A program made the translations under genes and the position numbers. Below the pieces are notes generated by a model that was given only the letters and a program-made list of their open reading frames with translations, made no database searches and was not told the origin of the DNA. Positions 1-64,000 of a stretch of DNA of 64,000 nt are shown here, in pieces. The DNA is from an uncultured Poribacteria bacterium (GTDB lineage: Bacteria > Poribacteria > WGA-4E > WGA-3G), in assembly GCA_951828385.1 (NCBI GenBank), contig OX639973.1:5447200-5511199 (forward strand). Direction: 5' to 3'. Each line of letters starts with the position of its first letter. Positions within the stretch are counted from its first letter, which is position 1.

Positions 1-1113
1 GCGAAATTCCGGGCATGGCGCGCCAAAACACTGGACGATTTCGCACCAAAGGCTCTTACGGCTACACTACTCGCTGGCTTTTCACTCCAGCGGTTGGAGG
101 CGGCACTCCAAAAGCACCTGAATGAAACAGAGGCAAAGGTGCTTGCAAGCAGGCTTATTAGCGGACTTTCCGGGAATCTTACCGTTGAAACGAACGAGAA
201 ATTATGGCAGGTGGCAAGTGCGAATTTGGCACTTACCGATTTCCTTAAAGACTATGGACACCGTGCTGTTGGTGAGTTTGAATTGGCACAACCGAGATGG
301 CGCGAAGATACGACCTACCTCGAACAGGTGATTGCATCTTTTCAGCAAGAGACTTCAGCAACAGACGTGCAACAAAACCGGGCTTCACATTTTGCGAGAC
401 AAGTAGGGCAGCGTGAGGCTGCGGAGACGGAACTCAGCGCGATCTTCAAAGATAAGGCAAATTTACAGAAACAGATCGAAAGTGAACTGGATTTCACAAG
501 GCGTTACATGCCTTTTAGAGAAACAGCGAAATTTTACCTGATGCTCGGCTATGAACAGATGCGACGCGCTTTAGTTGAATTAGACAACCGTTATGAACTC
601 AATGGCGGCATATTCTATCTGGTGCCAGATGAATTAGAGCGACTGATTGATGGCGATGATTTCAGAGGTGTTATCGCCGCGCGGAGAACTAAACGGGAAC
701 TGATGTTACAGATTGAGATGCCGGATGTCATTTTCAGTGATGCGCTAGAACAGATTGGCGCGCCAGTGTCAATTGACGCAGCAGAGACATATACCGGTAT
801 AGGCGTTTCAGCGGGCGTTGCAACGGGAAAAGCACGTGTGATGCTGACACCCTCGGACGTAAATCCATCTGACCGCGATTATATTTTGGTGTGTCCATCG
901 ACCGATCCTGCGTGGACACCGCTTTTTCTGCATGCGGTAGGATTGGTGATGGAGCGCGGTGGAATTCTGTCACACGGCGCGGTTGTCGCGAGAGAGTACG
1001 GTGTTCCGGCAGTTGTCAACATTCCGAACGCCACTCAGCGTATAGTTGATGGACAAATGCTACAACTTGATGGGAATAAGGGAATCGTCTCAATTTACCA
1101 TGGGACTTCATAG
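1..1113 (+). CDS. PEP-utilising enzyme, C-terminal part (phosphohistidine domain); 5' end outside the window
   Basis: The frame is open from base 1, so the gene begins upstream and only about 370 C-terminal residues are seen. The last 100 residues form a swivelling phosphohistidine domain as in PEP synthase, pyruvate phosphate dikinase and rifampicin phosphotransferase. It opens with GIGVSAGVATGKARV and has the phospho-accepting His in GGILSHGAVVAREYGVPAVV. The preceding 250 residues are helical and charged and should be the middle domain. The N-terminal ATP-grasp part is not visible, so PEP synthase and antibiotic phosphotransferase cannot be told apart. The TAG stop is followed almost at once by the next gene, suggesting co-transcription. 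Confidence 0.8.
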   Translation, partial: AKFRAWRAKTLDDFAPKALTATLLAGFSLQRLEAALQKHLNETEAKVLASRLISGLSGNLTVETNEKLWQVASANLALTDFLKDYGHRAVGEFELAQPRWREDTTYLEQVIASFQQETSATDVQQNRASHFARQVGQREAAETELSAIFKDKANLQKQIESELDFTRRYMPFRETAKFYLMLGYEQMRRALVELDNRYELNGGIFYLVPDELERLIDGDDFRGVIAARRTKRELMLQIEMPDVIFSDALEQIGAPVSIDAAETYTGIGVSAGVATGKARVMLTPSDVNPSDRDYILVCPSTDPAWTPLFLHAVGLVMERGGILSHGAVVAREYGVPAVVNIPNATQRIVDGQMLQLDGNKGIVSIYHGTS

Positions 1114-1127
1114 TGGAGAAAAAGACC

Positions 1128-2207
1128 ATGCTATTCGATGCCTATTGGGATAAACGACTACAAAAACGTAGGAAAACGCGCAGGGCATTACTCATCTCAT
1201 TGGTTTTACACGCCATCGCGATAGGAATGATGAGTATTGGTTATATTCGGTGGTATCACCCGATGCAGCCCTCGGAACCGCTGGTGTCTGAAGCTATCAC
1301 GGTGACGGAACTCCGCCGTTTTCATGTGAGCAGTACACATAAACGTTCGATGCCAGCACGGCGTTCCACGCCTGTACACGCGAAGCATTCACCCGCTGCC
1401 AACCAAAATGCTGCAAAGCTGACGCATTCAGCACCTCCGACGCTATCTAATGCCTCAATCCCTATGTTAAAAACAGATGCCCGATTACCGATGGCAGAGA
1501 CCTCGCTACGCGAACACACGACAGAAACACCAGCATGGAAAACAATTGCAACCGCACATGCACAGGTCCCCACAATCGCGCCTAAGCCCAAAACTACACA
1601 GGGACAAACCGAGATGAACGAAGCTGAAGGTCGTAAAAGTCCTGCCCAACCTATTGACAGAGACGCTCGGATGGGAGAGGCACTCGAAGGTATCGCGGAA
1701 AGTATCGCTGATGGCGAAACCGAAGATGCCGTTGATCTCGTTTTTCTGCTTGACATTAGTGGGAGCATGATAGATAATATCCGCGCAGTCGGTAGGCAGC
1801 TGAATCAAATGGTAACAGTATTTGAAGAGAAAGGGATCGACTTCACGCTCGGTATCGTTATTTTTAGGTACCTTGAAAGTGATACTATTATTCACCCGCA
1901 GACACGGGATAGCGAGAAATTCAAACGGTTGTTAACGACCCATGTCGTTGCTGGCATGGGCGATGAGCGGGCACACAACGCCATCATAAAAACGATTCGC
2001 CGCGTCGATTTCCGTGAAGGCGTGAACCGTCGATTTGTGCTTGTTACCGATGAGCTTACCAAAGGGTCTTACACATTATCAGAAGTGCTGAAGCAATGCT
2101 TTCAGAACAACATCACCATAGATGTCATCGGCATTAACGACATGACGCATAGAGCACTCACAACTAAAACTGGAGGACTCTGGTACCCCATCCCAATACA
2201 AGAATAG
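1128..2207 (+). CDS. Membrane-anchored von Willebrand factor A domain protein
   Basis: About 359 residues. A basic N-terminus is followed by one transmembrane segment (roughly residues 20-40), a long Pro/Ser/Thr-rich low-complexity linker (about 60-195), then a C-terminal vWA domain. The metal-ion-dependent adhesion site is visible as DLVFLLDISGSM (DxSxS) with a later Asp in FVLVTDE. The architecture implies a type II membrane protein with an extracytoplasmic vWA domain, probably a protein-interaction module. I chose ATG 1128 because GGAG lies 9 nt upstream; a GTG at 1113 in the same frame would overlap the previous stop. Ligand and role are unknown. Confidence 0.75.
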   Translation: MLFDAYWDKRLQKRRKTRRALLISLVLHAIAIGMMSIGYIRWYHPMQPSEPLVSEAITVTELRRFHVSSTHKRSMPARRSTPVHAKHSPAANQNAAKLTHSAPPTLSNASIPMLKTDARLPMAETSLREHTTETPAWKTIATAHAQVPTIAPKPKTTQGQTEMNEAEGRKSPAQPIDRDARMGEALEGIAESIADGETEDAVDLVFLLDISGSMIDNIRAVGRQLNQMVTVFEEKGIDFTLGIVIFRYLESDTIIHPQTRDSEKFKRLLTTHVVAGMGDERAHNAIIKTIRRVDFREGVNRRFVLVTDELTKGSYTLSEVLKQCFQNNITIDVIGINDMTHRALTTKTGGLWYPIPIQE

Positions 2208-2299
2208 CAGTCAGTGCTCAGAAGAATAGTTTTCAGTTAAGTAACGAAAACTTAGCCCGTAACGGAGTGGAGGGGTTTTTGCTTGGGCGTTTCTTCAGA

Positions 2300-2354
2300 T
2301 CTACGGAAAGGTGCTTCAAAGGTCCAACTTACCTCAACGAACCGCAAGGAAAAT
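2300..2354 (+). repeat. 55-bp leader element, copy 1 (upstream of sugar isomerase gene)
   Basis: This starts TCTACGGA and ends CGAACCGCAAGGAAAAT, delivering the AAGGA ribosome-binding site of the gene at 2362. A second element of exactly the same length, with the same start and end, sits at 34939-34993 in front of an unrelated PhyH-family gene. The middle 25 bases are only partly conserved. It looks like a portable 5' leader carrying an RBS. The function is unknown. Confidence 0.55.
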
Positions 2355-2361
2355 CAAAAAA

Positions 2362-3126
2362 ATGAAATGGTCATTGAATACCTATCAAACCTGCCAAGAG
2401 TGGGAGTTAGGACGGATACTTGACACCGCTGAGGCGACCGGCTATCAGGGTGTCGAGTTATTAATGGACTATAAACAGAAACACGGATTTGAGTGGGATA
2501 CCCCAAGAGAGGCTTGGGACGGATTAAAGGCGCAGGTCGATGCAAGCGGGGTTGTTATCTCCTCGCTTACCAGTTGCCAAAATTTCCACTCCGAGAACGC
2601 TGCCGACCGCGAGGAGACTGTCGGGCGTGTTACACGCGTCATTGATATGGCAGAATTTATGGGCTGCGACCATGTTCGCGTGCTCGGCGACCGGTATACC
2701 GAGGCGAACCGCACAGCCATCGTTGGTTACGTTACCGATGGACTGAAGGCTCTCGGCACTTATGCTGCTGAGAAGGATATTACTGTCTCTATTGAGATGC
2801 ACGGTTCGTTCACCGATCCGGATTCAGCGATGGAAGTGATCGAAGGCGTGAATCTGTCAAACGTCGGTTTTGTTTTCAATTCACAATTCGTGGGTTGTGA
2901 TGCCGGAAGTATTGAACCGCTTTTTTCGCGCGTAGCCCCTCACATTACCGCGGTGCATACACACAGAGTCGAGGAACCGGCGACGTTTGATCTCTACCGA
3001 CAGATGTTCCAATGGTTAGATCGCATCGGTTTCTCAGGCTATATATCCAACGAATGTGCTTATACGGGACCTGATCCAGAGAAGGTGCTTGCCCTCTACG
3101 TCGGGCTTTTCAAAGCGTTTGTTTAA
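2362..3126 (+). CDS. Sugar phosphate isomerase/epimerase (xylose-isomerase-like TIM barrel)
   Basis: 254 residues beginning MKWSLNTYQTCQEWEL. The fold is recognisable from the repeated beta-strand/helix pattern with conserved acidic and His residues: GYQGVELL near the start, SIEMHG in the middle, a metal-site region AVHTHRVEEP and a C-terminal SNECAYTGPDP. Members isomerise or epimerise sugars or sugar acids using a divalent metal; the substrate cannot be read from sequence. ATG 2362 is preferred over an upstream TTG because AAGGA lies 11 nt upstream. Only 2 nt separate it from the next gene, so the two are almost certainly co-transcribed with the propeller and sulfatase-like genes. Confidence 0.8.
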   Translation: MKWSLNTYQTCQEWELGRILDTAEATGYQGVELLMDYKQKHGFEWDTPREAWDGLKAQVDASGVVISSLTSCQNFHSENAADREETVGRVTRVIDMAEFMGCDHVRVLGDRYTEANRTAIVGYVTDGLKALGTYAAEKDITVSIEMHGSFTDPDSAMEVIEGVNLSNVGFVFNSQFVGCDAGSIEPLFSRVAPHITAVHTHRVEEPATFDLYRQMFQWLDRIGFSGYISNECAYTGPDPEKVLALYVGLFKAFV

Positions 3127-3128
3127 AG

Positions 3129-4490
3129 ATGGACACTCCACAATCCGCACATCTCTATAAACGGGTCGCAATTCCAGACGCATTTCTGAACAAAACAGCA
3201 GGAAAAGCGTGGGGTGGCGATATCCGCATCGGTGATTTGACAGGCAACGGCACTGTCGATTTTCTGGTGTATAAATCGCTCGGCGGCATTCATCCGTGTT
3301 TCCTCGGCGCGTTTACGCTGGAAGGTGAACCGCTCTGGTCCATGGGTGATAAGCATCTCGAAATCAGAGACGCGGATGCCAAAGATACTTACCTGACAAC
3401 ACTCTCACCTGATCGCCCCGGTCCCGTTGCTATTTATGACATCGATGCCGATGGACAGGCAGAAGTTATCTGTTTCTGGATAGATACAGATGTCTCAGAG
3501 ACAAGTAAGTGGGATTTGTCTGCGATCCACTTGATGATTTTAGACGGTGCGACGGGTGCTGTCAAACGTACCGTCACGTCAGATGCATTGCGTCAGTGCG
3601 ATGCTTATGCCGAAGGTGAACTCCATATCCCGAACTATGTCCACCAGCGGTTGATGATCGCTAATTTCTCTGGAAATGCCCAACCGCAGGATTTCGTTGT
3701 TAAGGTAGGTGTAAACCTACTTGCTTTTAACCACAAATTAGAACTGCTTTGGCAGTATACCGATGCGTGGTTTCGTTATCCGAAGCATTCCGCCTATATT
3801 CCGGCAGTTGGCGATTTTAATGGCGACGGACTTGATGAAGTCAACGGCGGGAATTTCGGACTCGCTGCGGATGGCACGGTGCTCTGGAATCACTTCTTTG
3901 GCGACAACATGGACTCGGTCTTGGTCTCCGAGTGGAATGGTGATAAACGGGCGATCCTTTCCGGTGGCGGACAGGTGGTTGATGCCGTAGGGGATCCGAT
4001 CCTCTCACTCGGTTTTGATGTCGTACCGCACGGACAAGAGATTCGATGTGGTAAATTACTTTCGGATCCGTCCGAGGATGCTTTGGTTATTCGTTATAAT
4101 GGACATCATCCGGACTTAATGGTGGTAGACAAAAACGGGCAGATTAGAAGCCGATTTCACGTTGATGAAACGCCGAACAATACAGGTTTGGAAGTTGTTC
4201 GCTGGCACGGAGTGGAACACCCTGAATTGATTTATAGCCCGGCTGCGCTTTACGATGGTGCTGGAAACAGGACGGTGGTGTTCCCTGAACTCCCGCCGCC
4301 AACGGGTGGCAAAATGGGGTGGTATCACTGTTTTCCTGCGGATGTCTGTGGCGATGCCCGCGAAGAAGTTATCCTTTACGATCCTTATAGCGATGCAATC
4401 TATATCTACACGCCATCGCCTTTTCAACCCGACCTGTTCGGCGGATATCCACATACTGAAAGACAGTATAATACGCGGTTAATAGATTAA
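3129..4490 (+). CDS. FG-GAP/VCBS-type beta-propeller protein, distantly like rhamnogalacturonan lyase (PL11)
   Basis: 453 residues with repeated calcium-loop motifs of the D-x-D/N-G-D/N type: GDLTGNGTVDFLV, YDIDADGQAEVICF, VGDFNGDGLDEVNGG and VCGDAREEVILY. These are the blade signatures of FG-GAP/VCBS propellers. The C-terminal block (GDAREEV...AIYIYT...QYNTRL) resembles the end of PL11 rhamnogalacturonan lyases, a resemblance I recognise but cannot score. No signal peptide is apparent, which is odd for a polysaccharide-binding propeller. The neighbours (isomerase/epimerase, sulfatase-like hydrolase) support a role in complex-polysaccharide breakdown. Confidence 0.6.
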   Translation: MDTPQSAHLYKRVAIPDAFLNKTAGKAWGGDIRIGDLTGNGTVDFLVYKSLGGIHPCFLGAFTLEGEPLWSMGDKHLEIRDADAKDTYLTTLSPDRPGPVAIYDIDADGQAEVICFWIDTDVSETSKWDLSAIHLMILDGATGAVKRTVTSDALRQCDAYAEGELHIPNYVHQRLMIANFSGNAQPQDFVVKVGVNLLAFNHKLELLWQYTDAWFRYPKHSAYIPAVGDFNGDGLDEVNGGNFGLAADGTVLWNHFFGDNMDSVLVSEWNGDKRAILSGGGQVVDAVGDPILSLGFDVVPHGQEIRCGKLLSDPSEDALVIRYNGHHPDLMVVDKNGQIRSRFHVDETPNNTGLEVVRWHGVEHPELIYSPAALYDGAGNRTVVFPELPPPTGGKMGWYHCFPADVCGDAREEVILYDPYSDAIYIYTPSPFQPDLFGGYPHTERQYNTRLID

Positions 4491-4505
4491 AGTAAGGAAA
4501 CTAAC

Positions 4506-5759
4506 GTGGTCAATAAATTTCTACTTATCTCAATTGATTGTTGGCGGTATGACGCGCTTAGTCGGACGAATCCGCTTTTCAATACACCGAAGTTTGATCT
4601 GCTGACGCGGGATTTTTCGCTCGCTGAAAAGTTTTTCGTGTCGGCACCTGCGACCCGTCCCTCCCATACCTCCTATTTCACAGGGCTTTACCCGTTTGAG
4701 CACGGTGTCTACGGACAGACGTATCTTAAGATGTTCGAGGGCATTCCGAATCTATTTCAGGTATTCAGTGATGCCGGTTATCATATCACGGGGCGTTCCG
4801 AACGTCCAGAAGTGTTCCGCTTCCTCGATTTTGAGCCGTTTATCACAGCGATTGATCCGAATGCGCAAGCGCAACATCTCGGTTCACTTGAAGACCTGAT
4901 ACAGCACCTAAAACAACCCTCGGATATACCACAGTTCTGTTTTCTGCATTTTTGGTATACACACGGCGGTTACGGTATGAGCGGGATCCCGGGTGCACCA
5001 AGCCTCAAATGGCTCGTCGATAACGATAGGTTGGATGAGGCACTGCGTATCTACTATGCCGCAGCGACGCACATACTCGAATTTAAACTCGTTGAAATCC
5101 TGAAGCAACTTAAACTCCCGGAGTGGGCGGTTTTCATCTTCGGCGACCATGGTGAAGGTATCTGCGAGGAGCTTATTGACCACGGGAGCACGCTGAATCA
5201 GAATGTGTTACACGTGCCATTATTGGCACATATTCCGGGTGTATCAAACCTCGAATTTCCGATACCACCGATTTCAGCGATAGATCTATTCCCGACGATT
5301 ATGAACCTTGCGAATATTGACGTGGATTACCACGGGTATGGACAGGATCTGTTATCGCCATCAAAATTTGATGAAAACCGCTTGGTTTTGTCGGAATTGG
5401 ATAGCCTTTACGGTATTGGGTTTCTCAGTAAAAACAACTTGGAGATGCCGCACCGCCGCGTAACTTCTCGGACAACGGTTGACAATGTGGAGATTAACAA
5501 ATATTCGGAAGGGGTTCGACTCTGGTCTCTGACAGATGGCGAGTACCTCTATCGGGAAGATGAAGAAACCGGTGAGTTCGTGTATCGGCAGGTGCTAAAC
5601 GGCGAAGACCTCACCTGCGAGGAACCTGATCGCTTCCGAGATGCTTACGACGACCTCTTGGTGAATTCCAATTATCAACATCTACAAGCCCAAGAATCCA
5701 CGACTGAAGAGACAAAGATTTTAGAGGGCAAGTTGCGGAATCTGGGATATATTGAGTAA
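4506..5759 (+). CDS. Sulfatase-like hydrolase (alkaline phosphatase superfamily) with Thr at the nucleophile position
   Basis: 417 residues from a GTG start with AAGGAA upstream. N-terminal metal ligands sit in SIDCWRYDAL (like the DDxRxD of sulfatases). The nucleophile block reads PATRPSHTSYFTGLYPFEHG, and a second metal/active-site block reads FGDHGE...DHGSTLNQNVLHVPLL. Classical sulfatases have C-x-P-x-R or S-x-P-x-R, where Cys or Ser is matured to formylglycine; here residue 50 is Thr (T-R-P-S-H). A Thr nucleophile is normal in phosphodiesterase and phosphotransferase branches of this superfamily, so sulfatase activity is doubtful. There is no signal peptide. It lies 15 nt after the propeller gene. 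Confidence 0.75.
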   Translation: MVNKFLLISIDCWRYDALSRTNPLFNTPKFDLLTRDFSLAEKFFVSAPATRPSHTSYFTGLYPFEHGVYGQTYLKMFEGIPNLFQVFSDAGYHITGRSERPEVFRFLDFEPFITAIDPNAQAQHLGSLEDLIQHLKQPSDIPQFCFLHFWYTHGGYGMSGIPGAPSLKWLVDNDRLDEALRIYYAAATHILEFKLVEILKQLKLPEWAVFIFGDHGEGICEELIDHGSTLNQNVLHVPLLAHIPGVSNLEFPIPPISAIDLFPTIMNLANIDVDYHGYGQDLLSPSKFDENRLVLSELDSLYGIGFLSKNNLEMPHRRVTSRTTVDNVEINKYSEGVRLWSLTDGEYLYREDEETGEFVYRQVLNGEDLTCEEPDRFRDAYDDLLVNSNYQHLQAQESTTEETKILEGKLRNLGYIE

Positions 5760-5798
5760 GTTCAACGCTTGCCGTAGTCTTCCGAGATAGAATCCTTA

Positions 5799-6599
5799 AT
5801 GAAACTTTTTACGTCTTTATGTGCGTGCTTTGCCATTTTTATCTTTGGTGGATGTGCTACAAAATCGCATCAGGCAGAACCTATCACCCTTGCCGATATT
5901 GTCAACGATGTTGAAGCAGACGGGGTCAATTCAAAATACAAAGGACAGAAGGTTACGATTACCGCTGCTGGCAGAATTTATCCGAGTGCTGATGGGGATT
6001 CGCCAAGGTTAGAACTGTTTACACATGACAATAAAGTTCATTTTTTCATCACGGACTCGGACGCTGAGTTTGTGCTCGATCACTATTATTCAAACTACAT
6101 GCAGAGTGATCTGGCACACATTCGGTGCCATACAACTTACACCTTCACACTGCTTATAAAAGACATTTCCGAAGATACAACCACAAACGGAGATCGTTTC
6201 TTCATTATTTCGGCTGATGTCCCCGAACACACAGCGAAAGCGGATATTGAAGTTATCGACACAACACTTGAACAGATTGTGACCGGCGGTCAACGTTATG
6301 TAGGGAAAACAGTACGTCTTCAGGCGACCGTTTCACTTGATAGGCTGAATGCGCTGCTGGGGATTCGAGATGATGTAGACCCGGAATTGGTAAAAAATTA
6401 TTCAGGCGCGATGACACTTGCCACAAATAATAGAAATGTGACATTTTGGATCATAGATGATGCTGCAGGAGATGATCTCTTTCCTTCCAACCTCAAAAAA
6501 TATAAGAACCATCAAACGTATACCTTCACACTCTACATCGAACGGATTGTGAGAGATAAAGAACAAGTCGAAATCACCACAGGCATCGCCGCCGATTAA
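5799..6599 (+). CDS. Lipoprotein with two tandem OB-fold-like repeats
   Basis: 266 residues. The N-terminus has a signal peptide and lipobox ending FGGC (Cys about residue 19), so it should be lipid-anchored. The mature part has two copies of one module: each starts with a short helix (TLADIV / TLEQIV), a strand pair KGQKVTI / VGKTVRL, a V-x-F-x-I-x-D segment, and ends with a TYTFTL strand followed by a charged strand. This resembles the small OB-like domains of bacterial lipoproteins. No enzyme motif is seen. It is the last gene of the forward cluster and is probably exported with it. Confidence 0.6.
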   Translation: MKLFTSLCACFAIFIFGGCATKSHQAEPITLADIVNDVEADGVNSKYKGQKVTITAAGRIYPSADGDSPRLELFTHDNKVHFFITDSDAEFVLDHYYSNYMQSDLAHIRCHTTYTFTLLIKDISEDTTTNGDRFFIISADVPEHTAKADIEVIDTTLEQIVTGGQRYVGKTVRLQATVSLDRLNALLGIRDDVDPELVKNYSGAMTLATNNRNVTFWIIDDAAGDDLFPSNLKKYKNHQTYTFTLYIERIVRDKEQVEITTGIAAD

Positions 6600-6615
6600 T
6601 GCAACCGCATATCTC

Positions 6616-6915
6616 TCAATGTTTATTGATCGGAAAGACGCTTTCGCTGTCAGGTTTGAAAGGGTTGTTGTTTACCAAAGGGATATTTCCCTTTTTCCGT
6701 TCAACGAGTTCCCACTCGCCTGTTTTCCAATGCTTTTCGTAGGCATAGATAATATTGAGACCTTCAAATTCCAGCCAGACACGCTTCGCCTGCGGGTGAA
6801 TCTCGTCGTCTATGGAAGCGACAGCGTGTTCATGGTTTTCAGACCAGATAAGACACTGCTGCTTGGGTTCTCGTGCTTCTCCATGCGGTGGTGTGAACAG
6901 GTCTCTATATCTCAT
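6616..6915 (-). CDS. Small hypothetical protein
   Basis: 99 residues beginning MRYRDLFTPPHGEARE. It is rich in Trp, Glu and Lys with no signal peptide or membrane segment. It begins just after the stop of the phosphodiesterase gene on the same strand, so it is probably the second gene of that operon. It ends 16 nt from the convergent lipoprotein gene. I do not recognise the family. An open frame on the opposite strand over the same bases looks like a shadow. Confidence 0.5.
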   Translation of the reverse strand: MRYRDLFTPPHGEAREPKQQCLIWSENHEHAVASIDDEIHPQAKRVWLEFEGLNIIYAYEKHWKTGEWELVERKKGNIPLVNNNPFKPDSESVFPINKH

Positions 6916-6924
6916 CAACCGTCT

Positions 6925-7410
6925 CTACAGTTCATGAATTGTTGCCTCAAGCGTTTCTATAGCCACAACAGCAACCGTTGCTTTCCCTGTTGTCCATCCG
7001 CCTGTTTCCCCAGGGTTAAGTAGGAGCGATTCTCCCTTTTGGATGTCTACCTGATGAGTGTGTCCATAAACAACGATGTCGTAATCGCCACTTTTGGAGA
7101 TTGGGATGGCGAATTCAGGGTAGTGCATCACAGCGATACTTCTGTCGCCGAGGGATGTGCTTGCAAGGTTCGGATGTACCTCAGCACCGATGGTTTCAAA
7201 TCGTTTTGCAACAACGATACGCTCACCGTCATTATTGCCGAATACACCGACAACACGGCAGTTCAGATCCCCTAACGGATCGATAGCAAATGGAGCAATA
7301 AAATCGCCAGCATGGACAACGAGATCCACACCGAGTTCATTGAAAAGTGCGACAGCGCGTTTGACGTTCGGGATGTTGTCGTGGCTGTCAGACATAACAC
7401 CAAGTTTCAT
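6925..7410 (-). CDS. YfcE/MJ0936-type metallophosphoesterase
   Basis: 161 residues, the normal length for this small calcineurin-like phosphodiesterase family. All metal-binding motifs are present in order: DSHDN near residue 8, GDF near 37, GNND near 58, a His in MHYPE, and GHTHQ near 117. Members hydrolyse phosphodiesters with two metals (usually Mn) in the cytoplasm; the physiological substrate is generally unknown. AAGGAAAA upstream supports the ATG. Confidence 0.88.
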   Translation of the reverse strand: MKLGVMSDSHDNIPNVKRAVALFNELGVDLVVHAGDFIAPFAIDPLGDLNCRVVGVFGNNDGERIVVAKRFETIGAEVHPNLASTSLGDRSIAVMHYPEFAIPISKSGDYDIVVYGHTHQVDIQKGESLLLNPGETGGWTTGKATVAVVAIETLEATIHEL

Positions 7411-7627
7411 TTTTTTAATTTTCCTTTTTTAGGGTTATCGGTTATCGGTTTTCAGAGGGAAGAGTTACCGGTTATCAATGTTAGCAAGTGAAGAAAGTTT
7501 CAAAGTGTGCTAAAGTTGCGAAGTTGGTAACTTTATGGACTTTAGAAACACTTCGCGGACTTTACGGACTTCTTTAACTGACAATCAACAACTATTTATA
7601 TTACGGGCTTGGATCTTGCGAACCTGT
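7411..7627. other. Intergenic stretch with short direct repeats
   Basis: It holds no convincing gene. Near 7432-7478 it has repeated GGTTATCGG-like units (GGTTATCGGTTATCGG and a second GGTTATC), the same kind of filler seen at 22785-22885, 26945-26995 and 60541-60580. Nearby are several copies of ACTTTA/GGACTT. It separates the promoter of the phosphodiesterase gene from the 3' end of the molybdoenzyme gene. Confidence 0.4.
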
Positions 7628-8911
7628 TTAGGCAACTACCGAGATAGGCACTCTGTGAATGACGTTGCCGAGGTAACCTTTCGGATTCCAAGGTTGACTG
7701 AAAGGTTGCGCGGTGCCTGTATTGTCGGACGCGCGTGCCCATATTTCATAGTACCCCTTGTTTGCAAGGGTGAGTTCAGTTTCCCAATGGAACCAAGCGT
7801 ATCTGTTTGATGGTGGTATTAACCGAGTCTCTTGCCACTGCAGGCCGAAATCTGTAGAGACAAGGACTTTATCAATCTGAGTTTCGCCTGCCCAGGCGTG
7901 TCCTTTTACAGCAATAGAGGTTCCCGCGCTGAATTCCAGAGAGGATTCTGGCTGTGTAATCAAGGATTTAACTCGCCATGCAGTCGCGATACGCATATCC
8001 TCAACGGGCGGTTTATCTCCGGGTGCTATCGGATAAACCGGAACGCGATAGGAGTAGCCACTCATTTTTTCGGAGTCGTGAACCGTATCCCGTACCCATA
8101 TACGGTTGAGCCATTTCTGCATCGCACTACCGATCCATCCAGGGACAATCAATCTCGTGGGGAATCCGTGGGCTGCGGGTAACACTTCTCCGTTCATCTT
8201 AAGCGCGATGAGCGTATGTGCGTCCATCGCTTTCTCAATCGGGATGCCTCGTGAAAAAGGTTCGCCGCCATCATTGGGAAGATCTTCGCCGTAGTTTCCA
8301 GTATAGACAGCACTCGGCTTCACACCCGCGGCTTGTAAGATATCGCGCAGACGTACACCTGTCCATTCACTACAAGCGACGGCGCCGCGTTGCCACGGAG
8401 TCCCGCTAATCCCAGGTACAAATAGACTTCTCCCGTTCCCCGCACATTCCAAAACCACATCCATAGTGACCTGTGGAAACCGTAACAAATCCTCCATAGA
8501 CAGTGCCAATTCTTTGTGGACTTCACCGTCTATGACCAATTTCCATCCGCGAAGGTCCTGACTTATCGCTCGTTCTGGAATGCCGCTGTTATTACGGACG
8601 AAGTGTCGTTCCGTGGGGGTGACATCGTCGTTGAGGAGATGCGGAGCAAACTCGCCGTTAAAAGGGATTTCTGAATGGACGAGCATACCCGGCTTCGGGA
8701 GTCCTGCTGCTTGCGGATCTTCCAAGACAACGGGGGTGAGTCCTCTGTCCAACAGCCCGCGATCAACGGCTTCGCAGCCTGCACCGAACACGCCTAAACT
8801 CGCGAGCAGTGCTGTTTTACCTGCTTTGGCAAGAAAGTCGCGTCTTGTTGACTCAGGAACAGTTTTATGCCAATCCGTAAAACTGGGTTTGTGCGTTCTT
8901 TTTCGCATCAT
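7628..8911 (-). CDS. Tat-exported sulfite-oxidase-family molybdenum oxidoreductase
   Basis: 427 residues. A twin-arginine signal (STRRDFLAKAGKTALLASLG) is followed by a Cys in FGAGC, so the protein goes through Tat to the periplasm and may be lipid-anchored. The central domain binds the molybdenum pterin: the metal-ligating Cys is in DVVLECAGNGRS, followed by the family block WTGVRLRDIL and HGFPTRLIVPGW. The C-terminal third is the Ig-like dimerisation domain of sulfite oxidases (KGHAWAG...GYYEIWARASDN). No haem domain is fused, so electrons must pass to a separate acceptor; the Rieske gene just upstream is a possible partner. Substrate is not certain. Confidence 0.85.
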   Translation of the reverse strand: MMRKRTHKPSFTDWHKTVPESTRRDFLAKAGKTALLASLGVFGAGCEAVDRGLLDRGLTPVVLEDPQAAGLPKPGMLVHSEIPFNGEFAPHLLNDDVTPTERHFVRNNSGIPERAISQDLRGWKLVIDGEVHKELALSMEDLLRFPQVTMDVVLECAGNGRSLFVPGISGTPWQRGAVACSEWTGVRLRDILQAAGVKPSAVYTGNYGEDLPNDGGEPFSRGIPIEKAMDAHTLIALKMNGEVLPAAHGFPTRLIVPGWIGSAMQKWLNRIWVRDTVHDSEKMSGYSYRVPVYPIAPGDKPPVEDMRIATAWRVKSLITQPESSLEFSAGTSIAVKGHAWAGETQIDKVLVSTDFGLQWQETRLIPPSNRYAWFHWETELTLANKGYYEIWARASDNTGTAQPFSQPWNPKGYLGNVIHRVPISVVA

Positions 8912-8981
8912 TGGCGTTCTATGTCAAAAAAGAGACGGGCTTTCCTCCTACCGCGAAACCAGTGGGAATCCAGCCCGAAAG

Positions 8982-9009
8982 GTAGGGGCGAGGTTACCTC
9001 GCCCTCTAC
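8982..9009. repeat. Palindromic GTAG(G) repeat, GGGCGAGGT/ACCTCGCCC stem
   Basis: The stem GGGCGAGGT-T-ACCTCGCCC is bounded by GTAG and CTAC. It lies between the Rieske gene and the molybdoenzyme gene, immediately after the Rieske stop, so it could also act as a terminator or mRNA-stabilising hairpin. It shares architecture with palindromes at 14726, 45744 and 62312. Confidence 0.7.
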
Positions 9010-9011
9010 AA

Positions 9012-10856
9012 CTAATCATCGTCGCGTTCGCTGAGCAACTCGCCGCGTGCGAGACGTTCTGCGTTCTCAGTGGACCACAGAATGTTCTTCATCAGCTTCT
9101 GAGCAGTGATGTAACGTGTCGCTGCCAATAGATGCATCCGTTGTTCTTCAGCGTCAACTGACAAATCGTAATGTCGGAAGGCGACTTCAAGGACCTGGAA
9201 CATGTGGAGTTCTGCGTCTTCACGTAGCAGGATGTGTGAAAGCGTTCGTTTCAGCGCATCAACATCATGCCCCTCTTCAAGATACTGGTTCACCAAAATC
9301 TCTGCCTCGTAGACTTTTTGGAAGTCAGCGAACTCTTGGAGTCGATCTAACATTTTGTCAGCAGAAGCGTAAGTTTCATCAGGTATCCGTTGCCCGGGTC
9401 TCGGAATGCGGGCGGCCGGCATGTTCAACCAGCGTAAGTATGCCAAGTAGACGACACCGTGAAAAATGCCGCGCAGGAGATTCGCACTCGGCGCATACTG
9501 TAAAGCGTGATAAAGCGCGTGTGAGTATGAGTAAATGTTCGCCACATCGTGCCAGTCGCCTTCGTTTTTGAGATGGAACCGGGCAGTCCGAACCGCCGAG
9601 GCGTAGGTCATCGCTCGGCAGATGTCGGTTAGCTTGACCCCTTCGCGAATCTTTTGCTCAACCACGGCGACAGTAGGTTCAAATTCGTCACCGAGCAGCG
9701 TCTGTGTAAATTCCGAAATATCAAGTTCTGCTTCGTTCGCTTGATTGTCTTCCCATATACTCTCGAGTCGCTCAAAAACGGGTTCTAAGACAGGGACAGC
9801 GTCAGCCCATCGAGAGGTCTCCTCATGCCGTGTTCTACCGACGAGATCAACGACAATCGGGCGCAAAATCTCGTGTGAACCTTCCCAGTTGACGTAATCC
9901 AACGCTTCAAACATTTTGTTCGCAAAATCAAGCGCGTGTCCGTCGCCGGTGAAGTAGTAATCTGTCGCTGCCGTGTATACGAAGTCTGCGAGGACGGATT
10001 TATCGTAGCCTCGATCGTTAAGCGTTAGCAAGATGCGCTCCGCCGCGCCGCTGTGGCGTTTATCAATAAAATAGCGGAACCATCGCATCAGTGTTTCCAG
10101 GTCGTGTTCCTCGTTCATCCGCGGGAAGGGTGCGCGATAGGGGCGTGCGCTTCCGGTTGTTCGACGGCTAATCTGGCTTAATCCGTGTACAAGAAACAGG
10201 TTATGGTCATCTGGATCAACGTCATCCCACAAGTTCGCTGCGAGCGTGAGGATCGCAACGCCTGACGACCAGCCATCACTACTTTTATGTGCACCGTAGT
10301 GAAGTCCCTGTTGAATAATCTCCGCGGGTGTCGCGCCTGCATCCCGCAGTGCTGTGACGGCTTTCGCGATAAAGAAGGTACTGCGGTCTTTAAGACCCCG
10401 CTCAAGTGCGCGCTTGCCGTTGGCGATGACACGCTGTTTTGCTGCCTCTCGCTCACCTTTCGCTAACCCGACGTACAAATAACCGTCCTCTCGGGCTTCA
10501 ACAGGGAAGGCTTTCAGGTCGTCGCCAAATGCCAAGAAGCAGGCACCCGATTTGAGGTCAAATTCCCAATGGTGCCAATGGCAGATCAGGACACCGTCCC
10601 GGATACTCCCTTTGGACATCGGATACCCCATGTGTGGACACCGATTGTCAACGGCGTAAAATTTATCACCGGACTTGAAAACAGCGAGATGCGTGCCGTT
10701 GACATGAAAGGGTTTGCCCTCCAATTCCTCAAAATCTTCAGCGGGGCAGAGTTGATGGTAGTCAAGTTCGGTTTCTTCTATCGTAGGTAATGGGGGTGCT
10801 TCAACGTGGATGGAACCGATGCCGGTTTCTTCAAGAGCAGTAGTTGGCGTTTGCAC
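9012..10856 (-). CDS. Rieske [2Fe-2S] protein with a long helical C-terminal domain
   Basis: 614 residues from a GTG start with AGGAGG 8 nt upstream. Residues about 35-130 form a Rieske domain: the cluster ligands are CPHMG and CHWHHWEFD, in the ferredoxin-like Rieske style. The remaining 480 residues are mostly helical with many His and aromatic residues (HALYHALQYAPSANLLRGI, LHMFQVLEVAFRHY) and are not the catalytic domain of ring-hydroxylating oxygenases. I cannot name the C-terminal family. A redox role is clear, but electron donor, acceptor and substrate are not. The adjacent molybdoenzyme on the same strand suggests they may work together. Confidence 0.75.
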   Translation of the reverse strand: MQTPTTALEETGIGSIHVEAPPLPTIEETELDYHQLCPAEDFEELEGKPFHVNGTHLAVFKSGDKFYAVDNRCPHMGYPMSKGSIRDGVLICHWHHWEFDLKSGACFLAFGDDLKAFPVEAREDGYLYVGLAKGEREAAKQRVIANGKRALERGLKDRSTFFIAKAVTALRDAGATPAEIIQQGLHYGAHKSSDGWSSGVAILTLAANLWDDVDPDDHNLFLVHGLSQISRRTTGSARPYRAPFPRMNEEHDLETLMRWFRYFIDKRHSGAAERILLTLNDRGYDKSVLADFVYTAATDYYFTGDGHALDFANKMFEALDYVNWEGSHEILRPIVVDLVGRTRHEETSRWADAVPVLEPVFERLESIWEDNQANEAELDISEFTQTLLGDEFEPTVAVVEQKIREGVKLTDICRAMTYASAVRTARFHLKNEGDWHDVANIYSYSHALYHALQYAPSANLLRGIFHGVVYLAYLRWLNMPAARIPRPGQRIPDETYASADKMLDRLQEFADFQKVYEAEILVNQYLEEGHDVDALKRTLSHILLREDAELHMFQVLEVAFRHYDLSVDAEEQRMHLLAATRYITAQKLMKNILWSTENAERLARGELLSERDDD

Positions 10857-10929
10857 AGTTTTTTCCTCCTATTGAAGATTTTTTGTTTCGCATTTTTAGG
10901 TAGTAAACGTTTCGCGCATACTGAATGAA

Positions 10930-11071
10930 AGTATATTCTACTTTCCAAAAAATGTAAAGGAAAAAGAAAATGTCCAAATGCTAAAATATTGGCAAACTTC
11001 TCAAAACTCATATATCGCCACACAGGATCTTCATTTTTGGGTTGTATGATACCTTTCAGTTCTTTAGACAT
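10930..11071 (-). pseudogene. Remnant of a DUF2971-like protein (N-terminus only)
   Basis: A frame starting at ATG 11071 gives MSKELKGIIQPKNEDP followed by VWRYMSFEKFANILAFGHFLF, the typical N-terminal block of DUF2971-type proteins. After about 40 residues the similarity ends and the frame runs into the Rieske promoter region with no further recognisable sequence. Normal members are 200-300 residues, so this is a truncated relic. Confidence 0.6.
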
Positions 11072-11101
11072 AAAATTTTCTTTCAAAATGAATGTGTTAG
11101 T

Positions 11102-11455
11102 CTACTGCCCACGAAAATTTCTGAATACATCACGAGTTTTCAAGGCTATAGATTCAATGGTTCCGATATCAAAAGTCAGCATATCAGTCTGTTCCGAGTC
11201 AGTCCTAACACTTTTTGACATCATGCCATAGATGAATTTATGAGATCTAAACCAATCATTTACATCTATATCAGGAATTTCATCTTCTACCACTCTCATT
11301 CTAACGGTATATTTGTCGAGATCCATAGGTAGGTCAGTCATGAGTGTAGAATGGTAATGTATGGATTCGATGTCTACTAATTGCCAGTCTATATCAAAGC
11401 CTTTTGCTTCTTTTTTCAAAAGTTCTTCAAATTTCTCCTGAAAATTAACTTTCAT
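11102..11455 (-). CDS. Hypothetical protein
   Basis: 117 residues from the second ATG of an ATGATG pair; GGAGG lies 5 nt upstream of it. The product is acidic with mixed alpha/beta character (VNFQEKFEELLKKEAKG, KYTVRMRVVEDEIPDID) and no membrane segment. I do not recognise the family. It sits among decayed genes, so it may be an orphan, but the RBS and intact frame argue that it is expressed. Confidence 0.5.
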   Translation of the reverse strand: MKVNFQEKFEELLKKEAKGFDIDWQLVDIESIHYHSTLMTDLPMDLDKYTVRMRVVEDEIPDIDVNDWFRSHKFIYGMMSKSVRTDSEQTDMLTFDIGTIESIALKTRDVFRNFRGQ

Positions 11456-11595
11456 CATTGCCTCCGTATAGTAAAGAAGCCCACATTGGAAACCTCTAAC
11501 GCGGACAACGGGACAGGTAGCATTCACATTTTGGATTGTGCGATGATACATTTACCGATCAATGCTTACAAAGTACTCCCCAAGCAGAAGCAAAA

Positions 11596-11778
11596 CTAAG
11601 ATTTAGGGTTGCTTTGTTTCTTTTCACGATACGGTGAGAAATCTACGTACTTTTTGCCCTGCTTTAGCCGTTGTTCCCGCCGTTTCATCAAAAAATCCAT
11701 AAGGGTATCCACGTCCCCAAACAGAGCTGCAATCCGCTCCTTCGCTTGTCGGCATTCGTTCAAAATTTTATCATTCAT
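11596..11778 (-). CDS. Small antitoxin-like partner of a decayed PIN toxin
   Basis: 60 residues: MNDKILNECRQAKERIAALF, a helical middle, and a basic FSPYREKK tail. Small proteins of this pattern (I/L-x-E-x-R-x-x-R...F..D...Y....K..V.FxPR) are commonly encoded directly next to PIN-domain proteins. Its ATG overlaps, as ATGA, the stop of the old PIN frame upstream, so it was the second gene of that operon. The upstream partner is now broken. Function is inferred only from context. Confidence 0.5.
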   Translation of the reverse strand: MNDKILNECRQAKERIAALFGDVDTLMDFLMKRREQRLKQGKKYVDFSPYREKKQSNPKS

Positions 11779-11998
11779 GAGAGTTCCTCCAGTATCGCCT
11801 TTGGCGATGCAATACGGGGCGGCGAATAACCTGCTTCACGACAAGCACGAATTCAAAACGTTTATCGTGCCAAAACTCACGGGTAATTCTTTGCCATTCT
11901 AATGTCTGCGGGACGCGACTCGGTCTTGAGACCAGGTAACTTGGTATTGTTGAGTCAACATAAACACAATATGCTTTTTCTTCAGAATGGGTTCTCAT
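11775..11998 (-). pseudogene. PIN-domain toxin with internal deletion and frame change
   Basis: From ATG 11998 the frame gives CVYVDSTIPSYLVSRPSR and TREFWHDKRFEFVL, the start of a PIN nuclease (first catalytic Asp in VYVDST). The following frame does not continue the fold. A different frame encodes RACREAGYSPPRIASPKAIL, which matches the usual C-terminal tail of such proteins and ends TGA overlapping the next ATG. Roughly 60-70 central codons, including the other catalytic acids, are missing. It is a non-functional relic. Confidence 0.65.
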
Positions 11999-12246
11999 TC
12001 ATTAAATGATAACATAAAAAACTTTTTGGTGCAAGTGTTAGATGGTTCGTTTTGTCTGAATCAATCACGGATTTCGCATCCGCGATTCAGACCACACCGA
12101 TTGTAAAAATGTATATCCCATTAACCTTACCATTCATCCCGCATCCGGTAGTTGAGGTTTTTGCGGCGTACACGCCCAGATGCGAAGTGCATCGCGGTGT
12201 ACTCACCCAAATGCGATCTGCATTCCTAACCGCACCAGGCATAGCC
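11999..12246. other. Non-coding stretch with a hairpin and 22-bp imperfect direct repeats
   Basis: No convincing gene. An imperfect palindrome at 12055-12091 pairs TCTGAATC...CGGAT with ATCCG...GATTCAGA. At about 12167 and 12198 an imperfect 22-bp unit (cACgCCCAgATGCGAagTGCAT) is repeated in tandem. Open frames of 75-81 codons on both strands look random. Confidence 0.4.
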
Positions 12247-12359
12247 AAAAATAGTAGACATCTTTGTAGCATAAACTTCCAGTTTGTGCCAGTCTGAATG
12301 CCTGTTATAGGCATTCAGACTGTTTGAGAGTGCCCAATTAATTATAGGTTTTACTATAA
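12247..12359. repeat. MITE-like repeat, copy A
   Basis: This contains a perfect hairpin at 12290-12322 (CAGTCTGAATGCCT / AGGCATTCAGACTG) preceded by a decayed second hairpin around AAACTTCCAGTTT. It ends TTTACTATAA. The whole 113-bp unit is about 85-90% identical by eye to 50351-50464. Copy B keeps inverted TATAGT/ACTATA ends; in copy A the left end is degenerate. It carries no coding sequence. Confidence 0.75.
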
Positions 12360-12384
12360 GAGGAGTCGTCAATCAGAATTGGTA

Positions 12385-13194
12385 TTACTTCAATACCTCT
12401 GCAATGGGAATTATGTCCTGATCGGGAATAGCAGAAAGTTTCATGAGATGGAAAAGATCTTCACCGATTCCATAGATAGTCATCTTGTTGGGTTGTATGT
12501 TCATATAACCAACAGTGATTTGACCACTGAATGTTAAAGGTATCTTGTAATCAAGATAGCTCTTGAGACAAAGATCATGGCACTCCTGGAGCACTTGATA
12601 GAGTTCCTTTGAGAATTTTTCATGATTTTGATAGTCTTGATTGCGTAAGCCGTAGCGATACTTCACTGAGGAAAGTTTAAGTATACAGAATTGCCGATAA
12701 GTAAGTTCTTCAGCTGCCTTTATCAATTGGTGCCCCATATCCGCACTGATATTTGGATCAAAGGCGATACTCGCTTTCAAATGCCCCATATACGGAATCT
12801 TCTTTTCTTGTGGTTCTCGCTGACACTTCAACATTATGGCTTCTGCAATCTCTTCTGCATCCGATCTACCTATTGACTTTTGATCGAAAAATCCATCATC
12901 ACGTAAACTTTCGCCATTTTCTAAACGCTGATGAATTTCAAATGCTGCAATTGCCAACACCTTACCTACCCGAAAATCTTCCCGAGGCGACAAAACTCGA
13001 TCTGAAAATTCTTGTCCGATATTTTTCAATATTCCTACAGCAGCGGCACCAGCAGCACCAGAAAAAGCTGCTGTGACGGGATCTCCAGCAAGAAAACCCA
13101 ATACTGCCCCAAGACCACCACCAGCAATTTCTGCATAGTTATCAAAGAGTTGCTTCAAATTGTCACTCTCTTGTGAAGACTTAGACTCATTCAT
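12385..13194 (-). CDS. Hypothetical protein with glycine/alanine-rich hydrophobic N-terminal segment
   Basis: 269 residues. Residues about 23-60 are a Gly/Ala-rich hydrophobic stretch (GGGLGAVLGFLAGDPVTAAF) that may insert in a membrane as one or two helices. The rest is soluble and helical, including a conserved-looking block RSDAEEIAEAIMLKCQREPQ then YMGHLKASIAFDPNISADMG. I do not recognise a named family, though similar proteins with a hydrophobic Gly-rich start occur near mobile and defence genes. It lies alone between a repeat and decayed genes. Confidence 0.6.
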   Translation of the reverse strand: MNESKSSQESDNLKQLFDNYAEIAGGGLGAVLGFLAGDPVTAAFSGAAGAAAVGILKNIGQEFSDRVLSPREDFRVGKVLAIAAFEIHQRLENGESLRDDGFFDQKSIGRSDAEEIAEAIMLKCQREPQEKKIPYMGHLKASIAFDPNISADMGHQLIKAAEELTYRQFCILKLSSVKYRYGLRNQDYQNHEKFSKELYQVLQECHDLCLKSYLDYKIPLTFSGQITVGYMNIQPNKMTIYGIGEDLFHLMKLSAIPDQDIIPIAEVLK

Positions 13195-13250
13195 ATTTAC
13201 TATTTCTCAAGTTAATTTGATCATGAAACGTAGACGTTGGCAAATAGTTC

Positions 13251-13479
13251 TCACCGATTGAGTTTTTCCCATTCCTTTTCAAGGTTACACCGAGATTTCT
13301 TTCCGCCGTGGATACTCGGTTCGGCAGATAACAGTTCACGGAGACGGTGTATCGCATTGTGGGCATCTTCAGTTGTTCAGTTGGATCGGTTCATCCATAT
13401 CAATCGTTGCGAGCGCGTCTGGCGGCACTTCCATATACACCAACTCAAGTCCCTGGTAAACGATTTCTGATGTCGCCAT
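13251..13479 (-). pseudogene. Frameshifted small gene (antitoxin-like)
   Basis: From ATG 13479 the frame reads MATSEIVYQGLELVYMEVPP and stops at TGA 13369 after 36 codons. A different frame overlapping that point continues with TEDAHNAIHRLRELLSAEPS and ends GGKKSRCNLEKEWEKLNR at 13251. One frameshift would join them into about 75 residues of normal composition. It starts 12 nt after the stop of the metallopeptidase gene. Confidence 0.5.
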
Positions 13480-13490
13480 TTTTCACCCGG

Positions 13491-14585
13491 TTATTCTTCT
13501 ACGATTTTCCAAGAAATAAAGTGAAAAATCTCCTCTTCACCGCTCGCCCATAGCGTGCCATCCTCAGCGGTCCACATGGGGATGACTGTCTCTTTATCTT
13601 CGAGAAGCTCCACTTTCGGAAACCATTCCGCAATGATGTCTGCAAGGGTTGGGAAATTATCATAAAGATACTTTCGACCCTTTTCGCCACGAAACCAGTG
13701 TGTAACACCTTCTGCCCAGAATTCACGTGCCGAACCCCCTGCGTGATAGTTATATGCGTCAGGACCTACCGACACCAACATCTGCTCATAAGCCTCTTTC
13801 ACCCGTTTAGGAAAACCAGGCTCCAAAAATGCTATCTCACCCTCAAGCGCGTGCGCAAATTCATGAACAAATGTCCCCATCTTATAGTATCCATTTCCCG
13901 GAATACTCGCCCAACAAAAGCCATCTGGCGGATAGTCTATCCACTGTAATTTGCCGTCTGTCCCTACTTGACCGTCTATCCCGCCTCCAGATATGCCTAC
14001 GCATGACCCACTCCACCGTATAGGTGGAACAGCTCCCTCAATGACCAGGCTGGATTGAAACGTTAATGGCATATCGTAGTAATCCGTATAATCATCAACA
14101 AGTATCATATAAAACTGTTTATGTTTTGAGGATAGACGCTCTCGAAGCTCCGGGTGCTTGAAAGTCATCACAAGAATGGCATTTCTCGCCCCGATCATGA
14201 ACACATCTTCAACATGTGCCGGTGCCACAATCGCAATGCCGCCAGCATCAATATACTTCTTATAGTATGCCTTCTGTAGTTCGTGGTAGTCCAGATCCGC
14301 GATACCCGCTGCAAGAAGCTTCTCCTTGGTCTCTATAAAATTATCAATGACCGCCTGACTGTTGTATCGGGGATCGGGAGGCGGTCCAAGGGCATATTCT
14401 CTATGTTTATTCATCCGATCTGCGTGGTGCTTCATTGCTGCTAATACATCTTCTGGAATTGTTGTCTGTACTGCGGATGCCTGTTCTGATAGAATATGCT
14501 CAGCAACGAGTCCGATGTCAACGTTCTCGTCACATCCAAGGAAAGAGACACATGCAAGCAATAATAGGAATAGGAGTCTTTTCAT
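13491..14585 (-). CDS. Secreted HExxH zinc metallopeptidase-like lipoprotein
   Basis: 364 residues. The signal peptide ends in a lipobox (SFLGC, Cys about 18), so the protein should be lipid-anchored outside the cytoplasm. The zinc motif FVHEFAHALEG lies near residue 240, and a downstream E in SAREFWAEGVTHWF is a good candidate third ligand, an arrangement like the anthrax-lethal-factor type of metallopeptidases. The rest has no recognised domain. Substrate is unknown. It is a single gene whose 3' neighbour is a frameshifted small ORF. Confidence 0.7.
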   Translation of the reverse strand: MKRLLFLLLLACVSFLGCDENVDIGLVAEHILSEQASAVQTTIPEDVLAAMKHHADRMNKHREYALGPPPDPRYNSQAVIDNFIETKEKLLAAGIADLDYHELQKAYYKKYIDAGGIAIVAPAHVEDVFMIGARNAILVMTFKHPELRERLSSKHKQFYMILVDDYTDYYDMPLTFQSSLVIEGAVPPIRWSGSCVGISGGGIDGQVGTDGKLQWIDYPPDGFCWASIPGNGYYKMGTFVHEFAHALEGEIAFLEPGFPKRVKEAYEQMLVSVGPDAYNYHAGGSAREFWAEGVTHWFRGEKGRKYLYDNFPTLADIIAEWFPKVELLEDKETVIPMWTAEDGTLWASGEEEIFHFISWKIVEE

Positions 14586-14725
14586 AGAGTTCCCCTTTTT
14601 TACTCGATTTTTAGCAGTTCACGAAGCTCTTTCTCAAACCGCAGTTTGGTAAAAACGAGACTTCGCGCTTTTCGTAGGGAGTTTTGCTTGGGTATTTCTG
14701 CGGATTTCTTCAAGGTGTCCTCGCC

Positions 14726-14753
14726 CGTAGGGTTAGGCAACCTAACCCCTACG
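14726..14753. repeat. Palindromic GTAGG repeat, CGTAGGGTTAGG/CCTAACCCCTACG stem
   Basis: This is an inverted repeat with a short CAA loop between the metallopeptidase and PmoA-like genes. It belongs with the palindromes at 8982, 45744 and 62312: same GTAGG/CCTAC ends and GGTT-like core but different stem interior. The stretch just before it (14668-14700) has a GTAGGGAGTTTTGCTTGGG motif resembling sequence upstream of the leader element at 2270-2295. Confidence 0.65.
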
Positions 14754-14798
14754 AAAGCGTCCATTTATGTTTAGCATTTGCTATATATTAAACTCACG

Positions 14799-15641
14799 TT
14801 ACGCAAATAACGCCGCGTCGGGTTGGCCGCGGTAGAGAACGACATTATACTTCAAGTTCAAGGTCTCATCGGATGCAAGTCGGAACGGTTCATAATAGAC
14901 CGGTGAGGGATGGATTAAACAATAGTTTTCTCGGTTGCGAACCCACCACGTCGTCGGATAGCGAGGATTATCGGGATGGTCAACGATCGCAACTCCGTAG
15001 GTTTCGTTGTCAGTCGGGTGTTGGGTTGTGAAACTGCACCACCGGCTCTGTTGACCGAAGATGTTCATCGGTTCGGTGCGTCCGTCGGCATCTAATAGGT
15101 TGCCCGGTGTAATGCTATTGTCAAATCGGATCGCCATGCCGCTGTAGAACCTGCCGTCTGCGCCGGGTTCACCGCGCCGTAAGTCTAAAACAACCTCACG
15201 CGCGTTCGGCTGAAGCGTCAACGCCACGGAAATCTGCATCGCATCTGCTGTCGGTGGGTGGACGGTTATCTCTCGTTGTTCCGTGAGATGCGTTGTGCCT
15301 TGCCAATCTATCCATGCGTTTTCTGTTGTTAAACTTGCGCTGTCGGCACCTGCACTTTGTGCAACGATTCGCTGATGGACGATTTTACCGAAGCCGGTCG
15401 GATCGCTACCGGGGCCCGGCTGCTCCCAAAAATTGACCTCGTTGACCTTTTTCCACGCGACCCATAAACCTTGATGATGCACGTGATCGCCGGGTTCGTT
15501 CATCGTGAGCGGTGGGGCACCGGGCAAGTTCAAGGGATGGCAAAACGGACGGTTGCCATCTTCTGGGAAATGGTAGCCTAAGACCTGTTGTTCGTTCCAA
15601 GCGACGGTTAAACTGTATTGTGTTTGTGAGAGTGAAAACAT
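14799..15641 (-). CDS. PmoA-like (DUF6807) family protein
   Basis: 280 residues with the family hallmark DHVHHQGLWVAW near residue 55, preceded by a Pro-rich strand region (PFCHPLNLPGAPPLT) and followed by a beta-rich sandwich. The C-terminus has NYCLIHPSPVYYEPF. The family is annotated as PmoA after a misnamed methane-oxygenase similarity; it is common in Planctomycetes and related bacteria near sugar-catabolism genes. No signal peptide. Function is unknown, possibly carbohydrate-related. Confidence 0.75.
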   Translation of the reverse strand: MFSLSQTQYSLTVAWNEQQVLGYHFPEDGNRPFCHPLNLPGAPPLTMNEPGDHVHHQGLWVAWKKVNEVNFWEQPGPGSDPTGFGKIVHQRIVAQSAGADSASLTTENAWIDWQGTTHLTEQREITVHPPTADAMQISVALTLQPNAREVVLDLRRGEPGADGRFYSGMAIRFDNSITPGNLLDADGRTEPMNIFGQQSRWCSFTTQHPTDNETYGVAIVDHPDNPRYPTTWWVRNRENYCLIHPSPVYYEPFRLASDETLNLKYNVVLYRGQPDAALFA

Positions 15642-15719
15642 ATTTTTATCCGTAACTTTGCTGATTTCAGCGTCGATTCAACCAGGCACAAACTAACAGT
15701 TTATGCTACAAATAGTGAA

Positions 15720-16520
15720 TCATGGGGTTTTCTCTACATAAAAACCGTGTTGTGTGAGTTCAGTAGATATAGAAGTCCAGATGGCTCGTGCTTGTTCGAC
15801 AGCCTTGGTCGCCTCTACTTTAGTAGCTTCTCGCGCGTGCTCCGGGTAGCGGGCTTCAACTGCCCATCTGTTTAGGTCCTTCAAGTTTGATGGTGCGGCT
15901 TTAAGTTGCCAACTCTCAGGCAACAAATCCCGTAGAACATTCAAATCATGTGTTCTCCGAAAATCGATCTGTAAGAAAATTAAAGCTGCTTTTAACGCCT
16001 TTTCAGCAGATTGTTGTGCGTGCCAACACGCTTGGCGAGGTGGAACGTGCGGCTGTTTTAAAAGGGTTTCAGCGGTTACCAAGTCTTCCTCCGCGTAGCG
16101 GAGCCAGCGGGCGGTATCCGCGAGCCGATCATTCATTTGCATAGCCTCCGTTACCTCTCTGTTGGGCAGCGCAGGGAGCTGGACGGATCCGCTGTGTGCG
16201 GCTGCGTTCCAATTCTTCCAAAGGACTTTACCCTCTTGTTGGGCATAACGTAGCACTGATCCGATTCGCGTGCGGCTGCGTTCTAACTCTTCCGGCGTTG
16301 ATACAATGATGTCCTTTGCCACAGGCACATCAGAGAGTGCGCGCCCAATGTCAACAGCGGTTTTCCGCTTATCCGTGAGTTCTGCGAAAACCACAAGCAG
16401 ATCTATATCGCTATCTCGATCTGCGTCCCCTCGTGCCTGTGAACCGAAGAGGATAATCTGTAACGGGTCAAATTCACGCACAATGCGGTCTGTCATGATT
16501 GAGATAAACTCGTTATTCAT
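15720..16520 (-). CDS. Single-chain MNT nucleotidyltransferase-HEPN protein
   Basis: 266 residues. The N-terminal minimal nucleotidyltransferase has IILFGSQARGDADRDSDIDL (the GS...DxD metal motif). The C-terminal part (about 135-255) is a HEPN domain of the PF05168 type: WLRYAEEDLVTAETLL, then HAQQSAEKALKAALIF and RTHDLNVL. These two domains are usually encoded by adjacent genes as MNT/HEPN toxin-antitoxin pairs; here one chain carries both. I chose ATG 16520 (AGG and GGAAGG upstream) over an upstream TTG. It could be a self-neutralised module or a nucleotide-modifying enzyme. Confidence 0.8.
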   Translation of the reverse strand: MNNEFISIMTDRIVREFDPLQIILFGSQARGDADRDSDIDLLVVFAELTDKRKTAVDIGRALSDVPVAKDIIVSTPEELERSRTRIGSVLRYAQQEGKVLWKNWNAAAHSGSVQLPALPNREVTEAMQMNDRLADTARWLRYAEEDLVTAETLLKQPHVPPRQACWHAQQSAEKALKAALIFLQIDFRRTHDLNVLRDLLPESWQLKAAPSNLKDLNRWAVEARYPEHAREATKVEATKAVEQARAIWTSISTELTQHGFYVEKTP

Positions 16521-16627
16521 CCTATCTTTACCTTCCAATTTCCTAACTCAGTGCTTCCCCACGAGCAAGCAATTTGCTGAGGTTATAGGATCGTAACTTT
16601 CATCATGCTTACACGAGAACGTCGTCC

Positions 16628-17452
16628 CTAATTGAGGTATGGGTTCACAACCTCGCGCTCCAATGCCAAGCCTTCCCATTCGTCGTCGCCGGGACCGTCG
16701 TAGATAAGCGTATGCGGTCCCGCGAAACCGGCTTTTTGGGTGAGTTCAAGACATTGCACATAGTCTTCTTTATCCATTTCGCGCGGTGCGGCGAAATGTG
16801 CTTTAGTGTGACACGACTCTGCCCTCGAAGCGATCGCTGCGAGGGCTTCGTATTTCGTATCGCCACGCCAATTGCCGAAGTCGAGACATAACCCGACCTT
16901 ACCGTCTAATCCGTCTAAAATGGTTTTGACGTTTTCGGGGGTAGAGAAGATGGAGAACCAATTTTCACTCATCAAGCGGATGCCTGCGGTGTCAGCGCGC
17001 TCGGTGAGTTGTGAGAGGATATCTCGGCTCTGTGCTATGGTCTCTGCTGATGGATCCGCCTTGCCACCGATGACGCGGGCACACTTCGCACCGAGTTCGC
17101 CAGCAATATCAATCCATTTTTCAATCCAAGCGATGTCGCGCGCTGCTTCAGACGGGTGCGTTATGTCGCCGTCGTCAATCAGCAAGGAAAAGAGTTCGAC
17201 ATCGGCATCCGCAAGTGCTGCGCGGAGTTCGGAGAGATAAGACTGCTCAACAGAGGGCAGATGGAAATGACAAATCTCCAAGGTCCGAATGCCGAATTCG
17301 GCGACGCGTGCGGGTAATTCAAGAAGTGAAATGGGTCCGTTATTGTGGGTTTCGGTCGGGATTTGCATGCCGTGTGCGGGTCCGGTGAATCCGGGTTTCC
17401 CGAGTTGGCGATGCAAACTCCACGTTGAGACTGAAAGACGTGGTGTTGACAT
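16628..17452 (-). CDS. Sugar phosphate isomerase/epimerase family protein
   Basis: 274 residues starting MSTPRLSVSTWSLHRQLG; GGAG lies 10 nt upstream. TIM-barrel features: an early FGIRTLEICHFHLP, LSEN-type metal-site strand LMSENW, a CLDFGNW strand and a C-terminal GPHTLIYDGPGDDEWE. These are typical of xylose-isomerase-like barrels that bind a divalent metal. The substrate is unknown. It is a second member of the family seen at 2362, with low similarity to it. Confidence 0.8.
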   Translation of the reverse strand: MSTPRLSVSTWSLHRQLGKPGFTGPAHGMQIPTETHNNGPISLLELPARVAEFGIRTLEICHFHLPSVEQSYLSELRAALADADVELFSLLIDDGDITHPSEAARDIAWIEKWIDIAGELGAKCARVIGGKADPSAETIAQSRDILSQLTERADTAGIRLMSENWFSIFSTPENVKTILDGLDGKVGLCLDFGNWRGDTKYEALAAIASRAESCHTKAHFAAPREMDKEDYVQCLELTQKAGFAGPHTLIYDGPGDDEWEGLALEREVVNPYLN

Positions 17453-17512
17453 AGTTTTAATTCTCCAAAAATTGCGATCAGCGGATCGCTGCAACAGATT
17501 TTGACAACTACA

Positions 17513-18694
17513 TCAAACGTGATGCTCAGTGAACAACAATTTGAAATAGGTATCTAATCCGGACGTTGTCTGTTGTTCATCTATCAGTTTGATCTGAAAA
17601 TGCTTTTTCAGGAAAGCGTGATGTCTAACAGTATCGCTGATGAAAACCGATTTGTATTGTTTGAACAGGTTATCATCTATAAGCACATCACAATTCCCAA
17701 AATAGAAAGGGAGTCTATGCAGGTTTCTTTTGAACACATCTACATAGGCATAATAATCAAGTTTTCGTTTGTCAATTACGATTGTATTCGTGCTGTAACT
17801 TTCAACAAAAGTGCGGTTTCTTTTTAATGCGTTGATGTCTCGCATGGTCCAAAAAAACAGAGAATCATTATATGTAGGTTGTTTCTTTTTGGGATATTTA
17901 TCAACGTAACCCGTAATATAATCAAAATCGCTGAAACAAAAATCTCCTATAGACATTACGCCCTGCTGGTTCTTTATCGGTGCTGCGCGCTTTTTGTTAT
18001 CTTTACCGGCTATACGAAAACGGAAAGAACGGATAAAACTGTATTTCATTCCTTGCGTATCTCTCTCGTAAAGCGCGAGGACAATTGGGAAAGGCGTGTG
18101 TTTCTCGGATTCTGGAAACTTCCAGCTGCTGATGAGTAGACTGTCTATCAATCTGTAATTTGCAGTGAACTCCTTTAAGAGTCTAAAATTGGTCGGCTTA
18201 ATCAAATAGGATAACGGATGCAACACACAAATCAGGTCTGCTTCGAGTTTATTGTAGGAACGGAGAAACGATATGCCTAAGTCCCGGCTTGCAATATCTT
18301 GGTCAATGTCAAAATCAATGTCTTTGATGCTGTGACGAATAAGGGATGTTCTATCATTATAGGGTGGATTTCCAACGACTATCAAATGGGACTGCTTGGG
18401 AATACCGAATTTTGTCCTTGATACATCGCACAAAGCGTTCGTTTGAAAAAAACGGACTTCGTCATTGTTCTTTTTAGCGACATCAATTGCAGTTTCGTCT
18501 ATATCACAGCCGATTGTGATAGCCTGCCCACAACTCCTCAGAAAATCCCCGTATCCGCACGCGCTATCAATGATAGTGGTCTGTGAACGAACATAAGGCG
18601 CGATCATCTGCCACGCTATATTTACAATTTCAGGCGGCGTGTAGTAACTCCCCAAATTCACTCTACTCTCATACCCTAAATGTGCTTGACTCAT
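17513..18694 (-). CDS. N6-adenine DNA methyltransferase (orphan)
   Basis: 393 residues. SAM-binding motif I is in IIDSACGYGDFLRSCG and the catalytic motif IV is GNPPYND, the NPPY of N6-adenine methylases. The N-terminal LGSYYTPPEIVNIAW is the usual entry block of type I/II gamma-class enzymes. The C-terminal half should be target recognition. No restriction endonuclease lies next to it, so it may be an orphan epigenetic methylase or the modification half of a system whose nuclease is the unnamed C-terminal part. Small membrane-peptide genes lie just upstream on the same strand. Confidence 0.8.
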   Translation of the reverse strand: MSQAHLGYESRVNLGSYYTPPEIVNIAWQMIAPYVRSQTTIIDSACGYGDFLRSCGQAITIGCDIDETAIDVAKKNNDEVRFFQTNALCDVSRTKFGIPKQSHLIVVGNPPYNDRTSLIRHSIKDIDFDIDQDIASRDLGISFLRSYNKLEADLICVLHPLSYLIKPTNFRLLKEFTANYRLIDSLLISSWKFPESEKHTPFPIVLALYERDTQGMKYSFIRSFRFRIAGKDNKKRAAPIKNQQGVMSIGDFCFSDFDYITGYVDKYPKKKQPTYNDSLFFWTMRDINALKRNRTFVESYSTNTIVIDKRKLDYYAYVDVFKRNLHRLPFYFGNCDVLIDDNLFKQYKSVFISDTVRHHAFLKKHFQIKLIDEQQTTSGLDTYFKLLFTEHHV

Positions 18695-18714
18695 CTTTCA
18701 TGCAATCACACAAT

Positions 18715-18813
18715 TCATTCATTAGTGCTTTTTGTAGCTCTTCGTACGATTCTTCCAAGCGTAAAGAGGAACGCTATAAACACACCTGCGATAACCCATT
18801 CCATCCAATCCAT
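18715..18813 (-). CDS. 32-residue single-pass membrane peptide
   Basis: ATG 18813 gives MDWMEWVIAGVFIAFLFTLG followed by a basic tail RIVRRATKSTNE. One hydrophobic helix with positive residues on its C-terminal side predicts a membrane peptide. The ATG overlaps the upstream stop as TGATG, so it is likely translationally coupled to the preceding small membrane protein. It ends 20 nt before the methyltransferase start. Confidence 0.5.
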   Translation of the reverse strand: MDWMEWVIAGVFIAFLFTLGRIVRRATKSTNE

Positions 18814-19039
18814 CACAATTCCTCCAATTCATTCATTTTTCGACGTGCTATACTATCAAGTCGATCAATTACAAACAGAATCACAATTGCCCCGAGCACT
18901 CCAACTATAAAAAAAACTTGCTGACTTTTCCATAAGTCTGAATTAGCCAGGCAATCAAGGAAATGTTCGTGGCAATCAAAATAGCAAATATTACCTTCAA
19001 CCATCCAATTTCTTCCTTGACCTTATCAATATACGCCAT
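18813..19039 (-). pseudogene. Small two-helix membrane protein split by a frameshift at a T8 run
   Basis: From ATG 19039 the frame reads MAYIDKVKEEIGWLKVIFAI plus a first membrane helix, and stops after about 45 codons at GTTTTTTTTATAG (T8 on this strand, A8 at 18909-18916). The neighbouring frame continues without gap as FFIVGVLGAIVILFVID and RKMNELEEL to TGA 18813. Joining them gives about 75 residues with two membrane helices and a charged tail, a plausible small membrane protein family. The break could be a true mutation, programmed slippage or an indel error. Confidence 0.6.
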
Positions 19040-19066
19040 CACACTTATCCTTATTGCGAATCACGG

Positions 19067-19783
19067 TTATAAGTTTCGATCAATCCATGCCACGACTTTT
19101 TCGACCATAACGGCGGTACCGTCGCCAGAAAAAACGTGATCTACGCCGGGGAGCTCAAGGAGTTCTGTCGGTTCGTTTGCGAACTGAAGGATGTCGTGGC
19201 TATCTTCAGGTGGAACAATATCGTCTTCTGTACCATGCACTAGTAACCACGGCACGGCAAATTTACTGGCGTGTTTTGCGACACTGCCAATCGTTGCCAT
19301 ATCATCTATATACGCCTGTGAAAGTGGGCAATCGGGTTCGTCCCACATGAAGCCTTCGTCGGGTGTAGCATCGCTAAATTCACGTTCCGCAAACGCTTTT
19401 GTATGCACCATCCCCGCAAGCGAGACAAGTGCTTCGATGCGTTCATCCGTGGCGGCACGCAGCACACCGACTGCACCGCCCATACTATGCCCGACATAGC
19501 AGACTTTATAATCGCTGAGTACATCAATGATGCTACCGAGGTCGGCGACCTCTTTGGTGATGGTGGAATCCGTGAACGCGCCTTCCGAATCGCCATTGCC
19601 GGAGAAAGAAAAACGCAGGGCGGAGATGCCAGCGGCGGCAAGTCCTTCTGCCAAGGCAATGAGGGCAGGTCTATCTTTGTTACCAGTGACCCCGTGACCG
19701 ATCACCACAATTCTGTCGCCTTTGCCTTCGTGAAAGGTATAATCAAGGCGTTCACCGTGTTCGTTTCTAATTTCGTTAAACAT
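19067..19783 (-). CDS. Alpha/beta hydrolase
   Basis: 238 residues. Oxyanion block IVVIGHGVTGNKDRP near residue 27; nucleophile elbow CYVGHSMGGAVG with Ser near 98; acid in LLVHGTEDDIVP; His in GVDHVFSG near the C-terminus. The complete triad and length fit a cytoplasmic serine esterase/dienelactone-hydrolase-like enzyme. Substrate is unknown. Confidence 0.85.
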   Translation of the reverse strand: MFNEIRNEHGERLDYTFHEGKGDRIVVIGHGVTGNKDRPALIALAEGLAAAGISALRFSFSGNGDSEGAFTDSTITKEVADLGSIIDVLSDYKVCYVGHSMGGAVGVLRAATDERIEALVSLAGMVHTKAFAEREFSDATPDEGFMWDEPDCPLSQAYIDDMATIGSVAKHASKFAVPWLLVHGTEDDIVPPEDSHDILQFANEPTELLELPGVDHVFSGDGTAVMVEKVVAWIDRNL

Positions 19784-19821
19784 AAGTTTTTAGTTTCCAA
19801 AAGTAATGCTTTATTTAGAAG

Positions 19822-20091
19822 TCAAAATTGACGAAGTAATCTGTCATATTCGGCATGAGGGCCGATCCAGAACCAATGGATGGCATTACCTTCTCGTAAA
19901 CCTAAAGCACGCCACTCAATCCCGATTCGGACTGCGTAAATCGGTTCTCTGGTATGTACTCGTTTGAATCGCAAACTTGGATGGTTAGGGTTTTGTTGCC
20001 AGAGACGGTAGTTTTTGCGTGTTTTTTCCTTGACATTTTGCGGCAACTGCCGAAAACAAGCAAGAAAATCTCTTGTTAAATATGAGTTCAC
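19822..20091 (-). CDS. RelE/ParE-family toxin
   Basis: 89 residues from a GTG start overlapping the antitoxin stop by 4 nt (GTGA). The fold signature is clear: an N-terminal helix ACFRQLPQNVKEKTRKNY, then SLRFKRV, the beta strands IYAVRIGIEWRALGLR and a C-terminal IHWFWIGPHAEYDRLL. Such proteins are ribosome-dependent mRNA interferases or gyrase poisons. Partner is the gene at 20088-20306. Confidence 0.8.
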   Translation of the reverse strand: MNSYLTRDFLACFRQLPQNVKEKTRKNYRLWQQNPNHPSLRFKRVHTREPIYAVRIGIEWRALGLREGNAIHWFWIGPHAEYDRLLRQF

Positions 20092-20306
20092 AACTCATCA
20101 ATGTCCATCTTTTGACTATGCCCTGCTTTAATATCAGCACGGACTTTGTGTGCAAGTTGGGCGAGTTTATCTTGTGATTCGGCAAAAGCCTTATTCCATC
20201 TCTGTTCATCTTCCAGCTCTTCAAGAATTACAGCAGCAATGGCATCCTGTTCCTCAGGGGACAGTTTATAAATTTCGCTGAGAGCTTTTTCAAGAAACGG
20301 TGTCAT
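20088..20306 (-). CDS. Antitoxin of the RelE/ParE-type pair
   Basis: 72 residues: MTPFLEKALSEIYKLSPEEQ then a helical acidic stretch (AAVILEELEDEQRWNKAF) and an acidic end. The 4-nt overlap with the toxin gene and its size fit a type II antitoxin. I preferred ATG 20306 over TTG 20327, because the TTG lies inside the inverted repeat 20317-20356. DNA-binding domain type is unclear. Confidence 0.7.
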   Translation of the reverse strand: MTPFLEKALSEIYKLSPEEQDAIAAVILEELEDEQRWNKAFAESQDKLAQLAHKVRADIKAGHSQKMDIDEL

Positions 20307-20316
20307 CAATGTTTTG

Positions 20317-20356
20317 GGCGTTTCCAACTTTGATTAAAGTCAAAATTGGAAACGCC
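20317..20356. terminator. Inverted repeat, probable terminator or operator
   Basis: GGCGTTTCCAA on the left pairs with TTGGAAACGCC on the right, with partial pairing of CTTTGA/TCAAA inside. It lies between the xanthine-dehydrogenase-type operon end and the TA pair. It could terminate the former or be the autoregulatory operator of the latter. No long T-tract follows on the minus strand. Confidence 0.5.
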
Positions 20357-20467
20357 TTCTCCTCTTTTTCACAAACTTGTTGATAGGTGGGCGTACTTCT
20401 ACTGTGCACCTACCTATGTTCGCATGTGTGCGGCACGCATGCCTCACAAATATCGTTGTCTGACGAA

Positions 20468-22771
20468 CTACGCACCGTGTCCGTTGCTCTTCAAAGCATC
20501 AACAACCTTTTCAGGTTTGATCGGCAATTCGGTGACCCGTATACCGATGGCATCTTTGACAGCGTTTGCCATGGTTGCCAATGTTGGCGTGATGGGGGGT
20601 TCGCCGACACCTTTGGCACCATAGGGACCGTTCGGAGCGGGTACTTCAACGATGACAGACTCTACCGTTGGAAGGTCTGCGGAGGTTGGGACGCGGTAAT
20701 CCACGAAACCGGGATTGATGTTCCCTTCTTCGCCGTACTGCATCTCTTCCATCATTGCCCATGCGTAGCCTTGCACTGTTCCGCCTTCAATCTGACCCTC
20801 AACCGCCATCGGGTTGATAGCGAAGCCGACATCTTGCGAAGCGACGAGTTTAAGGACTCTGGTTCTACCGGTACCGGGATCAACTTCAACTTTAGCAATC
20901 TGTGCTGCGAGTGCCGGTGTGCTGGCTTGCCGTGCAAAGGAACCTTTTCCGACAATCGGACCACCGGTGGTAGAGAGACTATACGCAGCGAGTTCGCCTA
21001 ATGAGATAGACTTCGGTTGTTCCGCGCTGACGATATGGACGGCACCATCTCTGAGCTCGAGATCGTCCACATTCGTATTCAGCCGTTCTGAGGCAAGCTC
21101 CAAAATCCGTTGGTGTGCGTCTTCCGCCGCCAATTTTGCGGTGTTGCCCATTGTGAACGTCACAACACTTCCACCTGAACCTGTGGAATAGGGAGCGGAG
21201 TCCGTATCGCCGCGCCGAATTGTAACGCTTTCATAAGGCACCGTCAAAATTTCAGCAATAATCTGTGAAATTGCCGTATCCGTTCCAGTGATGTCCATAG
21301 AGCCGTGAAAGATACGGGCACTCCCGTCTTCGTGAACGGAAACATAGACTCCACCGGGACCACAACCGTTTGTCCAATCGCCAACAGCGACACCCCACCC
21401 TTGGTTTTCATCGGCTTCCCGATCCCACCATCCAGCAGCATCAGCGACAGCCTCCAAGGTCTCTTTATAACCGACTTTAGGTTCAGAGCCACCTGCTGGG
21501 ACCGCGTCGCCTTCTTCGCGCATGTTCATGAGACGGAATTTAACCGGATCCATACCGATACGCTCCGCTATCTCATCAAGTTGAGATTCACCCGCGAAAA
21601 TGGCTTGTGGTGCCCCCGGTGCCCTGTAAGCAGCTGTGCCGGATTTGTTCGTATGAACACCGTAAGCGTCTACCTTGAGATTCGGAATCTTATAGACACC
21701 ACGGACCCGAATTGTGCTTCCAATCGACGCGCCGGAGACGGAGCCAGAATCCCAGAAAGCGAGTGCCTCGCGTGCGAGGATACGCCCATCGTTCGTCGCA
21801 CCGGTTTTGAGTTTGATAACGCATCCGGGGGCCGGTCTACCGTCAGTGAATTCCTCTTCGCGCGTCATTTGAACGCGTACCGGACGACCCGTTTTCTGCG
21901 AGAGTAGCACGGCGGGAACGTGCGTGATGATAACGCCAAAACGTCCGCCAAATCCACCACCCATCGTCGTTCCGATAACATTGATTTGCGTCAACGGGAT
22001 GCCGAGCGTTCCAGCGATACCCGAACGGATCGCGAACGGACCCTGCGTGGATGCCCAGACAGTAATCTTGCCGGATGAGTCAGCACTGGCAACAGAGACG
22101 TGCGGTTCCATGTAAGTCTGGTGAACGCGCGGAATCACGTAGGTATCCTCAACGACGACATCAGATTCTGCGAATCCTTTTTCAACATCGCCAGCTTCGG
22201 TATGGCTTTCAGCAGAGATATTGTAGTAAACTTCGTCTGGGTATGCCTCTAATTCTGCCTCAAGTTTGCTCATTTCGTCGCTATGGTCGTTCTCTTTATC
22301 ACGAGACAGTTTTCGGATTTGTCCACTGATCTCTCGCCGATTGGGTCCATCTTTTGTGTCATCACCATGCAAGCGTGGTGCTGAAGGTTTGATGGCTTCT
22401 ATAACGTCCTGCACAACCGGTAGTACTTCATAATCAATTTTAATGCGTTCAGCGGCTTCTTCAGCGATATCCGGGTCGGTTGCGGCGACAGCAGCGAGCG
22501 GTTCACCTAAGTAAAGCACTTTATCGGTTGCGAAGACTCTACGACCACTGGGGACATCATCTTGGGTGATAATTGCCCTGACTCCGGGCAGTTTTTCGGC
22601 TTCGCTGGTGTCAATGCTGCGTATATTGGCATGCGCATGTTTACTACGGACAATCTTGCCGTAGAGCATACCGGGCGGATGGACATCTGCGCCATATTGG
22701 GCAGCCCCCGTCACTTTCTCAACAGCATCAACGCGTGCCACTGTTTGACCGACAACAGTATATTCTGACAT
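20468..22771 (-). CDS. Xanthine-dehydrogenase-family molybdopterin-binding large subunit
   Basis: 767 residues, normal for the CoxL/XdhA-type catalytic subunit. It begins with the conserved a/b hammerhead GQTVARVDAVEKVTGAAQY, has the Moco-binding GTTMGGGFGGRFG, and the active-site region ending GAKGVGEPPITPTLATMANA with the Glu general base in GVGEPP. An unusual insertion of charged residues lies around 160-185 (SRDKENDHSDEMSKLEAELE). AAAGGAG precedes the ATG. Together with the FAD and [2Fe-2S] subunits upstream it makes a complete hydroxylase; substrate (purine, aldehyde, aromatic or CO) is not determined by the motifs I can see. Confidence 0.9.
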   Translation of the reverse strand: MSEYTVVGQTVARVDAVEKVTGAAQYGADVHPPGMLYGKIVRSKHAHANIRSIDTSEAEKLPGVRAIITQDDVPSGRRVFATDKVLYLGEPLAAVAATDPDIAEEAAERIKIDYEVLPVVQDVIEAIKPSAPRLHGDDTKDGPNRREISGQIRKLSRDKENDHSDEMSKLEAELEAYPDEVYYNISAESHTEAGDVEKGFAESDVVVEDTYVIPRVHQTYMEPHVSVASADSSGKITVWASTQGPFAIRSGIAGTLGIPLTQINVIGTTMGGGFGGRFGVIITHVPAVLLSQKTGRPVRVQMTREEEFTDGRPAPGCVIKLKTGATNDGRILAREALAFWDSGSVSGASIGSTIRVRGVYKIPNLKVDAYGVHTNKSGTAAYRAPGAPQAIFAGESQLDEIAERIGMDPVKFRLMNMREEGDAVPAGGSEPKVGYKETLEAVADAAGWWDREADENQGWGVAVGDWTNGCGPGGVYVSVHEDGSARIFHGSMDITGTDTAISQIIAEILTVPYESVTIRRGDTDSAPYSTGSGGSVVTFTMGNTAKLAAEDAHQRILELASERLNTNVDDLELRDGAVHIVSAEQPKSISLGELAAYSLSTTGGPIVGKGSFARQASTPALAAQIAKVEVDPGTGRTRVLKLVASQDVGFAINPMAVEGQIEGGTVQGYAWAMMEEMQYGEEGNINPGFVDYRVPTSADLPTVESVIVEVPAPNGPYGAKGVGEPPITPTLATMANAVKDAIGIRVTELPIKPEKVVDALKSNGHGA

Positions 22772-22853
22772 CTAATACTCCTTTTTTCCTGGCTGTCGGC
22801 TGTCGGAAACCACCAGCCATCAGCAAAGAGGTTTCTGGTGAAAGTGCTTTCTC

Positions 22854-22881
22854 TTGCTGAGTGCTGAGTGCTGACTGCTGA
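22854..22881. repeat. Heptad tandem repeat in the operon spacer
   Basis: Four heptads of the form (t/g/c)TGCTGA run in tandem within the 123-nt spacer between the large-subunit and zinc-ribbon genes. Upstream bases contain GGCTGTCGGCTGTCGG. It is low-complexity filler of the kind seen in several other spacers of this window. Confidence 0.6.
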
Positions 22882-22894
22882 CCGCCGATAACGA

Positions 22895-23125
22895 TTATGC
22901 GCTTGCGACGAGATTGTGGAGTTTACCGCGTTCGATAGCCGTGTTACATCTTTTACAGACTTTTACGGTATCCTCGCCAACTTCTCGTTCGTAGAGCACT
23001 TTCACACCCGTGCGTTCACAAACCGGACACGTTCCACGACCATTATTATATTCACCTTGGTGGACGACTCCGTTTGGATCGACATAGAGGTGTCTTATGC
23101 CTGTTCCACGATGCGTCTTTGCCAT
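22895..23125 (-). CDS. Small zinc-ribbon protein within the molybdoenzyme operon
   Basis: 76 residues: MAKTHRGTGIRHLYVDPNGV, then CPVC and CKRC pairs 20-odd residues apart (GRGTCPVCERTG...KVCKRCN). Two CxxC knuckles predict one structural zinc. AAGGAG upstream supports the ATG. It lies between the [2Fe-2S] and Mo subunits of the operon, a place where maturation factors can occur, but I know of no specific function. Confidence 0.65.
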   Translation of the reverse strand: MAKTHRGTGIRHLYVDPNGVVHQGEYNNGRGTCPVCERTGVKVLYEREVGEDTVKVCKRCNTAIERGKLHNLVASA

Positions 23126-23218
23126 GTTTTCTCCTTTTTAAAAGGCATCAGTTAAGAGGACTTGGATAAGTCAAAACCTTCTTCAACTGACGACTGAAAA
23201 TTATTTCTCTGGTGTTCT

Positions 23219-23698
23219 TTAGGCGGTTGTGCGGATTTCTTCCGCCGCTTCCAGAACTGCTTCAAGTATCTTTGTGTATCCAGTGCAACGACAGATATTT
23301 CCGCCGAGCGCGTGTCTGAATTCTTCTTCGGTTCTGTCCGGATTTTCGTCTATGAGTGCCTTTGATGCCATAATAAAACCGGGGGTACAGAAACCACACT
23401 GATAGCCGCCTGTGTTAATAAACGCTTGCTGGACCGGATGGAGTTCGCCATCACTGGCTAAACCTTCGATAGTAGTTATCTCTTTTCCAGAGGCTGTAAC
23501 AGCGAGCACCATACAGGATGTAACAGCTTTGCCATCAACAATGACGGTACATGCACCACAGTCCCCTGTGCTGCATCCCTCTTTCGTTCCAGTCAAACCG
23601 ATCGTGTCGCGAAGTACAGCCAGCAAGGTTTTGCGGGGTTCAATGAGTAGATCGTGTTCATCACCGTTGATCGTTAGACTGACCGGGAGTTTTGCCAT
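23219..23698 (-). CDS. Xanthine-dehydrogenase-family [2Fe-2S] small subunit
   Basis: 159 residues, normal length. The plant-type cluster ligands are in GCSTGDCGACTVIVDG plus a Cys in VTSC; the second helical cluster is YQCGFCTPGF and NICRCTGYTKIL. It carries electrons between the Mo site and the FAD subunit. AAGGAG is 7-8 nt upstream of ATG. Confidence 0.93.
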   Translation of the reverse strand: MAKLPVSLTINGDEHDLLIEPRKTLLAVLRDTIGLTGTKEGCSTGDCGACTVIVDGKAVTSCMVLAVTASGKEITTIEGLASDGELHPVQQAFINTGGYQCGFCTPGFIMASKALIDENPDRTEEEFRHALGGNICRCTGYTKILEAVLEAAEEIRTTA

Positions 23699-23769
23699 AT
23701 TTTTTCTCCTTGACTTATTGGACCATGCGAGGCATAAAAGTCATTCCTCGCGTTAGATATGAATGCTTT

Positions 23770-24624
23770 TTACGCGCTTGCTCTCTCCAAAGCGTGTTGG
23801 AGGGTTCTTCTTGTAAGGACATCGACCATCTCTCTACGATGTTCAGCAGAGCATCGCAAATCGGATATCGGGCTGCAGCCGGCTGCAGCCGCTTCACCTG
23901 CTTGTTCCAGAAGTTCTGGTGTCGGTGCGTTTCCGTTTAGAAGGTTTTCTGCTTCCGTTGCGCGAATCGGCGTAGGTGCGACAGCGGCGAGTCCAATTCG
24001 GGCATCTGTAATCGTCCCGTTGTCAAGATTGACAGCGGCGGCGACACCGATAAATGCCAGATCCATCACCTCACGGATTTTGTGCTTGATGTAGTGAGAA
24101 CCAGATGCCGGACTCGGTAGCCGAAAGCGTGTGATAATCTCGCCGGGTCTTAAAACCGTCTGTCCCGGTCCCGTGAAGAGTTCATCAATTGGCACCCTCC
24201 GTTCACCATTAGCACTTGCGATGTCAACCTGTGCATCGGCGACAAGCAATCCTGCGACCGTGTCGGCTGCTGGAGAAGCATGTGCGATATTCCCACCGAT
24301 AGTTGCGAGGTTTCGGATTTGGATAGAGCCAATTTCCGATGCCCCTTCCGCTAATGCGGTGTGGTGTTGCTGAATATCTCCAGACACCTCAACTTCCCGC
24401 ACTTTTGTCATTGCGCCGATGCTGATGCTATTATCGGCTTCAGTGGTGATACCCGTCAGCCCCGGAATTTTCTGTAAGCTAATCACGGACTCTGGCGTTT
24501 CGGTGAGTGCCTTCATCCCGATAACGAGGTCCGTGCCGCCTGCAAGAAGCTGCGCGTGTGCCTCTGCAAACAGGCGGGATGCTTCCGCGAGGGTGGTAGG
24601 TTCATAAAACTCAAAACTTTTCAA
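23770..24624 (-). CDS. Xanthine-dehydrogenase-family FAD-binding middle subunit
   Basis: 284 residues from a TTG start with GGAGG upstream. FAD-binding motifs are AQLLAGGTDLVIGMK near residue 30 and IRNLATIGGNIAHASPAAD near 105; the C-terminal CO-dehydrogenase flavoprotein domain follows. It is the first gene of the four-gene operon FAD / [2Fe-2S] / zinc ribbon / Mo subunit. Confidence 0.92.
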   Translation of the reverse strand: MKSFEFYEPTTLAEASRLFAEAHAQLLAGGTDLVIGMKALTETPESVISLQKIPGLTGITTEADNSISIGAMTKVREVEVSGDIQQHHTALAEGASEIGSIQIRNLATIGGNIAHASPAADTVAGLLVADAQVDIASANGERRVPIDELFTGPGQTVLRPGEIITRFRLPSPASGSHYIKHKIREVMDLAFIGVAAAVNLDNGTITDARIGLAAVAPTPIRATEAENLLNGNAPTPELLEQAGEAAAAGCSPISDLRCSAEHRREMVDVLTRRTLQHALERASA

Positions 24625-24758
24625 ATTTAATCCTCCGTATCATGTTCCTTCTAAGGTGATACCTTCTGCTTCATACCTATTTTCGCACACCCAACAACAC
24701 ATTAAAGGATACCCGATTAAAAGGGTATTTGTCAACTTTAAATCCGAAGTGTGTCGCT

Positions 24759-26003
24759 TTATGGAATCGGCCAACCCGGTGTCGGCTCGGTGCGGAGTGC
24801 CTCTATCTCATAAAGTTCTTCCACACTGATTTCGCGTCCGAGTTTCGCTGACAAGAGCGAACCGCTCATGATCTCTGTAACCTTCAAACCGACATCACCA
24901 TTGCTGACGGGTTGCGCATCGCTGTTACAAGCATTGAGGAAATCGCGGAACTTATCGGGGAAGGAACTCTTTGGCAGTGCCAACGGCGTTTCGACGAGAT
25001 CGCTTTGATAACGTCTACGGTTGCCCTGATCGTCGGTGTCCCATTTCCCTTTTTCAAGGAAAAGTTTATTACCACTGAACGAACCTTTGGAGCCGAAGAT
25101 GAAAATGCCTTGCGGTTGTTCTGCCATATTGCTTGCCCAACCGTGTTCATAGGTAAAGGACATGCCGTTTGTGAACCGGACAAAGATAGAGACGTGTTCC
25201 TCAACGTCGTTAATCTCTTCACCTGTGTATTCAGGAAGCATTCCACGGTAGGCGATACCACTGATGGTGGCAGGTTGTGGAGAACCGAGTAGATAGATGG
25301 AACGGTTAATATCGTAGACACCTGTGTCGTATACCGTGCCACCACCGCTATAGGCGGAATTAAGGAACCATCTCCCGAACCCGAACATATCTACATTGGG
25401 TCTGCCACGGACGCGGTAACTGGTAAGTCTACCGTAATAGACATCGCCGAGTTTGCCAGAGGTGACGTAGTCCCGGATAGCGTAACTCGTTGGGTCAAGG
25501 CATGTGCCACCGCTCTGATATGCGAGTTTAACGCCGGCTGCGTCGCAGGCATCCCGCATATTCTTTGCCTCTGTTGCTGTGCGAGCCATCGGTTTTTCGC
25601 AGAAGACGTGTTTTCCAGCTTGTGCAGCTGCAACGGCTGGACCTTCATGGACAAACGGCGGTGTCGCAAGACTGACGGCATCTAAATCGCATGCCTTCAG
25701 CATTTCATTGTAGTCACTGAAGATTTTGACACCGTTGTCGGCATATGCTGCCCAGAGCGCGGCATCGGCTTTCAGTTGTTCACGCGCCTCTGCGGTCTCT
25801 GCCTTCTCTGCGTCAGCAGTGGCGGATTTTGCACGTGCCGCCGCGCCAGAAAGTACTTCTGCGTGTCGCCGTTTTACGTTTGCCTCCACTACATCGCAAA
25901 CAGCAACGATTTCGGCGTGCTGCGGATGCGCGAGATACCCGTTGACGTGTGAACCGGATATCATGCCGCACCCAATAATTCCGATTTTAATTCGTTTCGA
26001 CAT
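24759..26003 (-). CDS. Gfo/Idh/MocA-family oxidoreductase
   Basis: 414 residues from ATG 26003 (AAGGAG 8 nt upstream). The Rossmann motif GIIGCGMISGSHVNGY is at the N-terminus. The family motif is HVFCEKPMARTATEA with catalytic Lys in EKP. A Lys/Ala/Glu-rich insertion (about 55-85) is unusual. The C-terminal domain has GGGTVYDTGVYDINRSIY with the family's GGxxxDxGxH-like block. NAD(P)-dependent sugar or inositol dehydrogenation is expected; substrate unknown. Confidence 0.88.
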   Translation of the reverse strand: MSKRIKIGIIGCGMISGSHVNGYLAHPQHAEIVAVCDVVEANVKRRHAEVLSGAAARAKSATADAEKAETAEAREQLKADAALWAAYADNGVKIFSDYNEMLKACDLDAVSLATPPFVHEGPAVAAAQAGKHVFCEKPMARTATEAKNMRDACDAAGVKLAYQSGGTCLDPTSYAIRDYVTSGKLGDVYYGRLTSYRVRGRPNVDMFGFGRWFLNSAYSGGGTVYDTGVYDINRSIYLLGSPQPATISGIAYRGMLPEYTGEEINDVEEHVSIFVRFTNGMSFTYEHGWASNMAEQPQGIFIFGSKGSFSGNKLFLEKGKWDTDDQGNRRRYQSDLVETPLALPKSSFPDKFRDFLNACNSDAQPVSNGDVGLKVTEIMSGSLLSAKLGREISVEELYEIEALRTEPTPGWPIP

Positions 26004-26089
26004 TATGATGCTCCTTGGTGGCTTTTTCATAAAGTAAAGTTTGTGAAAGAGATTCTTCGCTTAAGATTATCGCTATCAAGAAATTGTTC

Positions 26090-26755
26090 TTACAGTGAAC
26101 CCGATGGCGAGGCTCCGGCACCTACTTTGACGTGTGTATCTGCCAACTGTGCTTCTACGTGGGCAATGCACTCTTGGAGGTTCTTGAACGGAGCACTCGG
26201 ATATGATTCTATGCTGAAATTCAAGTCATTCTCACCGAAGGTTACCATATCCACGCCCGGTTTTGCCAATTTGCGGACGTTAATCACGGCATCAACGGAT
26301 TCAATCTGTATGATAAGGATACCGGTGTTGTTCCACCACTCAGCATATTCGAGGCGATCCATGCCGCGATCGATGCCGTACCCACTACTGGGCCCCCAAC
26401 TCCGTTTTCCCTTCTGAGGATAATAGAATGCGTCAATCGCTTCATCCACTGTTTCAATTTTCTCAACTTGTGGCACGACAATAGCGAGAGGACCTAAATC
26501 CAACAGATTGCCTATTAAGTAAGCGTTTCGGGTGTGCTTGATGCGGAGTTGTACACCGATACCGAATTCGTTTGCCATCTTGCAGTATTCAACGAGCTTG
26601 TCTTCGTTCGCGGCTGCGTGCTGATGGTCGGTTCCGAGTAAATCGTAGTCGTCTCGGCTGAGGACGGCTTCCATCTCGTCGCGGGTGCAGCCGAAGGAAA
26701 CACCACCAGCGATCTTAATCGGTTCTTTATTATGAATGCGTTGTTTTAAGGACAC
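26090..26755 (-). CDS. HpcH/HpaI-family aldolase
   Basis: 221 residues from GTG 26755, with AAGGAGG 8 nt upstream; an in-frame ATG further up has no such site. The class II pyruvate-aldolase pattern is visible: DYDLLGTDHQHAAAN, GVQLRIKHTRNAYLIG, AIVVPQVEKIETVDEA and the loop YYPQKGKRSWGPSSGYG. The family cleaves 2-keto-3-deoxy sugar acids or related hydroxy-keto acids using a divalent metal. Probably co-expressed with the downstream dehydrogenase for a sugar-acid route. Confidence 0.8.
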   Translation of the reverse strand: MSLKQRIHNKEPIKIAGGVSFGCTRDEMEAVLSRDDYDLLGTDHQHAAANEDKLVEYCKMANEFGIGVQLRIKHTRNAYLIGNLLDLGPLAIVVPQVEKIETVDEAIDAFYYPQKGKRSWGPSSGYGIDRGMDRLEYAEWWNNTGILIIQIESVDAVINVRKLAKPGVDMVTFGENDLNFSIESYPSAPFKNLQECIAHVEAQLADTHVKVGAGASPSGSL

Positions 26756-27114
26756 AGGGATAACCTCCTTACGGGTTTGGTCCAATTGCGAAATCTGTCT
26801 CCATTATAGGTGTTTGTTGATTTTTGTCAAGCGTTTTGAATTTTCGACCTGTAGGAGAGGTTGTAACCCGATGACGACATCTCTAATCCTGATTCAGACG
26901 CATTAGTACTCAGTTTTAAGGGGCACTCTGATTAATCGAAGTTCTCTTTAACTGATAACTGAAAGATTTTTCGCAGAAAAATCGTACTGACAACTAAAAA
27001 CCATTCCCCCGAACTCTTGAAAATTTTGCAGAATTCTGCTAATCTGTATTCTCAAGACATCACAAACAATATAGAAAAAAATTGGAACCCGGTTTTACGG
27101 AATGGAGGATAAGA
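26756..27114. other. Divergent promoter region with a small perfect hairpin
   Basis: A 359-nt gap between the divergent aldolase and SDR genes. It holds a perfect hairpin GATTTTTC-GCA-GAAAAATC at 26965-26983, preceded by filler (AACTGATAACTGA) of the recurring type. A degenerate half of the GTAGG palindrome (GTAGGAGAGGTTGTAACC) is at about 26851. No gene seen. Confidence 0.45.
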
Positions 27115-27876
27115 ATGCGTTTAAAAGGACAGGTTTGTATTATCACAGGGGGTGGCAGCGGTATCGGTCGCGGTGCCGCGCTCACAATGGCAGAAGAAGG
27201 GGCAACGGTTGTCATTATCGGCAGAACCGAATCGAAATTGGCATCTGTTAAAGCCAAAGTTGAAACAGCAGGTGGCACAGCGACGAGTTACGCGCTCGAT
27301 GTCGCTGACTATGACGCTGTTGCGCAGATGGCTGCCGATGTGCTTGATAAACATGGACGGATTGATGTGCTGGTGAACAATGCGGGACACAGCTCACACA
27401 ACCGACGGCTCCTGAACACGACACCTGAAGAGGTGCGCTCGGTGATTGATTCTAATTTGATTGGGACTTTCTTCTGTACCCAGGCGGTTGTCCCAGCGAT
27501 GTTGAAGGCGAAATCGGGAACGATTATTAATATTTCCTCGCTCGCGGCGGTCACGCCGGGCCCGTTTAGCGGTTTCGCTTACGGCGCGGCGAAGGCGGGT
27601 GTTATCAACTTCACCGAATTTCTTAATTCGGATTTGAGGAACACCGGTATCCGAGCAAGCGTCATAGTCCCCGGTGAAGTAGCAACACCGATCCTGGACA
27701 ATCGTCCGATTCCGCCAGATGCGGATGCCCGCGCCACGATGGTAGACGTTGACGAAACCTCAGCGGCGATTCTACTCATCGCAACGCTGCCACAGCGGAG
27801 CAACATTCCAGAATTAGTCATCCGTCCGACGATGCATCGGAATATGACAGGCGAAGTCGTCGAATTGGACGATTGA
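27115..27876 (+). CDS. Short-chain dehydrogenase/reductase
   Basis: 253 residues from ATG 27115 (GGAGGA 7 nt upstream). The NAD(P) motif is IITGGGSGIGRGAAL, followed by NNAG and the catalytic Ser in NISSLAAV and Tyr/Lys in FAYGAAKAGV. All classical SDR features are intact. The cofactor and substrate are undetermined. The gene abuts the convergent DUF3179 gene: their stops are adjacent. Confidence 0.92.
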   Translation: MRLKGQVCIITGGGSGIGRGAALTMAEEGATVVIIGRTESKLASVKAKVETAGGTATSYALDVADYDAVAQMAADVLDKHGRIDVLVNNAGHSSHNRRLLNTTPEEVRSVIDSNLIGTFFCTQAVVPAMLKAKSGTIINISSLAAVTPGPFSGFAYGAAKAGVINFTEFLNSDLRNTGIRASVIVPGEVATPILDNRPIPPDADARATMVDVDETSAAILLIATLPQRSNIPELVIRPTMHRNMTGEVVELDD

Positions 27877-28917
27877 TTATTGGCTGTAGATCGTTGTTTG
27901 GGGATAGTAGCGTGCCCACGCGAACCAATAGATATTGACAGCAGGTAACCGTTCCAGACGCGTCCCTTTTTCTTTACCGGATGTTGCCTCACCTGTGACA
28001 GTATTCCAACGCGTGCCGGTGTTATCCTCTACAAAGTGTCCCTCTTGCGGACTAAAGGTCCGCACATCCTTCGCTACGTTCCGCTTAAAAACAGCCGTTG
28101 CGAACGATACTTTATCGTGAAAAATTAGCAGCGGCACTTCACCAACCATATCGTTAATTACGGTAGTTTCAGCGAAGTGTGTTAATGGGTACGCACGGAA
28201 CTGCGTGTTACCGCCTTTCGTCTCTACTTGAACACCAATCACAAGCGATTTATTCGGGAGTCTGTCATCGGTGTATTCCGTTCCACTTACACCGGTATCT
28301 TGGCTGGTGTGATACCGCTGATATGAGTCACGGCTAAGACTTTCGCGCATACCATCTCTAAACGGAACTGAAAGCACGCTTGTATTCGGATAATTTGTCT
28401 GCCATGTTTTCCACGCAATCTGTGGCATGGAGACGAGCAACTTCAACCGCTTACCCTTCAGGGGTCCCTGTATCGCTTCTCCAGTGATATGTGACCAGAG
28501 GGAACGGGTCTGATGGTCGTACATTAATAGCGCGTCCCGCCACAACTTACCGCTCACACCGAAAGTATAGGTCTTACCGTCAAGGTCCCGGCTATACACG
28601 ATAGCCGTTTTGCAGAGCGGTCACCACGTCGTGGCGATGTTCAGTCCACCGACAACGTCGTTAACGATTTCGTGTCCATTAAGGAGATAAAGCGAATAGG
28701 CGTGGCTTTCGTCGTTGAAGGTTACGCCGATGACGGGGGCGTCCGGGTCTAATTTTGCGGCACCGGCAGAAACGAATTGGGGTTCAGTAATCGCGGGGAT
28801 CGCATCAAAGGGCAGTAGAGTACGGATTTTGTCGCCGCTGTAATCCGCCGGATCTTCAGCACTTGCACAGGAGATGGTGGCAAATAGGAGTATGAGAATG
28901 AGCATGTAGTTTTTCAT
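27877..28917 (-). CDS. DUF3179-family protein with an in-frame TGA at a conserved Cys position (candidate selenoprotein)
   Basis: The 346-residue reading frame (counting the TGA) is uninterrupted except for one TGA at 28623-28621. Codons before it encode a signal peptide or lipobox (MKNYMLILILLFATISC) and the DUF3179 N-terminus, including VIGVTFNDESHAYSLYLLNG and EIVNDVVGG. Codons after it continue in the same frame as PLCKTAIVYSRDLDGKTYTF, then FGVSGKLWRDALLMYD and SLWSHITGEAIQG. The family motif here is normally a CPLC-type CxxC, so TGA replaces the first Cys, giving [TGA]-P-L-C. A hairpin follows at SECIS-like spacing. If TGA is decoded as selenocysteine this is an exported redox-type selenoprotein; otherwise it is a nonsense-mutated gene. 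AAGGAAAA precedes the ATG. Confidence 0.7.
28589..28607 (-). promoter_or_regulatory. SECIS-like hairpin just downstream of the in-frame TGA
   Basis: On the minus strand, CGGCTAT-CGTGT-ATAGCCG forms a perfect 7-bp stem with a 5-nt loop. The stem begins 13 nt after the TGA and the loop begins 20 nt after it. Bacterial SECIS elements are hairpins directly 3' of the UGA, with the apical loop usually about 16-37 nt away and a G among the first loop bases; this one fits. It overlaps codons for the conserved TAIVYSR block, so chance pairing is possible. Confidence 0.45.
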
Positions 28918-28973
28918 GATCTTTTCCTTGTTTTTTTTGTTGATGCGTAATGATATGATTTCTTTCAGATATC

Positions 28974-29399
28974 CTATATCGGGGGGTGTTCTTGTGCAAG
29001 TTGTAACAGTCTTCTGCGATTAACATGTTCAGGGCGATTCATATTCAAAGCATCTACTGTAGCTCTGCCTGTTCGCGTGCGTCCGATAATATAAAGAAAG
29101 TTTTCACTCCACGTAAAATGCCGTTTCCATTGTTTGAATCGCGGATTAAAGAGTGGGACATTTCGACCTGTCTGTGAATCACGTGCATATGTTTTGGTGT
29201 GTTTGTGTGTATTGCACCATGGACATGCCCATGCCAAATTAGTTAATTCGGTTTTTCCGCCTGCAGTTCGTGGAAGAATGTGGTCACAGTGAAAGGAAGC
29301 ATTGCTAACCTTGTCAGGAGATTGGCAGTACTCACAAAGCCCGTTTGCACGCTCTTGCACGCGACGGCACAGCGCAGCTGGGATAGACTCAGAAGGCAT
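28974..29399 (-). CDS. HNH endonuclease
   Basis: 141 residues. The zinc/HNH module is clear: GLCEYCQSP, then FHCDHILPRTAGGKTELTNL with the catalytic His, an Asn in NLAWACPWCNTHKH and a second CxxC. The C-terminal tail is basic. Such stand-alone HNH proteins act on DNA in mobile elements, restriction or repair. Its start overlaps the end of the upstream small gene by 11 nt, so the two are coupled. Confidence 0.85.
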   Translation of the reverse strand: MPSESIPAALCRRVQERANGLCEYCQSPDKVSNASFHCDHILPRTAGGKTELTNLAWACPWCNTHKHTKTYARDSQTGRNVPLFNPRFKQWKRHFTWSENFLYIIGRTRTGRATVDALNMNRPEHVNRRRLLQLAQEHPPI

Positions 29400-29712
29400 T
29401 ATTTCCCTCTTTTAAACCTAATTCGGCAGTAATCTCGCCTAACGTTTTTCCCCTACTCTGGGCTAAAGCAATGAGTGCTTCAATACGCTTTAGGTTCCGG
29501 GCTTCCAGTTGACTCAGCAACGCCTGATACTCTCTCAGTTCGTCTTCACTTAAGATTTCATCTTCACACTTACGCCACAACTGCTGATACCGCTGTTGTT
29601 CTTTTTTCGGCAATTGCGAGTTTTCTTGGATAGTTGCTAATAGGAAAGTTTCTTTATCGGTCTGTTTTTGTGACCGGTCATAATTGGAATCTTGTGAGTT
29701 AGTTTGTGCCAT
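29389..29712 (-). CDS. Small helical protein coupled to the HNH endonuclease
   Basis: 107 residues from ATG 29712 (AAGGA upstream), starting MAQTNSQDSNYDRSQKQTDK. It is mostly charged helix (SQLPKKEQQRYQQLWRKCED, AYQALLSQLEARN-like) and ends RGKTLGEITAELGL, which could be a short helix-turn-helix. The overlap with the HNH gene implies co-expression. I do not recognise a named family; a regulator or partner of the nuclease is possible. Confidence 0.6.
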   Translation of the reverse strand: MAQTNSQDSNYDRSQKQTDKETFLLATIQENSQLPKKEQQRYQQLWRKCEDEILSEDELREYQALLSQLEARNLKRIEALIALAQSRGKTLGEITAELGLKEGNNAF

Positions 29713-29898
29713 GAGGTTTTTCCTTATGTACAGATTTAAGCGGATATCGAGGCGGAACTGTTTGTGCATATCTTGACAATGAGGGGTGTAATCGGTATCT
29801 GTAACGATTAGAATTAGTGTAACATATCAGGTAAATGGTATCAAATTAATACGCGATAAACAGTCTATATTACCACGGGTTCCATTCTCTTGTACAAT

Positions 29899-30828
29899 CT
29901 AATCCTCTGGTAACGAAACTGATTTTGTTCTTTCAGTCATGATTACATTGAGTATCTCATCAGCAACGAATACACGATTGCGTTGTTGGCCTGTCATTTC
30001 TCTAAGTTTACCCCTTTCAACAAGATAATCCACACCGCGCTGAATAGTAGGAAATGTTGATTTCCATACCTTCACCAATTCTGAGATTGAAATAATCGGA
30101 ATGCCAAACAGATGATCGATTAATAGGTTTACCGCTCTCGGTACCCGTGATCCTGTCGCTATTTCTTTGTATTCTTCTTTTAACGCAAGTAACCGTTGAG
30201 TCGCCAACAAAGCATCTTCTGACTGTTGGCAAATTCCTTGCAAAAAAAATGTGAGCCACGCTTTCCAATCACCTTGTTGGCTTACATTCAACAACAGTTC
30301 ATAGTAAGTATCTCTATGCTCCTCGAAAAAATCGGAGGGGTACAGAAGTGGTTGTGATAACAGACCCCTTTCTATCAACAAAAAAATAATCAAGAGTCTG
30401 CCAATTCTTCCATTTCCATCAACGAACGGGTGAATTGCTTCAAAATGTTGCAGCCTTTTGATTCCATATTCCATCGCGTTAACATAGTTGACGAGTTCTT
30501 GTACGTCAGGTATATGTGGTGATTCGGTTTTATCTGCTTCAAACAGGAAAAGTTGGTCCAAACCGGATTGAGTATTTTCAATCCTGGAACTCATTACGGC
30601 TTCGCGCCGAATAAACGGGCCAATCAGCAAGTGAGGATTTGGCAATAGTTGTCCAGCCCCAGATAACTTTCCAAGTTTGATATTCGCTTCTCAGAGAAGG
30701 TTTGCCAACTCCCAGTCCAATTCGATCTTGGGCGGAAGACGGTTTGGTACATAAGCCCAATATGGATGACTGCCTATGCTACGGAGACATCTGCCAGCAT
30801 TTGAATTTCTAAAATTTTCTGGATTCAT
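29899..30828 (-). pseudogene. Fic-domain AMP transferase gene interrupted by an in-frame TGA
   Basis: A single frame from ATG 30828 to 29899 (309 residues) is crossed by one TGA at 30693-30691 after WELANLL; the next residues are EANIKLGKLSGAGQLLPNPH. The intact remainder has the inhibitory motif SSRIEN, the catalytic HPFVDGNGRIGR and a C-terminal winged-helix-like region (FPTIQRGVDYLVERGKLREM). The expected residue at the TGA is variable in the family (Ser, Arg, Ala), and CGA to TGA is the simplest change. Most likely a nonsense-mutated gene, or internal initiation makes a shorter protein. Intact Fic proteins transfer AMP to target proteins. Confidence 0.75.
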
Positions 30829-30895
30829 TTTTAAATCACTTTACGTTAATAAGAGGATGATGCCTCCTATGTCGGATATGAAGTTCACTTAAGAG

Positions 30896-30940
30896 TTGGA
30901 ACAAAACATCAAGCGTGCTATAATACACTCAAATTATAGC
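30896..30940 (+). promoter_or_regulatory. Promoter with palindromic operator overlapping the -10
   Basis: TTGGAA (30896-30901), 17-nt spacer, TATAAT (30919-30924). An inverted repeat GCTATAAT-N8-ATTATAGC (30917-30940) covers the -10 box and the likely start site. The next gene starts at 30964 with AAGGGA before its ATG. The palindrome looks like a repressor site. Confidence 0.7.
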
Positions 30941-30963
30941 ACAATTACTGAAGGGAAGCAAAT

Positions 30964-32034
30964 ATGAACGAAACTTCAATTGAATTGCTCGAATTATTAA
31001 CACAAGCAGACGGAATCCCCGGTTACGAGGGAGAAGTGCGGGATGTTTTTCGGAATGCTGTCTCCGATGTGGGTCCAATAGGGACGGACAAATTAGGGAG
31101 TATCTTCTGTACGCGCGCAGGAAATGCTGAACACCCACGCATTGTGCTTGATTCACATTTAGACGAAATCGGTTTCGTCGTCCAAAATGTTACAGATAAA
31201 GGGTTCGTCAAATTTCTGCCGCTCGGCGGATGGTGGGCGCATACACTTTTAGCACAACGCGTTAATATCACAACGAAGTTGGGGAAAGTGCCGGGTGTCA
31301 TCGGTTCGACCCCACCGCACCTGCTTTCAGGGTCACGTGATAAAGTCTTAGACATAAAAGACCTTTTTATTGACATCGGTGCCGAGAGCGAAGAACAGGC
31401 GATAGAAGAATATGGTGTGGTCACCGGGTGTCCGATCGCGCCTTACGGTCCTTTTATGCGGTTGAAAAACGACAAACTGCTCACTGCTAAAGCGTTTGAT
31501 AATCGCGTCGGTGTTGCGATTGTGATTGATGCACTTTTGCGGCTCGACGAACATCCGAACACCGTTATTGGTGCCGGAAGTGTTCAAGAAGAAATAGGAT
31601 TGCGAGGTGCCAAGACTATGGCGGCAAGTGTGGAACCCGATCTCGCGATTGTGCTTGAGGGTCCACCCGGCGATGATACCCCAGGGTTAAGCGTTGGAAA
31701 TACACAAGGAAAACTCGGCGGCGGTGTACAAATTCGGATTATTGATTCCTCAATGATTGTCAATCCGAAATTGGCGGATTTTGTGGTTGAGACAGCAAAG
31801 CAACATGAAATACCGTATCAACTTGGGGTGCGTCAATCTGGTGGGACAGATGGTGGCGCGATCCATCAATTTGGCAGAGGGGTGCCGTCCGTTGTACTCG
31901 GTGTGCCATCTCGTTATATCCACAGCCATGTCTCGATCATTAACACGGATGACTACACCGCAGCGTTGGATTTGACGATGCATCTTGTGCGCGCAATTGA
32001 CGCATCTGTTTTAGAAGGATTTCTGTTCGATTAG
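30964..32034 (+). CDS. M42-family metallo-aminopeptidase/glycosyl hydrolase-like
   Basis: 356 residues, normal for M42 (glutamyl aminopeptidase/FrvX type). Metal and catalytic motifs occur in order: LDSHLDEIGF, AFDNRVGVAIV, VQEEIGLRGAK, VLEGPPGDDTPG, SGGTDGGAIH and SRYIHSHVS. These are dinuclear cobalt/zinc ligands plus the Glu base. Cytoplasmic tetrahedral peptidase is likely. It has its own strong promoter and heads a forward cluster. Confidence 0.92.
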   Translation: MNETSIELLELLTQADGIPGYEGEVRDVFRNAVSDVGPIGTDKLGSIFCTRAGNAEHPRIVLDSHLDEIGFVVQNVTDKGFVKFLPLGGWWAHTLLAQRVNITTKLGKVPGVIGSTPPHLLSGSRDKVLDIKDLFIDIGAESEEQAIEEYGVVTGCPIAPYGPFMRLKNDKLLTAKAFDNRVGVAIVIDALLRLDEHPNTVIGAGSVQEEIGLRGAKTMAASVEPDLAIVLEGPPGDDTPGLSVGNTQGKLGGGVQIRIIDSSMIVNPKLADFVVETAKQHEIPYQLGVRQSGGTDGGAIHQFGRGVPSVVLGVPSRYIHSHVSIINTDDYTAALDLTMHLVRAIDASVLEGFLFD

Positions 32035-32075
32035 TCACACTTTTGAAGCGTGTTCTCTGACTTGGAGGATAAACA

Positions 32076-32915
32076 ATGGAAACTATCTTGCCAAAAGTCC
32101 CATTTTGTAATCATCAAATCAGTAAGTTGGTAATAGGCGATAATCCGATTTACGGTTATTCTCACTTTAACCAACTCCTCTCACAGCATCAGCAGGCGTA
32201 TCATACACCGGAACGGGTCGTGGCGACGCTCAAACGGGCGGAGGAAGTTGGGATCAATTCTTGGCAGAATAGCATGACGGACCGCTCCATGTCTGATCTA
32301 CAACTTTACCGCGATGAAGGTGGCACGATAAACTGGTTCTGCCTCAGCCAAGGTTCCCGCTGGTACGAGGATCCCGACCATGTTTTTGAAGCTGCGAAAC
32401 ACAATCCGATCGGTATGGCACCACACGGCGGCGGTGTCGGGCAAAGGTGTCTGCGTGAAAACAGGCTCGATTATCTGCAGGACATCCTCAAACGGATTCG
32501 CGATACCGGCGTTCTTGTGGGTCTATCTGTTCATGATCCGAGACTTCTCCATATCGCTGAAGATGAAGCGTGGGATATAGACTATTACATGACAGGACTC
32601 TATAATCTCCACGGTGGTAGCGAAAAATTTACTCAAAAATTTGGCTACGCACCGTTGGGTGAAATTTACGCGCGGGAAGATCGTGACGAGATGTGTAAGG
32701 CGATACAGCGTACAGAGAAGCCGTGCCTCCTCTTCAAGGTGCTTGCAGCGGGTAGAACAATTGGAAGCCCGGAACAGATTCGGCAAGAGGTGAAGTTCGC
32801 GATAGAAAACACTAAACCGATTGATCCGTTGTTGCTCGGTATGTATCAACAATTCGGCGACCAGATCGGTCAAAATGCCCAATTGATTACAGAACTCTGC
32901 ACAGAATTGGGATGA
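32076..32915 (+). CDS. Hypothetical TIM-barrel-like protein
   Basis: 279 residues with GGAGG upstream of the ATG. It begins METILPKVPF and KLVIGDNPIYGYSHF, which recalls aldo/keto-reductase-related starts, and contains repeated strand-helix units (GINSWQNSM, GMAPHGGGVGQRC, VGLSVHDPRLL, CLLFKVLAAGRTIG). No clear catalytic tetrad. Its place between the peptidase and an aldo/keto reductase suggests a metabolic role, but the function is unknown. Confidence 0.6.
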   Translation: METILPKVPFCNHQISKLVIGDNPIYGYSHFNQLLSQHQQAYHTPERVVATLKRAEEVGINSWQNSMTDRSMSDLQLYRDEGGTINWFCLSQGSRWYEDPDHVFEAAKHNPIGMAPHGGGVGQRCLRENRLDYLQDILKRIRDTGVLVGLSVHDPRLLHIAEDEAWDIDYYMTGLYNLHGGSEKFTQKFGYAPLGEIYAREDRDEMCKAIQRTEKPCLLFKVLAAGRTIGSPEQIRQEVKFAIENTKPIDPLLLGMYQQFGDQIGQNAQLITELCTELG

Positions 32916-32971
32916 TTTAGCAGCTGTGCTTGAGGTCTTTCCGACCCGCTTATACATCATGGAGGCTGAAA

Positions 32972-33955
32972 ATGGAAATGCGGAAGTGTGGAAAATCCGA
33001 GATAGAAATCTCACCGATGGGGATCGGTTGCTGGTCTTATGGCGGTGGCGATTATTGGGGACCACAAGCACAATCAGATGTCACGGCTGTGGCGAATGCT
33101 GCGTTGGATGCTGGCATCAATTTTTTCGACACAGCGGAGGGATATAACAACGGACGAAGTGAAGAGGCACTTGCCGTTGCTCTGAAAGGTAGACGACACG
33201 AAGCCGTCATCGGTACAAAGGTAAGCCGGCCGGATCCCGCTACGATCCGTGAACGGTGCGAAGCGAGTCTCCAACGCTTGCAAATGGATTACGTTGATAT
33301 CTATATGATTCACTGGCCCGACGACGAGATCGCCATTGAAGAGAGTATGGCTGAACTAACGCGCCTGCAGGAAGATGGACTCATCCGTGCGATCGGTGTA
33401 AGCAACTTCGGGGTGGAACAGCTCACAGCGGCACTTGAGACAGGTGCCGCTATCGCTGTGAATCAACTCTGCTATAACCTCTTGTCACGGGCAATAGAGC
33501 CTGAATTGCTTCCGCTGTGTCGAAACCACAACGTTGGTATTTTAGGGTATATGCCACTGTTACAGGGAATTTTGACTGGACAGTATAAGCGCGCAGAGGA
33601 GATACCGCCGGTGCATTCCCGATTTCGCCATTTTCGAGATGACCGAGAACAGGCTTCGCACGGCGAAACAGGTGCCGAGGCGGAGATGTTTGAGACGCTG
33701 GAGGCTATCCGGGAAATTGCGGAGGCTGAACAGATTCCGATGAGCCGACTGGCGATTGCTTGGGCGATGGCAAGACCCGGGATTACATGCATGCTCGTCG
33801 GCACCCGAAATGAAAATGAATTGGTAGAAAACCTGCACGTTGTCGAATACACACCGTCTGATGATGTGATTGAGAGCCTTGACACAGTGACCGCACCACT
33901 TTTAGAAAAAATGGGAGCGAATCCGGATTATTTCACGGGCGCGCGTATTCATTAG
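32972..33955 (+). CDS. Aldo/keto reductase
   Basis: 327 residues from ATG 32972 (GGAGG upstream). Catalytic residues are visible: Asp and Tyr in FFDTAEGYNNGRSEE, Lys in VIGTKVSRP, His in MIHWPDD, with the NADPH-binding RAIGVSNFG and C-terminal GTRNENELVENL. A cytoplasmic NADPH-dependent carbonyl reductase; substrate unknown. Confidence 0.92.
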   Translation: MEMRKCGKSEIEISPMGIGCWSYGGGDYWGPQAQSDVTAVANAALDAGINFFDTAEGYNNGRSEEALAVALKGRRHEAVIGTKVSRPDPATIRERCEASLQRLQMDYVDIYMIHWPDDEIAIEESMAELTRLQEDGLIRAIGVSNFGVEQLTAALETGAAIAVNQLCYNLLSRAIEPELLPLCRNHNVGILGYMPLLQGILTGQYKRAEEIPPVHSRFRHFRDDREQASHGETGAEAEMFETLEAIREIAEAEQIPMSRLAIAWAMARPGITCMLVGTRNENELVENLHVVEYTPSDDVIESLDTVTAPLLEKMGANPDYFTGARIH

Positions 33956-34013
33956 TTTCAGATTGTGGTTCGGTATATTTTACCGCTATAGGTAGTTAGA
34001 GAGGGAAGCATTT

Positions 34014-34904
34014 ATGACAGAACAGTTAGGCAAATTCAACAAAGATTTAGGGAGGCCGTTAGCAACGGGTGCTGCTGATATTACGCAGACGAATGCCGAC
34101 GGTGAGACTGTTGTTCCTTTAACACAGGAACAGAAATATCTCTTCGACAAAAACGGATGGCTCTTGGTGCCGGACGTGTTGACGGCATCAGAAATTGAGG
34201 AGATGCGCGATTTCTGTTATCGGTTAAAGCACGACCCTGAAACAATTACGCCACAACACCACCGATCGACTTACGGTGGTCCTTTGGAGAAGTTGACGGA
34301 TCATCCGGTTGTGGTGGCATTTGGAAACGAATTCCTCGCGTCCCCTTATCTTGCCTCAGATACCTGCTACGGCTTCCGCATGGAGATGAGTTTTCTGGCG
34401 TTGCGTTCTACATCGGACGAAACACCTTTTTCATTCCACGCGCACAACGGCAACGGTATGTTGCGGATGCCGGGAGATTGCCATCAGTACTCGTGCCTCC
34501 CCGGTCAAGCGTATAGCGGTTTGACGCGCGTCGTCTGGGAACTTAACCCTGTAGAGAAAGGCGACGGTGGCACGATGTTCATTACAGGGAGCTACAAAGC
34601 AGCTTACACTGCACCAGAGGGAGCGCATACACAAGAGTGGGAGTTTTGGGATACCTATTCTTGTCCTGCCGGGTCTGTTATTATTTTTACCGAAGCAATT
34701 ACGCATAGCGGACAGGCGTGGCAAAACCGAGACACTGATCGGGTCGCTATCTTCAACGCTTATAATTCAGTAGATAAGCGGTGGTCCCTGTCGAGACCGC
34801 CACAAGCGTTATTTGAGGAGATGCCTCCGAAACGCCAAACCCTTTTCCGTGATGCTTATGTAAAAGGCAACGTAACCGGCACAGCGTTTGATATGGCATT
34901 GTAA
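34014..34904 (+). CDS. Phytanoyl-CoA dioxygenase (PhyH) family protein 1, no canonical HxD
   Basis: 296 residues. The double-stranded beta-helix of Fe(II)/2-oxoglutarate enzymes is recognisable: FDKNGWLLVPDVLTASEIEE at the start, GDGGTMFITGSYKAAY in the middle, and the distal His and 2-oxoglutarate-binding Arg in ITHSGQAWQNRDTDRVAIF. The usual HxD facial triad would lie at FSFHAHNGNGM, where only H-x-H or H-x-G is present, so the carboxylate ligand seems absent. A GAGGGA-type RBS precedes ATG. Substrate unknown. Confidence 0.8.
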   Translation: MTEQLGKFNKDLGRPLATGAADITQTNADGETVVPLTQEQKYLFDKNGWLLVPDVLTASEIEEMRDFCYRLKHDPETITPQHHRSTYGGPLEKLTDHPVVVAFGNEFLASPYLASDTCYGFRMEMSFLALRSTSDETPFSFHAHNGNGMLRMPGDCHQYSCLPGQAYSGLTRVVWELNPVEKGDGGTMFITGSYKAAYTAPEGAHTQEWEFWDTYSCPAGSVIIFTEAITHSGQAWQNRDTDRVAIFNAYNSVDKRWSLSRPPQALFEEMPPKRQTLFRDAYVKGNVTGTAFDMAL

Positions 34905-34938
34905 ATAACGCGTAGTTTGAAACGAAGTGGAAAGCGGG

Positions 34939-34993
34939 TCTACGGAGAGAACGTGAAAATCACCAACCCGTCTAATCGAACCGCAAGGAAAAT
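34939..34993 (+). repeat. 55-bp leader element, copy 2 (upstream of PhyH gene 2)
   Basis: This is the second copy of the element at 2300-2354, starting TCTACGGA and ending CGAACCGCAAGGAAAAT just before the start of the next gene, whose RBS (AAGGA) it supplies. Its central part differs from copy 1 while the length is identical. Confidence 0.55.
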
Positions 34994-35000
34994 TAGAAAT

Positions 35001-35825
35001 ATGACACCGAAACAACGTTATCTGTTTGATGTCACAGGATATCTTCATTTAGAAAACGTCATCACCGGCGATGCATTGGCGGAAGCCGCTGAAGCGGTTG
35101 ATAGATATATAACAACACCTGCTGATGAATTGCCAGACGGATTTGAGCAGAAAGGACTCCATCAGCACGGGTTCGCTTTCGATAAATCGCTTGAATGCTT
35201 AACGACGCATACGGCACTATGGCCGATTATCAAGGAGTTAACGGACAATCAACCGCGGTTTGCCAGAGGTTCCTTGAAACACGATAAACACGATTTGTGG
35301 GAGGCTGGTGAGCGCGCAAAGGTGAACCCTGGTGGATTGCATTGCGCACGCGATGACTACGGATGGTATAGCACACGTTACGAGGCTGACAACGGACGTA
35401 TCTATTGTGATAACTTCGTCTGCTTCCCCTATTTTACGGATGTCTATCCGGGTGATGGCGGACTCATCGTAATTCCCAACTCACATAAGAGTGAGTTTAA
35501 GCGACCCGAGCAGCTGCTGAGGCTTAACGAAGAAGACGGTATTGATCCGCTTGACGATCCTGTTTTTGTTAATATTACACCGAAAGCAGGTGATATCGTC
35601 CTTATATCAGAGTTGCTGACGCACGGTGTGCTGCGTTGGAAGCCGAAGGATCGGGATCGGCGGTTTCTCGTCCTGCGGTATGCCCCACAATATTCCGGTA
35701 GGCATAACTTTCCACAACCTATTCTGGATCGGTTGTCCCCAGAGACATTAGAATTGGTGGAATCTGCTGGGTATGGGCATATCAAAGAGATTGTAAAGCA
35801 AGATACAGTTACGCTGACAGTGTAA
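35001..35825 (+). CDS. Phytanoyl-CoA dioxygenase (PhyH) family protein 2, HxA in place of HxD
   Basis: 274 residues from ATG 35001; an upstream in-frame start would read through the leader element. The fold is again the 2-oxoglutarate jelly roll: YLFDVTGYLHLENVITGDAL, GDGGLIVIPNSHKSEF, and ELLTHGVLRWKPKDRDRRFL with the distal His and Arg. The triad site reads GGLHCARDDYGW, i.e. H-C-A rather than H-x-D. It is adjacent to PhyH protein 1 but only moderately similar. Confidence 0.8.
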   Translation: MTPKQRYLFDVTGYLHLENVITGDALAEAAEAVDRYITTPADELPDGFEQKGLHQHGFAFDKSLECLTTHTALWPIIKELTDNQPRFARGSLKHDKHDLWEAGERAKVNPGGLHCARDDYGWYSTRYEADNGRIYCDNFVCFPYFTDVYPGDGGLIVIPNSHKSEFKRPEQLLRLNEEDGIDPLDDPVFVNITPKAGDIVLISELLTHGVLRWKPKDRDRRFLVLRYAPQYSGRHNFPQPILDRLSPETLELVESAGYGHIKEIVKQDTVTLTV

Positions 35826-36102
35826 GCGGCGAATTTACGAAACATCGGTGAGTGTCTCGGTTCAATCGGGCTGTTCATCAAACACGCCATCAACTCACAC
35901 CCGGATAAAAATTGGCGAAGGTATTGTATAGATACAGTTATTATTTATTTCCATAACGCCCCGGATTGTCCCTCAAACACCTTTCAGAAACATCCGTTGT
36001 GGATGCGATGCTCCAAACTTTGACGTATCGTCCCTACGAAACCCGATACGCGTACCACAACGGCTAAAAAATTCCATATCTTTTTCCATTTCCTTCAAAT
36101 TA
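35826..36102. other. Intergenic stretch upstream of the ECF sigma fusion gene
   Basis: No gene seen in these 277 bases. A+T-rich toward the 3' end, leading into the ECF-type promoter described next. Confidence 0.4.
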
Positions 36103-36136
36103 TGTAAGATTTCTGTACATAAATTCGTCTTTAATG
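36103..36136 (+). promoter_or_regulatory. ECF-type promoter, candidate autoregulatory
   Basis: The sequence TGTAAG (36103-36108), 17 nt, then CGTCTTTAAT (36126-36135) resembles the ECF promoters at 45572-45602 and 51764-51793, whose -10 is also CGTCTTTAAT. The -35 has AAG rather than the AAC of the other two. It lies about 110 nt before the start codon of another ECF sigma gene. Confidence 0.5.
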
Positions 36137-36245
36137 TACAGACGGATAAACCGTACAGCGATGGTTAGCTTATAAGACTTCGCATTTGATGCAGCCATTT
36201 GGCAGATGTAAACACGACCAAATCTATTCATTGAAAGGGATCCTC

Positions 36246-38111
36246 GTGGAAAGAGAAGACGATGTTCAACTCATTTACAATATTTTGTCCGGCGACGACG
36301 AGGCATTCAGCGTCTTAGTCCAAAAATACCAAAAGAGCGTTCACGCGCTCGTGTGGCGGAAGATCGGCGATTTTCATCACGCCGAAGAAATTACGCAGGA
36401 CACCTTCCTACAAGTGCATAAAAAACTTCCGACACTCAAGGATCCCCACCAATTTACGCGATGGTTGTACGTTATCGCAAACCGGCTCTGCATCGATTGG
36501 ATGCGAAAGAAAAAACTTAAGGTGCAATCGATAGAAGACACACCGATGGCAGAAATCGAGAAATCCGCTTACACACGGTACCTGTCGGAACAACGGCAGA
36601 TAGAGATCTCCGAGCGTCGTCGTGAGATCGTCAAAAAACTTTTGGCAAAACTTCCAGAGAGGGAACGCACCGTCGTGACGCTCTATTACCTCGGCGAAAT
36701 GAAGGTCAAAGAGATTAGCAAGTTTTTAGGGGTCTCTGTAAGCACGATTAACACGCGTCTGCATCGGGCGCGAAAGCGTTTACAGGAATCTGAAACGTTT
36801 TTGACATCTACTGTTGGAGGGAATTCCGAGATGCACGAGAGACACATAGAACTTTGCACACAAAATTTGATGGCAATCGACAAGGCAATTCAAACCTACC
36901 GGACGGAACGCAAAGATTTTCCTGAATGGCTCTCAGATCTTCATCCGAAATACTTGCCAGATGCATCGGTCTTCATCTGTCCAGCGGATGACGAAGATGG
37001 GAAGGCAGGTTTTCTTCCAAACACAGATTTGGTTGCAATCAGCAAGATCATTGGAAGGATAGGTTTTCTCCGGGACATAGATCCGAGAATCCCCGTGAGT
37101 TATAGGTATGAGCTTGCCCCGGAATATCGAGATAAGAAAAATGAACAACGTTTGGTATTCGGTGATGTCATACCACTTGTCCGTTGTCAACATCACGTGA
37201 ATGAAGACTTTAATGCTTTGAACTTAAACTTTTCTTCTCAGATTTACAGGTCTTCCACTATTTGGGAACACACGCCGGAGGATATGTACGGTAGCCACAC
37301 AGCGGCTCTCACTGCTATTAAAGAAATACTTGCGCGACACCCTGATGATGAGCGTTACCCTGATAGTAAGCGTTTCTTTGATCTCTACCCGCAGCTTGTC
37401 AGACTCCACACCCTATTAGGGAACGAACAATCAGCGGCTGCCCTTATTGAACGTCTCAAGTCGGGAATGATACAAGACCTTCAGGGGTATCAGACGCTAT
37501 TCGACATACTCAAGACGGTGGAGCGATACGAGGATCTACTTGCGTTTTTTCAGGTAGCTGAGCAGCAGTATCCAGACGATAAATTCATCTTCTATAAACT
37601 TGCCGACATTCATAGGAGGTTAGGCAATACTGAACTCGCTGAAGTGTATGCGCGCAAGTCTAATCCGAGATACGAATTGGTTGGAAAACCTGTCCCTGAC
37701 TTTTCTGTGATCGCCCTTGATGGGAATCCGATTTCACTTCGGGATTATTATGGGAAAGTCGTCTTGCTTCACTTTTGGATGGTCTGGAGGGATTTTGGCA
37801 CTGCGGAAACGTCAGATATCAAGAAAATTTACGATACCTATAAAGATGTGGGGTTCGATATTATTGGGGTCTGCCTTGATAGCGAAGAAGCGATAATGCG
37901 TAGTTTGCCTAACTACATTAAAGTAAATGGCATTCAGTGGCGACAAATTTTCGATGCGGCAGCGTATTCACTTTTACAACAATATGATATTAGCGGCACT
38001 CCTGAAATGTGGCTCATTGATAGGGACAGCAAGTTAATTACACATGAAGCGAGAGTGGAGAATTTAGAGATGCTCGTCGCGGAAGCAGTGAAGGCGCAAT
38101 CCCAAGACTAA
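36246..38111 (+). CDS. ECF sigma factor fused to a pseudopilin-like/TPR/thioredoxin-fold protein
   Basis: 621 residues from GTG 36246 (AAAGGG upstream; other starts to 36186 possible). Residues 1-185 are sigma region 2 (DEAFSVLVQKYQKSVHALVW, DITQDTF-like) and region 4 (ERERTVVTLYYLGEMKVKEI). From about residue 196 the frame continues into a different protein: ELCTQNLMAIDKAIQTYRTE...CPADDEDG, a pseudopilin-type module; then helical TPR-like repeats; then a thioredoxin/AhpC-like domain (GKPVPDFSVIALDGNPISLR). The position of CxxC reads LHFWMVWRDFGTAE, with no Cys, so it cannot be a normal disulfide reductase. An internal ATG at 36831 with GGAGGG 9 nt upstream could make the C-terminal part alone. 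Confidence 0.85.
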   Translation: MEREDDVQLIYNILSGDDEAFSVLVQKYQKSVHALVWRKIGDFHHAEEITQDTFLQVHKKLPTLKDPHQFTRWLYVIANRLCIDWMRKKKLKVQSIEDTPMAEIEKSAYTRYLSEQRQIEISERRREIVKKLLAKLPERERTVVTLYYLGEMKVKEISKFLGVSVSTINTRLHRARKRLQESETFLTSTVGGNSEMHERHIELCTQNLMAIDKAIQTYRTERKDFPEWLSDLHPKYLPDASVFICPADDEDGKAGFLPNTDLVAISKIIGRIGFLRDIDPRIPVSYRYELAPEYRDKKNEQRLVFGDVIPLVRCQHHVNEDFNALNLNFSSQIYRSSTIWEHTPEDMYGSHTAALTAIKEILARHPDDERYPDSKRFFDLYPQLVRLHTLLGNEQSAAALIERLKSGMIQDLQGYQTLFDILKTVERYEDLLAFFQVAEQQYPDDKFIFYKLADIHRRLGNTELAEVYARKSNPRYELVGKPVPDFSVIALDGNPISLRDYYGKVVLLHFWMVWRDFGTAETSDIKKIYDTYKDVGFDIIGVCLDSEEAIMRSLPNYIKVNGIQWRQIFDAAAYSLLQQYDISGTPEMWLIDRDSKLITHEARVENLEMLVAEAVKAQSQD

Positions 38112-38151
38112 ACCGCTTGCTTTTCCGTTCACCAAATAGAGGTTTTTAGAG

Positions 38152-39690
38152 ATGTCCCCCATTTGGCTAATTGCCAGAAGAGAGTTCACAGAAAACATCC
38201 TCTCCCTCCGCCTATTCATCGGGTTAATCGTCTGCCTTGCGCTTTTCGTCGCCAGCACGTACGTTCTGATGGAGGATTACGAGAAGCGACTCAGCACCCA
38301 CAATGCAGCAGAGATCGAACACCGGAACGCGCTTGAAGAGGTGAAGGTTTATTCGCACCTGCGGGTGGACATCGCAAAACCACCTGAACCCTTAAGCATT
38401 ATCTGTTTAGGGATGGAACGGCAGCTGGGAAGCACAGTAAAGGTCTCCTACGAAGATGTCCCCACAGCGGCTAAAATACTCGGCGGCGGCAATCCGCTGC
38501 TGAACATTTTTTCTGCTGTCGACGCGGTGCTCATGGTGCAGATTGCGTTCAGCCTATTCGTGATTTCGATCGCTTACAATGTCATCTGCGGTGAACGTGA
38601 AAGCGGAACACTTGCACTTATCGCATCAAACCCCGTCTCGAAATACCATATCCTGATTGGGAAATACCTCGGCGGGATGGCAAGTCTCCTTGTGCCACTC
38701 GCGATCGGCTGGATAGCCGCTGCGCTATTGATAAACGTAAACCCGATGATAGAATTCCACACTGCTGAATGGAGTCGGTTCGCCGGACTGTTCGCGGCTT
38801 TGGCGTTATACCTTTCCGTCTTTTTCCTGCTTTCAATGCTGGTTTCAGCCATCACTCAGCGGTCAGCGAGGGCACTCGTCTGGTTGCTATTCCTATGGAT
38901 TGTGATCGTGTTCATCATCCCAAACGGGGCGGTGTATATAGCAAAGCAGGTTCGACCGATACCCCCCAAATCCGTTGTTAACATAGAAAGCGCGGCACTC
39001 CGTACAACGTTTAGAGAGAAAATCAGAGATTACGGCGCAAAGCATCGAAGCAGCTCCTACTTTTCCACCGGATACAGTGTGCTCAGCGGCAGTCAGCCGT
39101 TTGCTTTCCACGTGCTAAAAGCATCCAGAGAAGCGATGCTCTGGTATCTCAAGGGTGCCAAATTTTACATTCCACATCGCATTGAATACGCAGAGCAGAT
39201 AGGCAACCTCCATCAGGAATACTACCACTCGCTGAAAAGACAGACCGTTTTGGCGGAAAACCTTTCCAGACTTTCGCCGGCATGGGTCTACTACAATATC
39301 TCTGCGGGGCTGTCCGGCACGGATTTGTGGCGGCATGAGCGGTTCATCCAGCAAGCACAGGATTACCGAAAGGCACTGATGGCATACATGCAGGAACAAG
39401 GTGCTTTCTCAAGCGTCAACTGGTTCACATCAGTCGATCTCAACGACATGCCCTCACAAACCGGACTCGCAGAATCAGACGAAGACGCATTTTTCGCAGA
39501 CCTCGCACCGAAAAGCTGGGATGACGTGGAACCGCTTGATCTAAGTAGTATGCCTGTCTTTAGTAGTGGCACTGCGTGGGGAGACATCGCGCTCGGAGGC
39601 GCCTTCTCGGATTTGGTCTACCTGATTTTTCTCAACATTCTGCTGCTTCTGGCTACCGGCGCGCTGTTCTTAAAAAAAGAGGTGAAGTGA
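38152..39690 (+). CDS. ABC-2-type transporter permease 1
   Basis: 512 residues. An N-terminal membrane helix (LRLFIGLIVCLALFVASTYV), a large extracytoplasmic domain (about 60-130), then a core of five helices with the ABC-2 coupling motif CGERESGTLALIASNP, and a second large loop before a final helix (LVYLIFLNILLLLATGALFL). It pairs with the next gene, which has the same layout. It should form a channel with an ATP-binding subunit that is not encoded nearby. Confidence 0.85.
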   Translation: MSPIWLIARREFTENILSLRLFIGLIVCLALFVASTYVLMEDYEKRLSTHNAAEIEHRNALEEVKVYSHLRVDIAKPPEPLSIICLGMERQLGSTVKVSYEDVPTAAKILGGGNPLLNIFSAVDAVLMVQIAFSLFVISIAYNVICGERESGTLALIASNPVSKYHILIGKYLGGMASLLVPLAIGWIAAALLINVNPMIEFHTAEWSRFAGLFAALALYLSVFFLLSMLVSAITQRSARALVWLLFLWIVIVFIIPNGAVYIAKQVRPIPPKSVVNIESAALRTTFREKIRDYGAKHRSSSYFSTGYSVLSGSQPFAFHVLKASREAMLWYLKGAKFYIPHRIEYAEQIGNLHQEYYHSLKRQTVLAENLSRLSPAWVYYNISAGLSGTDLWRHERFIQQAQDYRKALMAYMQEQGAFSSVNWFTSVDLNDMPSQTGLAESDEDAFFADLAPKSWDDVEPLDLSSMPVFSSGTAWGDIALGGAFSDLVYLIFLNILLLLATGALFLKKEVK

Positions 39691-39694
39691 AGAG

Positions 39695-41068
39695 ATGCTA
39701 CGTGAAATTGTCTGGAGAGAACTTTCGGATCATCTACAGAGTCTCCGTTTCGCCCTGACGCTGCTTCTGGTCATCGTCCTAATGTTGACGGGAAGCATGC
39801 TGTATATCCACGATTATCACCAACAAGTCGCGGATTACCGTGAAAATGTCAGCACAAACTTGGACCTGCTGAAAAAGAAAGCAGAGAAAGATTTACACGA
39901 GGTGGTCAGTGACCCACCAAATCTACTGATATATCGTGCACCGAGTCCGTTGGGATTCATCGCTGAGGGACACGAAAAAGACCTGCCGAACGCCTTTGCC
40001 GTGGATGCGTTTGAAATGGTTGGTCCCCAAACGATCCTGCGCCGGAACTACACACTCCAGAGATTTGACGCGTTGGATTGGGTGTTTACCGTCGGCGTTA
40101 TTCTGAGTTTCGCGGCGTTTGCGATGACTTATGACAGCATTTCAGGCGAGGCGGAAACAGGCACGCTCCGCCTCTGTCTTTCTAATTCGCTCTCGCGCGC
40201 GACCTTGCTTTTCGGGAAATACATCGGCACAATCATCAGTCTCTCGATTCCTTTGATCATCGGAATTTGCATGAACACGCTTATTATCTCGCTGTTCGGG
40301 GTACTGCCTTTTGAACCACCCTACTGGCTACAGATTGGCGGGGTCGTCCTGTTTTCAGTCCTCTATATTTCCGTGTTCGCGACACTTGGGCTGTTCATCT
40401 CCTGCCTGACGAGAAGTTCAGCGGTCAGCCTCGTCCTGCTCCTTCTGGTGTGGGTCTGTTTTGCGGTGTTTATCCCGCGGACAGGCGGGTTGCTCGCAAG
40501 CCGATTGGCGGAACTCCCCAATGAGAAAACGGTCGCCAGACAGGCAAGTGAGACGGGGTACGAGATACTTAAACGATACGGCAAAGATAGATTTAGCGCA
40601 CACTGGTCGCCGGGCGAACCCCTGACCCGTGCTGCCAAAATAGCGGATGCCAAGCAAGCGATCTACAACGCATACCGCCAACAACAACTGCATCAAGTGA
40701 AACTGGCGCAGAATATATCCCGTATCTCCCCAACGGCGATCTATCAAATCGGCAGTGAGGCGTTGGTCGGCACCGGCATCAAACATTACGAACGGTTTTT
40801 CAAGAAGGCGATAGCATATCGGCGCAGTCTCCTACAGTTCACATACGAAGAATATCCATTCAATCCCAACCTATTTCTTGAAGATGCGGACAGGCAGCAA
40901 TTGCGGGAGACGCAAACAACCTTGGATAAAATCCCAAAATTCGAGGACACCCCATCTGATTTTTCCACCGCGTTCGCCGAAGCCAGTTTGGACATTCTAC
41001 TTCTGTTTCTATTCAATCTCGTCTTCTTCATGGGCGCGTTCTTGGCGTTCACGCGCTATGATGTGTGA
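39695..41068 (+). CDS. ABC-2-type transporter permease 2
   Basis: 457 residues, four nt after permease 1. Same topology: one N-terminal helix, external loop, then a core with DSISGEAETGTLRLCLSNSL. The C-terminal helix is LDILLLFLFNLVFFMGAFLA. The two are diverged paralogues that probably dimerise. No ABC ATPase lies within this window, so the nucleotide-binding partner must be elsewhere. Distance from the sigma fusion gene (about 40 nt) suggests one operon. Confidence 0.85.
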   Translation: MLREIVWRELSDHLQSLRFALTLLLVIVLMLTGSMLYIHDYHQQVADYRENVSTNLDLLKKKAEKDLHEVVSDPPNLLIYRAPSPLGFIAEGHEKDLPNAFAVDAFEMVGPQTILRRNYTLQRFDALDWVFTVGVILSFAAFAMTYDSISGEAETGTLRLCLSNSLSRATLLFGKYIGTIISLSIPLIIGICMNTLIISLFGVLPFEPPYWLQIGGVVLFSVLYISVFATLGLFISCLTRSSAVSLVLLLLVWVCFAVFIPRTGGLLASRLAELPNEKTVARQASETGYEILKRYGKDRFSAHWSPGEPLTRAAKIADAKQAIYNAYRQQQLHQVKLAQNISRISPTAIYQIGSEALVGTGIKHYERFFKKAIAYRRSLLQFTYEEYPFNPNLFLEDADRQQLRETQTTLDKIPKFEDTPSDFSTAFAEASLDILLLFLFNLVFFMGAFLAFTRYDV

Positions 41069-41075
41069 GTCTTTT

Positions 41076-41102
41076 AACCTTCCACTGCTGGTGTGGAAGG
41101 TT
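41076..41102. terminator. Hairpin between convergent operons
   Basis: AACCTTCCAC-N7-GTGGAAGGTT: a 10-bp stem placed between the convergent permease and DUF5916 genes. There is TTTT just upstream on the plus strand, so it may serve as a bidirectional terminator. Confidence 0.65.
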
Positions 41103-41174
41103 TCATCTCCAAGTATGCTCTGCATATTGGCTCTATTGTCTCACTTGCACAAGCGCACGAACATTGAAAAAATC

Positions 41175-43247
41175 CTAAAATGACCGAATGACCTTTGCTA
41201 TCAAATGTTGTTTGAACTCCGAGGCGTTCGGATCTCCGAGAATGATGAAGAAATCTGTGCCAGCGTAACCTGATCGGCGTAATGTGAAGTAGATATTGAT
41301 ACCCTCAACCTGCCAGATTAACCGACTACCGAGGCTTAAGGCGGGACTGAAGTCATAAGTGAGGGTTAGAATCTGTTGGTAGCGTCTCTCAAAATGCCAC
41401 TGGATTCGTGAGGAAAACCCTGCGGTGAAACCGTATGCTCGCAGATTTAGATATCCGCTGATGCGATGAATCCTCTCGCCTGCCTGTTGACCCGAATTGT
41501 AGGTGATACCGACATTATTGAACCTGTCGGAAGCGCGTGCGCGTAATCCAATGCTGAAAACACTATCGTTGAACTCTTCAAATTGCCCGCCTCTCCAGCC
41601 AGCGGCGAGTGCATAGTCGCTATGCGTTAGGATCAGTGAAGATATGGACAGGTCACGCCGGAAGACTTCACCTTCATAAGTGTTAGAAATCTCGCTTTGG
41701 ATAGAAGCAGATGCTCTGCGGAAGAATCCTTCACGCCATTCGTTACGGAAATAACTCCCTAAACTTAGACCGCGATAACCCGTAAATGGATAGTATCCGA
41801 GTCTATTGACGAAATCTGAATCCACAAAGAATACGGATAAATACGGCTGAACGAGTTGTCCTTGGTAAATTACATTGGCGTACGCGTCCCTTCCGTTTGA
41901 TTCGTCTGCCTGACTTTGGGCGATAGCGGATCTCGCGAAAAACTTGCCAAGTCTCACATCACCGGATAGGTGCCCAACATTGTTTAACCCTTCCTCTCGT
42001 TGATGATGGGACAAGAATGCTGCTCTGATATTGGATGTTGCCGTTAGCGATTGTGATGCTTGTAGAATAACATTTTGGTTGTTTCGGTGATACGTGCCGA
42101 GGGTGCCAACTGAAGTGTTTTTACCAATTTTTCCAAAGAGGTTAAGCCCGCCGTCCATATCAATTATCCGCCGTGAGTGGAACAACTGACCAAGCCGGTA
42201 GACGTTGCTGCCTTCCGAAAAAAACGGACGGCGATCCGGCACATAGCGTTCACCGTAAGAAAAGTCTATGCCTTCCACTGCCTGTTCGATATTGTCAAAA
42301 TCAGGGTTTGCTGTGCCGATGAGCCGTAGTTGTGGCGTAACCTCATAGCGGATGTCCGCTCCCGCACGGGCAGTGTATTCCCTTCGCGATTCGGAGGTCG
42401 CTCCTACAGAAGTTTCCGTTTCACTGATGCCACCAATCAGATAGGGTAATACCTTGAGTTCCCGCTTCCGAGGCGGTGGTAGCACATCAATCCAGTGTCC
42501 GTCGTTCTCTCGAAACTCGTTTACGCCCAAATTACACCACCACGAACGCTCACCGGTGCGTTGCTGTAGCCTATCAATGTTGATACCCATCCGAACGGGT
42601 TTAGTTGTGTCGGGATAATCGAGCATCTGCCACGGGATTTCCATCTCTACAATCCATCCATCTTCCACAATCTGTGCAGCAGCCTTCCAGAGTCCAATCC
42701 ATTCGCTTTTCTCCGCACGTCCCGTAGCGAGATGTGCGTATTTCGTGCCGAGCGGATTTACGATAAAGAAATTTCTGTCAGGGAACTGGTGCGTATGAAA
42801 CGGATCAAGGCTGAAGGAGACCCAATCTTCTCCGCGAATTCGCGTTTGGTCTTTGGTTTGGCGCGCCACAATTTTATCGGGCATATCATCGTAGAGGTGA
42901 AGTCCAACGTAGATGGCGGTGTCCGTGTAAACGACCCGACCCATCGATTGGTTCTTTGCCGGTTTTTCAGTGCGTTCATCGGTAAATCCGATGGCTTTCG
43001 GTGCATCTTGCCAGCAGGCATCGTCGAGAACACCATCAACGGTAGGTGCTTGTTCTGTTTTGATTGCGGGAAGTTCTTTCTGAACGGTCTGTGTATTTTC
43101 TTGCGCCCAAGTTTGTAGGTTTGTGATTAACATAAACAATAGGGCAACGAGCAACACGATCAGATAAGTTTTCTGTTTCGTTTGTCCGTTTGGTACGCGT
43201 CCATACACTACGTAATTCTCTACCGTCGTAAACTTCGGTGATTTCAT
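41175..43247 (-). CDS. DUF5916-family protein (CBM9-like domain plus outer-membrane barrel)
   Basis: 690 residues from ATG 43247. A signal/anchor helix (YLIVLLVALLFMLITNLQTW) is followed by a carbohydrate-binding-module-9-like domain (APTVDGVLDDACWQDAPKAI...). The long beta-rich C-terminus with alternating aromatic strands ending in a Phe (IAKVIRSF) is typical of an outer-membrane barrel. Members are common in Bacteroidetes, Planctomycetes and Poribacteria; function unknown, possibly polysaccharide or signal-related. It begins just downstream of the phosphorylase gene on the same strand. Confidence 0.75.
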   Translation of the reverse strand: MKSPKFTTVENYVVYGRVPNGQTKQKTYLIVLLVALLFMLITNLQTWAQENTQTVQKELPAIKTEQAPTVDGVLDDACWQDAPKAIGFTDERTEKPAKNQSMGRVVYTDTAIYVGLHLYDDMPDKIVARQTKDQTRIRGEDWVSFSLDPFHTHQFPDRNFFIVNPLGTKYAHLATGRAEKSEWIGLWKAAAQIVEDGWIVEMEIPWQMLDYPDTTKPVRMGINIDRLQQRTGERSWWCNLGVNEFRENDGHWIDVLPPPRKRELKVLPYLIGGISETETSVGATSESRREYTARAGADIRYEVTPQLRLIGTANPDFDNIEQAVEGIDFSYGERYVPDRRPFFSEGSNVYRLGQLFHSRRIIDMDGGLNLFGKIGKNTSVGTLGTYHRNNQNVILQASQSLTATSNIRAAFLSHHQREEGLNNVGHLSGDVRLGKFFARSAIAQSQADESNGRDAYANVIYQGQLVQPYLSVFFVDSDFVNRLGYYPFTGYRGLSLGSYFRNEWREGFFRRASASIQSEISNTYEGEVFRRDLSISSLILTHSDYALAAGWRGGQFEEFNDSVFSIGLRARASDRFNNVGITYNSGQQAGERIHRISGYLNLRAYGFTAGFSSRIQWHFERRYQQILTLTYDFSPALSLGSRLIWQVEGINIYFTLRRSGYAGTDFFIILGDPNASEFKQHLIAKVIRSF

Positions 43248-43254
43248 GGTTTGA

Positions 43255-44037
43255 TTAGACTTCCTCTTGTAAAGTTGTGCGTGCTGCTTGATACAAGCGA
43301 AATAGGCTCTCATGTGTCTCTTGGGCGAGTATTTGTGGATGCCATACTAATTCTGCCACTGAGTCACTGATGACAAATCCTGATGCCATGTCTACACCAC
43401 GCAGCGTACTGATTACAAATAGAGCAGCGGCTTCCATCTCAACCGTGACAACTCCCTCTTGTTGATAATGCTGAATTTCTCCGACTGTTTCACGGAAGAA
43501 AGCGTCAATCGTCCAAGTTGGTCCCTGCGTGTAAAGGATACCATCATCCGCGAGAGTCCGCATAAACGCAGCTGTCAGATTTTCGGATGGCAGGGCAGGT
43601 GCTGAAGGGTCCGCCAAATAGTGGTATGAAACGCCCTCATCACGAATGGCACTGGTACAAACAACAACATCGCCAATATTAGAAGCTTTTTGTAGACCAC
43701 CGGCAATTCCCACATTGATGAATCGCTTGATTCCCAGTTCTATGCAAATTTCAAGAAGCATTGAGACACCGGGCGCACCGATGCCGTTATTGCCGCTAAC
43801 TGCTACACGATTGTCGGTTTCGGTCAGTAGATAGAAGCCTCCACCTAAGCCATGAACCTGTTCAACCATCTCAACGCTGGTGATACGCTCAAGAAGATTG
43901 CCTTCATAGCAGAAAATAACACTTTCAGGGATTGGGAAATCGGGAATGAAGCCTTGTTGACGGAAAGAGGCGACATGCTCCTCTGGCGTGGCTATCGGGC
44001 GTGATTTATGTTTGCTGGGAAAATTGGGTATTGGCAT
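43255..44037 (-). CDS. Nucleoside phosphorylase (uridine/purine type)
   Basis: 260 residues of the PNP/UDP phosphorylase family. Signature blocks are VAVSGNNGIGAPG with phosphate-site residues, RFINVGIAGGLQ, VVTVEMEAAALFV (ribose and base contacts) and GFVISDSVAELV. The family phosphorolyses nucleosides to base plus ribose-1-phosphate. The 5' neighbour on the same strand is the ECF sigma-methyltransferase gene; the 3' neighbour is the DUF5916 gene. Confidence 0.88.
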   Translation of the reverse strand: MPIPNFPSKHKSRPIATPEEHVASFRQQGFIPDFPIPESVIFCYEGNLLERITSVEMVEQVHGLGGGFYLLTETDNRVAVSGNNGIGAPGVSMLLEICIELGIKRFINVGIAGGLQKASNIGDVVVCTSAIRDEGVSYHYLADPSAPALPSENLTAAFMRTLADDGILYTQGPTWTIDAFFRETVGEIQHYQQEGVVTVEMEAAALFVISTLRGVDMASGFVISDSVAELVWHPQILAQETHESLFRLYQAARTTLQEEV

Positions 44038-44138
44038 AGGTACCTCTTGGTAAGGTAGGCGTATGTTTTTTGAATCTCATCTGTAGTGTCCAAGTGGTTC
44101 TAAAATCTACCATAATGGGTTGCGTGAAACCCTTAATC

Positions 44139-45536
44139 TCAGGCGCGCAGACCTTTCCCTAAAATTGCGACGTAAGTGGGTGTATTGGCTGAATCAATAT
44201 AGCGTTCAACCTGCCACGCTGTTCCCTCAAGAATGTCCTCAAGCTCCGCCTTTGAGACAAACAGATAATCAAACCACTGCGTGGTATATTCCCGATAATG
44301 GACTCGCAGTCGCAATTGCCCACTCATGCGCCCGTGATCTCGGTTAAACTGATGATAGGCTAAGTGGCAAGGATCCGCTGTTTGATACGGATCCAGCGTC
44401 TCAACGATAATCTTCGCAGAATCGCTCGTCATCGCAGCAAACCTGCCCAACAACGATCGGGTGCGTATGGAACTTCCGACAAACCCGAAATTACGTCCCA
44501 TCATGAGAATTGTGTCAAAGATACCCGTCTCAGGACTTAACCCAGCGACAGGCATGACACGTGCGTTTTTGAGTCCACGGCGTTGACACGTCTCAATGGC
44601 TAATGACGAATTATCAATCCCCAAAACACCGTGTCCTTGCTCTTGAAGATAGAGAGCGTGCCGCCCTGCAGCGCAGCCAATATCTAAAACGTGTCCTGTG
44701 GCATGGTCCATAGCGAGTTTTTGATGTTCAGCCCAATCCTCATATTCAGCAAAATAGTCACGAGGTCCAAGACAGTTCGACTCAGAGCTTTTATCAATAA
44801 GCCCAGCTTCCCGCTCCACAATTTCGACGTTTTCTCGACCATTGTGATAATCTGAAAACATCTGTCCATGGGCATCTAAAATGTCAATTAGCATTTTATT
44901 TCTCCTTGATATGCTGGTTGTCTCATTTGGATTGCTCCCCTCAACAGACAATCGGAAACTATTGGAGGTGTGTTCAATCGCCTCGGCATGCTTCTTTAAC
45001 CGCTTCCGTGCGCGGCTCAACCGACTTTTAATCGTGCTGAGAGATACCCCCAACAGTTTGCTGATTTCCTCGTAACTCAGTTCAGCAAGGTAGTAAAGGG
45101 TTATCACCGTCCGGTCGCTCTCTCGGAGTTCGCCGAGGAGATTTTCAATTAAGGCACGAAGCGATTCTTTTCCCGCGTCCTTGTGCTGTTGCGTTATATA
45201 ATCAGAATAACACAATGCCGAAAGTTCTTCCAGATCGGTTGAGGTTAGCGACTGCTGTTGCGGTTGAGCGGCTTGTTTTCGGAGCCACGTCACGCAAAGG
45301 TTGTTGGCGATAACATAGAGCCAGTTTGCAAATCGGTCCGGGTGTGTCAATGTGGCGAGCTTCTGATACGCCGTGAGGAAAACCTCCTGCGTAATGTCTT
45401 CTGCTATGTGAAAATCGCCGATTTTTCGCCATGCCAGCGCGTGAATCTGTGATCGATATTTCTCAACCAAAACGGCAAAAGCATCCTGATCGCCTTTTAG
45501 AGTGCGTTGAACCAATTTATCGTCGCTATGTTGCAT
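44139..45536 (-). CDS. ECF sigma factor fused to SAM-dependent methyltransferase
   Basis: 465 residues from ATG 45536 (GGAGGTG upstream). Residues 1-200 are an ECF sigma factor (DAFAVLVEKYRSQIHALAWR, HIAEDITQEVF, SDRTVITLYYLAELSYEEI, STIKSRLSRARKRL). Residues about 215-465 are a class I methyltransferase (HVLDIGCAAGRHALYLQ, VLGIDNSS). Between them, ATG 44894 is preceded by AAGGAG at 7 nt, so the methyltransferase could also be made alone. No in-frame stop separates the parts, so fusion is the direct reading. The substrate of the methyltransferase is unknown. Confidence 0.85.
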   Translation of the reverse strand: MQHSDDKLVQRTLKGDQDAFAVLVEKYRSQIHALAWRKIGDFHIAEDITQEVFLTAYQKLATLTHPDRFANWLYVIANNLCVTWLRKQAAQPQQQSLTSTDLEELSALCYSDYITQQHKDAGKESLRALIENLLGELRESDRTVITLYYLAELSYEEISKLLGVSLSTIKSRLSRARKRLKKHAEAIEHTSNSFRLSVEGSNPNETTSISRRNKMLIDILDAHGQMFSDYHNGRENVEIVEREAGLIDKSSESNCLGPRDYFAEYEDWAEHQKLAMDHATGHVLDIGCAAGRHALYLQEQGHGVLGIDNSSLAIETCQRRGLKNARVMPVAGLSPETGIFDTILMMGRNFGFVGSSIRTRSLLGRFAAMTSDSAKIIVETLDPYQTADPCHLAYHQFNRDHGRMSGQLRLRVHYREYTTQWFDYLFVSKAELEDILEGTAWQVERYIDSANTPTYVAILGKGLRA

Positions 45537-45571
45537 CGGGCACCTCCACAAGAAATCTGTCTTCTGTGATT

Positions 45572-45602
45572 AAAGACGAAAATTGGGGGTCAAAAAGTTG
45601 CA
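45572..45602 (-). promoter_or_regulatory. ECF-type promoter of the sigma-methyltransferase gene
   Basis: On the minus strand TGCAAC, 18 nt, then CGTCTTTAAT; the AAC and CGTC boxes are the usual ECF promoter signature. About 36 nt separate its end from the ATG. A near-copy lies in front of the second sigma gene (51764-51793). Confidence 0.65.
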
Positions 45603-45743
45603 CCTTTGAAAAAAAAATGCGTTTTTTGTAAATAACACGCATGCGTCCGTAGCAGTGTCTCCCAAACGGCGCATAGCATTCGGAGGGATTTACAGAGCCA
45701 TTCAATTCTCCATTTTCCGATCGAATCTTCACCACCAGGACCG

Positions 45744-45768
45744 GTAGGTGCGGTTTCCTAACCGCACC
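45744..45768. repeat. Palindromic GTAGG repeat, GGTGCGGTT/AACCGCACC stem
   Basis: A 9-bp perfect stem with TCCT loop, preceded by GTAG, in the 400-nt gap between the sigma-methyltransferase promoter and the DUF433 gene. The rest of the gap (45603-45939) holds sequence duplicated at 51.7-51.9 kb and A+T-rich bases; no gene seen. Confidence 0.65.
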
Positions 45769-45939
45769 GACTCCTGAAAAAAAGACGTGAAATCCAATAA
45801 TTTCTTAAAATTGAATGCCTCAGGAGGGATTTATAACACATCTTGATATTTTCCCAAAAACATGTTACCTTATAGACATACAATGAAACGTGGTTATAGA
45901 CAGAGACAACCGACAACATATAAGGAGGAGAAATGAGTC

Positions 45940-46155
45940 ATGAAGAAAGAACAGATTGTCTCCCAAGATCCACACGTGATGCACGGCACCTTAGTTTTCG
46001 CTGGCACTCGCGTGCCAGTTGAAAGCCTGATTCAACACCTTGTTGCTGGCGACTCGCTTGATATATTCCTTGGCGATTTCCCGACAGTCTCGCGTGAACA
46101 GACAGTGGCTTATTTGCAAATGACTCTGGAGTTCGCTGATGCGCGTGTTGCTTGA
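45940..46155 (+). CDS. DUF433-family antitoxin
   Basis: 71 residues with AAGGAGG upstream. Core is HGTLVFAGTRVPVESLIQHL with a C-terminal helix REQTVAYLQMTLEFADARV, as in DUF433 proteins, which are antitoxin-like DNA binders paired with DUF5615 PIN-like toxins. The toxin gene here overlaps its 3' end but is truncated. Confidence 0.8.
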   Translation: MKKEQIVSQDPHVMHGTLVFAGTRVPVESLIQHLVAGDSLDIFLGDFPTVSREQTVAYLQMTLEFADARVA

Positions 46156-46231
46156 TGAGCATCTACCTCACAGACTGAGACAACTTTTCGCCGCCCCAAT
46201 TTATGATACCTCCGTTAAAAAAGACTTGTGA
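46139..46231 (+). pseudogene. DUF5615 PIN-like toxin, truncated after about 20 residues
   Basis: ATG 46139 overlaps the DUF433 stop and gives MRVLLDEHLPHRLRQLFAAP, the N-terminus of DUF5615 toxins with its catalytic Asp. The frame then leaves the family and stops 10 codons later. A full member is about 120 residues. Same relic with the same breakpoint at 52886. Confidence 0.75.
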
Positions 46232-46315
46232 AATTCGCAAACTCTCATTGAATTGATATATCCGCAGAAACATCTATGGAATTTAAAAACAGAAGGGCAG
46301 ACATAATGCCTCCCA

Positions 46316-46585
46316 CTACAATACGAAATGTTCGGACATCCACACTAAATCTGTGCTGTGAAATTCAGACGACATCCCAGGCTGTTCTTGAATAGGCGGT
46401 GTAAATGAGGGCTGTGGAACGACCTCCCCCGCTTCCTGTAGCCCTTCAATATGAAACTCAATGGCTTCGGCAATCAATGTGCGCACTTCTTCCAATGTTT
46501 CACCGACAACACCGCATCCTGGGAGATCCGGGGCATAAGCACCATAATTGTTTTCGCCTTTTTCAAAAATAACAACATATTCCAT
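46316..46585 (-). CDS. HicB-like antitoxin (orphan)
   Basis: 89 residues with AAGGAAA before the ATG. MEYVVIFEKGENNYGAYAPD, then PGCGVVGETLEEVRTLIAEA is the HicB partial-RNase-H fold. No HicA toxin is encoded next to it; the downstream reading frame is a shadow. The C-terminal tail (after PPIQEQPG) is unusual in sequence. Confidence 0.8.
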   Translation of the reverse strand: MEYVVIFEKGENNYGAYAPDLPGCGVVGETLEEVRTLIAEAIEFHIEGLQEAGEVVPQPSFTPPIQEQPGMSSEFHSTDLVWMSEHFVL

Positions 46586-46653
46586 AAGGTTTCCTTTCCC
46601 GAATACTTTCTGTAATTATAGCACCCACTGGCATCAAATACAAAAAAAACACA

Positions 46654-47364
46654 CTAACAAACGGCACAAATATCTCGTACCCGATCAGCCACCTCTGATG
46701 GATGATACAACACTGGATAGCCTGCCGCTCGACGCATCACAATATCCTCTCCAAGTAGGTCTGTGTGCTGACGGAGAAACCACGCGGCGCAAAACGGCAA
46801 CATCCCGACCTGTGCTGCACCTCGAAGTTCGTCGCTATTGCCGTCGCCTATGAATATGCAGTCTGAAGGCGCAACGCCTAAATTCTTACATGCGTGTTGA
46901 TAGATGTCAGGGTCGGGTTTAACCATTCCTACCGCATGAGAGAATATTGTCACTTCAAAAAAGGGTCCCAAAGGGCTATTTGCTCAATCCAAGACTTCAG
47001 AACCATCGGTATTACTGATGAGACCGAGCCTAATACCTGAAGTAGCAATTTCATTGAGCATATCAAGAATTTCGGGTTCTACATGACGCAGATGCACCGC
47101 AAAAGCGGAATGGCGACGCTCAGCGAGTGTCTTAATAGTGTTTTCAGGAGATTTACCGCCAAGCTTCCGAACGATATAACGTAGAGACGCTGCATAGTCT
47201 AATTGTCCTGTACATCGTGCTGGTCGATGATTCACATATTCCCGCTGAAAATTCTCTACAGGCAACTGTAAGGTCTGTGCGACTTCGGTGATTGAAGGGT
47301 GTCCCGCGTCAAATTCTGAGACGAGTGTTTCAAATAAATCAAAGATGACAATCTTCACAGCCAA
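46654..47364 (-). pseudogene. HAD-superfamily hydrolase interrupted by an in-frame TGA
   Basis: From TTG 47364 (AGGAG 7 nt upstream) the frame gives IVIFDLFETLVSEF (nucleophile Asp) and RLGLISNTDGSEVLD, then TGA at 46986-46984. It continues in the same frame as ANSPLGPFFEVTIFSHAVGM, then VKPDPDIYQHACKNL and CIFIGDGNSDELRGA, the remaining HAD motifs. The family normally has Trp here, so TGG to TGA is the simplest explanation. Best read as a nonsense-mutated gene. A paralogue lies immediately upstream. Confidence 0.75.
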
Positions 47365-47425
47365 TTCTAAACTCCTATGTTAATGCTTATTGATGTTGAT
47401 TAGAAGGAATTACAAGACAGACATT

Positions 47426-48160
47426 TTACTGTATTAGCAACTCAGAAAGTTTGGTGATTGCCCTCACATCAGGCGTGAATTCTGCTTGTTCTAAATTGTG
47501 TGTATTAACGCTGAAGTCAAACGCATTGCCCTCGTTCTCCCTTTGTATCAGTATTGGAACAAGACCTGCAGCGCGGGCGGCTATGATGTCATCTTCTGTG
47601 TCGCCGACATAAATGACTTCTTCGGGTTTCATTCGAGTCTGTTCAAGAGCCGAGTCAAATATTCTCGGATCCGGTTTTTTGATGCCCACTTCAGCGGAAA
47701 TAACAACTGAATCAAAATGGGGTGTAAGACCGAGCGTGTTGAGAACCGAATGGACGTGTGGCGGATGGTCGAAATTTGAAACGAGGGCAAGTTTTTTGGA
47801 GCGATGGAGCGTATGCAGGACATGGTGTGCTTCAGGATCGAGCGATATATGTGCTTGCCAAGCATTGGCGACTTTATTGGCTATCACTGTTATATCTTCA
47901 GGAGTGGGGTTCAGTTTTAAATCGAAGCAGAGATTTTGGATACGTTGTTCAAACACTGTCAAATTAGGGTGTAGCGGCGTTGGTTCGCTTTTACTATAAA
48001 ACTGATCGCAAGCTTCAGCGAGTGATTCAATGGAGTGGGTGGATCCTCGCAAACTGAGCTGCTCATGCAGTGCATTTAACCAATCAGACCATGCGACATC
48101 CATATTTCCGTACACCAAGAGTGTGCCGTATAAATCAAAGAAGATCCCGTTAATTGCCAT
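47426..48160 (-). CDS. HAD-superfamily hydrolase (YjjG/phosphatase-like)
   Basis: 244 residues from ATG 48160 (a second ATG at 48172 is possible). GIFFDLYGTLLVYGN is motif I; KLALVSNFDHPPHVHSVLNT is motif II; VGIKKPDPRIFDSAL carries motif III Lys; EVIYVGDTEDDIIAARAAG is motif IV. The cap domain suggests a small-molecule phosphatase. It pairs with the interrupted HAD gene on its 3' side. Confidence 0.85.
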   Translation of the reverse strand: MAINGIFFDLYGTLLVYGNMDVAWSDWLNALHEQLSLRGSTHSIESLAEACDQFYSKSEPTPLHPNLTVFEQRIQNLCFDLKLNPTPEDITVIANKVANAWQAHISLDPEAHHVLHTLHRSKKLALVSNFDHPPHVHSVLNTLGLTPHFDSVVISAEVGIKKPDPRIFDSALEQTRMKPEEVIYVGDTEDDIIAARAAGLVPILIQRENEGNAFDFSVNTHNLEQAEFTPDVRAITKLSELLIQ

Positions 48161-48205
48161 TTTCAGATGCATCCCCCAAAGATAGATTCAGTTGCTGAAC
48201 CTCTT

Positions 48206-50281
48206 TCAATTAAACTGTGCGAACCCCGGCAGACTCGGCTCAAAAAGGTAAGCCAACTTCGCAAACACAGCCCGATCCCCCGGTAGGCTATTGACAACCA
48301 CAAAGAAAAAATGGCTTTCCGGCGTAAACTCGTAGTCGAAGATCGAATTGAAATTGTAGGTGATCTCATTTCGCATCCGCTCATCTACACGTTCAACGTA
48401 AATTCGCCAGCCGATTTTTTGCGTAAATTGGTAATTGCTGCGGAGCCGGAAAATAAGCGTATTTCGGTGTGTACGCCAAAAGAAGTTATCGAGATCCAGA
48501 TCGATCGTGAACTTCCCGAAAAGATTGACACCGCCAGAGAAACTGGTGAACCGATTGAATTCGTCGCGACGGGTGCCGAACCGATTGAGAACCGACAATT
48601 GCCCCCATGGTGCCTGATAATCAATATCTGCTCTGATGAACTTGGTATCAAAAAGTTGACCGACCTCGCGAAGCCGACCGAACCCACCGGCAGTGAAAAA
48701 GTTAAACCGCCCGATATCAATGTAGAAACGCGACTCGCTCAATCGTTCCCGTAGCAACCTTTGCGCATTGGTTTGGTAAAAATGGCGCGTATCCACCCAA
48801 AAAGATTCCACGAAATGCGCCGATGGAAACTCATACCTATACCTGAGCCGTGCGCGCGCCCGGCGGAACGCCTCCTCCTCAAGCCCCATTTCGTTGGGAC
48901 GAAAGCCGTCCTGAATATCTTCAAGTTGAACCTCGCCAAGCCAACCCTCGTGAATCCATTCCATGGCGGTGTGGTATGCCCAGTGCATCTCGCCATCAAC
49001 CCAATCTACGGCATATTGCGACGCTGCAGTCAAGTCTCGATGCAATCCAAATCGCCCATTCAGCGACAGGAGTGCGACATCTCGATCCGCTTGGTGTTTG
49101 TGGATGCCCATCGCGCCGATGACAGCCCGCTCACCGATGTCGTGATTAATCCGTCCGGCTAAGAGATTCACCTGTTTTTTCTCATCCCCGTCATAACGAT
49201 CAATCATCTTGCCGTAAGTATTAATGACAGCGAAATTAGAACCACCGATCCTGCCTGTCGTTTTCGCACCCACATCAATCTCTTGGACGCGCCGCGTATA
49301 GAACAAATCCAGCGGTAACTCAAACAACTCAGCACCCTCCCTGAAAAACGGACGACGTTCTGGAAGGAATAACTCGCGGTCGCTTGAGATATTAATTTGC
49401 GTCGGATCGCTCTCCAACTGTGAAAAATCGGGATTCAGCGTCACATTTGAGGTGAGATGCGTTGAAATCGGAAGGATAAAGTCTAACCCGCCATCAAGGT
49501 CGTTGGGACGATCCACAAGCGCGCGATAACTGCCGTAGGGAAGAATCCCAAGTTTCTGCTCCGTTTTAACTCTTCCTAAATTCAGTCCAGTCAAATCGCC
49601 ATACTCTGAGACGCGTGAGAAAAAAGCCGTCTTTGCCCATGAATGGGATTGACCGTTTATCGGACGCACCCGCCAAAAGTTAACGCCCCAGGTGGTATCT
49701 GCCCGATTAAAACGGACCTCACGAAACGGGATCGCAAACTCCGCTGTCCAATGATCGGCGTGTTTCTTGACTTTCGCCTCCCACTTTGCGTCCCAACTCA
49801 TGTCGAAAGCACTTTCATTGCCGACCCGCTCATCCGTCTGTGTACCGAGCGTATTGATGGCAAAAATATAGCAGTTGCGCTGATCGTGATAGGTATCAAG
49901 CATCACCTCAATACAATCGTTCTGCCAGACTGGAGAATCCCGACGCGTTAGGGTTTCCCGGAGGCTTTTCATGTCTGGCTCCTCGCAGCGCACACCGATA
50001 TAGAGTGTATTTTCATCGTAAAGCACCCGAACCTCGGTGTCTAATTCAGCCGGATGTGTTTCTCCCTCCTTTGCTCGGAAGAAATCGGTTGCGATGTCGG
50101 CATCTTGCCAGACTGTGTCTGTTAAATCTCCATCAATAACGGGCGGATTTTCCACCCAGGTTGCCCGAATGGAGCGGCTTGTATTTTGTTGTGTATTTGC
50201 GAAAAGTGGTGTGGTCCCCAAAAGCAGCATCGGCATCCAAATGAGTGCGCGTGCCCAGCGCACGCGTTCAATTTTTTCCAT
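48206..50281 (-). CDS. DUF5916-family protein 2 (CBM9-like domain plus barrel)
   Basis: 691 residues. Signal peptide (RALIWMPMLLLGTTPLFA), CBM9-like domain (NPPVIDGDLTDTVWQDADIA..), then SDRELFLPERRPFFREGAELF, the family's hallmark, and a beta-barrel C-terminus ending FEPSLPGFAQFN. Same family as the gene at 41175 but in a separate operon. Probably an outer-membrane protein; function unknown. Confidence 0.78.
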   Translation of the reverse strand: MEKIERVRWARALIWMPMLLLGTTPLFANTQQNTSRSIRATWVENPPVIDGDLTDTVWQDADIATDFFRAKEGETHPAELDTEVRVLYDENTLYIGVRCEEPDMKSLRETLTRRDSPVWQNDCIEVMLDTYHDQRNCYIFAINTLGTQTDERVGNESAFDMSWDAKWEAKVKKHADHWTAEFAIPFREVRFNRADTTWGVNFWRVRPINGQSHSWAKTAFFSRVSEYGDLTGLNLGRVKTEQKLGILPYGSYRALVDRPNDLDGGLDFILPISTHLTSNVTLNPDFSQLESDPTQINISSDRELFLPERRPFFREGAELFELPLDLFYTRRVQEIDVGAKTTGRIGGSNFAVINTYGKMIDRYDGDEKKQVNLLAGRINHDIGERAVIGAMGIHKHQADRDVALLSLNGRFGLHRDLTAASQYAVDWVDGEMHWAYHTAMEWIHEGWLGEVQLEDIQDGFRPNEMGLEEEAFRRARARLRYRYEFPSAHFVESFWVDTRHFYQTNAQRLLRERLSESRFYIDIGRFNFFTAGGFGRLREVGQLFDTKFIRADIDYQAPWGQLSVLNRFGTRRDEFNRFTSFSGGVNLFGKFTIDLDLDNFFWRTHRNTLIFRLRSNYQFTQKIGWRIYVERVDERMRNEITYNFNSIFDYEFTPESHFFFVVVNSLPGDRAVFAKLAYLFEPSLPGFAQFN

Positions 50282-50337
50282 TGGCACCTCATTTCCTTTA
50301 CGGCATTTGTTTATAATTACTTAGCAGTTTTGTAAAC

Positions 50338-50463
50338 TATAGTGAATCGTAAAAATAAATAGACACATTCGTGGCACAAACTTCCAGTTTGTGCCAGTCT
50401 GAATGCCTATTATAGGTATTCAGACTGTTTGAGAGTGCCCAATTAATTCTAAACTTTACTATA
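50338..50463. repeat. MITE-like repeat, copy B
   Basis: This has inverted terminal TATAGT/ACTATA, two hairpins: CACAAAC-ttcca-GTTTGTG (50375-50393) and a CAGTCTGAATRCCT palindrome (50395-50427). It is about 85-90% identical by eye to copy A at 12247-12359. It carries no coding sequence and lies between the DUF5916 and Nudix genes. Confidence 0.75.
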
Positions 50464-50527
50464 AATCAAATCTCCTTCATCAGGGTTTAACCCACACCGA
50501 CAAAAATTCATCAGATATTTTAATCCC

Positions 50528-51001
50528 CTAATCTTTCGTTTCTGAGAGTTTACGCATTGCGGCGAGATACAATGCTTTGCTTTGATTCCCGAAGGGGCCT
50601 GGATTAGTCAGATTTTCTGGAAAGTGTGAGAACAAACTCGCTTCACTAACCTCTTCAAGGTCGAGTGGGTTACCTAACGCTTCTATTTCCCCTAAATAAG
50701 CGATGCCCCAGTATTCGAGATCAAACATGAAGCAGTGAATATAACACAGTACTTCAAGATTTTTCAGCGTTGCACCGGTCTCTTCCAAAAGTTCTCGGTG
50801 TGCAGTTTCTTCGGCCGTTTCCCCGGGTTCAGCGCGCCCACCCGGCAGCGTCCAAATGTCGTTATCACGCCATTTGCAGAAGAGTACTTCGTTATCTTGA
50901 TGTGCAAGACAATTGACAAACTCAATTTTCCCTACACCTGCCGGCCGTTCTCCGAAATAGAGTAACATATAGCCATCTTGTTCCTCGATCTTTTGAACCA
51001 T
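50528..51001 (-). CDS. Nudix hydrolase
   Basis: 157 residues with a Nudix box GGRAEPGETAEETAHRELLE plus ETGA, matching GX5EX7REUXEEXGU. Start and length fit a small pyrophosphohydrolase; substrate unknown. It ends at the ribosome-binding region of no other gene and is probably monocistronic. Confidence 0.9.
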   Translation of the reverse strand: MVQKIEEQDGYMLLYFGERPAGVGKIEFVNCLAHQDNEVLFCKWRDNDIWTLPGGRAEPGETAEETAHRELLEETGATLKNLEVLCYIHCFMFDLEYWGIAYLGEIEALGNPLDLEEVSEASLFSHFPENLTNPGPFGNQSKALYLAAMRKLSETKD

Positions 51002-51029
51002 CTTTTTCCTCTCTAAATACGAAAATCTA

Positions 51030-51728
51030 CTATCGGTAGTATTCGGATAAATAGAAACTGCGCGATTTGACTGGACTTAGCTGCATTCCAAAAATTGGGA
51101 ACGCCAAGTTCACCAACAATGTCTCCACGAAATTAAATGATAATCGGAAACTACAAAGCGTTTGTTCAATCGCTTCAGCCTGCTTTTTTAATCGTTTCCG
51201 CGCACGACTCAGACGACTCTTAATTGTATTCTGAGATACCCCCAAAAACTTGCTAATCTCTTCACAGGTCATTTCAGCAAGATAGTAAAGGCGGATCACC
51301 GTACGGTCAGCCTCCCGGAGTTTACTCAAGAGTTTTTGAATCAAGGCGCGCTCCGATTCTTTTCCCGTTTCCTTCCGCTGTTGTGCTATATACTCAGAAT
51401 AACACAATTCTGCAAGCTCTTCCGGATCGATTGACGTTAGCGACTGCTGTTGCGGTTGAGCGGCTTCTCTTCGGAGCCACGTGACGCAGAGGTTGTTGGC
51501 GATAACATAGAGCCATTTTGCGAACCGATTCGGGTGTGTCAGTGTAGCAAGTTTTTGATACGCCGTGAGGAAAACCTCCTGCGTAATATCTTCTGCTATG
51601 TGAAAATCGCCGATTTTTCGCCAAGCAAGCGCGTGAATCTGCGATTGATATTTCTCTACCAGAACAGCAAAAGCACCGTGATCGCCTTTTAGAGTGAGTT
51701 GAACCAACTTGTCATCGCTATATTGCAT
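51030..51728 (-). CDS. ECF sigma factor (stand-alone paralogue)
   Basis: 232 residues. Region 2 and region 4 nearly match the sigma part of the 45 kb fusion (DAFAVLVEKYQSQIHALAWR, DRTVIRLYYLAEMTCEEI, NTIKSRLSRARKRL). After FRLS the sequence differs and ends with an unrelated short tail where the other gene enters its methyltransferase. GGAGGTG precedes the ATG, as in the fusion. Upstream sequence is shared with that gene for about 170 bp, indicating a duplication. Confidence 0.88.
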   Translation of the reverse strand: MQYSDDKLVQLTLKGDHGAFAVLVEKYQSQIHALAWRKIGDFHIAEDITQEVFLTAYQKLATLTHPNRFAKWLYVIANNLCVTWLRREAAQPQQQSLTSIDPEELAELCYSEYIAQQRKETGKESERALIQKLLSKLREADRTVIRLYYLAEMTCEEISKFLGVSQNTIKSRLSRARKRLKKQAEAIEQTLCSFRLSFNFVETLLVNLAFPIFGMQLSPVKSRSFYLSEYYR

Positions 51729-51763
51729 CGGGCACCTCCATAAAAAATCTGTCTTCTGTGATT

Positions 51764-51793
51764 AAAGACGAAAATTGGGGTCAAAAAGTTGCA
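51764..51793 (-). promoter_or_regulatory. ECF-type promoter of the stand-alone sigma gene
   Basis: On the minus strand TGCAAC, 17 nt, then CGTCTTTAAT. It differs from the copy at 45572 by one base in a C-run, which changes the spacer from 18 to 17. If the sigma factor recognises AAC-N17-CGTC, the two genes may be autoregulated and co-regulated. Confidence 0.65.
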
Positions 51794-51941
51794 CTTTTGG
51801 AAAAAAAACGCGTTTTTTGTAAATAACACGCATGCGTCCATAGTCCATAGCAGTGTCTCCCAAACGGCGCATAGCATTTGGAGGGATTTATATGGAAAAT
51901 TTGGAGAAAGGGAAATTAAAATGATGTTTTTTTGTGAAAGG

Positions 51942-51950
51942 TGTTATAAT
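51942..51950 (+). promoter_or_regulatory. Extended -10 promoter for the UPF0175/PIN pair
   Basis: TGTTATAAT (TGnTATAAT), about 90 nt upstream of the antitoxin gene at 52039. No clear -35 at the usual distance, consistent with an extended -10 promoter. Confidence 0.5.
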
Positions 51951-52038
51951 GTTAGCATAACTATGAGCGGCGTTTTGTAATCAAAAACGAACTACATTTT
52001 GGCGATACGTTTAATACGATACAACAGAGGTAAGAATC

Positions 52039-52323
52039 ATGCTTTCTATCACTTTGGATGTCCCAAGTGAACTTTCAACCCCACTTTCTATTTCCGGCTA
52101 TAATCAAGAGAAACTGACTGAAGAGGCAAAACGGTTGCTTGCGATATCTCTTTTCGAGCGTAACATTCTCTCTTTAGGGCAAGCAGCAAAATTGGCAGAA
52201 CTACACTTATGGGATTTTATTCGACTTCTGAGTCGGGAGGACATCCCGATTGCTGAATACGATGATGAGGAAATCCAACAGGAATTGAAGGCGGTCGCAT
52301 GCTTGACACAACAAACAGAGTAA
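52039..52323 (+). CDS. UPF0175-family antitoxin
   Basis: 94 residues: MLSITLDVPSELSTPLSISG, then LTEEAKRLLAISLFER and LSLGQAAKLAELHLWDFIRL, the UPF0175 pattern with a C-terminal degron-like tail. UPF0175 proteins pair with PIN-like DUF3368 toxins. It overlaps the start of the next gene by 25 nt. Confidence 0.8.
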   Translation: MLSITLDVPSELSTPLSISGYNQEKLTEEAKRLLAISLFERNILSLGQAAKLAELHLWDFIRLLSREDIPIAEYDDEEIQQELKAVACLTQQTE

Positions 52324-52826
52324 CCGATCCAAGCGGGTTGATAGCTGTCGCGGATGCCTCATTTGTAATTGGTATCTCTCTTTGCGAACAGTGGGACACT
52401 TTGAAAGTGCTTGTCGAAACGTTGATCATCGCGGAGGAAGTTTGGGAGGAAGTTGTTGAACGCGGAGAGGAGAAACCGGGTGAAAAAGAGTTACGACAAG
52501 CGACTTTCGTTGACAGACGAACTGTTTCTAACACGTCAGCAGTTACAATGCTAATGGCGACCCTTGATAAAGGAGAGGCTGAAACGCTGGTATTAGCAAC
52601 GGAACTGGATATAATGAACGTGTTTGTTGACGACCTACGCGGGCGAAAAGTTGCCCAATCTTTAGGATTACAAGCAGTCGGTGTAGCAGGTTTCCTTTTG
52701 TTTGCGAAGAAGAAGGGCAAAATTAGAGCGATTCGACCGTTACTACTACAACTCCAACAACAAGGCTTCCGACTCAGCAGTAGGTTGATTGACGCGGTGC
52801 TTGAAGAGGCGGGCGAGACACTTTGA
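52299..52826 (+). CDS. DUF3368 PIN-like toxin
   Basis: 175 residues from a start that overlaps the antitoxin. PIN features: AVADASFVIGISLCEQ (first Asp), IIAEEVWEEVVERG, LDKGEAETLVLATELD and VFVDDLRGRKVAQSLG, with the catalytic acids in place. A ribonuclease toxin is expected. It is the intact TA pair in this window at 52 kb. Confidence 0.8.
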   Translation: MLDTTNRVTDPSGLIAVADASFVIGISLCEQWDTLKVLVETLIIAEEVWEEVVERGEEKPGEKELRQATFVDRRTVSNTSAVTMLMATLDKGEAETLVLATELDIMNVFVDDLRGRKVAQSLGLQAVGVAGFLLFAKKKGKIRAIRPLLLQLQQQGFRLSSRLIDAVLEEAGETL

Positions 52827-52831
52827 AAACT

Positions 52832-52963
52832 CTTACTCACGTGAGCAGGCAGTGGTTTATTTGGAGATGACTCTGGAGCTTACTGATGCGTGTGTTGCTT
52901 GATGAGCATCCACCTCACAGACTCAGACAACTTTTCGCTGCCCTAATTAGAAAGGAGCATTTT
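52832..52963 (+). pseudogene. Decayed DUF433/DUF5615 toxin-antitoxin remnant
   Basis: One frame (52832-52902) encodes SYSREQAVVYLEMTLELTDA and stops, matching the C-terminus of the DUF433 protein at 45940. An overlapping ATG 52886 gives MRVLLDEHPPHRLRQLFAAL, the DUF5615 N-terminus. The toxin frame has no stop and runs directly into the protease gene at 52964. Both are non-functional alone. Confidence 0.7.
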
Positions 52964-54445
52964 GTGAAACACAAAAATAATTTATTGTGGATGTTCCACC
53001 GAGGCACTATTCTTGTTGCTCTTCTCCTTTTTTACACAATAACCACCGCCCCTGCTCAAACCACTCTACCTGCCGAAGATATTGCTGAAAAGGCGTTAGT
53101 GGCAACGGTGTATTTGGAGATGAAGGATAAAAGCGGGAAAACCTTGGGTATTGGCAGCGGCTTCTTTGTAAAGCCGGACCTAATCGCCACTAACTACCAC
53201 GTGATTGAAGGCGCATCACGCGGCACCGCAAAGTTAGTTGGTAAATCCACGACATACAATATTGAAGGCGTTACGGCAACTGACAAGACGAACGACCTCG
53301 CACTCCTAAAGGTAACAGCGTATGGGATTAAACCGCTTTCGCTCGGAAATAGCGATACAGTTCGGATTGGTGAGACGGTTTATGTTGCAGGTAATCCGAA
53401 AGGTTTGGAAGGTACATTCTCAAATGGCATTATCAGCAGTCGCCGAGATAAGTACACGAAAGAACGCTTGCAGATGACTGCACCGATTTCTCCGGGGAGC
53501 AGTGGTGGACCTGTGCTAAATCGTGAGGGCAAAGTTATTGGCGTATCATTCGCTCAACACCGTGCTTTAGATGCGGAGAATCTTAATTTTGCGATTCCAT
53601 CAAAATATATAAAGACACTGCTTGCGCGATCAAAACCGGCAAAACCGCTGCCACAATGGAACGATCCCTCTATATCTGCTGAGACCTATTTCTTGTGGGG
53701 AAATGTGAAATACGATTTGGGCGATTATGCGGGTGCCATCGCAGACTATACGATGGCTATCCAACTACAACCAAATAATACCAAGGTATATGTCAGTCGA
53801 GGTGCTTCAAAGTTTTTCTTGAAACAACACTCTGCTGCGATTGCAGATTATAACATCACTATCCGGCTACAACCAGATAATGCAGCCATATATCTTCTTC
53901 AAGGATTTGTGAAGGCCGACTTAGGACAACATTTTGCGGCCATCACTGATTTTGACACCGTTATTCGGCTACAACCAGATAATGCCGAGGCATATGTCAG
54001 TCGAGGAATTGTCAAGACTGACTTAGAACAATACGCTGCGGCCATCACTGATTTTGACACCGCTATCCGGCTACAACCAGATAATGCCGAGGTATACGTC
54101 AGACGGGGAGGTGTGAAGGCTTTGTTAGAACAATACTTTGCTGCGATTTCTGATTTTGACACCGCTATCCGGCTACAACCAGATAATGCCGAGGTATACA
54201 TTGGTCGGGGACATGTAAAGAGTGACTTGGAACAATACGCTGCTGCGATTAAGGATTATGACACTGCTATACGACTAAGACCTGATTATGCCGATGCATA
54301 CCTGAGTAAAGGAATTGCGAAGGCACTGTTGGGGCGTACTTGGGAGGCAAAGCAAGATATCCAAACTGCGTTGAGGCTTGCAGAAAAGGCAGGCGATGCA
54401 CATCTTAAATCTCAGATTGAGTCATTACTTCAACAGATACGTTAA
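52964..54445 (+). CDS. Secreted trypsin-like protease with TPR repeats
   Basis: 493 residues from GTG 52964 (AAAGGAG 6 nt upstream); a longer frame back to 52886 would add toxin remnant. Signal peptide (GTILVALLLFYTITTAPAQ). Trypsin-like domain: His in ATNYHVIEGA, Asp in TNDLALLKV, Ser in PGSSGGPVLN. From about residue 225 there are seven 34-residue TPR repeats of the form AAITDFDTAIRLQPDNAEVY. A DegP-like periplasmic protease with TPR partner-binding domain is inferred. Confidence 0.85.
   Translation: MKHKNNLLWMFHRGTILVALLLFYTITTAPAQTTLPAEDIAEKALVATVYLEMKDKSGKTLGIGSGFFVKPDLIATNYHVIEGASRGTAKLVGKSTTYNIEGVTATDKTNDLALLKVTAYGIKPLSLGNSDTVRIGETVYVAGNPKGLEGTFSNGIISSRRDKYTKERLQMTAPISPGSSGGPVLNREGKVIGVSFAQHRALDAENLNFAIPSKYIKTLLARSKPAKPLPQWNDPSISAETYFLWGNVKYDLGDYAGAIADYTMAIQLQPNNTKVYVSRGASKFFLKQHSAAIADYNITIRLQPDNAAIYLLQGFVKADLGQHFAAITDFDTVIRLQPDNAEAYVSRGIVKTDLEQYAAAITDFDTAIRLQPDNAEVYVRRGGVKALLEQYFAAISDFDTAIRLQPDNAEVYIGRGHVKSDLEQYAAAIKDYDTAIRLRPDYADAYLSKGIAKALLGRTWEAKQDIQTALRLAEKAGDAHLKSQIESLLQQIR
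53867..54275 (+). repeat. 102-bp tandem repeats inside the TPR region
   Basis: The phrase CTACAACCAGATAATGC recurs at 53867, 53969, 54071 and 54173, exactly 102 bp (34 codons) apart. The repeats are nearly identical at the DNA level, so copy number may be variable between strains. Confidence 0.85.
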
Positions 54446-54487
54446 GGTTCTTGCATGAAATTGCTTTAAAGGTTCACGAAACGGTGT

Positions 54488-55486
54488 TTATATCAGCGTA
54501 TGCGAAGGGACTTCTTGGATGACAGGGATGACATAACTCCGAATTGTTAATCTGTCAAAGTCGTCGGTTTCTACGCGGGGTTCCGGTTCCTTCCGATGAT
54601 CAAAGACGACATAGTATCCTTCCTGCACGTTTTCCAGTTTGAGATACACCGGGAGTTGCGCTTTACCTGCCTGATACCGGGCATCGCCTCGCCAAATCTT
54701 GGTTTCGACGATGTATTTTCGCTGATTGTGGCTGATAAGGAGATCCATTTTCCCGCGCCCGGTTGGTACTTCAAATGACATGATGCCTCCGACTGTTTGG
54801 ACGAATGCATCCAAATACGTCAGGAGCAGGTGCCGTCCGACATATTCTTGCGGGGTTTCAGGGACTTGCAGAATCCTAAAGCCTGCGCGGGCAATAAAAT
54901 CTCGGAAGTTATCTAAGAGGGGTTCCATCTCAATCTGCCCTGCAGGGGTGAGATAATTGAGAAATCCATTGATATTTTCCTCCGCGAAGTAATCTCGCTC
55001 CAGACCGTTGACTGCTGGCGTAAACGCTTGCATGATATGATGAAGATAAATCGGGTTGAGAATCTCACATCTTCCGTCAGGTGTTTCTCCGATAACGCCA
55101 TAAGTCGCGAGTTCACTGATGAGTTCATCGTGTAGATTAAAGCGTATGCCTTCCTCATACGTCATGATTTCCATAAGTATCTTTTCAAAGTGGCGGTTTT
55201 TGCGGATGTTCGTTGTCAGATGATCGATGTTGGTGTTTCGTTCGCGAAGGAGTCGCGCGTGTGCCGCCGCGAAATACACCATCGTTATCGGCTCAGTTTT
55301 CGGAATATCCAGTTCCTCTGTGAGTATCTGCGCGAATCGGTTGACGAGGAAGGGTTGGCCCGCAGTCTGCTTGTGAAGGCTTTCAATAACCTCGACGCGG
55401 TTGCTGAAATCTGCAGTTTCTTCGGTGCGGCTGACAATGTAATTTTCCTGCGGATTGACGGGACCTCGGGTTCCAAAACTTCTCAT
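54488..55486 (-). CDS. AAA-like ATPase/PD-(D/E)XK nuclease lacking its ATPase core
   Basis: 332 residues. It starts MRSFGTRGPVNPQENYIVSR, the usual N-terminal block of a family of AAA-like ATPases fused to nucleases, then jumps to VIESLHKQTAGQPFLVNRFA, which normally follows the Walker A/B core. The P-loop region (about 150 residues) is missing by internal deletion with the frame intact. The C-terminus has a PD-(D/E)XK-like motif GRGKMDLLISHNQRKYIVET with ETK. The remaining nuclease-like part may still fold. The ATPase function is lost. Confidence 0.7.
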   Translation of the reverse strand: MRSFGTRGPVNPQENYIVSRTEETADFSNRVEVIESLHKQTAGQPFLVNRFAQILTEELDIPKTEPITMVYFAAAHARLLRERNTNIDHLTTNIRKNRHFEKILMEIMTYEEGIRFNLHDELISELATYGVIGETPDGRCEILNPIYLHHIMQAFTPAVNGLERDYFAEENINGFLNYLTPAGQIEMEPLLDNFRDFIARAGFRILQVPETPQEYVGRHLLLTYLDAFVQTVGGIMSFEVPTGRGKMDLLISHNQRKYIVETKIWRGDARYQAGKAQLPVYLKLENVQEGYYVVFDHRKEPEPRVETDDFDRLTIRSYVIPVIQEVPSHTLI

Positions 55487-55535
55487 TGCCCACCTCTACC
55501 AGAAATTGAGACTACAGGACACAGCAGGTCAATAT

Positions 55536-55946
55536 CTACAAATTGCTCGCGACTTTGATGCGGTTTTGTGCGCGGGCGAGTGCCGCTTCTGCTCGTGGGC
55601 GATTTAGGTCGGGGGCATTTGCCTTGAGTTGCTCTTGGGCACGCGCGAGTGCACTTTCTGCACGCTCGACATCGATTTCCGATGCCCACTCTGCAGTCTC
55701 AACCAAGACCGTGACACCGGTTCGGAGTATTTCAAAGACACCGCCGCTGGTTGCCATTAACTGCGATGTCTCTGATGATTCACGGACACGAATCTCGCCG
55801 ACATCTAATGCAGTAAGAAAAGGAATATGCCCCGCCAGAATCTGGAAGTTGCCTTCCACTCCCGGCGCGTGAACGCTCGTCACGTCCCCTTCATAAATCA
55901 ACTGTTCCGGTGTCCGAATTTCAAGATGAAAACTTCTATTTAGCAT
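55536..55946 (-). CDS. atpC: ATP synthase epsilon subunit
   Basis: 136 residues: beta-sandwich start SFHLEIRTPEQLIYEGDVTS and GNFQILAGHIPFLTALDVGE, and the C-terminal helix pair (ERAESALARAQEQLKANAPD). Last gene of the atp operon, 37 nt after atpD. Confidence 0.9.
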   Translation of the reverse strand: MLNRSFHLEIRTPEQLIYEGDVTSVHAPGVEGNFQILAGHIPFLTALDVGEIRVRESSETSQLMATSGGVFEILRTGVTVLVETAEWASEIDVERAESALARAQEQLKANAPDLNRPRAEAALARAQNRIKVASNL

Positions 55947-55983
55947 AAGATTGAGTCTCTTTCCGAAAGCCGATTGCTAACGA

Positions 55984-57435
<1,452 letters not shown>

Positions 57436-57500
57436 TCACATCCAAAAACTGTGATATGTTTTCAAACATCTTTTGTTATGCAAGCGCATTCTCGGAACGA

Positions 57501-57974
57501 TTAGAGACTTGGACACGCCTTCTGAAAGTCGTTAAGTGCTTCTGCCCTATTGATTAACGCGTATTGCCGATTTCGAGTTGGCATCAGGATATTCACGCGT
57601 TGGATTTTCTGATTCAGATTTTCGAGTTTCTCACTGTATTGTTCAATACCGCGGGCACGTTCATGTTCAAAACTTCGACTGATGGCTTCACGTCGGTGTG
57701 GATACTGCTGGGCGATAGCCTCTAACCGATTTCGGCGACCTTTTAGATTTTTAAGGAGCCTTTCAAGTTGCGCTTTTTCTTTTTTAATCTCTTTCTCTAA
57801 CGCAATCCACCGAGGTGTAAAACCGGTCTCTTTCAGAAGTCGGTTCGCCATCCGCGCTTGGGGTGTCAGGTACGGATTCGTATCCAATTTGAGCGGTTTA
57901 CCTTCACCGGGCAAATTTTTGAATTCGCCACGTTCCATCGCCTCTTCAATCTGTTTGTTGGCATTGATCGGCAT
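57501..57974 (-). CDS. DUF1992-family protein (DnaJ-C28-like) in the atp operon
   Basis: 157 residues from ATG 57974 (GGAGG 7 nt upstream): IEEAMERGEFKNLPGEGKPL with RMANRLLKETGFTPRWIALE, the DUF1992 signature, and a long charged coiled-coil tail. It lies between atpG and atpD on the same strand. Function unknown; it may be an assembly factor or a passenger. Confidence 0.85.
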   Translation of the reverse strand: MPINANKQIEEAMERGEFKNLPGEGKPLKLDTNPYLTPQARMANRLLKETGFTPRWIALEKEIKKEKAQLERLLKNLKGRRNRLEAIAQQYPHRREAISRSFEHERARGIEQYSEKLENLNQKIQRVNILMPTRNRQYALINRAEALNDFQKACPSL

Positions 57975-58046
57975 CTGAGACCTCCACACGGCTACAGCAC
58001 GACGGCGCATGCCTACTACCTTGTACGGCAGAACGGAGTCTGTCTG

Positions 58047-58931
58047 CTACCTTTTACCCTCTAATGCGGCTGCACCACTTACAATCTCGGAAATTTCTGT
58101 TGTAATCTGTGTTTGACGTGCTCGGTTGCGCTGGAGAATTAACTCGTCAATGAGTTCTTTCGCCTTTTGCGTGGCGTTTTCCATCGCTGCCATTCGTGCG
58201 GCTTGCTCCGCTGCGTTGGAATCCAGGAGCACTTTCCACATTTGCATATTCAAGTGTTTCCCGAGTAGCATTTCAAAGAGTTCCGCCTGTCCCGGTTCAT
58301 AGATATAATCGAGAAAAAGTTCATCACCTTCTGGTATTTCGGGTTCTAACGGAAGGAGTTGCTCAACAAGCACAGTCTGGAGAATGGCAGACTTGAAATT
58401 ATTGTAGATAACCTCGACTTTATCGATTTTTTTGTCGGTATAGAGATGTTCAAACTCGTGGACAACGTCAACGGCTGTTTGGAATTCAAGCTGGCGGAAA
58501 ATATTGATGTACGAATCGGTAATGTCGTAGCCGCGGCGCACAAAATGCTCGTGCCCGCGTCGCCCGATACAAATAAGTGTTACATCCGCGCCACTTTCTT
58601 GATAGTGTTCTATACGTTGTGTGGTTGTCCGAATAAGATTACTGTTGAAACTGCCACACAATCCTCGGTCAGCGGAGACGGAGACGATACAGGCATGCTT
58701 TATCTCACGCGTTTCAAGCAGCGGATGTGTCAGTGCTTCATTTTCAACGTCCATTTGCGAAATCAGGTGTCCTAAGACCATGTTGAGTTTATCAGCGTAG
58801 GGGCGAGTCGCTATAATATTTTCTTGGGCACGGCGGAGCCGCGCTGCAGCGACGACGCGCATCGCATCGGTAACTTGCTCAATGTTTTTAATGCTGGCGA
58901 TGCGCCGCCGAATTTCTCGTAGCGTTGCCAT
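58047..58931 (-). CDS. atpG: ATP synthase gamma subunit
   Basis: 294 residues: RRRIASIKNIEQVTDAMRVV at the N-terminal helix and TQITTEISEIVSGAAALEGK at the C-terminal helix, with the central alpha/beta region between them. Normal length. Follows atpA by 2 nt. Confidence 0.95.
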   Translation of the reverse strand: MATLREIRRRIASIKNIEQVTDAMRVVAAARLRRAQENIIATRPYADKLNMVLGHLISQMDVENEALTHPLLETREIKHACIVSVSADRGLCGSFNSNLIRTTTQRIEHYQESGADVTLICIGRRGHEHFVRRGYDITDSYINIFRQLEFQTAVDVVHEFEHLYTDKKIDKVEVIYNNFKSAILQTVLVEQLLPLEPEIPEGDELFLDYIYEPGQAELFEMLLGKHLNMQMWKVLLDSNAAEQAARMAAMENATQKAKELIDELILQRNRARQTQITTEISEIVSGAAALEGKR

Positions 58932-58933
58932 GG

Positions 58934-60523
58934 TTACTCACCTTCTGTGGGCGCGTCCTCTGATGCGGTGGGTGCGTCCGTTTCTGCCGGTGTTGATACA
59001 GGCGTTTCACTCCAATTTTCTTTGAATGCCTTGACAACCGTGTGCATGGTTGCAAGCGATTCATCGCTGAGTAAACCGGTCTCTGCAATTTCTGAAAGGA
59101 TTTCTGCGTGATTCCTGTCAAGATATTGCAGGAATTCGGATTCAAACCGTGCGACTTCCGTCTCTGGCACATCGTCGAGGTAACCGTTGGTGCCACAGAA
59201 GATAGAGGCGACTTCCCGTTCTACAGGCATCGGTTGGTATTGCGGCTGTTTCAGCAATTCAACGAGCCGTGTGCCGCGTAGGAGCAGGGATTGCGTTAAT
59301 GCATCTAAATCCGACCCAAATTGTGCGAAGGCTGCAACTTCTCGGAAACTCGCGAGATCAATTTTAAGGGTACCCGCGACCTCTTCCGCTTTCATGGCTT
59401 TGACTTGCGCATCACCACCGACACGTGAAACAGATAATCCGACATCAATCGCAGGTCTCACGCCTTGGTTAAACAGATCTGTTGTAAGATATATCTGTCC
59501 ATCAGTGATAGAAATAACGTTCGTGGGGATATAAGTCGTTAAATCGCCTTCAAAGATTTCAATAATCGGTAGAGCCGTGAGAGAACCACCACCGAGCTCG
59601 TCACTGAGTTTTGCTGCGCGTTCTAAGAGACGAGAGTGTAGATAGAAAACATCACCCGGATAGGCTTCTCTGCCCGGAGGTCTTCTTGAAAGCAACGACA
59701 TCTGACGATATGCCCACGCGTGTTTCGTCAAGTCATCGTAGATAATAAGCGCGTGTTTGCCATTGTCCCTGAAGTATTCACCCATTGCAGTACCGGAATA
59801 AGGTGCAAGGTATTGAAGCGGTGACGGCGCGCTTGCAGGCGCAGAGACGATAGTCGTATACTCCAACGCGTTATGCTCACGAAGCGTATTCGCAACTTGT
59901 GCCAAAGTAGAACCTTTTTGACCGATAGCGACATAGATGCAATAAACATCTGTGTTCTTCTGGTTCAGGATAGTGTCGATTGCAATAGCGGTTTTGCCCG
60001 TTCGCCGGTCTCCGATAATGAGTTCGCGTTGACCTCTCCCAATCGGTGTCAAGCTATCAATAGCTTTTAGGCCTGTATAGAGCGGTTCACCAACGGGTTG
60101 CCGTTGAACGATGCCCAACCCTTTCTGTTCCACTGGGAGTCGGTGTTCTGTTTCAATATCACCTAAGCCGTCAATAGGTTGACCGAGCGCGTCAACAATC
60201 CGCCCGAGGAGTGCTTCGCCAACGGGGACTTCCGGTAGTCTTCCGGTCCGTTTGGCGGTGTCGCCTTCGTGTATGAGTTGGTCTTCGCCGAACAGGACGC
60301 ACCCGACGTTATCTTCTTCGAGGTTGAAAGCGATACCGAAGATGTCGTTAGGGAATTCGATCATTTCGCTTGCCATCGCATTGGCAAGTCCATGCACTCG
60401 CGCGATGCCATCGCCTACCTCCAGCACGGTGCCAGAATCGTAGACATCCACGTCCTGTTCAAACTGTTGCAGTTGTTGTTTAAGGATATTTGATATTTCG
60501 TCCGGTCGGACTTCTCTTGCCAT
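58934..60523 (-). CDS. atpA: ATP synthase alpha subunit
   Basis: 529 residues. P-loop [18 protein letters not shown] (with R where Q is common), [12 protein letters not shown], and [20 protein letters not shown]. The C-terminal 30 residues are an acidic Thr/Ala/Pro-rich extension (APTEGE) not usual in the family. First F1 gene after atpH. Confidence 0.95.
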
Positions 60524-60686
60524 ATTTTCAGTCCTCTGTGAGGAATGGTTATCAGCCCTCAGCTATCGGTTTTCGGTTAAGAGATGTGTTGTAATCATCT
60601 ATCCTCTATTGGCAGACACCAAATAGGTATAAATTGTTACAAAACCGCCTCTTAACTGGTAACTAACAACTGACAACCCATAACGA

Positions 60687-61226
60687 TTACCCTTTTGCGA
60701 GTTGTTGCTTCAGGCGTTGGAGTTGGGATGCAACACTTGCATCAAAGACGGTGTCATCTAATTGCACGATGAACCCACCTTGGATCTGTGCATCGGTTAT
60801 GGTTTCCAATCGCACCTGTTTTCCCGAATACGCGCTTAATTGCTGTATGAACCGTTCCTCTTGCTCTGACGTTATAGGCACAGCGGTCGTCACTTTTGCG
60901 ACGAGTCTACCCGCGGCCTCGTCAACAATCCCTGAAAAGACATCCATAATTGCGATGAGGTAACGTTCGCGCTGCTTTAATGCGAGTAGTTTGAAAAAAT
61001 TAAGCGTCAGCGGCTGCATTGCGTCGGCGAAAAGCTCCTGAAACGTCTCGCTTTTAAATTGTGGAGATAGCACGGGACTATGGATTAATTGCGTGAATTC
61101 CTCGGATTGTTCAATTAATTCTCGCAGCTTATCTATATCCGCGATAATAGACACCAGCGCATTTTGTTCCAACGCTGCAGCGTATAGGGCACGGGCATAA
61201 GGTTTTGCAACCCGAATGTCTCTCAT
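60687..61226 (-). CDS. atpH: ATP synthase delta subunit
   Basis: 179 residues: VAKPYARALYAAALEQNALV N-terminal domain and C-terminal GGFIVQLDDTVFDASVASQL, matching OSCP/delta proteins. The 163-nt gap to atpA contains repeat filler but no gene. Confidence 0.92.
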   Translation of the reverse strand: MRDIRVAKPYARALYAAALEQNALVSIIADIDKLRELIEQSEEFTQLIHSPVLSPQFKSETFQELFADAMQPLTLNFFKLLALKQRERYLIAIMDVFSGIVDEAAGRLVAKVTTAVPITSEQEERFIQQLSAYSGKQVRLETITDAQIQGGFIVQLDDTVFDASVASQLQRLKQQLAKG

Positions 61227-61258
61227 AGTTCGTTCTCACCTTGAATAAAAAGGGCCTA

Positions 61259-61957
61259 CTAACGCGAGTCCGCTGGCAATCTGCTAATAGATGCGTCAAT
61301 AATATGCTGATGTCTCTCTGCGTTGAGTTCCTCGCTTATGATTTTACTGGCGGCATCAATAGCGAGCTCAGCGACAACGCCTCGCAGTTCGGAGATGGCT
61401 TCATCTTTCTCACGTTGAATTTCTGCTCTGGCTCTTGCGACTTCATCCTCTGCTTCTTGTCGCGCCTGTGCGAGAATATCCTGACGTTCGGCGTTCCCTT
61501 GTTCAATCGCAGTTTGGATTTTGGTTTGTGCCTCGGTTTCGATATCGGCGAGGCGTTGGCGCGTCTCTGCGGTGAGACTGTCCAACTCTTCGCGATCCGT
61601 CCGCAATTGCTCTATTTGCGTGGTGATCTCATTTCTGCGGTCCTCTAAAAGGCCACCGACCTTGCCGAAAACAAATTTCCAAAGTACGGCAAGCACAATC
61701 AGAAAGCCGATAGCTTGGATGAGGATCGTTTTCGGGTCAATGCCAAGCTGGCTTAACAGTCCGCCACCGGCGGGTGCCTCAGCAGCGAACGCGCCGTTGA
61801 GACAGATGCCCATTAAAATCGCTGTATATAGGACATAATTTGTTGCCCTATGCTTGATGTTTTGCATAAGTCTGCTGTACTCTATTTTTGAAACTGAAGA
61901 CGTATCCGTTGGTGCGCGTCGTCTGGATGATCCGTCTCGTCTCGCTAACCGTGCCAT
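61259..61957 (-). CDS. atpF: ATP synthase b subunit
   Basis: 232 residues from ATG 61957 (an internal ATG at 61867 is possible). A signal-like segment is followed by a membrane helix (LIQAIGFLIVLAVLWKFVFG) and a long charged coiled-coil (EEAEDEVARARAEIQREKDE-like). Typical b subunit with an N-terminal extension. Confidence 0.88.
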   Translation of the reverse strand: MARLARRDGSSRRRAPTDTSSVSKIEYSRLMQNIKHRATNYVLYTAILMGICLNGAFAAEAPAGGGLLSQLGIDPKTILIQAIGFLIVLAVLWKFVFGKVGGLLEDRRNEITTQIEQLRTDREELDSLTAETRQRLADIETEAQTKIQTAIEQGNAERQDILAQARQEAEDEVARARAEIQREKDEAISELRGVVAELAIDAASKIISEELNAERHQHIIDASISRLPADSR

Positions 61958-61978
61958 ACGTCTTCAGTCAGGCGTTAT

Positions 61979-62284
61979 TTAATTTCCGCTTCTGACATCT
62001 GTCGCAACTCGTTTCGCATCCGCATCAATCATCTCTTTGAGGATTTCACCTTCCGGCAGTTTATTGTACAAGAGAAAGAACATTAAAAGCGAATAGATAA
62101 CGAGCGACTCAATGAGTGCCAAGCCGATAATCATTGCAGTTTGGATCTGCGGTGCGGCATCGGGTTGACGTGCGATACCTTCAAGAGCGGTACTCGCGGC
62201 ATTTGCTTGTGCTCTTGAGGCGAAAATGACAGCGATCGGCAATCCCAAAGTTACACCGAACGCCAACACTGCTAAATAAATCAT
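61979..62284 (-). CDS. atpE: ATP synthase c subunit, candidate Na+-binding ring
   Basis: 101 residues with AAGGAGG before the ATG. Two membrane hairpin helices flank the polar loop GIARQPD. The ion-binding helix is IIGLALIESLVIYSLLMF with Glu59. Aligned on the RQP loop to the Ilyobacter tartaricus Na+ ring (my recollection of the structure's ligands), Gln26, Glu59, Ser60 and Tyr64 match Q32, E65, S66 and Y70, although Thr67 is Leu. Proton rings usually lack the Ser after the Glu. So a Na+-coupled synthase is possible. A C-terminal charged tail of about 15 residues is unusual. Confidence 0.9.
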   Translation of the reverse strand: MIYLAVLAFGVTLGLPIAVIFASRAQANAASTALEGIARQPDAAPQIQTAMIIGLALIESLVIYSLLMFFLLYNKLPEGEILKEMIDADAKRVATDVRSGN

Positions 62285-62311
62285 GAAATGTCCTCCTTGG
62301 ACGGATAAGGG

Positions 62312-62347
62312 CTTGTAGTAGGAGCGGGGTTACCCCGCCCCTACAAG
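62312..62347. repeat. Palindromic GTAGG repeat between atpB and atpE
   Basis: CTTGTAG...CTACAAG outer arms and a GCGGGGT-TACCCCGC core. It lies in the 73-nt gap between atpB and atpE. It may reduce or separate expression of the c gene from atpB, as known for stem-loops in atp operons, but that is inference. Confidence 0.65.
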
Positions 62348-62357
62348 TCCCACAAAA

Positions 62358-63191
62358 TTAGTGATGCGCTTCATGCGCGTCGTCATGGTGTTCTATGAAC
62401 AGCACGATGTAAATGGTTGTTAAAATAGTAAAAACGAGTGCCTGCAGGAAGCCAACAAACAGCCCGAAGAACAGCATAGGCACTTGCACCGGAATAATCG
62501 GTATGGCATCATCTGCAATCAGCACGATAAGTCCGAGTTTTGTAAGTTCAATAACTACCGCTTTCTCACCAAAAATGTTTCCGAAAAGCCGGACAGCCAG
62601 TGAGCCTGCCCGCGATAACTGGGCAATCACTTCAAGTGGGAACATTAAGATGCCCAACAACGGTGGGTTACCGGCTAAATGTTTTAGATAGCCCACTATC
62701 CCGTTCTCTTTAATAGCAATAATTTGAACGCCTAATACAGCCGTTATACCGAGGGCAAGCGTTGTATTCAAATCTGCTGTTGGAGGTTGAAGCCCCGGAA
62801 TGATTCCGAGATAGTTCAAGGCGAGAATAAAGATAAAGAAGGAGCCGACGAATGGAACATACTTTTTACCGTGATCGCCTAAAATCCGCCCGAAGAAGTC
62901 CATAATACCGCCGACAAACACCTCTAACAGGGTTTGTCCTTTCCCTTCAGGTATCCGTTTCAACTTCCGGGTGGCGAAGATAAAAAGCAGTGCTAAGACA
63001 AGAACAGCAAAGTATGTGTTGGGAATGAGATCGGGCTGATGCCACCGAGTCGGTTCCGGGATTATTTCATCCGGTAAAAGCTGTGAAATCGGAGAGAGCA
63101 AACTACGGTGACCATTCTCGGCTGCGAAACTCCCGACTCCTATTGCCAAACTGAGTCCCACAACCAAGCAGATAAACGATAGCTTTTTCAT
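62358..63191 (-). CDS. atpB: ATP synthase a subunit
   Basis: 277 residues: N-terminal signal-like segment, multiple membrane helices, and the essential Arg in SLAVRLFGNIFGEKAVV. Ends with a His-rich cytoplasmic tail (EHHDDAHEAHH). Confidence 0.93.
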   Translation of the reverse strand: MKKLSFICLVVGLSLAIGVGSFAAENGHRSLLSPISQLLPDEIIPEPTRWHQPDLIPNTYFAVLVLALLFIFATRKLKRIPEGKGQTLLEVFVGGIMDFFGRILGDHGKKYVPFVGSFFIFILALNYLGIIPGLQPPTADLNTTLALGITAVLGVQIIAIKENGIVGYLKHLAGNPPLLGILMFPLEVIAQLSRAGSLAVRLFGNIFGEKAVVIELTKLGLIVLIADDAIPIIPVQVPMLFFGLFVGFLQALVFTILTTIYIVLFIEHHDDAHEAHH

Positions 63192-63271
63192 ATTTTATTA
63201 CGGTGTCTCTTATAGTAAGCGGTGGTTTTTTTCAGTGCTTTCCTGTTAAGAGTCAATTTGAAAACTTCACC

Positions 63272-63679
63272 TCACGACTGATTCGAATCCTTATTGGAAA
63301 GGATGAGTACCATCAGGCTAATTGCCTTGATGATAATAGCACCCTGTACTAAGGCGATCCCACCAGCGAGTGCGTAAATGTTCATCCACTCCATTTTAAA
63401 CAGAAGATAGAGCAATCCGCCAAGTACTGCGTATTTACCGATCGCGATGAAACCCAGCACATACTTCGCGCGCCTCGTTTTCCCGGGACGCATCAGTCGC
63501 CGAACAGCGAATTCAAGCGACCAGAACAGACTCAAACTGATAGCACTGCCAATCAAGAAGCTCGGGAGCGCAAGACGTTTGAAGACTAACAATACTGCCG
63601 CAATAACGACAGTGAGGCAAATCGTCAAGATGTAGATATGACGGATGGATCGGTCGCCAAATTCTAACACGGGACCCAT
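63272..63679 (-). CDS. atpI: ATP synthase protein I-like (AtpI)
   Basis: 135 residues with AAAGGAG upstream. Four hydrophobic segments (IYILTICLTVVIAAVLLVF etc.) and position directly before atpB fit AtpI, which helps c-ring assembly in other bacteria. Sequence similarity is weak, so the call rests on topology and position. Confidence 0.65.
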   Translation of the reverse strand: MGPVLEFGDRSIRHIYILTICLTVVIAAVLLVFKRLALPSFLIGSAISLSLFWSLEFAVRRLMRPGKTRRAKYVLGFIAIGKYAVLGGLLYLLFKMEWMNIYALAGGIALVQGAIIIKAISLMVLILSNKDSNQS

Positions 63680-63695
63680 CTAAGCAGCTCCTTTG

Positions 63696-63989
63696 CTACG
63701 CTTCTTCGGTGTCTTGTGCTTGTCCTGAAGTGTCGTGGCGTTTTTTGGCTAAGCGTGCAAGCCGTCGATTCCAGCGTGCGATTGAACGGAACATCTCCAT
63801 GAATCCGGCGGCGACTCCTATGCCGAAACCGATGAAGGATCCAACCGCTGCGTTGCCTAATTTTCCACCGATCCACTTACCCCCGAAATAACCGATACAG
63901 ATCGCGAGCGCAAGCGTTATCCCGATAGATGCGAGGTCAAACATCCCTACATTTTCATGTTTGAATTGGTCAAGCCGACGTTTAAACAT
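63696..63989 (-). CDS. AtpZ-like membrane protein
   Basis: 97 residues with two Gly-rich membrane helices (DLASIGITLALAICIGYFGG, AAVGSFIGFGIGVAAGFMEM) and a basic tail. AtpZ is a small two-helix protein that lies upstream of atpI and has been linked to cation handling. The start codon is close to the window end, and the 5' region is cut. Confidence 0.7.
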   Translation of the reverse strand: MFKRRLDQFKHENVGMFDLASIGITLALAICIGYFGGKWIGGKLGNAAVGSFIGFGIGVAAGFMEMFRSIARWNRRLARLAKKRHDTSGQAQDTEEA

Positions 63990-64000
63990 GACGGTTGCTC

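What the first reader, a model, noticed from the sequence alone, without database searches (positions are those of the whole stretch)
27877..28917. Candidate selenoprotein: DUF3179 protein with TGA at a CxxC cysteine
Seen: one uninterrupted frame of 347 codons with a single TGA (28623-28621); conserved DUF3179 sequence on both sides; the TGA stands where the family has the first Cys of a C-P-L-C motif, so the protein would carry U-P-L-C; a perfect 7-bp hairpin with a 5-nt loop begins 13 nt downstream. Known: selenocysteine often replaces Cys in UxxC redox motifs and is directed by a hairpin just after the UGA. Inference: Sec decoding. Unlike the other TGA-interrupted genes here, TGC or TGT to TGA needs a transversion.
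Basis: partly seen in the sequence, partly recalled or inferred. Interest (0 to 1): 0.85.

Follow-up and report, generated by a model that had tools for sequence, protein, structure and literature searches.

The report
DUF3179 selenoprotein in a Poribacteria relative
This gene carries a deliberate "stop" codon that is read as selenocysteine, giving an exported protein of unknown function with a selenium-containing redox site; the protein family was already listed as a selenoprotein, so the finding is correct but not new in kind.

Summary
Sec decoding is strongly supported. The genome (a Poribacteria relative, one 6.66-Mb contig) has selC, selB, selA and selD, and its selD is itself a Sec gene. 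All 54 close orthologues read keep TGA at this codon. Over 150 homologues in many phyla the position is Sec (99) or Cys (51), never anything else. The hairpin fits the bacterial SECIS model. Synonymous codons in it are almost frozen (diversity 0.085 of expected, against 0.75 gene-wide). Its seven pairs covary across phyla in Sec genes (6.76 of 7 formed) but not in Cys genes (3.12 of 7). Sequencing error, pseudogene or general code change are excluded. DUF3179 has been catalogued as a UxxC/T selenoprotein family since 2007, so this is a new member of a known kind. Extras: the protein is probably exported and is a tandem duplication of one beta domain whose predicted fold resembles Rieske proteins without their ligands; the second Cys is Ala in a few lineages, pointing to the Sec/Cys as the essential residue. 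Its biochemical function is unproven.

The parts
27877..28917 (-). DUF3179 selenoprotein gene, 346 residues with Sec at 99, TAA stop
28621..28623 (-). in-frame UGA, Sec99
   Evidence: TGA in all 54 close orthologues; Sec or Cys in 150 of 150 homologues
28589..28607 (-). bSECIS hairpin: 5' arm 28607-28601, loop 28600-28596 (CGUGU), 3' arm 28595-28589
   Evidence: fits the published bSECIS model quoted
28612..28614 (-). Cys102, second residue of the UxxC motif
   Evidence: replaced by Ala in L108, L110, L113, L114, L142
28855..28917 (-). N-terminal export signal (hydrophobic leader); signal peptide or lipoprotein, exact cleavage not tested
   Evidence: read by eye; homologues carry leaders, lipobox-like Cys or a membrane anchor
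28360..28752 (-). N-terminal beta domain, residues 56-186, carries UxxC
27880..28260 (-). C-terminal beta domain, residues 220-346, duplicate of the N-terminal one without UxxC; Rieske-like predicted fold

Best explanation
The gene encodes an exported selenoprotein of the DUF3179 family. UGA at codon 99 is decoded as selenocysteine by the SelA/SelB/SelC/SelD system, directed by a bSECIS hairpin 13 nt downstream. This step is shown by comparative evidence, not by protein chemistry. Inferred: Sec99 is the reactive redox residue on the outer side of the cytoplasmic membrane and cycles between selenol and a selenenylsulfide with Cys102 (U-P-L-C), held on the first of two tandem beta domains with a Rieske-like fold that lacks the Rieske cluster ligands. 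Because the second Cys can be Ala while the first position is always Sec or Cys, Sec99 is taken to be the attacking residue and Cys102 the resolving one. The substrate and electron donor are unknown. The confidence below is for Sec decoding; I give the redox-pair mechanism about 0.6.
For: Full Sec machinery in the genome: selC, selB beside it, selA, selD, itself a Sec gene with KCAGUASK. TGA at the same codon in 54 of 54 close orthologues in four family-level groups, frame open on both sides. Position strictly Sec or Cys in 150 homologues. Synonymous diversity 0.085 of expected at codons +5 to +10 against 0.75 gene-wide, the lowest stretch in the gene. Hairpin 6.76 of 7 pairs in 79 distinct Sec genes against 3.12 in 51 Cys genes and 4.35 +/- 0.11 in synonymous shuffles. 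Covariation score 0.433 against 0.145 shuffled, 0 of 500 shuffles as high; five of seven pairs change on both sides. Loop G within the first two positions in 79 of 79. Of 69 relatives with a TGA-bearing DUF3179, 64 have selA over its cut-off, 62 have selC and 66 have at least one (tallied). Family already listed as UxxC/T selenoprotein. Function: leader peptides in most homologues, UPLA/CPLA variants, fold.
Against: No peptide or selenium data. Three relatives (G033, G061, G062) have the TGA gene without selA over cut-off or selC; two are incomplete (73 and 83%), but G062 is rated 96% complete. The hairpin of the window alone is not exceptional in energy, and one orthologue (L035) has an internal mismatch. 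The redox role is inferred; no gene neighbour in an operon suggests a partner, and no solved structure shares sequence.
Confidence: 0.94

Rival explanations
1. Nonsense mutation: the gene is a recent or decaying pseudogene, like the neighbouring Fic fragment.
For: Other TGA-interrupted genes lie in the window (HAD at 46657-47379, Fic at 29902-30840).
Against: Same TGA in 54 of 54 orthologues over four family-level groups, with conserved sequence on both sides.
Confidence: 0.01
2. Sequencing or assembly error at one base.
For: None.
Against: Independent assemblies from many species carry TGA here.
Confidence: 0.002
3. UGA is read as an ordinary residue through a changed code or general suppression, or translation restarts at GTG 28599 and makes two pieces.
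For: A mechanical ORF starts at GTG 28599; a hairpin after a stop could in principle favour read-through.
Against: TGA ends 8 of 41 long open frames in the window, so it is a normal stop. The restart would cut a single beta domain in two. A Sec-specific tRNA and SelB are present, and the position swaps only with Cys.
Confidence: 0.03
4. Sec is inserted, but U-P-L-C binds a metal (with the conserved His82) and does not act as a redox pair.
For: His82 is conserved in 90% or more of homologues, 17 residues before Sec99; CxxC often binds metal (general knowledge); the fold resembles Rieske proteins.
Against: The second Cys is Ala in several lineages; the Rieske ligand pattern CxH..CxxH is absent.
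Confidence: 0.2

Closest known systems
DUF3179 selenoprotein family (PF11376, UxxC/T; Zhang and Gladyshev 2007, Olavius algarvensis symbiont, as listed in PMC9312934 and PMC13188914)
   Same: Same Pfam family and UxxC motif.
   Different: Member in Poribacteria, a phylum that no paper held here pairs with the word selenoprotein; the original paper is not held, so site-by-site identity with its sequence was not checked.
Cys-containing DUF3179 proteins (Nitrosopumilus, Chloroflexota, Actinomycetota and others)
   Same: Same domain; CPLC at the same columns.
   Different: TGC/TGT in place of TGA and no hairpin (3.12 of 7 pairs). The residue before the site is usually Tyr or Phe, whereas all Sec forms have Trp.
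Rieske ferredoxin fold (2qpz, 5bok)
   Same: Best predicted-fold match: Foldseek probability 1.00, E 3.6e-3 (5bok); VIA Z 9.7, rmsd 3.2 over 92 residues of the C-terminal half (2qpz).
   Different: No CxH..CxxH ligands; profile comparison with this genome's own Rieske domains finds no sequence relation (probability 0.2 and 3.2%).

Membership tests
bacterial selenoprotein gene | in-frame UGA at a position that is Cys in homologues | tested here: met
   99 Sec, 51 Cys, no other residue
bacterial selenoprotein gene | bSECIS: loop 3-9 nt, stem 4-16 bp, G in first two loop positions, 16-37 nt from UGA, MFE at most -7.5 kcal/mol | tested here: met
   model quoted; here loop 5, stem 7, loop CGUGU, 20 nt from UGA to loop, -9.5 kcal/mol
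bacterial selenoprotein gene | selA, selB, selC, selD in the genome | tested here: met
bacterial selenoprotein gene | selenium in the protein | not testable with these tools
   needs mass spectrometry or 75Se labelling
DUF3179 (PF11376) | Pfam match over the curated cut-off | tested here: met
   262.8 bits against 27
Rieske [2Fe-2S] protein | CxH and CxxH cluster ligands | tested here: not met
   positions 99 and 102 are the only conserved Cys sites; no CxH before them
Rieske [2Fe-2S] protein | Rieske fold | tested here: inconclusive
   top rows mostly Rieske, Z up to 9.7, on the C-terminal half; the N-terminal half was not searched alone because its own model was poor (pLDDT 35)

The most novel reading that the evidence does not exclude
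DUF3179 is a cluster-free, duplicated Rieske-fold protein in which a selenenylsulfide (or a lone Sec in the UPLA forms) on the cell's outer side takes the place of the iron-sulfur cluster as redox centre: a new class of extracytoplasmic selenium oxidoreductase.
Probability: 0.25. Interest if true: 0.6.

Novelty: new member of a known kind. Interest (0 to 1): 0.33.

Why it matters
It confirms a conserved selenoprotein across Poribacteria, and automatic annotation that reads TGA as a stop will cut such genes in two. It also supplies a well-aligned bSECIS with covariation across phyla and a testable active site for a family with no known function.

Tried and rejected
NCBIfam gave no match. Nucleotide search of plasmids gave none. 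No PDB chain shares sequence with the profile. My first idea that UPLC equals the second Rieske ligand motif (CPLH) was not supported: profile comparison with the genome's own Rieske domains found nothing usable, and the weak alignment placed the TG..W..TGEA..G segment, not the UxxC region, near the cluster site. The N-terminal half folded alone without an alignment gave a useless model. The viral structure library gave one match, an uncharacterised Indivirus protein, not followed. The 2007 source paper is not held. A scripted search for the best hairpin reached -7.5 kcal/mol in only 64 of 99 Sec genes, because it extended stems past mismatches; the fixed-position pair count is the better test.

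Full report
Observation. The stretch 28917-27877 on the minus strand is one frame of 346 residues with a single TGA at codon 99 (28623-28621), giving TTW-U-PLC. PF11376 covers residues 38-341 across the TGA with E 5.4e-78. The hairpin lies where stated.

Genome. The window sits in a single 6.66-Mb contig. The nearest named relatives in the public genome collection are Candidatus Poribacteria bins (76-84% identical in the protein). The genome has tRNA-Sec at 592461-592550, 76.4 bits, called SeC with anticodon TCA by ARAGORN; selB directly beside it (592590-594485); selA (603 bits); and selD (363 bits), which itself carries TGA in KCAGUASK. TGA also ends 8 of 41 long open frames in the window, so it is an ordinary stop elsewhere.

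Conservation of the UGA. Of 85 genomes of the phylum searched, 69 hold a DUF3179 with one in-frame TGA (my tally). I read 58 of these at residue level: 54 full genes and one fragment have TWUPLC at the same codon, and three divergent copies (L086-L088) have TWUHLC. Of the 69, 64 have selA over its cut-off, 62 have selC, 66 at least one. The exceptions are G033 (73% complete), G061 (83%, selA in fragments) and G062 (96%, unexplained).

Other phyla. A scan of genome contigs gave 80 loci. With the phylum set this makes 150 aligned homologues (some Poribacteria records occur twice under two names): 99 have TGA and 51 have a Cys codon at this column, none anything else. Sec forms occur in Poribacteria, Chloroflexota including SAR202, Nitrospinota, Acidobacteriota, Methylomirabilota/NC10, Eiseniibacteriota, Marinimicrobia, Rokuibacteriota, Planctomycetota (Anammoxibacter) and one Bacillota bin (titles). 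On a tree built without that column the label needs six changes, where shuffled labels need 37; the Sec forms cluster, with likely reversals to Cys such as in Scalindua. The tree is a quick one and its deep branches are weakly supported.

RNA element. The hairpin meets the published bSECIS constraints (quoted): loop of 5, stem of 7, G at loop position 2, 20 nt from UGA to loop, -9.5 kcal/mol. In the 54 orthologues, synonymous diversity at codons +5 to +10 is 0.085 of expectation; it is 0.75 over the gene, and the lowest windows of the gene all lie here. In 79 distinct Sec genes 6.76 of 7 pairs form; in 51 Cys genes at the same place 3.12; in synonymous shuffles of the Sec genes 4.35 +/- 0.11 with a maximum of 4.72 in 1000. 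On 40 diverse sequences 93.9% of cells pair, five of seven pairs show changes on both sides, and the covariation score is 0.433 against 0.145 shuffled and at most 0.122 for slid structures. This is RNA-level selection tied to the presence of UGA.

Protein. The leader is hydrophobic here and in most homologues, often with a lipobox-like Cys or a membrane anchor (judged by eye), so the protein is probably outside the cytoplasm. The AlphaFold model from 62 sequences is confident (pLDDT 92.4, pTM 0.89). The two halves, residues 56-186 and 220-346, are a duplication (profile comparison 99.9%, E 1e-35); only the first carries UxxC. The best fold matches are Rieske ferredoxins (Foldseek probability 1.00 at E 3.6e-3; Z up to 9.7), but on the second half, and the Rieske ligands are absent. 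I treat this as a resemblance of fold, not membership. In L108 and L142 the motif is UPLA and in three Scalindua it is CPLA: the first position is kept, the second is dispensable. This favours Sec as the reactive residue.

Context. In close relatives the gene stands between a divergent M42 peptidase and a convergent short-chain dehydrogenase. In the window about 2 kb with an HNH gene and a decayed Fic gene separate it from the peptidase. No operon partner suggests a substrate.

Known status. DUF3179 is listed as a UxxC/T selenoprotein family in two reviews (PMC9312934, PMC13188914), both citing Zhang and Gladyshev 2007. No held paper pairs Poribacteria with selenoprotein. The finding is therefore correct and a new member of a known kind.

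Noticed in passing
46657-47379 (-): HAD-like hydrolase with one in-frame TGA at codon 132 (SEVLD*ANSPLGPFF), Pfam match across it; looks like a nonsense change at a Trp codon rather than Sec.
   Followed up: partly
29902-30840 (-): Fic gene with TGA at codon 50 and an apparent internal gap in the Fic domain: decayed. With an HNH gene (28974-29399) it fills about 2 kb that relatives lack between the M42 peptidase and DUF3179.
   Followed up: partly
L108:4040-4987, L142:3992-4948, L110, L113, L114: DUF3179 variants with UPLA or CPLA: the second Cys of the motif is Ala (Anammoxibacter, a Bacillota bin, Scalindua).
   Followed up: partly
all Sec loci against Cys loci: Every Sec form has Trp before the Sec (TWU); most Cys forms have Tyr or Phe (TYC/TFC), a few have Trp.
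   Followed up: no
L021 (genome 1330118-1331041): selD of this genome is itself a selenoprotein gene (KCAGUASK).
   Followed up: yes
G062: Genome rated 96% complete has the TGA-bearing DUF3179 but no selA over cut-off and no selC found.
   Followed up: no
BFVD A0A1V0SD44: An uncharacterised Indivirus ILV1 protein matches the DUF3179 model by fold (E 5.4e-8).
   Followed up: no
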